The notes under the pieces were generated by a model. The model was not told the origin of the DNA, searched no databases, and worked only from the letters and a program-made list of their open reading frames with translations. Below, piece by piece: positions 1 to 32,842 of a stretch of DNA of 32,842 nt. How positions within the stretch are numbered: position 1 is the first letter of the stretch; each line of letters starts with the position of its first letter. Both the position numbers and the translations under genes were made by a program. Source of the DNA: Terriglobales bacterium (GTDB lineage Bacteria > Acidobacteriota > Terriglobia > Terriglobales > Acidobacteriaceae). The stretch is from positions 1-32,842 of the forward strand of contig JASHOU010000160.1 of the NCBI GenBank assembly GCA_030038475.1, read 5' to 3'.

Positions 1-207
1 ATGGGGACCAACAGCCTCGCGGTGACGCTGCCCGCGGTCCCACCACTCAATGAAATAGCTTCCTTCGGGGTGGTTCTCATCTTTTCCGTTGACGAGAACG
101 TGATCTTTTCGCACTCTGCCCTTGCTGTCGAAAAGGACTGCCGCAAGGGCCCACTTGTCATTGATTTTGACTTGCTTGAAGAGCTTTACTCGCGAAGCTT
201 TCGGCAT
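1..207 (-). CDS. Site-specific integrase (tyrosine recombinase-like), N-terminal part, runs off the left edge
   Basis: The minus strand is open from an ATG at 207 to the window edge (69 residues, no stop). The protein starts MPKASRVKLFKQVK and continues with KWALAAVLFDSKGRVR, HVLVNGKDENHPEGSYFIEWW and RGQRHREAVG. This is the pattern I know from the N-terminal region of phage-type integrases annotated in Acidobacteria. The catalytic domain (Arg-His-Arg-Tyr) would lie outside the window, so the recombinase call rests on N-terminal resemblance only. An in-frame ATG at 255 would add 16 residues, but the 207 start has an AGGGA-like site upstream and the 255 start has none. The gene reads away from the tRNA-Asp half at 283-321, with only about 75 bp between, which fits an element using a tRNA gene as its attachment site. 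Confidence 0.7.
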   Translation of the reverse strand, partial: MPKASRVKLFKQVKINDKWALAAVLFDSKGRVRKDHVLVNGKDENHPEGSYFIEWWDRGQRHREAVGPH

Positions 208-211
208 TTTG

Positions 212-233
212 GCGATTCCCTGGCTGAACCGCC
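212..233. repeat. Copy 1 of a 21-22 bp repeat, in the integrase leader
   Basis: The 22-bp stretch is repeated at 419-439 with one base fewer in a run of C (CCC against CC). Its ends are nearly self-complementary (GGCGATTC against GAACCGCC), so it could form a small hairpin. Copies 1 and 2 flank the tRNA-Asp half. Confidence 0.7.
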
Positions 234-282
234 AGTAGAATCGCCCATAAGCCATCTAAATGCAAGTAAATAAAGGAAGGTG

Positions 283-321
283 ATGACAGGGCAGCGTTCT
301 AACCAACTGAACTACGTCCCC
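283..321 (-). tRNA. 5' half of a tRNA-Asp (GTC) gene, interrupted in the anticodon loop
   Basis: Read on the minus strand from 321: acceptor GGGGACG (321-315), TA, D-stem GTTC (312-309), D-loop AGTTGGTTA, D-stem GAAC (299-296), G26, anticodon stem CTGCC (294-290) and loop CTGTCAT (289-283). The anticodon GTC at 287-285 specifies Asp. The next bases, CACCTTCC, cannot pair back as GGCAG, and no T-arm or acceptor 3' strand follows. The D-arm and loop match bacterial tRNA-Asp position by position, so this is a true tRNA fragment cut at about position 38. With the integrase immediately downstream it is best read as an attachment-site half. The gene should not give a functional tRNA unless the missing half is elsewhere. 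Confidence 0.8.
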
Positions 322-355
322 ACTCGCCAAATCAACGAGATGCGCAATCGCCAGT

Positions 356-390
356 GTTTATGCGGCTTTGCGCATTGTGCATAAACCGCA
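356..390. other. Inverted repeat / potential hairpin
   Basis: GTTTATGC at 356-363 is inverted as GCATAAAC at 379-386. An alternative pairing joins TGCGG at 361-365 with CCGCA at 386-390. There is no adjacent T-run, so it is not a convincing terminator. It lies just upstream of the truncated tRNA and may be part of the recombination region. Confidence 0.4.
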
Positions 391-418
391 TCGGATTGCA
401 GGCACCGCCTACAAGAGC

Positions 419-439
419 GCGATTCCTGGCTGAACCGCC
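419..439. repeat. Copy 2 of the 21-22 bp repeat, upstream of the tRNA half
   Basis: Same orientation as the copy at 212-233 and identical apart from one missing C. A more degenerate relative (GATTGCAGGCACCGCC) lies at 393-408. Possible roles are accessory integrase-binding sites or a dispersed intergenic repeat. The sequence does not decide. Confidence 0.65.
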
Positions 440-539
440 CACAAACCATCCTGCTTTCCCTGTTCCTCTCGGATGTGCAAAACAGGTTTCTTACAGGCCT
501 CCGCGTAATCCAGACTGTTTCCCAACCGGGCCACGTGGC

Positions 540-945
540 CATTAAGACTTGAGCTGTTGTTTATTACAAAAATATCCTAACAGCTTCCGTCAGAACACGA
601 AAGGGTGCGAGGCGACATTCATCTCCCAGTGGTCGGTTGGTTTCACATGGGAGCATCATCAATCGACGGCAGCAAGCTGGTGAACGACGGAAGCGAGTCT
701 TGGTGAGCCACTGTAGGCGATGCGAAGCGCGACCGAGTCTATTGCTCGACTGCGCTCCTGGATATCCTCGAAGAGTCCACCCGTCTCAAGCCGACTGCCA
801 ATAGGCAACTCTGAGTGCTCTCAAACCAGGAGCGCAGGGAACATGTTAGGCAAGAGCGGAAACCATCGGAGCAATTTCTCCGAAAGCCGTTCTGGATAGT
901 GTGCGTAGGCTACACCCCATCCAGAAATGAACGGCGGCGCAGTTC
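540..945. other. Gene-free stretch with nothing recognised
   Basis: Between the tRNA/repeat region and the 3' end of the marR-family gene I find no frame with convincing protein character, ribosome binding site or RNA fold. Short open frames here lack family resemblance. It may be decayed element DNA next to the integration site. Confidence 0.5.
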
Positions 946-1401
946 TCAGAACTCTAATTCGGCAATCAACTTCAAGAGTCGAAGAAGGGTTGTGCGTTCT
1001 TCCGGAGTCAGTTCTTTTCGGAGCTTATCGTCTGCGGCTACCCTCGCATCGATCAGGCGTTTCCTGTATCTGTGGCCTTTTGGTGTCAACGTGACGTGAA
1101 TTGCTCTGCCCGATTTTGCTTTTCTCTCCGACACAAGCCCTTCCTGGACCATTGACTTGATAGCCCGGTGCACGACAGTTCGGTCCATACCGAGAAGTGT
1201 GGCGATTTGATTCTGATTGAGTGCGACGCCGCCCCGGAGTGTGGATAGGATGAAGCCGCGAGTCGCAGAGCACCGAGTTTTTCGTTCAAGTCTCTTGCCG
1301 ACGGAAGAATAGGCTGCAAAGACGTGGGCAAGTACCGAGTCCCTCAGGATGTCTTGTGGAATATCGTTCTTTGGACCGACGATCTTGGAAACGACGATCA
1401 T
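946..1401 (-). CDS. MarR-family transcriptional regulator
   Basis: A 151-residue winged-helix regulator. The central part carries the MarR pattern: QNQIATLLGMDRTVVHRAIKS as the recognition helix-turn-helix, then a wing (GLVSERKAKSGRAIHVTLTPKG) and a C-terminal dimerisation helix ending TTLLRLLKLIAELEF. The ATG at 1401 overlaps the TGA of the upstream nitroreductase as ATGA, so the two genes are probably translationally coupled. That overlap is why I prefer it to the in-frame ATG at 1437. Proteins of this family usually repress their own operon and are released by small aromatic or oxidant ligands. The palindromes at 2122-2162 upstream of the operon are the obvious operators. The ligand is unknown. 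Confidence 0.85.
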   Translation of the reverse strand: MIVVSKIVGPKNDIPQDILRDSVLAHVFAAYSSVGKRLERKTRCSATRGFILSTLRGGVALNQNQIATLLGMDRTVVHRAIKSMVQEGLVSERKAKSGRAIHVTLTPKGHRYRKRLIDARVAADDKLRKELTPEERTTLLRLLKLIAELEF

Positions 1402-2108
1402 AGGACGGTTACCGTGGCATCGAGGGGTCGCCGCCACTGCGGCGGCTCCGCATAAGCAGACGATTTCTTCCCGATCGCAATCACCATCACAATTTCATGA
1501 TACCGGGTTGACAGCCCGAGGAATCTGGAGAGTCTGCGGCCATCAAATCCTTCCATCGGGCACGTGTTCAGTCCCAGCGCTTCGGCGGCAATCATCAGAT
1601 TCTCGCAAGCCAACGATGTACTCTTCGTCGCCCACTTTAGCTGGTCCCGTCGAAACACTGGCGGCATCCCGATCGTCTTCCACAAATTCAGCAGTCGAAA
1701 AATCACCCACTTGACCGCGCCAAAAATGCCGAACGGTCCCGGCATGAACAGGATTCGGCCGATCTTCGCCGTCTGCTCGTAGTCTCGGACTTTGGTGTCG
1801 CTGAAGCCGCTTCTGCGCATCCACTCTAACTGGGCTTGCGAGGTCGCCGCCAGCGACCCGATGTCAGCCACCGCAACCACCAGCGCCGACGCGGTTGCCG
1901 CAGGCATCTGTCTAAGGCAGAGCTTCGCCGCGGTTGCCTTTCCGGGCGACGATTCCACCCAAAAGAACCGGTACGGCTGCGTATTAAAACTGGAGGGAGC
2001 ACGGCGGGCTGCATCGAGGATTTGTTCACGCACTACTTGGGGGATTTCGACCGGCTCAAAGGCCTTGACTGCTCGCCTGCGGAACAGCGCTTCCAGAATT
2101 TCACTCAT
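1398..2108 (-). CDS. Nitroreductase-family flavoprotein
   Basis: A 236-residue FMN-dependent NAD(P)H oxidoreductase of the nitroreductase fold. The N-terminus has the family pattern EALFRRRAVKAFEPVEIP and then DAARRAPSSFNTQPYRF, which forms part of the FMN site. A second block near the C-terminus (ACENLMIAAEALGLNTCPMEGFD) matches the conserved helix and loop of the family. The ATG at 2108 follows GGAGG with a 6-base gap; the TTG two codons upstream lies within that spacing and is less likely. It is the first gene of an operon with the MarR regulator, so it probably responds to a quinone, nitroaromatic or similar electrophile. The natural substrate cannot be told from the sequence. Confidence 0.85.
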   Translation of the reverse strand: MSEILEALFRRRAVKAFEPVEIPQVVREQILDAARRAPSSFNTQPYRFFWVESSPGKATAAKLCLRQMPAATASALVVAVADIGSLAATSQAQLEWMRRSGFSDTKVRDYEQTAKIGRILFMPGPFGIFGAVKWVIFRLLNLWKTIGMPPVFRRDQLKWATKSTSLACENLMIAAEALGLNTCPMEGFDGRRLSRFLGLSTRYHEIVMVIAIGKKSSAYAEPPQWRRPLDATVTVL

Positions 2109-2121
2109 AGGCAACCTCCTC

Positions 2122-2162
2122 TATGTTGCTATTACAACATAGTAATGTTGCATATGCAACAT
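2122..2162 (-). promoter_or_regulatory. Two palindromic operators upstream of the nitroreductase-marR operon
   Basis: Site 1 is TATGTTG-CTATTA-CAACATA (2122-2141). Site 2 is a perfect 18-bp palindrome ATGTTGCATATGCAACAT (2145-2162). Both share ATGTTG/CAACAT arms and their centres are 22 bp apart, about two helical turns, so two dimers could bind on the same face. Site 1 lies just upstream of the nitroreductase ribosome binding site. The likely ligand protein is the MarR regulator of the same operon (inference). Confidence 0.8.
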
Positions 2163-2247
2163 AAAAAAAACGCTGCCGCGGAGCAGAGAGCGGCGCTGTT
2201 TGGTTGCCCCCATCACAGGAGCCCCTTTACGCAACGAAATTTTGGCC

Positions 2248-2281
2248 TTGACATTATATATGCACTGCTATACATATGTAT
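2248..2281 (+). promoter_or_regulatory. Promoter and putative operator of the arsR-family gene
   Basis: TTGACA at 2248-2253 is followed 17 bp later by TACATA (2271-2276), a good sigma-70 pair. The 12-bp palindrome ATACATATGTAT (2270-2281) covers the -10, which fits autorepression. Transcription would start at about 2283-2284, only 2-3 bases before the ATG at 2286, so the mRNA is probably leaderless. Confidence 0.65.
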
Positions 2282-2285
2282 TGTC

Positions 2286-2663
2286 ATGTATGTAGAGGCG
2301 CTCCAAACCCTGGGGGATCCGAGTCGGCTCCGCATCGTGGAAATCCTGCGGTGCGGCGAGCATTCGGTCAACGACATTGTCGAGAACGTCGATATTGACC
2401 AGTCCGGCGTATCACGGCACCTCCGCATCCTGCAGGAGGCTGGGTTCGTGCGCGTCCGCCCCGAGGGACAGAAGCGCTTCTACTCACTTTGCCCCCAGCC
2501 CTTCAGAGATCTCGATGCCTGGGTAAGCCAGTATCGGCAACTGTGGGAAGGTCGTCTCGACAAGTTCGCCGAGGCCCTCGCGCGCAAACGCGACGCCAGA
2601 AAGCCCGGCCTCGAAACAAGAAAATCATCAAGGAGAAAACATCATGAGCGCAAAAGCGAATAA
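2286..2663 (+). CDS. ArsR-family winged-helix repressor
   Basis: A 125-residue regulator beginning MYVEALQTLGDPSRLRIVEILRCGEHSVNDIVENVDIDQSGVSRHL (given here in pieces: LGDPSRLRIVEIL opens the fold and DQSGVSRHLRILQEAGFV is the recognition helix). Confidence 0.85.
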   Translation: MYVEALQTLGDPSRLRIVEILRCGEHSVNDIVENVDIDQSGVSRHLRILQEAGFVRVRPEGQKRFYSLCPQPFRDLDAWVSQYRQLWEGRLDKFAEALARKRDARKPGLETRKSSRRKHHERKSE

Positions 2664-3150
2664 CCGGCCCGATCGCAAAATCGTCATCGAGCGCACGTAC
2701 GAAGCATCGATCGAGGATGTCTGGGAGCTTTGGACGACTAGAGAGGGAATCGAATCGTGGTGGGGTCCGGAAGGGTTCTCGGTAAAGGTTCACGAGCTCG
2801 ATCTCAGGGCTGGTGGCCAGATGGTATACGCAATGACGGCCGTCGATCCGCCGCAGGTTCAGTTCATGAAGCAGGCGGGGATGCCTCTGACGACCGAAGC
2901 GCGCCTGACCTACACCGAGATCGTTCCGGGCAAGACGATTGCCTACACTCACCGGGCCGATTTCATTCCCGGCGTTGAGCCCTACACCGTGGGCAACAGG
3001 GTGGACTTCTTTGCCGTAGGCGGCAACGTGCGCATGGTCCTGACGCTTGACCCGATGCACAGTGATGAGTGGACGCGGCGGGCCGTGATGGGCATGGAGA
3101 GCCAACTTCGAAAGCTCGCCGCGGTCATTGCCAGCCGAAGCGGGAAATAG
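2644..3150 (+). CDS. SRPBCC / AHSA1-like (START-superfamily) protein
   Basis: A 168-residue single-domain protein of the SRPBCC helix-grip fold, related to the Aha1 C-terminal domain. Diagnostic parts are RTYEASIEDVWELWTTREGIESWWGPEG at the start (conserved W at the pocket mouth), then strands including LRAGGQMVYAM and LTYTEIVPGKTIAYTHR, and a C-terminal helix GMESQLRKLAAVI. The ATG is preceded by AGGAGA and overlaps the last 20 bases of the arsR-family gene, so the two are co-transcribed. ArsR-SRPBCC pairs are common and generally self-regulated. The fold binds small hydrophobic ligands; the ligand here is unknown. Confidence 0.85.
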   Translation: MSAKANNRPDRKIVIERTYEASIEDVWELWTTREGIESWWGPEGFSVKVHELDLRAGGQMVYAMTAVDPPQVQFMKQAGMPLTTEARLTYTEIVPGKTIAYTHRADFIPGVEPYTVGNRVDFFAVGGNVRMVLTLDPMHSDEWTRRAVMGMESQLRKLAAVIASRSGK

Positions 3151-3331
3151 ATGGCCTCCTCCAGCGGCCTTCCTGGATTCACGTGAGGGCATAAGACACT
3201 CCACACCGAGCTGTGACTAGAATCACTGCTCGTTGAGTGAGAAGGTCTCAGAATAGTCCCGTGATGCCGGGGCGGGTTTCTTTTACCAGATTCCGTCCGG
3301 CGTCGAATTGAAGCGAAGGAAGAATATTTTC

Positions 3332-4075
3332 ATGAAAAGCCAATATAGGATTGCGGCGATCGCGTGTTGCGTGTTGTTTGTTGCTGTGGTATTGCTGCGG
3401 TCGACGCCGGATGTAGGGGCAACCTCCACAGGCCAAATCGTTGGCACGGTGAAGCTGGATGGCCAAGCGCCACGTCCGAAGCCAATTGACATGTCCAAAG
3501 ATCCGAGCTGCGCACAAACGCGAGGAGGAACTCCGGCGACGACGGAGAACGTCGTGGTTGGCGCAAACGGTGGACTGGAGAATGTCGTGGTTTACGTCTC
3601 GCAAGGACTGACGGGTAATGAAACGGCGACGGCATCGAATTCAGTGCCAATGGAGCAGAAGGGTTGCCAATATGTTCCGCACGTAGTGGCGGTGAATCCC
3701 GGGCAACATATAACCATGTTGAATGAAGACAAGACGTCGCACAATATTCACCCGGAGCCCAAGCTGGGCGGGGGTAACAACGGATGGAATAAATCCCAAC
3801 TGGTGGGCGGTGCGCCGATCGACGTCACATGGATGAATGAGGAAGTTGCAATTCCGGTGAAGTGCAACGTCCATCCTTGGATGAGGGCCTACATCGTGGT
3901 GGTGAAGGGGCCATACGGAGTCAGCAACGAGACGGGATCCTTTAAGCTCGATGGTCTGTCCGCGGGCACCTACACGCTAACCGCTTGGCATGAAACCTAC
4001 GGGACTCAGACACAGACCGTGACGGTTGCCGGAGGCAAGCCGACCACGACTGAATTTACTTTCAAAACGAAGTAA
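3332..4075 (+). CDS. Secreted cupredoxin-like protein with a C-terminal carboxypeptidase-regulatory-like domain
   Basis: A 247-residue exported protein. Residues 1-30 form a signal peptide (basic start, hydrophobic AAIACCVLFVAVVLL). Residues 34-190 resemble a cupredoxin sandwich. The candidate type-1 copper ligands are H137 (in SHNIH) and the loop C178-N-V-H181-P-W-M184, which has the Cys-x2-His-x2-Met arrangement of blue copper proteins. Residues 195-247 (GSFKLDGLSAGTYTLTAWHE) match the carboxypeptidase regulatory-like beta domain. C60 and C112 could form a disulfide. The ATG at 3332 follows AAGGAAG at about 9 bases; a TTG at 3308 would add eight residues ahead of the signal peptide. Copper binding and an electron-transfer role are inferred from motif only. 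Confidence 0.75.
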   Translation: MKSQYRIAAIACCVLFVAVVLLRSTPDVGATSTGQIVGTVKLDGQAPRPKPIDMSKDPSCAQTRGGTPATTENVVVGANGGLENVVVYVSQGLTGNETATASNSVPMEQKGCQYVPHVVAVNPGQHITMLNEDKTSHNIHPEPKLGGGNNGWNKSQLVGGAPIDVTWMNEEVAIPVKCNVHPWMRAYIVVVKGPYGVSNETGSFKLDGLSAGTYTLTAWHETYGTQTQTVTVAGGKPTTTEFTFKTK

Positions 4076-4077
4076 AG

Positions 4078-4099
4078 CGAAAGCCAAGCATAGCTTTCG
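4078..4099 (+). terminator. Weak hairpin after the cupredoxin-like gene
   Basis: CGAAAGC (4078-4084) pairs with GCTTTCG (4093-4099) over an 8-base loop, directly after the stop codon at 4073-4075. There is no T-run, so intrinsic termination is doubtful. It lies between two convergent genes. Confidence 0.3.
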
Positions 4100-4182
4100 A
4101 GTACGGCAGGCGCCGCCGCGGGCGAGGCCGGTGCGGGGAAACTCGCGACGGCGAGCAGGGTTATCAGTCTTCGGTATGCAGT

Positions 4183-6111
4183 CTATGGCGTCAGTTGGTA
4201 GAGGTCTACGCCGCCGTGGTAATTGGGCACATAGATTTGGCCGCCATCGATCACCGGCGGATCAAACTTGTTGAACAGAAATTGAATGTTCCAGCTCTGC
4301 GAATCCCACAAGACCTTTAGCGATCCATCGGCAGCTAAGTGTACCGGGTCGTAGATGAGTAGACGGCCGTTCACAACTTGAGCGTTGGCGTTGCCGTACG
4401 GAATCGTACATACGAGGATGGCGGAGTTGGGATCCGGCCCGTTGCTCGATCCGGAACAAAATCCACCGGGCATGCCTCCCGGCGGATTGCCGCGCACGTC
4501 GGCGCTCGCGTATTCGTTGCTTTGCGCAATATAGGTTAGATTTCCGGTTGAACTCACGGCCCACTTATGCAGTTGGGAGTTCTCACCCCAGGCGAAGATC
4601 GTCCACGATTGCAGCAGCGGATCGAAGAACTGCACCGGCGTCATGTGGAGATGGGCCGTATCGCCCCAGGGAAGAAAGTCCAATGTAGCGGGATCGGTTG
4701 GACAGGGATCAACTGGCCCCGGACTCATGGTCAGCCAGACGGGCGGAGCGGCGAGTTTGGCGCAGTTCGCCTTAGGGTTTGCCAGGTCTGAAAGTGTGGT
4801 GCCGCCAAGCGCCGCGGTTTTGATGGGATAGGCGATTCCATCCTTGCCGGCGGCAACGCAAACGCCAATCGAGAAAATACAGGCCGGACCAGCCGATCCC
4901 CAATCTTCATCCGACCAATTTCCGGAGGCCATCGCCGGGTAGACGAGAAGGGTTGGGACACCCCGGTCGTTGAGCGCTGGCACCAGTTTTGCATTCTTCA
5001 GAGCCGTGTTCATTAGAGCAGTGTTCATTCCGCCGCCAACCGGCTTGATCGCCTCGGAAGGGGCGCTGACGCCAGCCAGCTTAACGGCCGGGGCCGCGGC
5101 TTGACCGGATCTGGCGAGGTCGGTCCAGGGCGTCCAGTGATCGACAACTTGCAGCGAGGCAGGAGTTCCTGACGAAGCAGGCGTGTACTTCAGTTTGAGG
5201 AACGACTCGCCCCACTGGCTGACACCGTCAAAGTCGCCATTTCCTGTGAGCACGTAGAGGTTGCCTTGCGCGTCTGCGATTGCGCCTTGGCCCGCCATCC
5301 ACACGCCAGCACCTTCGCCGGCTGTCGTCGCGAGCATTGCGCTCACCGTATTACTCGCCACATCGAAGGCGAAGCAATAGCCGGAAGCAACACCCGCCTG
5401 AGTCTCATTGATGGTTCCCGAGCACCCGAATACAGTTTTCACACCGTTGACGTTCGTTTCCACGAGAGAGGATCGTTGTTTGCGCATCGTCGCGTTAAAG
5501 TCTTGCGTTCCGCTCTTGCCCTGGATCAGCACAGGTGGAACTACCTGACTTCCATCCGCCACGTTAAGCACGAACATGTAATAACGAGCCGTTTGCGGAT
5601 TGCCGGTATTGTCCTGAGAAACCCAACACACCTGATATAAGCGCTGAGTATCTGCGTCGATTACTCCAGTAGAGAGGCAGCCCCAATACTGATTGATCTG
5701 ATGGAGGTCGATAGCTTCAGAGCCAGTAACTGGCGTTCCGAGAGTAACCTGCCAGATGCCAGAGCCATCATGAGCATCGACACCGCGCACTACGTCGGCC
5801 ATGGACGGCAGCACCATGACATCACGAGTTCCGCGCGCGGTGCTTACGTTAGGCAGGATAAGAGGCTGCGCTTCCATGCCTCGGGCATCTCCGATTACTG
5901 GAATAATCGTGGCTCGCGCAATTCCCTTGGTCATAACTGAGGCTTGAGTAAGTTGAGTTTCATGCGGATTCCATCCGCTTCGTGAGTTATCCGCCGAGCG
6001 AGTGAGCCATGGCACCATGGTTGATTGGACCGTGGCTGATTGGGATAAACATTTTTCAGTGGCCACGATGAGAAATGTGGAGATGAGCAGGCATGCCAGA
6101 GAGAGTTTCAT
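4183..6111 (-). CDS. Secreted PQQ-type beta-propeller-like protein
   Basis: A 642-residue exported protein beginning MKLSLACLLISTFLIVATEKCLSQS, a signal peptide. Repeated blade-like segments read as VRGVDAHDGSGIWQVTLGTPV, LYVLTGNGDFDG, QSWTIFAWGENSQLHKWAVSSTGNLTYI and LLIYDPVHLAADGSLKVLWDSQ. These resemble the PQQ/WD-like propeller repeats of outer-surface proteins. I do not see the calcium/PQQ ligands or catalytic Asp of a true PQQ dehydrogenase, so a binding or scaffold role is as likely as an enzyme. The start is well supported by AGGAGG five bases before the ATG. It is convergent with the cupredoxin-like gene and divergent from the nickel permease. Confidence 0.75.
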   Translation of the reverse strand: MKLSLACLLISTFLIVATEKCLSQSATVQSTMVPWLTRSADNSRSGWNPHETQLTQASVMTKGIARATIIPVIGDARGMEAQPLILPNVSTARGTRDVMVLPSMADVVRGVDAHDGSGIWQVTLGTPVTGSEAIDLHQINQYWGCLSTGVIDADTQRLYQVCWVSQDNTGNPQTARYYMFVLNVADGSQVVPPVLIQGKSGTQDFNATMRKQRSSLVETNVNGVKTVFGCSGTINETQAGVASGYCFAFDVASNTVSAMLATTAGEGAGVWMAGQGAIADAQGNLYVLTGNGDFDGVSQWGESFLKLKYTPASSGTPASLQVVDHWTPWTDLARSGQAAAPAVKLAGVSAPSEAIKPVGGGMNTALMNTALKNAKLVPALNDRGVPTLLVYPAMASGNWSDEDWGSAGPACIFSIGVCVAAGKDGIAYPIKTAALGGTTLSDLANPKANCAKLAAPPVWLTMSPGPVDPCPTDPATLDFLPWGDTAHLHMTPVQFFDPLLQSWTIFAWGENSQLHKWAVSSTGNLTYIAQSNEYASADVRGNPPGGMPGGFCSGSSNGPDPNSAILVCTIPYGNANAQVVNGRLLIYDPVHLAADGSLKVLWDSQSWNIQFLFNKFDPPVIDGGQIYVPNYHGGVDLYQLTP

Positions 6112-6166
6112 GTGTCCTCCTGTGGGGTAATAAGAACGGAGGTTAATAATTCAGATGAGGAACAAT

Positions 6167-6211
6167 CGCCTGGCTAACGATCGTCTGGCTAATGACCGTT
6201 TGGCCAACGAT
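6167..6211. repeat. Block A: three 15-bp tandem units
   Basis: Units CGCCTGGCTAACGAT (6167-6181), CGTCTGGCTAATGAC (6182-6196) and CGTTTGGCCAACGAT (6197-6211) are head to tail. In one plus frame they read RLAND three times. The block lies between the divergent beta-propeller and nickel-permease genes. Confidence 0.8.
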
Positions 6212-6284
6212 CTTACTTCCTCATGGACGGTTGCCGACCTATTGGGTTTCTCGAAAGTATCACAAGGCCGGATGCAGTTCAATG

Positions 6285-6344
6285 CCGGCGAACATAATTC
6301 CGGCGAACCTTCTTCCCGCGAGCATTCTTCCGGCAACCATTCGG
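6285..6344. repeat. Block B: four 15-bp tandem units
   Basis: Units CCGGCGAACATAATT, CCGGCGAACCTTCTT, CCCGCGAGCATTCTT and CCGGCAACCATTCGG start at 6285, 6300, 6315 and 6330. In the frame of 6285 they read PANII, PANLL, PASIL, PATIR, which looks like the A(D/N)LXX pentapeptide-repeat pattern. Block A is not in that pattern in any frame, so a remnant of a pentapeptide-repeat gene is possible but unproven. Confidence 0.75.
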
Positions 6345-6393
6345 TTCGCCGATTCGCGGTGTGCTAGGCTAAACGCAAATTGGAGGGAGCACT

Positions 6394-7542
6394 TTGGCAG
6401 ATCGTCCAGTCGCGAGCGTGACAGCAGGGAACTCGGATCGCAAGTCAGAGGCTACTCTGCGCAGACCGGTCGATGCGAAATCCGCTGGCCAACCGAATGT
6501 GACTACTTTGTTCAACGATGCTGCCGACAATCTCCGCGGCCGTATCTTTGCAATCTACGGAATCTTATTTGCGTTCAACATTGCGGCGTGGGCCTGGGCT
6601 GGCCTCGCATTTCACCGGTATCCCGTGCTGCTGGGCACTGCGCTGTTGGCTTACAGCTTCGGCCTTCGCCATGCGGTGGATGCAGATCACATAGCGGCCA
6701 TCGACAATGTCACGCGAAAGCTGATGCAGGATGGCAAGCGTCCGGTTGCGGTCGGGTTCATGTTTTCGCTAGGACATTCGACTGTAGTCGTGCTGGGCGC
6801 GGCGGCGATTGGGCAAGCGACGCTGATACTACAGCATCGTCTCGACGCCGTCAGGAACTTAGCGTCGGTGATTGGCACGCTGGTCTCGGCTTTTTTTCTG
6901 TTCGCGATCGCCATGGTCAACATGATTGTTCTGCGATCAATCTATCGGACGTTTGTCAGAGTGCGACACGGCCAGCCTTATGTGGACGAGGATTTCGACA
7001 TGCTCGTCGGCGGCCGCGGGTTTCTATCGCGAATATTCCGTCCGATGTTCCACATGATCAGCCGGAGTTGGCACATGTATCCTCTGGGCGTGCTATTTGG
7101 CTTGGGATTCGACACTGCGACCGAGATCGGCGTGTTAGGAATTTCCGCAGCGGAAGCGGCCAAGGGCCTGTCGTTTGGGGCAATCCTCGTGTTTCCGATT
7201 CTTTTTGCGGCGGGAATGTCGCTCATCGATACGACCGACAATATCCTCATGCTGGGCGCGTATGGATGGGCGTTCGTAAAACCGATCCGCAAACTCTACT
7301 ACAACATCACGATCACCTGCGTCTCCGTACTGGTTGCAGTTCTGATCGGAGGGATTGAGGCGCTCGGACTGCTGGGCGAACACTTTCGGCTCAATGGATG
7401 GTTCTGGGGTGGGATCGCTAAACTCAACGATAATTTCGGAACCTTGGGCTATTTCATCGTGGGCCTTTTCGTAATGAGCTGGATTCTCTCGATTGCGTTC
7501 TATAAGTGGCGACGATTCGAAGATGTCGAAGTGGATGCCTGA
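6394..7542 (+). CDS. Nickel/cobalt permease (NiCoT family)
   Basis: A 382-residue inner-membrane permease for Ni2+ or Co2+. It has the family signatures: RHAVDADHIAAIDNVTRK (the His-x4-Asp-His metal motif in helix II), FSLGHSTVV, GLGFDTATEIGVLG and GMSLIDTTDNILM. About seven or eight hydrophobic segments are visible, and length fits HoxN/NixA proteins. The first about 45 residues are hydrophilic. The TTG at 6394 is chosen because GGAGGG sits 6 bases upstream at 6382-6387; no ATG in this position has a comparable site. Metal choice between nickel and cobalt cannot be read, and no nickel enzyme or cobalamin gene is in the window. The 15-bp repeat blocks form most of its leader, and I see no cobalamin riboswitch there. 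Confidence 0.92.
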   Translation: MADRPVASVTAGNSDRKSEATLRRPVDAKSAGQPNVTTLFNDAADNLRGRIFAIYGILFAFNIAAWAWAGLAFHRYPVLLGTALLAYSFGLRHAVDADHIAAIDNVTRKLMQDGKRPVAVGFMFSLGHSTVVVLGAAAIGQATLILQHRLDAVRNLASVIGTLVSAFFLFAIAMVNMIVLRSIYRTFVRVRHGQPYVDEDFDMLVGGRGFLSRIFRPMFHMISRSWHMYPLGVLFGLGFDTATEIGVLGISAAEAAKGLSFGAILVFPILFAAGMSLIDTTDNILMLGAYGWAFVKPIRKLYYNITITCVSVLVAVLIGGIEALGLLGEHFRLNGWFWGGIAKLNDNFGTLGYFIVGLFVMSWILSIAFYKWRRFEDVEVDA

Positions 7543-7622
7543 AAAGATGTACAGAACAGTCGTGATGCCGCAACTCGTCCGATAACCGTTCCGCACCCTT
7601 GGTTTGTGGACTTCTTCTTCTC

Positions 7623-8795
7623 ATGGCCAGCACTCAAGCCGAGTCGTCCCCGTCATCGTCGAACCGGAAGCTGATCCTTGCCGGGCAAATTGCTTTTCTG
7701 CCCACTGGCGTCCTCACCACGCTGCTCGGCCCGATGCTGCCGATCTTGGCGATTCACTGGAGACTGAATGATACCCAGGCCGGCAATCTGTTTCTGGTGC
7801 AGTTCCTGGCGATGCTCGTGGGCGTGCAACTCTCGGGAATTCTGCTGGCGCGGTTGGGGTTCCGTCCCGCTTTTTTGTCTGGGTTGTTGGCGATGGCAGT
7901 CGGCATCGCGATGGTATATGCAGGATCGCTTTGGCTGGGACTGATCTCGATTGCGGTGTATGGTCTGGGACTCGGGCTGATGATCCCAACCGACAACCTG
8001 TTGATTGCCGAGATTGCATCGGTGTCCGAAGGGCGTTCGGCAGCCGATGCTGTGAGCCTGCTGAATTTTTTTTGGGGCGTCGGCGCAGTATTTTGCTCGC
8101 TGATGGTGGCTTGGACCGCGGCGCACGAGTTGCTGCCATACTTTTTTGGCGCGGTGGCAATTTTTCTTATCCTGCTGGCAATGGTCACGCGCAACTGGTC
8201 TTTTCCTGCGGCGGCAAGATCTAATCGACCGTCGGCCTCATGGCTGGAACTGGCGAAGCATCCGGCGCTGTGGCTCTTTGCATCGGTGTTCTTCTTGTAT
8301 CCGGGAGCGGAAACGGCGGTGGGAGGATGGACCGGGTCTTATGTTTCGCGCATTGGCGCCGCGGGCGCGGCGCTGGCGTCGGTAATGCCCGCATTTTTCT
8401 GGTCGGCGCTGACGGTGGGCCGGGCGTTGGGGACTGCTTTTCTGCGTCACGTCCCCGAGCGCCAGGTTTTGCGCGCGGGTTGTGCTGCGGGCGCGGCGGG
8501 CATCGGGCTTATGCTTTGGAGCCCATCTCTGGCGGGAGTCATTGCCGGCGCGATGATTACGGGACTGAGTTACTCCACGCTATATCCGATTACGGTTGCG
8601 CGGCTTTCGCAGCGCTACGGCGTGGCGGCGCGAAGCATCGGCGCCGTTATGTTTTCACTCGCCTCGGTGGGGCCGGCGGTGATTCCCTGGATGGTCGGGG
8701 TGATTTCGCATTCCACGGGCAGTCTGCGCGCTGGCCTGCTGGTGCCGCTGGGAGCAACCGTGATCCTGCTACTGATTCATTTATTTGAGTGGTGA
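7623..8795 (+). CDS. Major facilitator superfamily transporter
   Basis: A 390-residue integral membrane protein with about twelve hydrophobic segments, in two halves separated near TRNWSFPAAARSNRPSASWLELAKHP. The N-terminal half has a loop at LARLGFRPAFL in the usual MFS position between helices 2 and 3, and the motif YGLGLGLMIPTDNLLIAE. The overall pattern is nearest to the fucose/sugar permease type of MFS, but no substrate residues are recognisable. I use the ATG at 7623; an upstream TTG at 7599 is possible, and neither has a clear ribosome binding site. It follows the nickel permease by 80 bp on the same strand and may share its transcript. Confidence 0.8.
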   Translation: MASTQAESSPSSSNRKLILAGQIAFLPTGVLTTLLGPMLPILAIHWRLNDTQAGNLFLVQFLAMLVGVQLSGILLARLGFRPAFLSGLLAMAVGIAMVYAGSLWLGLISIAVYGLGLGLMIPTDNLLIAEIASVSEGRSAADAVSLLNFFWGVGAVFCSLMVAWTAAHELLPYFFGAVAIFLILLAMVTRNWSFPAAARSNRPSASWLELAKHPALWLFASVFFLYPGAETAVGGWTGSYVSRIGAAGAALASVMPAFFWSALTVGRALGTAFLRHVPERQVLRAGCAAGAAGIGLMLWSPSLAGVIAGAMITGLSYSTLYPITVARLSQRYGVAARSIGAVMFSLASVGPAVIPWMVGVISHSTGSLRAGLLVPLGATVILLLIHLFEW

Positions 8796-8866
8796 GTTAA
8801 AATCGTCGATCCGAGCAGACCGTCGAAGACGCCTGCTAGGCGGAAGACCTGATAATCGCAGGGCTA

Positions 8867-8896
8867 TTGACTTAGCTAAGTCAAGTTAGCTAACAT
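8867..8896 (+). promoter_or_regulatory. Nested promoter and operator of the toxin-antitoxin operon
   Basis: A perfect 18-bp palindrome TTGACTTAGCTAAGTCAA (8867-8884) abuts a 10-bp palindrome GTTAGCTAAC (8885-8894). Both contain TTAGCTAA, with centres 14 bp apart. The first six bases double as a -35 (TTGACT), and TAACAT at 8891-8896 is a -10 with 18-bp spacing, so repressor binding would cover the promoter. The predicted transcription start is at about 8903, the A of the antitoxin ATG. Confidence 0.8.
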
Positions 8897-8902
8897 GGCT
8901 TT

Positions 8903-9136
8903 ATGGAAACCATCACCATACACAGGGCCAAGACCGAGCTTTCGCGGCTGATTGAGAGGGTCTGCCGGGGTGAGGAGATTGTGATCGCTCGGGGCAAGAA
9001 GCCGGTGGTGCGGCTTGTCGCCATCGAGGACAAACGAGGTCAACGCAAGCCCGGCGCCTTGCGTGGGAAGCTGAAGGTTGGACCGGAATTCTTCGAGCCG
9101 TTGCCTCCGGAGGAACTGGACGCGTGGGGGCAATAG
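8903..9136 (+). CDS. vapB: Type II antitoxin, Phd/YefM (VapB) family
   Basis: A 77-residue antitoxin. The N-terminal half METITIHRAKTELSRLIERV followed by GEEIVIARGKKPVVRLVAI is the Phd/YefM DNA-binding fold. The C-terminal tail (FFEPLPPEELDAWGQ) is the expected toxin-wrapping segment. It neutralises the PIN toxin that follows one base after its stop codon and probably represses the operon through the palindromes at 8867-8894. There is no Shine-Dalgarno sequence before the ATG, consistent with a leaderless message. Confidence 0.88.
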   Translation: METITIHRAKTELSRLIERVCRGEEIVIARGKKPVVRLVAIEDKRGQRKPGALRGKLKVGPEFFEPLPPEELDAWGQ

Positions 9137-9137
9137 C

Positions 9138-9524
9138 GTGCGCCTGTTGCTCGACACCCATGCTTTGCTCTGGTGGTTCAGCGACGATCCGGGGCTGCCC
9201 GCGTCTTGCAGAAAGCTGATAGGCCGGTCCGACAATAGCGTCTTTGTTAGCGCAGCTTCCGCCTGGGAAATTGCCACAAAGTTTCGACTCGGCAAGCTGC
9301 CGAATGCTTCCGACCTGGTGCAAGATTTCGGGGGCTATCTTGCCCGGGACAGGTTCCTCAGTCTGCTCGTGTCGAACGATCATGGAGTGCGTGCTGGGAT
9401 GTTGCCCGGGCCTCACCAAGATCCGTTCGACCGGATGCTGATCGCACAGGCCGAGATCGAGAAGCTTTTCATTATCAGCAACGAAAAAATCTTCGACCGG
9501 TATGGCGTGCGGCGGATCTGGTGA
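9138..9524 (+). CDS. vapC: PIN-domain ribonuclease toxin (VapC family)
   Basis: A 128-residue PIN-domain endoribonuclease. The acidic metal-binding set is present: D6 in LLLDTHALLWW, E44 in SAWEIATK, D98 in DPFDRMLIAQA, and a C-terminal D120 after ISNEKIF. All are in the usual order, so the toxin should be active. The GTG at 9138 begins one base after the antitoxin stop, giving tight coupling. Upstream in-frame codons would run back inside the antitoxin gene and carry no family resemblance. Targets in this family are usually specific tRNAs or rRNA; the target here is unknown. Confidence 0.9.
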   Translation: MRLLLDTHALLWWFSDDPGLPASCRKLIGRSDNSVFVSAASAWEIATKFRLGKLPNASDLVQDFGGYLARDRFLSLLVSNDHGVRAGMLPGPHQDPFDRMLIAQAEIEKLFIISNEKIFDRYGVRRIW

Positions 9525-9607
9525 ACGCCGACTTGGCAGCATATTCACCCGTTCGACCATCCATTTTTGCCGTTTGCTGCTAATCCATACATAATCAATG
9601 GCTTACA

Positions 9608-9636
9608 TTGACCTTGGGTGCATCTTTCGATACTCT
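9608..9636 (+). promoter_or_regulatory. Promoter of the ispH-shc hopanoid operon
   Basis: TTGACC (9608-9613) and TACTCT (9631-9636) are separated by 17 bp, a good sigma-70 match. Transcription would begin at about 9643, which argues against translation from the TTG at 9608 and for a start further down at 9689. Confidence 0.55.
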
Positions 9637-9688
9637 CAGAGCATCTTTATACCGTGGGAAAGTGTACCCTTGTGGTGGGGGAAATTGC

Positions 9689-10678
9689 TTGTCTGAGATC
9701 AGGAATTTGCCTACTAAAACCTTACTGCTGTTGAAGCCGCGGGGATTTTGCGCGGGAGTGGTGCGGGCGATCGATATTGTGCGGATTGCGCTGGAGGCAT
9801 TCGGGCGTCCGATTTATGTGCGCAAGGAGATCGTGCATAACCGCTTTGTGGTGGAAGAACTACAGCAGAAGGGCGCGATTTTTGTCGACAACGTGCACGA
9901 GGTGCCCGAGGGAGAGCGGGTGATTTACAGCGCGCACGGAGTTTCTCCCGAGGTCCGCGAAGCGAGCAAGGCGCGCAAACTGAGAGTGATCGATGCGACG
10001 TGCCCACTGGTCACCAAGGTGCATGTGGAGGCGGTGAAGTTTGCGAAAGAAGGCTATTCGCTGATTCTCATTGGCCATCGCGATCACGATGAGGTAATTG
10101 GGACACTGGGCGAGGCTCCGGCGGTGACGCAGGTGGTGGGATCACCGGCGGAAGTCGCGTCGGTCACGTTGCCCGATCCGAATCGGGTAGCGTATTTGAC
10201 GCAGACGACGCTGAGTCTGGATGAAACGCGCGACATTATTGCGGCGCTGCGGGCGCGGTTTCCTAACATCAAAGGCCCGGCGGCGCAGGATATCTGCTAC
10301 GCCACGGAAAACCGCCAGGTCGCGGTGAAACATGTAGCCTCGGACGCGGATTTGCTGCTGGTGGTGGGCTCGGATAACAGTTCGAATTCGAAGCGCTTGG
10401 TAGAAGTGGCGAGGAGTTTAGGGACTCCGGCGCATCTAATCGATGATTGCCGCGACATTCAACCGCAGTGGTTGAATAACGTGAAGACGGTGGCATTAAC
10501 GGCGGGCGCGTCGGCTCCGGAGCATCTGGTGCAGGAAGTGGTGGAGTATTTGGCGGGAAAGGGTTTTAGCGACGTGCAGGAGCTGGAGATCATGCCCGAG
10601 AACGTTCGCTTTGGATTGCCGCCGGAGATTGTGGCAACGATTTCAGCGGCTCCGGTGGGCGCTGCGGTGGAGACTTAA
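9689..10678 (+). CDS. ispH: 4-hydroxy-3-methylbut-2-enyl diphosphate reductase
   Basis: IspH makes isopentenyl and dimethylallyl diphosphate from HMBPP, the last step of the MEP pathway. From the TTG at 9689 (329 residues) the three iron-sulfur cysteines are C21 (GFCAGV), C105 (ATCPLV) and C203 (CYATENRQ). H50 (VHNRFV), H83 (SAHGVSP), E135 (GHRDHDEVIGT) and the TQTTLS motif make up the rest of the substrate site. All are intact. A purine-rich GGGGGAAA precedes the TTG; the open frame extends to 9608, but that would overlap the predicted promoter. It is the first gene of the hopanoid cluster, 11 bp before shc, so it probably boosts precursor supply for triterpene synthesis. A second housekeeping copy elsewhere cannot be excluded. 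Confidence 0.93.
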   Translation: MSEIRNLPTKTLLLLKPRGFCAGVVRAIDIVRIALEAFGRPIYVRKEIVHNRFVVEELQQKGAIFVDNVHEVPEGERVIYSAHGVSPEVREASKARKLRVIDATCPLVTKVHVEAVKFAKEGYSLILIGHRDHDEVIGTLGEAPAVTQVVGSPAEVASVTLPDPNRVAYLTQTTLSLDETRDIIAALRARFPNIKGPAAQDICYATENRQVAVKHVASDADLLLVVGSDNSSNSKRLVEVARSLGTPAHLIDDCRDIQPQWLNNVKTVALTAGASAPEHLVQEVVEYLAGKGFSDVQELEIMPENVRFGLPPEIVATISAAPVGAAVET

Positions 10679-10689
10679 CCTGGAGTTAT

Positions 10690-12651
10690 ATGGACGAATC
10701 CTCCCCTCATAGTTCGGCTCCTGCGCCGCAAATGCGATTTGGAAAGATCGACGACCTGGGAAGTCGGGTTGCGGTTGCCGCAGACGCGGCTCGCAATTAT
10801 CTTTTCTCACAGCAGCATGAACAAGGTTACTGGTGCGGAGAGCTGGAAGCCGATACCACGCTCGAATCCGATTACATTTTGCTGCACACGCTGCTCGGTA
10901 CGGGCAACCAGAAGCGCTTTGACAAAGCTGCGCGTTACATCCTGAATCATCAGAATGAAGATGGCGGATGGGGCATTTATGCGCGCGGGCCTTCGAACGT
11001 CAGCGCTTCGGTGAAGGCTTATTTTGGGCTGAAGTTGGCGGGATTCACGGTGGATCATCCGGCGTTGCTGCGCGCGCGCAAAAAGATTCTTGAATTAGGT
11101 GGCGTGACCGAGGTCAATACCTTTACCAAGATCTATCTCTGTTTCTTTGGGCAATACGATTACGATGCGGTGCCGGCCATTCCACCGGAAATTGTGCTGT
11201 TTCCCAACTGGTTCTGGTTCAATATCTACGAAATTTCGTCGTGGTCGCGGGCGATTCTGGTGCCGCTTTCGATTTGTTACGCGAAGAAGCCGTTCAAAAA
11301 GATTCCAGATAAAATGGGCGTGGAGGAGTTGTTTGTTGGTGGGCGCGATAAGTCGCGCATGCATTTGCACTGGGCCAGGGAAAAGATTTCGTGGCGCAAC
11401 TTTTTCTTATGCCTAGACCGCATCACGCATTGGTTTGAGCTCGTGCATGTGCGGCCGCTGCGGTCGATTGCGTTGAAGAAGGCCGAGAGATGGGTGCTGG
11501 AACGATTTGAGATGAGCGATGGGCTGGGCGCGATTTATCCCTCGATGATGAATGCGATCATCGCGCTGCGCTGCCTTGGGTATTCGCTGGACGATCCGCA
11601 GGTGATTCGGGCGCTCGATGAGTTTGAGAAACTGGGAATCGAAGAGGATGACACTTTCCGTATGCAGCCCTGCATGTCTCCCGTGTGGGATACGGCGTAT
11701 GCCTTGTTTGCGTTGAGCGGGGCAGGAGTTCCGGCGACGGACGCCCGGATGGTGAAGTGCGCGGATTGGATTCTGCAGAAGCAGGTGCGCAAGCCGGGAG
11801 ACTGGAAGATCAAGAATCCGAAGGGCGAGCCAGGCGGATGGTACTTCGAGTTCAACAACGAGTTCTATCCCGATGTCGACGACACGGCGATGGTTTGTTT
11901 AGGGCTGAGCCAGGTCGAGCATCCGAACGGACGTTATCAACGCGAGTCGGTGCAGCGGGCGATCGATTGGATCCTGTCGATGCAATGCAAGGATGGCGGC
12001 TGGGCGTCATTCGACAAAGACAACGATCGCATGGTGTTTCAGTACATACCATTTGCCGATCACAACGCCATGCTCGATCCGGCGACGGTCGATATCACGG
12101 GCCGGATTCTGGAGTGCCTCGCAGCGTATGGGTATAGCCAGAGTCATCCGGCGGTGCAGCGAGCGCTGAAGTTCATTCGCAAACAGCAGGAGCCGGATGG
12201 AAGCTGGTTCGGACGCTGGGGCGTGAATTATATCTACGGAACGATGCAGGTTTTGCGCGGGCTCGAGGCTATGGGCGTTGACCGCAACGACCCGATGATT
12301 CAGCAGGCGGCAGAGTGGCTGCGTTCTGTGCAGAATGCCGATGGAGGTTGGGGTGAGACGGTGGGATCGTATGACGATCCGAACCTTCGCGGGCAAGGCG
12401 AAAGCACAGCTTCGCAGACGGCGTGGGCGATCATGGGACTTTTGGCAGTCGGCGATACACGCAGCGAATGCGTGGCGCGCGGCATAGCTTATCTTTTGCG
12501 CACGCAGAAAAAAGATGGATCTTGGGACGAGCAGCTTTTTACAGGAACCGGTTTCCCGCGCGTCTTTTACCTGATATACCACCTCTACCGCCAGTATTTC
12601 CCGCTGATTGCGTTGACGAGCTATGCAAAAGTGATAGCGGAGAAAAACTAG
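10690..12651 (+). CDS. shc: Squalene-hopene cyclase
   Basis: A 653-residue cyclase converting squalene to hopene or hopanol at the inner membrane face. The protonating motif D395-V-D-D398 is intact, inside NNEFYPDVDDTAMVCLGL. Several QW repeats are visible: NHQNEDGGWGIYARGP, MQCKDGGWASFDKDND, QQEPDGSWFGRWGVNY, VQNADGGWGETVGSYDDP and TQKKDGSWDEQLFTGTGFP. Length is normal for the family. A GGAG lies five bases ahead of the ATG, and the gene follows ispH by 11 bp. The product feeds HpnA/HpnG side-chain chemistry downstream, while the squalene supply genes hpnCDE sit 4.6 kb further along. Confidence 0.96.
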   Translation: MDESSPHSSAPAPQMRFGKIDDLGSRVAVAADAARNYLFSQQHEQGYWCGELEADTTLESDYILLHTLLGTGNQKRFDKAARYILNHQNEDGGWGIYARGPSNVSASVKAYFGLKLAGFTVDHPALLRARKKILELGGVTEVNTFTKIYLCFFGQYDYDAVPAIPPEIVLFPNWFWFNIYEISSWSRAILVPLSICYAKKPFKKIPDKMGVEELFVGGRDKSRMHLHWAREKISWRNFFLCLDRITHWFELVHVRPLRSIALKKAERWVLERFEMSDGLGAIYPSMMNAIIALRCLGYSLDDPQVIRALDEFEKLGIEEDDTFRMQPCMSPVWDTAYALFALSGAGVPATDARMVKCADWILQKQVRKPGDWKIKNPKGEPGGWYFEFNNEFYPDVDDTAMVCLGLSQVEHPNGRYQRESVQRAIDWILSMQCKDGGWASFDKDNDRMVFQYIPFADHNAMLDPATVDITGRILECLAAYGYSQSHPAVQRALKFIRKQQEPDGSWFGRWGVNYIYGTMQVLRGLEAMGVDRNDPMIQQAAEWLRSVQNADGGWGETVGSYDDPNLRGQGESTASQTAWAIMGLLAVGDTRSECVARGIAYLLRTQKKDGSWDEQLFTGTGFPRVFYLIYHLYRQYFPLIALTSYAKVIAEKN

Positions 12652-12694
12652 GCCCGCGCTGCCGTTCTTTAACATTAGCGTAGCCAAGCGACGT

Positions 12695-13126
12695 ATGGAC
12701 GAGAATCTCATTCTAGTGGCGGGACTTCCCGGGAGCGAAAAAACAACATATCTCTCCGAAATGCTCAGAGGCGGCGGTTTGTTGGTTTTCGATGATTTCA
12801 AGAAAGGCGGAAAGGATCTAAGGTTTCGTAGTTCGCCTAAATTTTGCGCCCTAGTCGGCGCGCTCTGCGCTGGCGTCAAGTGTATCGTAGCTGACATCCA
12901 CTTCTGTAAGGACGAATCCAGACAGGAAGCGGAGGACGAAATAAGGAAGGAAGTTCCCGACGTAAGGCTCTGCTGGCGTTTTTTCGAGAACGATGCGGCG
13001 GCTTGCGAAGCAAATATCAGAGCACGTAATCGCGACTGTGTTCAAAGTGAGCTGGAGTATTTGGCGCAGTACTCACGCCAATACCGTATTCCACACGATG
13101 CGGTCATATTTTCGGTGTGGAAGTGA
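12695..13126 (+). CDS. P-loop NTPase/kinase-like protein inserted in the hopanoid operon
   Basis: A 143-residue protein with a Walker-A-like loop at residues 10-18, AGLPGSEKTTYL. The last glycine of the usual GxxxxGK[ST] is Glu here (E15-K16-T17). A Walker-B-like segment is GLLVFDDFKK, and a second hydrophobic strand VKCIVADIHF may carry a further acidic residue. The C-terminal part (NDAAACEANIRARNRD, then DAVIFSVWK) resembles nucleotide-kinase-like AAA proteins with a lid region. There is no clear ribosome binding site. GC content and codon use (ATA, AGG, AGA) look unlike the neighbours, so recent acquisition is likely. It ends only 9 bases before hpnA and does not break the operon. I do not recognise a specific function. 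Confidence 0.7.
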   Translation: MDENLILVAGLPGSEKTTYLSEMLRGGGLLVFDDFKKGGKDLRFRSSPKFCALVGALCAGVKCIVADIHFCKDESRQEAEDEIRKEVPDVRLCWRFFENDAAACEANIRARNRDCVQSELEYLAQYSRQYRIPHDAVIFSVWK

Positions 13127-13135
13127 GAATAGCGG

Positions 13136-14134
13136 TTGAAAGTCTTAGTCACTGGCGCCACGGGATTTCTAGGTAGCCACGTTGCGCGCGTTCTCGCGGA
13201 GCAGGGAGCCGACTTGCGGCTGCTGGTGCGGCCGGCGAGCGACCTGCGCAATATTGAAGACTTGAATGCCGATCGCGCGATCGGTGACCTGCGCGATCCG
13301 GCTTCGATTGAGAAAGCGGTTTCGGGCTGCAAGGTCGTGTTTCATGTTGCCGCGGACTACCGGCTGTGGGTGCGCGATCCCGCGGAAATGTATCGCTCGA
13401 ATGTCGAGGGCACGCGTGCGTTGCTGGAAGCGGCGCGGAAACAGGGCGTGCGGCGAGTCGTGCACACGTCGAGCGTCGCGACTATGGGCTTCGTCTCGGG
13501 CGTTTCGAAGAATGGGAATGTCGCCGATGAGCAGAGTCCGGTCGGCATTGGGGATATGATCGGACATTACAAGCGTTCAAAGTTCATGGCGGAACGCGTA
13601 GCAATAGACGCGGCACAATCGGGTCAGGATGTCGTGATCGTGAATCCGACGACTCCAATCGGCGAGCGCGATATTAAACCGACCCCAACCGGGCGAATCG
13701 TCGTGGATTTTCTGAAGCGAAAGTTTCCGGCATACGTGGAAACGGGATTGAATCTGGTGGATGCAACCGAGTGCGCGCGCGGCCACGTGCAGGCGCTGGA
13801 GAAGGGAAGGCCGGGCGAGCGCTACATTTTGGGCGGAGAGAATTTGACGCTGAAGCAGATTCTGGACCGGCTGGCTGTGATTACGGGATTGAGATCGCCG
13901 ACGGTGAAGTTGCCCTACGTTTTCGCGTTTGCGACCGGCGTCGTGGATGAGATGGTAAGGGGTCGGCTGCTAGGTCACGAGCCCCGCGCGACCATTGACG
14001 CCGTGCGCATGGGACGGAAGATGATGTTTGTGAGTTCGGCCAAAGCGGAACGAGAATTGGGATGGCGGGTGGTTCCCGTGGATGGCGCGTTGCGGCGATC
14101 GGTGGAGTGGTTCCGCAGCCATGGATATGCCTGA
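13136..14134 (+). CDS. hpnA: HpnA, hopanoid-associated NAD-dependent epimerase/dehydratase-like protein
   Basis: A 332-residue extended short-chain dehydrogenase. The nucleotide-binding loop VTGATGFLGSHVARVL is at the N-terminus, the catalytic pattern Y-K-R-S-K is in IGHYKRSKFMAE, and NPTTPIGERDIKPTPTG is the substrate-loop signature of the hopanoid-associated subfamily. The TTG at 13136 must be the start, since the first beta strand (KVLVTGATG) follows immediately. HpnA is a constant member of hopanoid clusters but has no settled reaction; a role in side-chain sugar chemistry is usually assumed. Confidence 0.88.
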   Translation: MKVLVTGATGFLGSHVARVLAEQGADLRLLVRPASDLRNIEDLNADRAIGDLRDPASIEKAVSGCKVVFHVAADYRLWVRDPAEMYRSNVEGTRALLEAARKQGVRRVVHTSSVATMGFVSGVSKNGNVADEQSPVGIGDMIGHYKRSKFMAERVAIDAAQSGQDVVIVNPTTPIGERDIKPTPTGRIVVDFLKRKFPAYVETGLNLVDATECARGHVQALEKGRPGERYILGGENLTLKQILDRLAVITGLRSPTVKLPYVFAFATGVVDEMVRGRLLGHEPRATIDAVRMGRKMMFVSSAKAERELGWRVVPVDGALRRSVEWFRSHGYA

Positions 14135-14176
14135 GATCGGGATAATCGAGACAGCAATGATCAAGGGATTGTCACG

Positions 14177-14917
14177 ATGAGAATTGCGATCATAGCTGCG
14201 ATGGAGCGCGAGGTCGCGCCTCTGATTCGAAGCTGGACGCCGAGGACGATCGAACAGGGCGGACGACGATATCAGATTTTTGAAGATGGCCAGGCGGTTG
14301 TGATTTGCGGCGGGATTGGCGCGGAAGCGGCGCGGCGGGCGACGGAAGCGGTGATTCGGGAAGTGAATCCTGCACGGGTCGTTTCGGTTGGATTTGCGGG
14401 TGCACTGGATGAATCGCTCGAAGTCGGCCAGGTTTTCGAGCCGCGCATCGTGATCAATGCTGCCGACGGGATGCGAACCGATGTCGGCGCGGGTGAGGGA
14501 GTGCTCGTCAGTTCCGCGAGTGTGGCCAGCAAAGAGCAGAAGGCGCGGTTCGGCAAAGCTTATGGCGCGAGTGCCGTCGATATGGAAGCGGCAGCGGTGG
14601 CACTGGGAGCGCTGGCACGGGGCGTGGAGTTTGCAGCGCTGAAAGCCATTTCTGACGCCGCCGATTTTGAGTTGCCGGAGATGGAACATTTTGTGGCGAA
14701 GGAGGGAAGTTTTCGCTCCGGCAAATTTGTGTGTCATCTCGCAGTTCGACCGTGGCTGTGGTGGAAGGCCATTATTCTGGCGCGGAACAGTTCCAAGGCG
14801 AGTCGCGCGCTTTGCGCGGCGATTGCAAGTTACCTTAATCGTGAGGCCAGGAGCGAAGTGAATTTGGCCTCGGCTGGAACTCCGATTAGGTTCGGTGTGG
14901 CCAGCTCGAAGCATTAG
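14177..14917 (+). CDS. hpnG: HpnG, nucleoside phosphorylase-type adenosylhopane-processing enzyme
   Basis: A 246-residue member of the nucleoside phosphorylase superfamily. It has IIAAMEREVAPLIRSW at the start, the glycine-rich VVICGGIGAEAARRATEAVI, VSVGFAGALDESLEVGQVF, and the base/ribose motif ASAVDMEAAAVALGA. In the characterised pathway HpnG removes adenine from adenosylhopane to give ribosylhopane (or its phosphate). The gene follows hpnA by 42 bp. HpnH, which supplies adenosylhopane, is not encoded in this window. Confidence 0.85.
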   Translation: MRIAIIAAMEREVAPLIRSWTPRTIEQGGRRYQIFEDGQAVVICGGIGAEAARRATEAVIREVNPARVVSVGFAGALDESLEVGQVFEPRIVINAADGMRTDVGAGEGVLVSSASVASKEQKARFGKAYGASAVDMEAAAVALGALARGVEFAALKAISDAADFELPEMEHFVAKEGSFRSGKFVCHLAVRPWLWWKAIILARNSSKASRALCAAIASYLNREARSEVNLASAGTPIRFGVASSKH

Positions 14918-14984
14918 GACGCTCCGATTAAGGAACGACTGTTAAGTAGAAATGAAGAATTTTTAAACCATAGGGTATGCGGAG

Positions 14985-16226
14985 ATGCACGGAGGCACCC
15001 GAGACCATAATCTGATTTCCCAATCTGATTACTCAGGGGAAACGGCAACATCTGTTATGGCCATTGCTCGCACGTTAGCGGTTGAAAACGAAAGCCACGC
15101 GATTCCTTCCACGATGCAGGCAGCCGTGTATCGCGGCGTGAACGATGTGCGTATGGAAGAAGTTCCAGTGCCGGAAATCGGGCCCGGGGAGATTCTGGTC
15201 CGCGTGCATACCTGCGGAATCTGCGGAACGGACCTGAAAAAGATTGCTACCGGGTCTCACTCCGCGCCGCGCATTTTTGGACACGAAACCGCCGGCGTGG
15301 TTGCAAGAGTGGGCGACGGCGTCGGCAAATTTACCGTCGGCGATCGCGTGGTTGTGTTTCACCATATTCCTTGCAGGGAGTGTTATTACTGCCGGCACAA
15401 AACGTTTGCGCAGTGCGCCACCTACAAGAAAGTGGGTTGCACGGCAGGTTTTGAGCCTTCAGGCGGCGGGTTTGCGGAATATGTCCGCGTGATGGACTGG
15501 ATTGTCGAAAAAGGAACAGTTCGCATCCCGGACGGAGTCAGTTTTGAGCAGGCAAGTTTTGTTGAGCCGGTGAATACTTGCATCAAAGGTATTGAGACAC
15601 TGCGGTTGCTAGCTGGTGAAACGGTACTGGTGATGGGGCAAGGCCCAATTGGCCTGATCCTGGCAACACTGGCGAAGCGGGCGGGCGCACAGGTGATTAC
15701 TTCCGATTTGCATTCAGCGAGGCTTACAATAGCTAATAGCTTCGGCCTCAATCAGACAATTGACGCGTCCAAGGCTGACGCTGGCGAAGCCGTGCGCGAA
15801 ATTACTGAAGGGCGCGGGGCAGATGCCGTGATTTTAGCAGTAGGCGGGAGCGCGTTAATCCGTCCGGCTATGGATGCGACGCGACCGGGAGGTAGGCTTT
15901 TGTTATTTGCCCAGACGGCGCGGGGCGAGGCGACGATCGATCCAGCGGCAGTGTGCGTAGATGAAAAGGCTTTATTGGGATCGTACAGCGCATCGGTTGA
16001 ACTGCAAGACGAGTCGGTACGGTTCGTGATGAATCGCGAGATGGATCTGGAGCGGCTGATCAGCCACCGGTTTCCGCTGCAAAGCGCGGTGGAAGCGCTG
16101 CAACTGGCTGCGCATCCGGGGCCCGACTCGATGAAGATTGTAATCCAGCCTGGCATCGCTGCGGCTGCGGAAACCGCCGGTGCGGGCGCAAAGGATTGGG
16201 GCGTGCGGGAAGGAAATCAACTGTGA
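14985..16226 (+). CDS. Zinc-dependent medium-chain dehydrogenase, copy 1
   Basis: A 413-residue zinc alcohol/polyol dehydrogenase of the sorbitol/threonine-dehydrogenase type. Catalytic zinc ligands are in HTCGICGTDLKK and IFGHETAGVV, with a further E in FVEPVNTC. Structural zinc cysteines are in PCRECYYCRHKTFAQC. The Rossmann loop VMGQGPIGLILA is followed by VITSDLHSARL, whose aspartate suggests NAD(H) use. The conserved domain begins near residue 44; ATGs at 15057 and 15114 are alternative starts, and the first about 43 residues look non-conserved. It lies between hpnG and hpnC and overlaps copy 2 by GTGA. This position suggests oxidation or reduction of a polyhydroxylated hopanoid side chain (inference). 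Confidence 0.85.
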   Translation: MHGGTRDHNLISQSDYSGETATSVMAIARTLAVENESHAIPSTMQAAVYRGVNDVRMEEVPVPEIGPGEILVRVHTCGICGTDLKKIATGSHSAPRIFGHETAGVVARVGDGVGKFTVGDRVVVFHHIPCRECYYCRHKTFAQCATYKKVGCTAGFEPSGGGFAEYVRVMDWIVEKGTVRIPDGVSFEQASFVEPVNTCIKGIETLRLLAGETVLVMGQGPIGLILATLAKRAGAQVITSDLHSARLTIANSFGLNQTIDASKADAGEAVREITEGRGADAVILAVGGSALIRPAMDATRPGGRLLLFAQTARGEATIDPAAVCVDEKALLGSYSASVELQDESVRFVMNREMDLERLISHRFPLQSAVEALQLAAHPGPDSMKIVIQPGIAAAAETAGAGAKDWGVREGNQL

Positions 16227-17272
16227 ATGGCAAGATGACGGCGGCTGTACTGTACGGCAAAGAAGACATCAAGATTGAGAAGGTACCGATCCCGCGCGTG
16301 GGCGACGGCGAGGTGTTGGTTAAGGTGCACGTGGCGCTAACTTGCGGCACCGATTTGAAGGTGTATCAGCGCGGCTATCACGCGCGCATGATTGTGCCGC
16401 CGGCGCTGTTTGGCCATGAACTGGCGGGGACGATTGAAGAAGTCGGCGAGGGCGTGCGCGGCTTCAGAAAAGGCATGCGCGTGGTCGCGCTGAATTCGGC
16501 TCCATGCGGCATGTGTTTTTATTGCTCGAAACATCAACTGAACCTGTGCGAGGATTTGCTCTTCAACAACGGCGCCTACGCAGAATACATCCGGATTCCG
16601 CGGCGCATTGTGGAAGGCAATATGCTGGTGGTGCCTCCGAGCGTGAGCTTTGAAGATGCGGCCATGACTGAACCGCTGGCGTGCGTTCTGCGCGGTCTGC
16701 ACGAGACAGGAGTGCAAATCGGTGACACGGTAGCGGTGATCGGCGGCGGTCCGATCGGCCTTATGTTTGTGCATGTCGCGAAGGCGATCGGATGCAATGT
16801 GATCTCGGTGGTGAAGCGCGATTCGCAGGTCGCGTTGGCGCGCAAGAAGGGCGCGCATGAGGTGGTGCAGATTACCAAGGTCAAGGATGCGGTGGAAGCC
16901 GTGCGGGAGTTGACTCCGGAGATACGTGGCGCGGATGTGGCGATCGAAGCGGTCGGCCGTCCGGAAGCCTGGGAGTGGGCGGTGCAGATGGTGCGCAAGG
17001 GCGGGACGGTGAATTTCTTCGGCGGGTGCGCGGCGGGATCGAAGGTGCAGTTAGATACCAACCGGCTGCATTATTCGGAGATTACGTTGAAAGCGACCTT
17101 CCATCACACTCCGGAGACGGTGCGGCGGGCCTTCGGTTTGATTGCCGAAAAAAAAGTTTGCGGCAACGACTATATTACCGGCGAAGCCCCACTCTCGCGT
17201 CTGCAGGAAGTGCTGCGCCACATGCTGAACCGGGGTGGCGATATTAAGACAGCGATCATTCCAGGTCACTAG
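16223..17272 (+). CDS. Zinc-dependent medium-chain dehydrogenase, copy 2
   Basis: A 349-residue paralogue of the preceding gene. Zinc-site motifs are ALTCGTDLKVYQRG, LFGHELAGTIEEVG and TEPLACVLRG. The structural zinc lobe is PCGMCFYCSKHQLNLC. The nucleotide loop is VIGGGPIGLMFVHVAKAIG, followed by VISVVKRDSQVALARK, where the usual acidic residue is replaced by Val-Lys-Arg, a pattern compatible with NADP(H). The GTG at 16223 overlaps the TGA of copy 1 and has GGAAGGA upstream; the ATG at 16235 is the alternative. The two proteins could form one functional unit or catalyse successive redox steps with different cofactors. Confidence 0.85.
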   Translation: MNGKMTAAVLYGKEDIKIEKVPIPRVGDGEVLVKVHVALTCGTDLKVYQRGYHARMIVPPALFGHELAGTIEEVGEGVRGFRKGMRVVALNSAPCGMCFYCSKHQLNLCEDLLFNNGAYAEYIRIPRRIVEGNMLVVPPSVSFEDAAMTEPLACVLRGLHETGVQIGDTVAVIGGGPIGLMFVHVAKAIGCNVISVVKRDSQVALARKKGAHEVVQITKVKDAVEAVRELTPEIRGADVAIEAVGRPEAWEWAVQMVRKGGTVNFFGGCAAGSKVQLDTNRLHYSEITLKATFHHTPETVRRAFGLIAEKKVCGNDYITGEAPLSRLQEVLRHMLNRGGDIKTAIIPGH

Positions 17273-17303
17273 CGCTTCCCGCAATTATGACAATCTATAT
17301 CCG

Positions 17304-18299
17304 ATGACAACGGCGGCCGACCATTCTATTGTGGCTCCTATTGTTTCAGCGCCGCCCTCTTCCGCCTGGAGTGTGCTGCCCCAGGAGTACGCCATTCCTG
17401 AACGAGCGCCTTCGGAGGCAGCGGCGCGCGAATACTGCCGGCGATTGGCGCGTTCGCACTACGAAAATTTTTCGGTTGCTTCTTGGTTTCTGCCGGAGCG
17501 GCTGCGCCAGCATTTCTTCAACGTTTACGCCTATTGCCGAATTTCGGACGATCTCGGCGACGAGGTGGGAGACAGCGCCGCAGCTTTGCAGTTGCTCGAT
17601 CAGTGGGAGTCGGAGTTGAATGCGTGCTACGCGGGCCATCCGCGCCATCCGGTATTTGTGGCATTGGCCGACTCGGTGCGCAAGTTTGAGATTCCGAAGC
17701 ATGAATTCGCGGATTTGCTGACCGCGTTTCGGCAGGATCAAACGATTACGCGCTACGAGACATTCAACGATCTGCTGGGCTACTGCCGGTATTCGGCGAA
17801 TCCTGTCGGGCACCTGGTGCTGTACGTTTGCGGATACCGTGATGCGGAGCGGCAACAGCTTTCGGATTACACTTGCACGGCGCTGCAGCTGGCGAACTTC
17901 TGGCAGGATGTCAGCGTGGATTTTGCCAAAGCGCGAATCTATCTCCCGCTCGAAGATTTGCGCCGCTTTGGCGTGAGCGAGGAGGAGATTCGCGAGGAGA
18001 AAAACACTTCGGCATTTCGCGAGATGATGCGCTTTGAGGTCGCGCGGGCAAGAGAGTGGTTTGCGCAAGGGATGGCGCTGGTCGCGAAGGTCGATCGCGC
18101 CCTGGCGATTGATATTGAGCTCTTCAGCCGCGGCGGACAAGAGATTTTGAATGCGATCGAGCGGCAAAATTACGCGGTGCTGGGCAGACGTCCGGCGATT
18201 TCCAAGACACAGAAACTAAATCTGGTCGCTTGTGCGGCACTGGGGAAGCTGCTCGGTAAACCTCTGGGTAAACAAAAGCTTGGTAAACAGAAACAATGA
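17304..18299 (+). CDS. hpnC: HpnC, squalene synthesis protein (hydroxysqualene synthase)
   Basis: A 331-residue trans-isoprenyl-diphosphate synthase-fold protein. The first Asp-rich motif is D82-D83-L-G-D86 in YAYCRISDDLGDEVGD, and the second is QLANFWQDVSVDFAKARIYLP. In the three-enzyme route HpnC converts presqualene diphosphate to hydroxysqualene. The ATG at 17304 is the natural start, though the frame is open further up. Its stop overlaps the hpnD start as ATGA. The C-terminus is an odd basic tail with repeated LGK (LGKLLGKPLGKQKLGKQKQ). Confidence 0.93.
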   Translation: MTTAADHSIVAPIVSAPPSSAWSVLPQEYAIPERAPSEAAAREYCRRLARSHYENFSVASWFLPERLRQHFFNVYAYCRISDDLGDEVGDSAAALQLLDQWESELNACYAGHPRHPVFVALADSVRKFEIPKHEFADLLTAFRQDQTITRYETFNDLLGYCRYSANPVGHLVLYVCGYRDAERQQLSDYTCTALQLANFWQDVSVDFAKARIYLPLEDLRRFGVSEEEIREEKNTSAFREMMRFEVARAREWFAQGMALVAKVDRALAIDIELFSRGGQEILNAIERQNYAVLGRRPAISKTQKLNLVACAALGKLLGKPLGKQKLGKQKQ

Positions 18300-19237
18300 G
18301 CACGGCCGTGTCAAATGCGCCTGCGCAGTTCGCGCCGACTGCTTCGCAGTTGGAGATGGCGTATTCGGTTTGCCGGCACATCGCGCGCTCCGCCGCTAAG
18401 AATTTTTACTACGGATTTGTAGTACTGCCGAGGCACAAGCGCAACGCATTGAGCGCGGTATATGCGTTTATGCGGCGCTGCGACGACATCGCCGACGACA
18501 ACACGCTAAGCCGCGAGGATCGGCACAACAAGCTGGCCGAATGGCTGGATAAGGTGCACCGCGCATTGGCCGCGCAGCCTACGGATGACCCTTTGCTATT
18601 GGCGCTGACGGATGCGCAGCGCCGTTATCAGATTCCGATTGGACTGCTCGATCAGCTCGCGTTCGGTACGGCTGCGGATCTGGACTACGACGAGCCGGAA
18701 TCCGCCGGCAAAACAGCGCTGGCCGCGCGCTACCAGAATTTTGACGAGCTGCGCCAGTATTGCTACGGTGTGGCATCGGTGGTTGGGCTGGTTTGCATCA
18801 GGATCTTCGGGTATCGCGATCCGGCTGCAGAGCCGCTCGCGGAACGCTGCGGGTTGGCATTTCAGCTGACGAATATTATTCGCGATGTCAAAGAGGATGT
18901 TGGCAACGGAAGAATTTATTTTCCGCAGGAAGATCTTGCGCAGTTCGGTCTCACGGCCAACGATCTTGCCGCAGTGAACATCGACGTCTCTCGGATTCGC
19001 CCGCTTCTGGTTTTGGAAGCCGAACGCGCTCGCGAGTGCTACCGGGCCGGAGACGAATTGATTCCGCTGGTAAGTGAAGACAGTCAGCCTGCGCTTTGGG
19101 TGCTGATTACGATTTATCGACGGCTCCTCGAGAAAATTGCGGCAAAGCAATACGACGTGTTCAGCGAGCGCGTCGCGTTAACCGTTCGCGAGAAACTGGT
19201 AATTCTCGGAAAAGGATTCGTGCAGCGACTGGTGTGA
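18296..19237 (+). CDS. hpnD: HpnD, presqualene diphosphate synthase
   Basis: A 313-residue squalene/phytoene synthase-fold enzyme joining two farnesyl diphosphates into presqualene diphosphate. Both Asp-rich motifs are intact: YAFMRRCDDIADDN (D63, D64, D67, D68) and LTNIIRDVKEDVGNGRIYFP. The Y-x-x-x-x-x-x-P helix pattern FYYGFVVLPRHKRNAL near residues 37-51 is typical. Its ATG overlaps the hpnC stop, so the two are translationally coupled. Confidence 0.94.
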   Translation: MSTAVSNAPAQFAPTASQLEMAYSVCRHIARSAAKNFYYGFVVLPRHKRNALSAVYAFMRRCDDIADDNTLSREDRHNKLAEWLDKVHRALAAQPTDDPLLLALTDAQRRYQIPIGLLDQLAFGTAADLDYDEPESAGKTALAARYQNFDELRQYCYGVASVVGLVCIRIFGYRDPAAEPLAERCGLAFQLTNIIRDVKEDVGNGRIYFPQEDLAQFGLTANDLAAVNIDVSRIRPLLVLEAERARECYRAGDELIPLVSEDSQPALWVLITIYRRLLEKIAAKQYDVFSERVALTVREKLVILGKGFVQRLV

Positions 19238-19254
19238 TGCCGTCCCGGTCTGCA

Positions 19255-19329
19255 CTAACTTGGTCTATCCTGACTCGATCTACCCTAATTTGATCTATCC
19301 TAAATTTATCCGTCCAAACTTGATCGCTT
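19255..19329 (+). repeat. Five 15-bp tandem units at the hpnE start
   Basis: Units begin at 19255, 19270, 19285, 19300 and 19315: CTAACTTGGTCTATC, CTGACTCGATCTACC, CTAATTTGATCTATC, CTAAATTTATCCGTC and CAAACTTGATCGCTT. If translated they give a YPN/IYPK/IRPN pentapeptide series. They may be part of the leader, of the protein, or of both. Confidence 0.85.
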
Positions 19330-20753
19330 CGAATAAGACACGCGCTACAGTTGCCATCGCCGGTGGTGGTTTGGCTGGCCTTGCGGCTGCATGCGCTCTG
19401 GCAGAAGCCGGTTTTCGCGTGACGTTGTTTGAGCGGCGTCCTTATCTGGGCGGGCGCGCATCTTCGTATCAGCATCCGGGCACCGGCGAGATTGTCGACA
19501 ATTGCCAGCACGTGTTGCTCGGCTGCTGCACGAACCTCATCGATTTCTATCGCCGCACCGGAGTCGATGGCAGAATTCGCTGGTACGAGCAGTTGACGTT
19601 TCTGGAACCTGGCGGCCGCGCTTCGAAAATTGCGCCATCGGCGTTGCCGGCTCCTTTACATACGGCTCCAGCATTTCTTCACGCTGCATGTCTCAGCTTT
19701 GCCGATAAGTTGAGCATCAGCCGGGCAATGATGGCGTTGGCGCCGGCGTTGCCTGCGGATCGAGGAGAAACATTTCTCGATTGGTTGAAACGTCACGGAC
19801 AAACCACGGGAGCCATCGATCGTTTCTGGCGGACCATTCTGGTCAGTGCGCTGAACGAGGATCTTGACCGGGTTTCGGTTCCGTATGCGGCGCAGGTGGT
19901 GCGCGAGTCTTTTCTCAAATCGGCTGCTGCGGGACGTATGGGGCTCCCGACAGTGCCACTCACCGAACTGTATAACTCGGCTGGAGAGTACATTCGCGCG
20001 CGCGGCGGAGAGATTCACTTTCGTGCGGGCGTCGAGTCGTTTGCAGCCGAAGGCTCCGAAGTGAGCGTGACGGCGAACGGCGAGGAACAGGAATTCGACT
20101 ATCTGGTGCTAGCTGTTCCGTTTGATGCGTTGGGAAAGATACTGCCCGATACGCCTTCGGCCGCGCCTTTAGCCGCTGCTCTCGGACAATTTTCGACGTC
20201 GCCAATTACGGGGATTCATCTGTGGTTCGATCACGAAATCAGCAAACTCGATCACGCCGTACTACTCGACCGCACCATTCAATGGATGTTTCACAAATCG
20301 CGGATCATTGAATTCAGGAACCAAGAATCGCGAAGCGGAGAAAATCACGATCATGCCAACGGCAGTTACGTGGAGCTGGTAGTGAGTTGCTCGCGAAGTC
20401 TGGTTGAAAAATCAAAAAATGAGATCGTCGAGTTGGCGGTGAAAGAGGCGCAGGAATTTTTTCCCGCTGCACGCGAGGCGAAGCTGCTGAAATCGACCGT
20501 AATTAAAGAAGTGCATGCGACGTATTCGCCGCGCCCGGGGATGGACCAATATCGACCCAAGGCGGAAACAGCCTGGCCGCGGGTTTTTCTCGCCGGAGAT
20601 TGGACCGCGACAAGTTGGCCTGCAACCATGGAGGGCGCCGTGCGCAGCGGTTACCTGGCGGCGGAAGCGCTGGCGCGGTTTGCCGGCGAAAGCAACTCTC
20701 GTTTTCTCGTTCCCGATTTAGCACCGAGTGGTTTCATGAAGTTGTTCGGGTGA
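19260..20753 (+). CDS. hpnE: HpnE, FAD-dependent squalene-forming hydroxysqualene reductase
   Basis: An up to 497-residue flavoprotein of the amine-oxidase/phytoene-desaturase fold. The dinucleotide motif VAIAGGGLAGLAAACALAEAG is followed by LFERRPYLGGRASSYQHP and a C-terminal FAD motif RVFLAGDWTATSWPATMEGAV. HpnE reduces hydroxysqualene to squalene as the last squalene-forming step. The start is uncertain: in-frame TTG codons at 19260, 19290 and 19320 have no clear ribosome binding site, and the first about 20 residues are encoded by the 15-bp repeats. The TTG at 19320 would give a protein starting just ahead of the FAD motif. It follows hpnD by 22 bp. Confidence 0.9.
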   Translation: MVYPDSIYPNLIYPKFIRPNLIASNKTRATVAIAGGGLAGLAAACALAEAGFRVTLFERRPYLGGRASSYQHPGTGEIVDNCQHVLLGCCTNLIDFYRRTGVDGRIRWYEQLTFLEPGGRASKIAPSALPAPLHTAPAFLHAACLSFADKLSISRAMMALAPALPADRGETFLDWLKRHGQTTGAIDRFWRTILVSALNEDLDRVSVPYAAQVVRESFLKSAAAGRMGLPTVPLTELYNSAGEYIRARGGEIHFRAGVESFAAEGSEVSVTANGEEQEFDYLVLAVPFDALGKILPDTPSAAPLAAALGQFSTSPITGIHLWFDHEISKLDHAVLLDRTIQWMFHKSRIIEFRNQESRSGENHDHANGSYVELVVSCSRSLVEKSKNEIVELAVKEAQEFFPAAREAKLLKSTVIKEVHATYSPRPGMDQYRPKAETAWPRVFLAGDWTATSWPATMEGAVRSGYLAAEALARFAGESNSRFLVPDLAPSGFMKLFG

Positions 20754-20836
20754 GGTTCACTTCGGCAACTCCAATTACTACCGGCTCCGACTCCGCATTA
20801 CGTTGATGCCATTCTCAAGAACTCGCGCGCGGCTTA

Positions 20837-20868
20837 CGATCTTATAAGCGTCCGATCTTATAACCGTC
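20837..20868 (+). repeat. Two 16-bp tandem units upstream of the PilZ gene
   Basis: CGATCTTATAAGCGTC (20837-20852) is followed directly by CGATCTTATAACCGTC (20853-20868), with one mismatch. Each contains TTATAA. The block sits 11 bp before the PilZ ATG, in the position of a promoter or operator. Confidence 0.75.
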
Positions 20869-20879
20869 GGACCTTAGCC

Positions 20880-21431
20880 ATGGCTGAGCGGACCTCCAAG
20901 CACGCAGATCGGCGGCGCAGCACGCGCTTTAGCTGCGGCGGTCAGGCGAAGGTCACGCGGCTTCCGTCAAACGGCATTGTTGTCCCCGGAACGCTTCGCG
21001 ATCTCAGCCTGCACGGATGCTGTCTCGAGACGACGCTGCCGGTTGACGACGGCATGAGAGCGGAAATTCTCGTGCGCGTCAACACTGCTTCTTTTCGTGC
21101 TGTGGGCGAGGTAAAGGGAATTCGGCGCGGCGCCAGCGCAGGAGTTGAGTTTGTTCAGTTAAGCGCGGGCGGAAAAGACCTGCTTGCGGAGTTGGTCGAA
21201 GAGCTTGAGCGATTGCAGGCGCTGATGCAGAAGCTGAGATCAGCGAGGCGCCAGATGGATGCCGCTTCGTTCCGCAGAGAGATGGCGAGCGGCAAACTCG
21301 CGGGGATGATGAGTCAACGCTTTCCGATTTTGGGGGCAATTTTGAATGCGGACAGCGCAGAGTCGGATGTCGCGGGCGAGCGCATCGTGGAGCCGCAGCC
21401 TTTGGTCATCAGCGTCGATCTATTCGGCTAA
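20880..21431 (+). CDS. PilZ-domain protein (candidate c-di-GMP effector)
   Basis: A 183-residue cytoplasmic protein. Residues 11-46 carry the c-di-GMP binding signature: R12-R-S-T-R16 (RxxxR) and D41-L-S43-L-H-G46 (DxSxxG). The rest of the PilZ barrel reads AEILVRVNTASFRAVGEVKGIRRG and AGVEFVQL. A coiled-coil-like helix follows (LLAELVEELERLQALMQKLRSARRQ), then an unstructured tail. There is no enzymatic domain, so it is probably a stand-alone receptor. It follows hpnE by 126 bp and converges on the EamA gene with only a 4-base gap. The link between c-di-GMP and hopanoid production is only positional. Confidence 0.85.
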   Translation: MAERTSKHADRRRSTRFSCGGQAKVTRLPSNGIVVPGTLRDLSLHGCCLETTLPVDDGMRAEILVRVNTASFRAVGEVKGIRRGASAGVEFVQLSAGGKDLLAELVEELERLQALMQKLRSARRQMDAASFRREMASGKLAGMMSQRFPILGAILNADSAESDVAGERIVEPQPLVISVDLFG

Positions 21432-21435
21432 CGAT

Positions 21436-21816
21436 TCAGAACGCCATCAATAAAACACCCGCGGCCACCAGCAGGGCGGCGATCCAGCGCCGGCGGCCGA
21501 CGCGTTCGTGCAGAAATATTCGCGCGGCCAAGGCGTTGGCCACGAAGGTAAGAGACGCCGAAGCGGGCACGACCAGGCTGAGATTTCCCCAGGAAAGTCC
21601 AAAGAGCAGGCTGTAAAAGGCGACGGCCATCGCCCCGAGCCCAAGAGCAAAGGTGGGCGTGGTGAGCACGCGACCTAAAACAACTAGCATTCCGCGCTGC
21701 TTCCAGAGTTCACCGACGTCCCCGACTCGCTTCATGGAATAAGAAAGAAGTACGTCGCCGGTAGTCGAAGCGAGAATGACGAGGCCGATTGCGCCCCAGG
21801 TGTAAAGGTCGTTCAC
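21436..21816 (-). CDS. Small four-helix EamA/DMT-superfamily membrane protein, second of a pair
   Basis: A 126-residue protein with four hydrophobic helices: AIGLVILASTTGDVLLSYSM, ALGLGAMAVAFYSLLFGLSW, LSLVVPASASLTFVANALAA and RWIAALLVAAGVLLMAF. Half-length EamA units of this size work in pairs, as in ArnE/ArnF-type flippases. The GTG at 21816 overlaps the TGA of its partner as GTGA, so equal production is likely. It is the last gene of the minus-strand hpnJ group. Confidence 0.8.
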   Translation of the reverse strand: MNDLYTWGAIGLVILASTTGDVLLSYSMKRVGDVGELWKQRGMLVVLGRVLTTPTFALGLGAMAVAFYSLLFGLSWGNLSLVVPASASLTFVANALAARIFLHERVGRRRWIAALLVAAGVLLMAF

Positions 21817-22271
21817 GATTGGGCCTCACGAGAAACAGGAGCAGTAGCAACTTCATGAGAACCCTGGTCTGGCGGGACATGACGGTGAGTCAGCGAGGGG
21901 CCGGCGGCGACGAAGCCCACGCCGCAGGCAATCAGCGCAATGCCCAGCCACCGCATCGGCGAGATCGTTTCATGAAGACTGAAGTGCCCAACGAAAGCGA
22001 CCAGCACATAGCTCAGCGATGTTGCCGGGAGAACATAAGTAAGATCAGCCCAGGAAAGCGCGGACATATAGCAGGAAAAGAATGCCAGCAGCGACAAGAT
22101 TCCGGCGGCGACCCAGGGATTAACGATGGCGAGCAGCAGGCCGGGAAGGTTATGCAGGGACAAGTTTATATTGCCGAAATCTTTCATGCCGCGCGCCAGC
22201 AGGGAATCGCCGGCGGTGCTGAAGATGGTGATTCCGGCCAGGACGAGGTATTTGCGAAAGGTTAAGGGCAT
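21813..22271 (-). CDS. Small four-helix EamA/DMT-superfamily membrane protein, first of a pair
   Basis: A 152-residue partner of the preceding gene. Hydrophobic helices are YLVLAGITIFSTAGDSLLARG, VAAGILSLLAFFSCYMSAL, LTYVLPATSLSYVLVAFVGH and WLGIALIACGVGFVAAG, followed by a hydrophilic tail. Both proteins share GD-LL in helix 1 and a W-x-(D/N)-L-x-x-V-x-P-A motif before helix 3, so they are diverged copies of one unit. The ATG at 22271 is the likely start; an upstream in-frame start at 22295 would add eight residues. It lies downstream of hpnJ, which suggests transport of a hopanoid or of its sugar donor (inference). Confidence 0.8.
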   Translation of the reverse strand: MPLTFRKYLVLAGITIFSTAGDSLLARGMKDFGNINLSLHNLPGLLLAIVNPWVAAGILSLLAFFSCYMSALSWADLTYVLPATSLSYVLVAFVGHFSLHETISPMRWLGIALIACGVGFVAAGPSLTHRHVPPDQGSHEVATAPVSREAQS

Positions 22272-22284
22272 TGAACGATTGAGA

Positions 22285-22340
22285 CATTGAATCAATGAGA
22301 CATTTGAAACCCGAGGCCTTCGACCTTCAATGATTCAATG
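22285..22340. other. Long inverted repeat between hpnJ and the EamA pair
   Basis: CATTGAATCAATGA (22285-22298) is inverted at 22327-22340 as TCAATGATTCAATG with one mismatch over 14 bp, leaving a 28-base loop. It lies in the 92-bp gap between hpnJ and the first EamA gene and could be an attenuator or an mRNA processing site. There is no T-run on either side. Confidence 0.65.
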
Positions 22341-22363
22341 GCTAAATGACTCAATAATCTCCG

Positions 22364-23836
22364 CTAGGCTTTGGCCGGTTCCGCGGTCGGCGCTTCTTCC
22401 TTCCGGTTTTCTTTGACCCACTTGTGACGCTGGGCGCGGAGTTTCAAGAAGGTGCGCGCTTCCTTGTACAAGCGCTTGCGCTCGGAACTGTCGAACATCG
22501 CCTTCCTCAAGATGCGATACGCAGCCTTGGGTCGGAAATAATATTCGTCGTAAAAATGATGAACCGCCTCAAGAATTTCCGCGGCGGGAAGGCCCGGATA
22601 CTCGATCTGCACCATCTGGTGGCCGGCGTCGTCGACCATTTTTGAGTCCGTCGTCATGAAGCCATTCTTGATGGCGGCTTCGTGCAATTCGGTTCCCGGA
22701 TAAGCGTGGGCCACGGAAACCTGGATGGTTTCCACGTCGAGCTCTTTGGCGAAGTTGATGGTGTTGTTAATGGTCTCGCGGGTTTCGCCAGGCAGGCCGA
22801 GAATGAAATCTCCGTGAACCACGAGGCCGAGTTTGTGGCAATCCTTGGTGAACTGGCGCGCTCGCTCAACGGTCGCACCCTTCTTGATGTTCTTCAGAAT
22901 CTGCGGATCGCCCGATTCGTAGCCGACGATGAGCAGCCGACAACCCGCTTCTCTCATGGCCTTCAGGGTTTCGTAGCTCGTGGTAACGCGGGAGGTGCAA
23001 GACCAGGTCAGTCCCAGCGGCTTTAGCTTGGCACATAACTCTTCGGTGCGCGCGGCTTGAAGGTTAAAGGTATCGTCGTCGAAGAAAAATTCCTTGACAT
23101 AGGGCCAGTAATCTTTGGCCTTGGCCATTTCGCGGGCCACGTCATCGGTGGAGCGCTTGCGCCAGGGATGCCCGCTGAGCGTTTGCGGCCAGAGGCAGAA
23201 GGTGCATTGGGCCGGGCATCCGCGAGTGGTGTAGAGCGCAACAAACGGATTCAGCAGGAAGGGAACGTTGTAGCGGCGAACGTCGAGGTCGCGGCGGTAA
23301 ACGTCGGTGACATGAGGCAGCGAATCGAGATCCTGAATGGTGGGACGATCGGGATTGTGCACGACACTGCCGCTTTTGCGATAGGAAATGCCAAGAATCT
23401 CTTCGATGGGCTTGCCCTGCGCGTATTCGACAATGGAGTAGTCGAATTCTTTGCGGCAGATCACGTCGATGACTTTGGCTTCCATCAGCGATTTTTCGGG
23501 TAGCACGCTGACGTGAGGGCCGACGAAGGCGATCTTGATATGAGGATTCGCGTCTTTGATGGCCTCAGCGATACGAACATCCCCGGCAAATCCAGGAGTG
23601 CTGGTGAAGAGCACCAGCAGTTCGTAGTCTTTGCAGGTGCGGATGGTTTCTTCCGCTGTGATGTGGTGGGGCGGAGCGTCGAGCAAGCGCGCGCCTTCGA
23701 GCATACCGGTGGGATAGGCAAGCCAGACTGGATACCAGTAGGATTCGATCTCGCGCGTGGCGGGCCAGCGCGAGCCTGCGCCGCCATCGAAATTCTCAAA
23801 CGACGGCGGATTCAAGAACAGAGTTTTTAAGGGCAT
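22364..23836 (-). CDS. hpnJ: HpnJ, B12-binding radical SAM hopanoid-tailoring enzyme
   Basis: A 490-residue radical SAM protein. The N-terminal part is a cobalamin-binding-like domain (ITAEETIRTCKDYELLVLFTST and IKIAFVGPHVSVLPE). The iron-sulfur motif is C207-P-A-Q-C211-T-F-C214, followed by LWPQTLSGHPWRKRS, which matches the HpnJ subfamily. The substrate barrel includes EFFFDDDTFN and LVVHGDFILGLPGETRET. HpnJ is known to turn the glucosamine-like group of bacteriohopanetetrol into a cyclitol ether. The ATG at 23836 has only a weak ribosome binding site. It is transcribed toward the plus-strand hopanoid genes, with the EamA pair downstream. Confidence 0.9.
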   Translation of the reverse strand: MPLKTLFLNPPSFENFDGGAGSRWPATREIESYWYPVWLAYPTGMLEGARLLDAPPHHITAEETIRTCKDYELLVLFTSTPGFAGDVRIAEAIKDANPHIKIAFVGPHVSVLPEKSLMEAKVIDVICRKEFDYSIVEYAQGKPIEEILGISYRKSGSVVHNPDRPTIQDLDSLPHVTDVYRRDLDVRRYNVPFLLNPFVALYTTRGCPAQCTFCLWPQTLSGHPWRKRSTDDVAREMAKAKDYWPYVKEFFFDDDTFNLQAARTEELCAKLKPLGLTWSCTSRVTTSYETLKAMREAGCRLLIVGYESGDPQILKNIKKGATVERARQFTKDCHKLGLVVHGDFILGLPGETRETINNTINFAKELDVETIQVSVAHAYPGTELHEAAIKNGFMTTDSKMVDDAGHQMVQIEYPGLPAAEILEAVHHFYDEYYFRPKAAYRILRKAMFDSSERKRLYKEARTFLKLRAQRHKWVKENRKEEAPTAEPAKA

Positions 23837-23936
23837 AGTGTCAATCTTCTCATTTTAACATCCTCAGGCACGCAAGTACGCTGGGCAGGGCTACTATTCG
23901 GGTTCTTGGCAATTCCTTGAAAAATTATCCCCCATC

Positions 23937-25271
23937 TCATTTCGATGCAGAGTTCGACAAGGCCCACTTCTCCAAATCTCCAGTGGCCCGCAGCAGGTTC
24001 AGTCTGGCGCGCTGGTATTCGAAATCGGCATCCTGGAATTGCAGAAAATGTTCCGCAGCCTGCACGCTGGCATCGTTGAGTTCGTGCAGGGTGCCGGTTT
24101 TGGCATCGACCTTGGTCTGTGCCGCTTCCAGCCCGGACTGCGCGATTTGATACTCCAGTTGAGCCACATCTCGGGCAGCGGCGAGTTGCTCGGCAGCACG
24201 TTGCAGCTTCAGCGTTTGCTCGGCGACCTGATCGCGAGCGGCTTCGGCTTGCTTTTTTGCCTTGAGAGCTTCGGCTTCGGCGGCTTCGGCACGCGCCCGC
24301 TCGGCGGCATTGAAAATCGGAACGCGGATGCCGAAGCCGATGGTGGCATTGTTTACCTGAAATGTTCCCGCCGGAAAATAGATGCTGTAGTTGTTGAAGG
24401 TGGAAAAGCGCGCATACTGGGCGGAGAAATCGATCGAAGGCAGCAACGAGCGACGCTCGGCCGAAGCTCGCATCGCTTCCGCCAGAGAATGCTGCTCGGC
24501 GAATTTGATGGCCGGACTGGATTTGACGGCTTTCTCGGAAAGATCTTCCTCCGCAGCAAGCGGCGGCAGAGAGGGAATTGACTCGGATTCGATTTCGATG
24601 GAAGAAACCGGCAAACCAGTCAGGGTCGAGAGGTGTCGCCGAAGAACGTCGGCGGCGCCGCGCGCTTCGGCCTGGTGAAGACGCACTCGCGCGGTGGTGA
24701 GTTTCGCCTTGTTCAAATCGACGGCACTGTCAACGCCTGCCTGCACACGCTCGCTGACCGCTTGTTCCATTTGCTGTGATTGCGTTTCGTATTGTTGCAG
24801 GCGAAGCAGTCGAGCCTCCCACTTTGCCAGTTCGGCATAGGTTACAGCGACGTCCTGGATCGTGGCCGCACGCTGGTCTTTGTTCTGGGACTCGGCCGCG
24901 CGCCAATCCAGTTTCGAGGCACCCAGGAGTTGGCGCTGCGCTGGGTTGAAGACGGTGCTTTGCGCGACCACATCGAGCAATGCGGGCGGCGAACCCTCGA
25001 TTGACAGCGGGTAACCGTAAGTCCAGCCAAGGCCAGAGCCGGCGGTTATCTGCGGCAAATAGCTGTTGCGGAGCTCAAGGTACGAAGCGAAAGTCCGCTG
25101 CAGGTCCGCTTGTGCAATCGCTGGGCCGGTGCTGTGCGAGAGAGCGAGCTGAATCGCGCGCTCAAGCGACAGCGGTTCGGCGTGAGCCGCCGGCGTGATC
25201 GTGAGCATGGCAATGAATAAAGTCAGCAGAGCTGTGGGGTGTAACCACGGCGGCAATCGGAGTGTCATCAC
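23937..25271 (-). CDS. TolC-family outer-membrane efflux protein
   Basis: A 444-residue outer-membrane channel subunit. A signal peptide (ALLTLFIAMLTITPAAHAEP) precedes paired TolC repeats: long helical segments such as LAKWEARLLRLQQYETQSQQMEQAVSERVQAGVDSAVDLNKAKLTTARVRL are seen at 150-200 and EAEALKAKKQAEAARDQVAEQTLKLQRAAEQL near the C-terminal third. Confidence 0.88.
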   Translation of the reverse strand: MMTLRLPPWLHPTALLTLFIAMLTITPAAHAEPLSLERAIQLALSHSTGPAIAQADLQRTFASYLELRNSYLPQITAGSGLGWTYGYPLSIEGSPPALLDVVAQSTVFNPAQRQLLGASKLDWRAAESQNKDQRAATIQDVAVTYAELAKWEARLLRLQQYETQSQQMEQAVSERVQAGVDSAVDLNKAKLTTARVRLHQAEARGAADVLRRHLSTLTGLPVSSIEIESESIPSLPPLAAEEDLSEKAVKSSPAIKFAEQHSLAEAMRASAERRSLLPSIDFSAQYARFSTFNNYSIYFPAGTFQVNNATIGFGIRVPIFNAAERARAEAAEAEALKAKKQAEAARDQVAEQTLKLQRAAEQLAAARDVAQLEYQIAQSGLEAAQTKVDAKTGTLHELNDASVQAAEHFLQFQDADFEYQRARLNLLRATGDLEKWALSNSASK

Positions 25272-25446
25272 GTCACCTTCAACTGGTTATCAACCGTCAC
25301 CTGTCGGTTAGATCCCGTAGCGATCAGCGCGCGCAGAGCCGTCTTGACCGATAAGTGACCACTGATGGGCGAGAATTGTGAACCGGCAACTGATCTATGG
25401 GAAGGTTTTTGTGGCGTCACCGGGAGCGGGGGATATTTCGCCATCC

Positions 25447-26436
25447 TCAGTGGGCAACTCGGTTGAGCGCTTGCTGGGCGGTGCCGAAGTTCCGCACCAG
25501 CGCCAGGGAAGCACGATACTCCTCGGCAGCGCCGGCTTTGTCGCCTTGCTTTTCAAGCAGCGCACCGAGCAGATAACGTGCTTTGAAGGCGGGAGCCGCT
25601 TCCACCGGGCCATCGGAAAGATAACGCTGCAGCAGTTCTGTGGCAAAAGAATAATTACGTCCTGAGTGATATAACATCTCCGCGGCTTCGACGAGGACAT
25701 CAGGTTTGCGGGCAGGCGCCTGGCTCAGTTTGACGATAGCTTGTTCCATCTCGTCGAAGCGCTTCTGACGACGCAGAAAAAGAGCAAGATTGAGCCATGC
25801 TTCGCCGTCCCCGTGGCTCATGTCGATGTACTGGTGATATTCCCGTTCGGCGGCAGCGGCATCGTGATTCTTTTCGGCGATGCGCGCGTAAACCCAGTGC
25901 TCGCGAGCCGGGTTGATGGGGCCAATCGAGTGTGCCTGATCGCGCGCTTTCTGCTCGCCTCCGCCAATGATCGAGGGCGCGGAGAGATAGAACTCGGCCA
26001 GATCGAGCCGCGCATCGACATCGTTGGGATTTAATTGCACAGCACGTTCGAATTCTCCGCGGACTTTTCCCGCCAGATGCGCAGCCGTGAGGAAATTGGA
26101 TCGATCCGCTTTTTCGCCATATACGCGCCCCAGCCAGAGATGGAATCGGCTGTTGTTAGGATCGAGGCTGACGGCTTTCTTGCAGGCGGATTCCGCCTGG
26201 TTCCAATCCTCCAGCGCGAAATAAGCGCGGCAGAGCAGGTTGGCCGAGTCCGCGTCCGACGGAGCAGAAGAGAGGCGGCCATTCAACGTGGCTATGGCAT
26301 CGTCGATGCGGCCGGAAGAAAGCATGTCTCTTGCAGGGTTCGGGGTGGAGTTCAAGCCGGAGTCCGCCCAGCTCGCGGCCACCGCAGCCGTAAAAATCAG
26401 CACAAATAATAAGAGCCTGTAAATTCTCGTAATCAT
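25447..26436 (-). CDS. Exported tetratricopeptide-repeat protein
   Basis: A 329-residue protein with a signal peptide (MITRIYRLLLFVLIFTAAVAASWA) and a series of TPR helix pairs: MLSSGRIDDAIATLNGRL, CRAYFALEDWNQAESACKKAVSLDPNN, GEFERAVQLNPNDVDARLDLAEFY, LNLALFLRRQKRFDEMEQAIVKL and LLEKQGDKAGAAEEYRASLAL. TPRs are protein-binding modules. The gene sits between the adaptor and TolC genes on the same strand, so a part in assembly or substrate delivery of the exporter is plausible. I use the ATG at 26436; an upstream GTG at 26463 is possible. Confidence 0.8.
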   Translation of the reverse strand: MITRIYRLLLFVLIFTAAVAASWADSGLNSTPNPARDMLSSGRIDDAIATLNGRLSSAPSDADSANLLCRAYFALEDWNQAESACKKAVSLDPNNSRFHLWLGRVYGEKADRSNFLTAAHLAGKVRGEFERAVQLNPNDVDARLDLAEFYLSAPSIIGGGEQKARDQAHSIGPINPAREHWVYARIAEKNHDAAAAEREYHQYIDMSHGDGEAWLNLALFLRRQKRFDEMEQAIVKLSQAPARKPDVLVEAAEMLYHSGRNYSFATELLQRYLSDGPVEAAPAFKARYLLGALLEKQGDKAGAAEEYRASLALVRNFGTAQQALNRVAH

Positions 26437-26491
26437 TAGAGAGATATGATCAGAACTCGACACCTAAAAATTCACTCCTAAAGCTTAACGC

Positions 26492-27736
26492 CTAAAATTT
26501 GATCTGGGTACGGTCGCCAATCGGCTTCCCGCTCCATGAATTGATCGCAACGACATCGTTGGCAGAGAGGCCGTGCGTTATTTCAATCTGCGTGAGATTT
26601 GTGAGCGACGTCTCCACATCACGACGCCTGAGTTCGTGGCCCGTCACCTGCAAAACGTAAGGTTTGGAATCGTCGAGGCGCACGGCCTCGCGCGGAACCA
26701 CGAGCACGTGGTCGTGCTCGGCGGCGACGATAGTAACGCCGACGTTAACATTCGGCAAGAGTTTCAAATCCTTGTTATCTACGATGCTGGTCGTCTCGCC
26801 GACGTTGCGGGCGCCGTGCAACTTCACGGCTGTGGGCACAGCTGTCACCGTGGCGTGCCATACGCGACCGGGGATAGCGTCCCAGGTGATCTCAATCGGA
26901 TCTCCAGGAGCCAGTTTGGCGACGTCGGGCTCGTCGACAAAAGCGCGGAGCATTACCTTTCGCAGATCGGCCATCTGCAACACGAGATCTCCTGCCGCGA
27001 CGAAGCCGCCTTGCTTGACGGGCAGTGAGTACACAATTCCATCGAAAGGCGCGCGGACATTGGACTTTGCCAGAACATCCTGGGCTGCATCGTAGTTTGC
27101 CTGGGCCTCGGTTCGCTGTGCTTCGACCCGTGCCAGCTCGGCGTTCGAATAACGTTTGGTCTGTTTTTGGCGGAGAAGTTTGAGTTGGACATCGGCGTCG
27201 GCGAGCGTTTTTTGCGCTGCTAGCACCTCTCCCGCAGTGGCCGCGCCCTGCTGTTGGAGCTTTGTCAATGCGTCGAGATTGCGCTGTGCGGCATCGTGGT
27301 CGGAGTTGGCTTTTACCAACTGAGCATCGAGATTGTAAACTTCTTCCTGAGTCCCGCCGCGTTCGGCTGCGCTCAGATCTGCCTGTGCTCCTTTTAACAA
27401 AGTCTCGGCGCGTGCGGCTTGGGCGCGCGCATCGGCGTCATCCAAAACAACGAGCAGTTGACCCCGCTTGACCGAGTCTCCTTCCCTGACAAGAACGCGC
27501 TGAACGCTGGTTGCGATTGGAGAATGAGCCTCGAAATTATTGACGGGCTCAATTTTTCCGTTGGTTGAAACCACGCTGCGGATCGTACCCTCCTCCACAA
27601 CTGCGCTATGTATTTGTACGGCGTCGTCCCGATGCGTGACGAAAGCAGCGAGTACGATGACTGCCGCCAGGATCGCGAGCGCCGCTAACCACCAGCGCGC
27701 GGGCCGACGTGCCGAACTGTTTCCATTCAATGGCAT
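26492..27736 (-). CDS. HlyD/MacA-type periplasmic adaptor (membrane fusion protein)
   Basis: A 414-residue adaptor anchored by an N-terminal helix (WWLAALAILAAVIVLAAFV). Next come the lipoyl half-motif VVSTNGKIEPVNNFEAHSPI, then VLVREGDSVKRGQLLVVLDDADAR, a long coiled-coil hairpin (about residues 105-215), the second lipoyl half KSNVRAPFDGIVYSLPVKQGG, and beta-barrel and membrane-proximal domains. It heads a minus-strand operon with the TPR and TolC-like genes. No ABC or RND inner-membrane subunit is encoded in the window. Confidence 0.88.
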   Translation of the reverse strand: MPLNGNSSARRPARWWLAALAILAAVIVLAAFVTHRDDAVQIHSAVVEEGTIRSVVSTNGKIEPVNNFEAHSPIATSVQRVLVREGDSVKRGQLLVVLDDADARAQAARAETLLKGAQADLSAAERGGTQEEVYNLDAQLVKANSDHDAAQRNLDALTKLQQQGAATAGEVLAAQKTLADADVQLKLLRQKQTKRYSNAELARVEAQRTEAQANYDAAQDVLAKSNVRAPFDGIVYSLPVKQGGFVAAGDLVLQMADLRKVMLRAFVDEPDVAKLAPGDPIEITWDAIPGRVWHATVTAVPTAVKLHGARNVGETTSIVDNKDLKLLPNVNVGVTIVAAEHDHVLVVPREAVRLDDSKPYVLQVTGHELRRRDVETSLTNLTQIEITHGLSANDVVAINSWSGKPIGDRTQIKF

Positions 27737-27904
27737 ACAGCGAAAAGCACAACCTTCAATGTATCATCTGCGCGCAGCGTTAGCAGGCGAATGCATAGGT
27801 TGGGACTTACCCATTTAGATGCTCCAGCTATGACGTTAGAGTCAACTAAGGGGCGGAAATCGCAACACCGGCGCCCCTGCGGCGGGTTTATCGCGAGGGC
27901 TGGA

Positions 27905-27916
27905 TACAATAGGTGA
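27905..27916 (+). promoter_or_regulatory. -10 element immediately upstream of queF
   Basis: TACAAT at 27905-27910 is a strong -10 match. The expected start of transcription is about 27917, the A of the queF ATG. AGGTGA abuts the ATG with no spacing, so it cannot work as a normal ribosome binding site. No good -35 is visible. Confidence 0.5.
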
Positions 27917-28348
27917 ATGCCAAAGTCTCTTCGTTCCAAATCCCCTCGTTACACAGCGGAACACGCCAGCGCCGGGCTCGACCATAATTTCCCGGAAATT
28001 GAAACCTGGCCGAATCAGTTTCTACCCTCTGGCCAATCCGGCTACGAGATAGTCGTGGATGATCCGGAATTTACGTCAGTCTGTCCGAAGACCGGGTTGC
28101 CCGACTTCGGCAACATTGTGATTCGCTACGAGCCCGATCGGCTGTGCCTGGAGTTGAAATCGCTCAAGGAGTATCTGCGGGCATATCGAAATCTGGGGAT
28201 TTTCCAGGAGAACGTAGTAAATCAAGTTCTCAAAGACGTGGTGCGCTGGGCGAGGCCGGTGTGGGCCGAAGTGAAAGGCGAGTTTCGTCCGCGCGGAGGG
28301 ATTTCAACGGTGGTGATCGCTAGGTGGCCACGCGGAAAGAAAAGTTAA
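27917..28348 (+). CDS. queF: NADPH-dependent 7-cyano-7-deazaguanine (preQ0) reductase
   Basis: A 143-residue unimodular QueF of the tunnelling fold, reducing preQ0 to preQ1 for queuosine in tRNA. The nucleophile C56 is in EFTSVCPKTGLPDFG together with the acid D63. The QueF signature is E79-L-K-S-L-K-E-Y-L, and the later motif is FQENV, where the family usually has FHE. That substitution is the one unusual feature. The gene is flanked by the divergent adaptor gene and stands alone, so preQ0 synthesis genes must be elsewhere. No preQ1 riboswitch fold is visible upstream. Confidence 0.93.
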   Translation: MPKSLRSKSPRYTAEHASAGLDHNFPEIETWPNQFLPSGQSGYEIVVDDPEFTSVCPKTGLPDFGNIVIRYEPDRLCLELKSLKEYLRAYRNLGIFQENVVNQVLKDVVRWARPVWAEVKGEFRPRGGISTVVIARWPRGKKS

Positions 28349-28428
28349 CGGCGAAAGCTGAGACCTGATAATTACAACGTTTGTGCCACAACGACTGATT
28401 TTGGAAACGCAGAACATCGACGTTAATT

Positions 28429-28719
28429 ATGACGCCTGACATGGACCCGAAAATGCCATTTATTTGCCTACTAGGGGGGATGTTCGTCTGTTTCTTCACG
28501 CTTATTGGAGCGTGTACGGGCAAAGTGTGGGCCAAATTTCAAGGTTGGGTCTATCGCGCCAAGGAGCCGAAGTGGTTTTGGTGTCTAGTTGCGGCGTATT
28601 TTTCTTATTGGTGCGGGTTTGATTGGCTGTTACTTTTATCTCGTCAACTGACTGTCAATCGCGATCCCATCTGTTCCGTTGACTCGCGGATTGGCGATAC
28701 GTTGGGTCTAAGGTCTTGA
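28429..28719 (+). CDS. Small hypothetical membrane protein
   Basis: A 96-residue open frame with two hydrophobic segments, PFICLLGGMFVCFFTLIGA (about residues 10-28) and FWCLVAAYFSYWCGFDWLLL (about 50-69). It has five cysteines and many aromatic residues. No ribosome binding site is clear before the ATG at 28429, and no family is recognised. It may not be expressed. Confidence 0.4.
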   Translation: MTPDMDPKMPFICLLGGMFVCFFTLIGACTGKVWAKFQGWVYRAKEPKWFWCLVAAYFSYWCGFDWLLLLSRQLTVNRDPICSVDSRIGDTLGLRS

Positions 28720-28782
28720 AGCGCCTTTACCCCGGCCGCTGAAGAAGTGAAGGCTGCCCGGCTTCAGTTCCTCGCTCACAAC

Positions 28783-29391
28783 CTACCTAGGCCCTTGGGG
28801 AAAGCCTAATTCCTTCCAAATTTTGTTCCAGTGCCAGATGCCGTAGGCGCCTTCATCGGACAAACGGTAGCCGAGCTGATGCGCGAGCATGATGATCTGG
28901 CCGCGGTGATGCGCGTCGTGGGCGAACATGTAGGCGAACATGGTCGCACCAGCCGGCCAAACCGGCGCCCAACTGCCGCGCGAGAACTTTTTCACCCGGC
29001 GCTCCTGATCTTGCGACAATACATCCTTGAGCATCTGCAGACAGGCTGCGGCGCTTTTTCGGTGAGCGCTCGCGGCTTGCTTCAAGGTGCAGCGATCCGG
29101 ATCGAGAGCCGCGGGGCAGCGGAGATGCGGCGCCGACCACTTCAGCCAAACCAGGCGACAGTTGTGCAAATGGGCAAAAATGGCGGCGATGGTGCGACCC
29201 TCTCGCTTCTTTACACCGGGCGGTTTTGCGCGCCAGGCTTTGGGATCGAGGTGATCGAAGAGAAGCTGATTCATTCGATCATTGGCGGCGAAGATTTCCA
29301 ACAGAACCTCGCGAACGTTAGCCTCATTCATGCCGGACTTGTCGGCGTCTGACGTATTAATGTTCAGCTCAGCCGCGGCTCGGCGCACCAT
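28783..29391 (-). CDS. DinB-family four-helix-bundle protein
   Basis: A 202-residue protein of the DinB/YfiT fold. The metal-site histidines are the H in IFAHLHNCRLVWL and the pair in AHDAHHRGQIIML. The segment LLEIFAANDRMNQLLFDHLD starts the bundle. These proteins are often thiol-dependent metalloenzymes or stress-linked proteins; the reaction here is unknown. The ATG at 29391 follows AAGGAG at a good distance; a second ATG at 29331 would start at the fold proper. It is divergent from the MFS gene. Confidence 0.82.
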   Translation of the reverse strand: MVRRAAAELNINTSDADKSGMNEANVREVLLEIFAANDRMNQLLFDHLDPKAWRAKPPGVKKREGRTIAAIFAHLHNCRLVWLKWSAPHLRCPAALDPDRCTLKQAASAHRKSAAACLQMLKDVLSQDQERRVKKFSRGSWAPVWPAGATMFAYMFAHDAHHRGQIIMLAHQLGYRLSDEGAYGIWHWNKIWKELGFPQGPR

Positions 29392-29485
29392 AAACGCTCC
29401 TTGAAATATTTCCTTAACAACATGCTGCGCATGATGATAGCCGACACCTGGACTTTTTCCGTGACATGTTATATTCGCTCGACCC

Positions 29486-30742
29486 GTGTCTTCGGTGAGA
29501 CTCTATCCGCGAACGGCGCTGGCTCTGCTGACGGCGCTGAATCTGCTCAACTACATCGATCGCTCGGTGCTGTTCGCAGTACAGGATCTGGTGAAGGCGG
29601 AATTTCATCGCAGCGACGCCGCTTTCGGCTTGGTGACGAGTGTTTTTTTTATTTTCTACATGTGCGCGGCGCCGTTCATGGGACCGCTTTCCGTGCGCTT
29701 CTCTCGCAAGTGGGTCATCGTTGCCGGAGCTTTGGTTTGGAGCCTGGCCACGCTGCTCACAGCGGTAACGACAAACTTCAACCAACTGCTGATTCGCCAC
29801 ACCGTAGTTGGCATCGGCGAAGCCAGCTTCGTGATTCTCTCTCCCACGTTTGTCGCTGACATGTTTCCCGTGGAAAAACGCGGACGAGTAATGGGAGTGT
29901 TTTATCTGGCGATCCCGGTGGGAACGGCGCTCGGATATCTGCTTGGCGGAGTGTTAGGTCCAAAATACGGCTGGCGCGCGCCGTTTTACGTTGGCGCTGC
30001 GCCGGGAGCGCTGCTGGCGTTGCTGCTGCTGCTGATTCCGGAGCCGCCGCTCGGCAATTTTGATACGCGAGAGAGCAAGACTCCGCAGCGCGACACGATC
30101 AAAAGCCTGATTCGCAATCCGGCATTTCTTACCGCGACCTTTGGCATGGCGATGATGACGTTTGCCCTCGGCGGACTCCAGGTCTGGATGCCGACGTTTC
30201 TGCATCGCGTGCATGGTTACAGCCTGCTCGATGCGAATCTGGTTTTTGGATTGAGCACCATCACGAATGGCCTGCTGGCATCGCTCGTGGGCGGATGGAT
30301 CTCTGACCGGCTGCTGCGGCGAACCAAAGCCGCACATTATCTTGTATCCGCGGTCAGTTTGGGATTAGGAATTCCGGCGGCGTGCGTGGCATTATATGCC
30401 AGCGGAAAGCCGATGATCGTCGGGATTTTTGCGGCTGAGTTCTTGCTGTTGCTGAATACCGGTCCCCTGAACGCGGCTGTCATCAATTCGGTGGGACCGC
30501 ACGTTCGCGCTGCCGCTTTGGCGGCAAATATTTTTGTCTTCCACCTGCTTGGCGACGTGCCATCCCCGGCTCTGATCGGCTACATGTCGGACAGATTTTC
30601 TTTGAGACTTGCATTTGTAGCGCCGGTGGTCGCGATTGCACTTTCTTCTTCCATATTGTTTTATGGCATGAAATTTGCGCCGCCATTACCGAGCGCGCGC
30701 GAAAGGGCCGAACCGAAGAGTCGCGCAGGAGTATCTTCCTAG
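29486..30742 (+). CDS. Spinster-like major facilitator superfamily transporter
   Basis: A 418-residue transporter with about twelve membrane helices. The spinster-type markers are LNLLNYIDRSVLFAVQ in helix 1, the MFS loop LSVRFSRKWVIV, GIGEASFVILSPTFVADMF in helix 4 and GWRAPFYVGAAPG. The start is the GTG at 29486. A TATATT at 29470-29475 would place the transcription start about 3 to 4 bases before it. It is 3 bases ahead of the glycosyltransferase gene. Eukaryotic relatives move lysolipids; substrates of bacterial members are mostly unknown. Confidence 0.85.
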   Translation: MSSVRLYPRTALALLTALNLLNYIDRSVLFAVQDLVKAEFHRSDAAFGLVTSVFFIFYMCAAPFMGPLSVRFSRKWVIVAGALVWSLATLLTAVTTNFNQLLIRHTVVGIGEASFVILSPTFVADMFPVEKRGRVMGVFYLAIPVGTALGYLLGGVLGPKYGWRAPFYVGAAPGALLALLLLLIPEPPLGNFDTRESKTPQRDTIKSLIRNPAFLTATFGMAMMTFALGGLQVWMPTFLHRVHGYSLLDANLVFGLSTITNGLLASLVGGWISDRLLRRTKAAHYLVSAVSLGLGIPAACVALYASGKPMIVGIFAAEFLLLLNTGPLNAAVINSVGPHVRAAALAANIFVFHLLGDVPSPALIGYMSDRFSLRLAFVAPVVAIALSSSILFYGMKFAPPLPSARERAEPKSRAGVSS

Positions 30743-30745
30743 CAG

Positions 30746-31990
30746 ATGCATGGGCAAATAATTCTGTGGGCTGCGGGCGTCATTCTAGCCTTGACCTGGT
30801 TTTCCCGCATTGTAGAAGCCGCGATCGGCATGCCGCAGCTTGTCAACATCGCGCAGCCGCAATGGGATCGGAGGCCGTCGTCTGTAAATCGCGGCTCTAT
30901 CCCTCGTGAGCCCGGGGTCAGCGTTATCGTTCCCGCCCGCAACGAGGCCGAACATATTCGCCAGACGCTGCGGCAGTTGTTGGCGCTTGATTATTCGAAT
31001 TACGAAATCATTGCTGTCAATGACCGCTCGAACGACGCTACCGGGCGAATCATGGATGAAATTGCAGAAGGTGCCGTGCTTCGGCAAACGGTTCCGTCGG
31101 CCAATGCAGATCCGGACGAAAGTATTTGCCCCACACGGCTGCACGTGATTCACATTTCAGAATTGCCCGCGGGGTGGTTGGGCAAAACCCACGCCATGTG
31201 GATGGGTAGCCAGCAGGCCAGTGGGGAGTGGCTGCTGTTTACTGATGCCGACGTGCTGTTCAAGTCCGACTCGTTGCGGCGCGCTGTTGCCTACGCCGAA
31301 GCGCAACGGGCCGACCACGTTGTGCTTTTTCCGCGGATGATCATGAAGCATCCCGGCGAGACGATGATGATTGCTTTCTTCCAGGCGCTTTTCGTTTTCG
31401 GGCATCGGCCGTGGAAAGTTGCGGATCCAAAAGCGCGAGACCACATGGGCGTTGGCGCATTCAATTTGGTGCGCCGCCCGGTTTACGACGCAGTCGGTAC
31501 GTATCGCGCGCTTCGCATGGAAGTAGTCGACGACATGAAACTCGGCAAGGTCATCAAGAACGCAGGCTTTGCGCAGCGCAATGTGTTTGGCGAGGATCTG
31601 ATTTCGCTCCATTGGGCCAAAGGAACGTTCGGCATTGTCAACAATCTTACGAAGAACTTTTTCGCCCTGCTTTCCTTCCAGTTGTGGCGTACCGTGGCCA
31701 GTTTCATCGCCATCGGCTTTTTGAATCTCGGCCCGTTTATCGGGATCTGGCTGGCTCATGGATGGGCCCGGATTCCTTATGTCATCGCGCTCGTGTCGCT
31801 TTTTTTCATTTACTACGGTATGTCGCGGCGATCGACGATCCCGCCCTATTATGTTTTCCTGCACCCGGTCAGTAGCAGCGTGTTCATGTACATATTGCTG
31901 CGTTCGATGTGCCACGCGCTCTGGAATGACGGCATTGTCTGGCGGGGAACGAAGTATCCGCTGGACGAACTCCGCAAGGGAGTGGTGTGA
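30746..31990 (+). CDS. Membrane-bound family-2 glycosyltransferase
   Basis: A 414-residue membrane-bound GT-A glycosyltransferase. An N-terminal anchor (IILWAAGVILALTWFSRIVEAA) precedes the donor-binding start VSVIVPARNEAEHIRQTL and EIIAVNDRSNDAT. The metal motif is LLFTDADVLF, and the acceptor/base region reads MEVVDDMKLGK. Three or so helices close the protein (TVASFIAIGFLNLGPFIGIWL and after). It resembles the HpnB/CrtQ-like branch, with GWLGKTHAMWMG as a shared pattern, but I do not assign a symbol. It is co-transcribed with the spinster-like transporter, so glycosylation and movement of one lipid is a plausible pairing. Confidence 0.85.
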   Translation: MHGQIILWAAGVILALTWFSRIVEAAIGMPQLVNIAQPQWDRRPSSVNRGSIPREPGVSVIVPARNEAEHIRQTLRQLLALDYSNYEIIAVNDRSNDATGRIMDEIAEGAVLRQTVPSANADPDESICPTRLHVIHISELPAGWLGKTHAMWMGSQQASGEWLLFTDADVLFKSDSLRRAVAYAEAQRADHVVLFPRMIMKHPGETMMIAFFQALFVFGHRPWKVADPKARDHMGVGAFNLVRRPVYDAVGTYRALRMEVVDDMKLGKVIKNAGFAQRNVFGEDLISLHWAKGTFGIVNNLTKNFFALLSFQLWRTVASFIAIGFLNLGPFIGIWLAHGWARIPYVIALVSLFFIYYGMSRRSTIPPYYVFLHPVSSSVFMYILLRSMCHALWNDGIVWRGTKYPLDELRKGVV

Positions 31991-32065
31991 AACGACGAAG
32001 AAAGAACTCAGCAGATGAAACGCGCATCCCCCGGTTGTCAATTTGGCTGCGAATATTGCCAATCT

Positions 32066-32587
32066 CTACCATGGTTCGTCCGAATCTTCGATCGGAAGCG
32101 GGTCACCCTTGTATGTACGTTTCTGCTTTTCTTCTTTCGGGCGCTCGAACTTGCCCGCGCGGTAGCGGCCTTCGCGCTCGACGTCATAATCGGTAGGCAC
32201 GGTAGGAAACAACAAGAAAGCACCTTCGCCCAGTTGCTGTGAGCGGCGCAGGATGATTTCGGCGCGACCGTCGTAATTCTGAATGATTCCTTTGATCTCA
32301 ATTTGTCGCCCTTCGAGCTGGCGAACGTCGCCCATCTTCTTGAGATCGGCCGGGAACACGACGACGGCGAACGGGCACGCTTTCGGCTCCTGGCAGAAGC
32401 TGAGAAAAGTGGTGCCCTTGCTGCCAGTTTCAATGTGCAGCACGGTCCCGCGCACACATGACACCGTGCCCACGTGCTTGCTTGCTTCGGCGACGGCTAC
32501 GCAGTCGTGGCCGGAAGAATTAGCCGCGCTGAGTGGCCGCAGTCCAAGCAGAGTTGTCAACAGGAAAGTCACAAAGAGGAAACGCAT
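32066..32587 (-). CDS. Secreted OB-fold-like protein
   Basis: A 173-residue protein with signal peptide MRFLFVTFLLTTLLGLRPLSA. The body reads as an OB-fold-type barrel: HVGTVSCVRGTVLHIETGSKGTTFLSF, CPFAVVVFPADLKKMG, then LEGRQIEIKGIIQNYDGRAEIILRR. This last strand pattern is common in nucleic-acid-binding OB proteins, but here the protein is exported. The C-terminal tail is charged and disordered. I choose the ATG at 32587 because it begins the signal peptide; the ATG at 32644 would bury it. No ribosome binding site is obvious. Confidence 0.7.
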   Translation of the reverse strand: MRFLFVTFLLTTLLGLRPLSAANSSGHDCVAVAEASKHVGTVSCVRGTVLHIETGSKGTTFLSFCQEPKACPFAVVVFPADLKKMGDVRQLEGRQIEIKGIIQNYDGRAEIILRRSQQLGEGAFLLFPTVPTDYDVEREGRYRAGKFERPKEEKQKRTYKGDPLPIEDSDEPW

Positions 32588-32716
32588 AATGAATAAGGCG
32601 CTGAGAAGTGTGGCCTCGGTCCTTAATTCTAGGCTCAATTCCATGCGTGGCGGGACGATTCTGCGCTAAGCAGCACAAAAAATTCGTGGCGTCTTCCCGA
32701 AAGAGGAACTTGCGAA

Positions 32717-32735
32717 GCCGGGTTCAGAACCCGGC
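32717..32735 (-). terminator. Perfect hairpin downstream of the right-edge gene
   Basis: GCCGGGTT (32717-32724), loop CAG, then AACCCGGC (32728-32735). This 8-bp GC-rich stem lies about 50 bases past the stop codon of the minus-strand gene at 32786-32842. No T-run follows, so it may be a dispersed repeat rather than a terminator. Confidence 0.4.
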
Positions 32736-32785
32736 CACGCGCAGTCTGACGGAGCCAACGACGAACCGTTGAGCCGGTACGTTAA

Positions 32786-32842
32786 CTATTTGGTAAAGGC
32801 TTTTACGGCCCCTGCTTCGTCGTCCTTGACGTCGAAGACGGT
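32786..32842 (-). CDS. C-terminal end of a gene entering from the right edge, probably a STAS-domain anti-sigma antagonist
   Basis: The last 18 residues (TVFDVKDDEAGAVKAFTK) and a TAG stop at 32788-32786 are readable on the minus strand. The pattern F-D-V-x-D-D-E-x-x-A-V-x-A-F is common at the end of STAS-domain anti-anti-sigma factors. With so little sequence the call is tentative. Confidence 0.5.
   Translation of the reverse strand, partial: TVFDVKDDEAGAVKAFTK

Follow-up and report, generated by a model that had tools for sequence, protein, structure and literature searches.

A tandem pair of zinc dehydrogenases in acidobacterial hopanoid loci, candidates for redox steps on the hopanoid side chain

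Hopanoids are sterol-like lipids. Their loci in certain acidobacterial families contain two genes, here named ADH1 and ADH2, for zinc dehydrogenases of the medium-chain (MDR) type. Their order and the distribution of their orthologues tie them to hopanoid genes, and their zinc-site and cofactor-type residues are conserved. Within these families the hopanoid link is strong. On balance we favour the reading that ADH1 and ADH2 form a redox pair for the hopanoid side chain, which the hopanoid locus has recruited in some families of acidobacteria. More tentatively, one or both of them may be what reduces ribosylhopane in these families. For the conversion of ribosylhopane to bacteriohopanetetrol (BHT), a step in the formation of a common side chain, there are three testable candidates, HpnA, ADH1 and ADH2, and the phylum includes hopanoid producers in culture.

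Two unassigned genes, ug1 and ug2, were described in acidobacterial hopanoid clusters by Sinninghe Damste et al. (2017, PMC5462960). According to the accessible text of that paper, ug1 is a gene of unknown function following hpnA-hpnG. The ug2 gene, whose product of some 350 amino acids frequently carries the annotation Zn-binding alcohol dehydrogenase, precedes hpnC and occurs in all SD1 and SD3 acidobacteria examined there; it is absent from C. thermophilum, which makes BHT. By position, ug1 would correspond to ADH1 and ug2 to ADH2. The sole proposal for either gene in the same text is an association of ug2 with hpnC, hpnD and hpnE. The cofactor types, the pairing, the history and the wider genome sample presented here are new. 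For the reduction of ribosylhopane to BHT the 2017 authors suggested hpnA, noting contrary evidence. They also found that much of the hopanoid content escapes extraction. Judging from the accessible parts of that paper and of a later one (PMC12583986), the enzyme was still not established as of 2025, as the first-pass annotation of this DNA had assumed. No function is assigned to ADH1 or ADH2 in the accessible parts of the literature searched, which included PMC4676935 and PMC8537080 and had subscription papers outside its scope.

The window, i.e. the whole stretch of 32,842 nucleotides that was analysed, contains on its plus strand ispH (9608..10678), the squalene-hopene cyclase gene shc (hpnF; 10690..12651 from the listed ATG, searched from 10576), a small ORF, hpnA (13136..14134), an hpnG-like gene (14177..14917), ADH1 (14985..16226), ADH2 (16196..17272), hpnC (17235..18299), an hpnD-like gene (18296..19237) and hpnE (19260..20753), in this order. 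The hpnJ gene (22364..23836) lies downstream of hpnE on the opposite (minus) strand, and HpnH is encoded in the same genome on a different contig. The products of hpnA (492 bits; a hopanoid-associated SDR and the rival candidate for the reductase), hpnC (351.6 bits) and hpnE (489 bits) score over the respective cut-offs. The HpnG-like nucleoside phosphorylase, at 96.6 bits, does not reach the curated HpnG cut-off of 187.1, and the HpnD-like presqualene diphosphate synthase, at 241.8 bits, is below the cut-off of 278.6. The small ORF between shc and hpnA (12695-13126, 143 amino acids) has a Walker-A-like start and no Pfam or NCBIfam matches at 0.001. At 30746-31990 there is a glycosyltransferase resembling HpnB, with a score (141.8 bits) far below the cut-off of 379. 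A scan for promoters and terminators gave no more sites than shuffled sequences.

The ADH1 ORF encodes 413 amino acids, and comparison with relatives points to a start at the ATG at 15057 or later. The probable start of ADH2 is the GTG at 16223 or the ATG at 16235. The GTG overlaps the stop codon of ADH1 in the tetranucleotide GTGA (16223..16226, plus strand). ADH1 and ADH2 are 34% identical (121 of 358 alignment columns). Thus two sister zinc MDRs with a GTGA overlap between hpnG and hpnC, as noted in the first-pass annotation, are confirmed.

Both proteins match the ADH_N and ADH_zinc_N domains over cut-off and so belong to the zinc MDRs. The structural-zinc cysteines (Cys4), the catalytic C and the H-E pair are conserved in all 38 rows of the ADH1 group, which include one unrelated extra MDR of G066, and in all 37 ADH2 rows, which leave out f60, of the orthologue alignment. 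The later zinc-site E is conserved in 37 of 38 and 37 of 37 rows, respectively. The roles given to these residues are those of the family. The zinc-site motifs, said earlier to be kept in both proteins of the window, are therefore conserved across orthologues. The two proteins differ where the second Rossmann strand ends. In this family, an acidic residue at this position generally marks NAD use, and a non-acidic residue with a basic one NADP use. In all 37 ADH1 rows the residue is acidic (D in 36, E in one), whereas in 37 of 38 ADH2 rows, the exception being G037, it is non-acidic, with a basic residue one or two positions further on. Thus, judging by sequence, ADH1 looks NAD-type and ADH2 NADP-type, which bears out the initial suggestion of NAD and possibly NADP.

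Fold models of ADH1 and ADH2 (mean pLDDT 84.5 and 94.0) match polyol, threonine and other alcohol dehydrogenases at identities of 30% or less among the 50 matches listed for each. By sequence, the best solved structure is sorbitol dehydrogenase 1pl6 for ADH1, and the best two are 4ej6 and the NADP(H) ketose reductase 1e3j for ADH2. In a profile search of solved structures with a limit of 1e-60, 4ej6 alone was retrieved for ADH2 and none for ADH1. ADH1 and ADH2 resemble 1pl6 and 1e3j in fold, zinc-site motifs and the cofactor-type residue. However, the identity in structure searches is 25-28%. The named NCBIfam dehydrogenase models (tdh, IolM, GatD, idonate dehydrogenase and others) gave no match over cut-off among the 23 listed for ADH1 and the 25 listed for ADH2. 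Among the best matches of both are L-threonine 3-dehydrogenase (TIGR00692) and scyllo-inosose 3-dehydrogenase (NF041097), but the scores of 154-172 bits fall far short of the cut-offs of 450-458. A plasmid search with ADH1 yielded 56 records, none of which reaches 60% identity; identities are 32-37% among the 15 listed.

Across 247 genomes sampled evenly over the phylum Acidobacteriota, ADH1 orthologues (at least 386 bits, the next match having 227) occur in 38 genomes and ADH2 orthologues (at least 383 bits, with a second tier at 270-305 and the remainder at 207 or less) in 39. Both are present in 38 genomes, and the two sets differ in G132 alone, which has ADH2 and none of the searched hopanoid genes. 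Among the families, of which f1 and f2 belong to the class of the window and f28, f39, f50 and f60 lie outside it, orthologues were found in f1 (25 of 26 genomes), f2, f28 (nine genomes), f39 (two genomes) and f50; f60 has ADH2 only. Presence counts refer to matches over cut-off only, and those of HpnA were read by eye. HpnH is present in 62 genomes and coincides with ADH1 in 35 (Fisher test 3.7e-22, relatedness ignored).

Three of the 38 ADH1 genomes have no HpnH. In G113 both shc and hpnA are in the ADH1 locus, and G211, which is 84% complete, has ispH, hpnA, ADH1 and ADH2 at one place. The third, G221, is a real exception: with a listed completeness of 100%, it carries the two ADH genes, HpnC and HpnE and lacks SHC, HpnH, HpnG and an HpnA over cut-off. 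Conversely, 27 of the 62 HpnH genomes have no ADH1. In one of them, G007, HpnA and HpnG are missing as well, and thus the gap may be an artefact of the assembly. The other 26 include five f32 genomes with an ADH2-like protein (46-49% identity), accompanied in two of the five by an ADH1-like neighbour (34%), away from hopanoid genes. The slot after hpnG in three producers without ADH1 holds no shared candidate reductase: there are a luciferase-like gene and a PLP decarboxylase gene in G108, a glycosyltransferase gene before hpnJ in G029, and a gene for a TonB-domain protein in G152.

In the same sample, ADH1 is found in hopanoid loci in 36 of 38 cases and ADH2 in 36 of 39, and the 36 ADH1 genes adjoin hpnG or hpnA or lie within about 0.8 kb of one of them. 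The neighbour is an hpnG-like gene in f1 (all 25 ADH1 genes), f2 and f50, and hpnA, not hpnG, for the nine of f28. The ADH1 exceptions are the two f39 genomes, G066 and G221, where the pair follows a Pro_dh gene; for ADH2, G132 is added to these. In 17 f1 genomes the locus is split, and in each of them ADH1 remains by hpnG and ADH2 by hpnC. ADH1 also stays with hpnA in 16 of these, hpnA being about 49 kb away in G130.

A search of named loci gave at least 562, mostly metagenome bins titled Acidobacteriaceae, Acidobacteria, Terriglobia or Sulfotelmatobacter among the best 80, which span 68-89% ADH1 identity with 89% for the best one. ADH2 is the next gene after ADH1 in 79 of these 80, and the remaining contig ends 68 bases past ADH1. 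An hpnG gene lies within 1.5 kb upstream of ADH1 in 63 loci; in six the contig ends first, and in 11 there is none. Within 2 kb after ADH2 there is hpnC or hpnD in 72 of 79 loci, five being cut off and two having none. Six of the 11 loci without upstream hpnG were opened, and in these the ORF directly upstream of ADH1 matches no reference hpn gene. In Sulfotelmatobacter and relatives (L147, L149, L150, L155, L158, L165) the run ADH1-ADH2-hpnC-hpnD occurs without adjoining hpnA-hpnG. With 36 of 38 orthologues in hopanoid loci and ADH2 next in 79 of 80 named loci, the hopanoid link of ADH1 is far beyond chance. The comparison of gene neighbourhoods that the first-pass annotation called for thus places the orthologues mostly inside hopanoid clusters, in line with its reading, and more distant homologues outside them, against it.

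The 36 genomes with ADH1 in a hopanoid locus share HpnA (36), SHC (35) and HpnH (34), the gaps being in G211 and G113. An HpnG-like protein is present in 35 of the 36, the f28 matches being weak and outside the locus. Other parts of the pathway are less regular: HpnC is over cut-off in 28 of the 38 ADH1 genomes, HpnE in 29, HpnJ in 26 and HpnK in nine. As SHC, HpnH and HpnA are shared and HpnC/E and HpnJ/K are not, this pattern of presence argues for a role of the pair in the core side chain rather than in making squalene or cyclitol ethers. A role in cyclitol-ether synthesis was considered and is weakened by the 12 genomes without HpnJ over cut-off, among them G103 with a partial match below it, and by the rarity of HpnK.

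If this reading is correct, ADH1 and ADH2 would be zinc MDRs of the polyol-dehydrogenase type that the hopanoid locus of certain families recruited, probably in a single event, and both would run redox steps on the C35 sugar or polyol side chain coming from HpnH and HpnG. ADH2 with NADPH would reduce a sugar carbonyl, of ribosylhopane or of a keto form, towards BHT, and ADH1 with NAD(H) would act on that chain too, at a hydroxyl or a carbonyl. We infer here that the hopanoid side chain is the substrate, in which direction each reaction runs, and that both enzymes share one substrate. Bodlenner and co-workers (2015) reportedly saw NADPH use by the ribosylhopane reductase, and a Streptomyces coelicolor mutant reportedly accumulates ribosylhopane (Liu et al. 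2014). The nearest solved relatives of ADH1 and ADH2 are mostly secondary-alcohol enzymes, and since ribosylhopane is reduced at an aldehyde carbon, this counts against the pair as its reductase. That identification, made in the first-pass annotation, is plausible as one of at least three live options. The part of it that stands is the tie to the hopanoid pathway in the carrier families, with 36 of 38 ADH1 genes beside hpnG or hpnA. As a general BHT-forming enzyme the pair has to be rejected, since 27 of the 62 HpnH genomes lack ADH1 and C. thermophilum makes BHT without ug2, taken here as ADH2 (accessible text of PMC5462960).

Our side-chain reading overlaps with two of its rivals. One possibility, itself no better than tentative, is that HpnA, the SDR encoded near ADH1, is the acidobacterial ribosylhopane reductase and that ADH1 and ADH2 act later, for instance by tailoring the finished polyol. 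Indeed, HpnA is better distributed (of the 62 HpnH genomes, 59 have it and 35 have ADH1), still adjoins ADH1 where hpnG is outside the locus (f28), and is the enzyme suggested in 2017. On the other hand, the accessible text of that paper cites evidence that Burkholderia cenocepacia does not need hpnA to make BHT and that the gene is absent in Rhodopseudomonas (PMC5462960), and according to the text of the 2025 paper it is missing from six of 48 alphaproteobacterial genomes with hpnH (PMC12583986). The other overlapping scheme makes use of the opposite cofactor types, which are conserved. In it, ADH1 with NAD+ would oxidise the secondary hydroxyl of BHT at C-34 and ADH2 with NADPH would reduce the ketone, leading to a different stereoisomer or to a shuttle from aldose to ketose, much like that of sorbitol dehydrogenase and an NADPH ketose reductase on sugars. 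The near perfect co-occurrence of ADH1 and ADH2 and the best solved matches, 1pl6 for the one and 4ej6 and 1e3j for the other, are consistent with it. However, we consider it improbable: these matches are distant, both partners have the acidic cofactor residue in four more distant pairs (f25, f47 and two of f45), and no acidobacterial BHT stereochemistry was found in the accessible parts of the literature searched. In particular, we give a slim chance to the pair being a shuttle at C-34 that yields a BHT stereoisomer or a keto intermediate, unlike the direct aldehyde reduction assumed elsewhere. If the pair does alter the stereochemistry of the side chain, this would bear on the reading of BHT isomers as biomarkers. 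Hopanes are widely used molecular fossils.

Since ADH2 precedes hpnC or hpnD in almost every hopanoid locus seen, one might suppose that the pair serves squalene formation with HpnC, HpnD and HpnE. However, eight ADH1 genomes, all of f28, keep both ADH genes without HpnC and HpnE over cut-off, which weakens this role, and we know of no step in the HpnC/HpnD/HpnE route that calls for a zinc alcohol dehydrogenase. It is thus very unlikely. Somewhat less so, but still doubtful, is a general role in sugar or polyol metabolism, the two genes merely sharing the operon. It would agree with the distant tandem pairs outside hopanoid loci and with the f39 pair beside Pro_dh, including that of G221 without SHC and HpnH. 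Yet the hopanoid linkage is held through several different gene orders. Moreover, among the matches listed for the 27 HpnH genomes without ADH1 (three of which had no match listed), no lower-scoring MDR was seen by eye at the HpnH, HpnA or SHC loci.

Tandem pairs of ADH1-like and ADH2-like proteins exist in other families too, and by and large the groupings in one half of the tree recur in the other. In the smaller tree, which has 10 of the 24 f1 rows and omits f25, f34, f45, f47 and one extra MDR of G066, the ADH2 proteins from hopanoid loci (f1, f2, f28, f50) group in a single clade (96/91) that excludes f39 and f60, the rows of f60, f39 and f2 being long and unsurely placed. The corresponding clade of ADH1 is not rejected (p-AU 0.43). 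However, in the larger tree the ADH1 proteins of f39 fall within the hopanoid-locus group (95/84), at odds with a simple single capture. In the alignment and the larger tree the two proteins of G163 were dropped as copies of those of G094, and of the ADH2 of G221 the last 347 residues were kept, its ORF having been called too far upstream. The simplest story is that an older pair with another role was captured by the hopanoid locus and then kept. A single capture into the locus is likely, and transfer of the pair between classes is possible.

The Pro_dh-ADH1-ADH2 run of f39 is seen at L077:6581-9614 and L078:6056-9273; G066 is a hopanoid producer, and G221 has neither SHC nor HpnH. More distant tandem MDR pairs outside hopanoid loci occur in other acidobacterial families (L081, L082, L083, L085, L086, L087, L088, L089, L090, L096). 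Among the few neighbours checked, in a chosen subset of the lower-scoring matches, these pairs have none in common.

Some observations concern the hopanoid genes themselves. None of the HpnG-like proteins of 71 acidobacterial genomes reaches the curated HpnG cut-off, and hence the model may miss the acidobacterial type. Eight of the nine genomes of f28 (loci L092, L100, L111-L115 among this family) have neither HpnC nor HpnE over cut-off, and seven of these have SHC and an HpnD-like gene adjoining ADH2. Thus squalene may come by another route in f28. HpnC and HpnE are each over cut-off in six of the 27 HpnH genomes without ADH1, which suggests that many hopanoid producers of the phylum make squalene in a different way.
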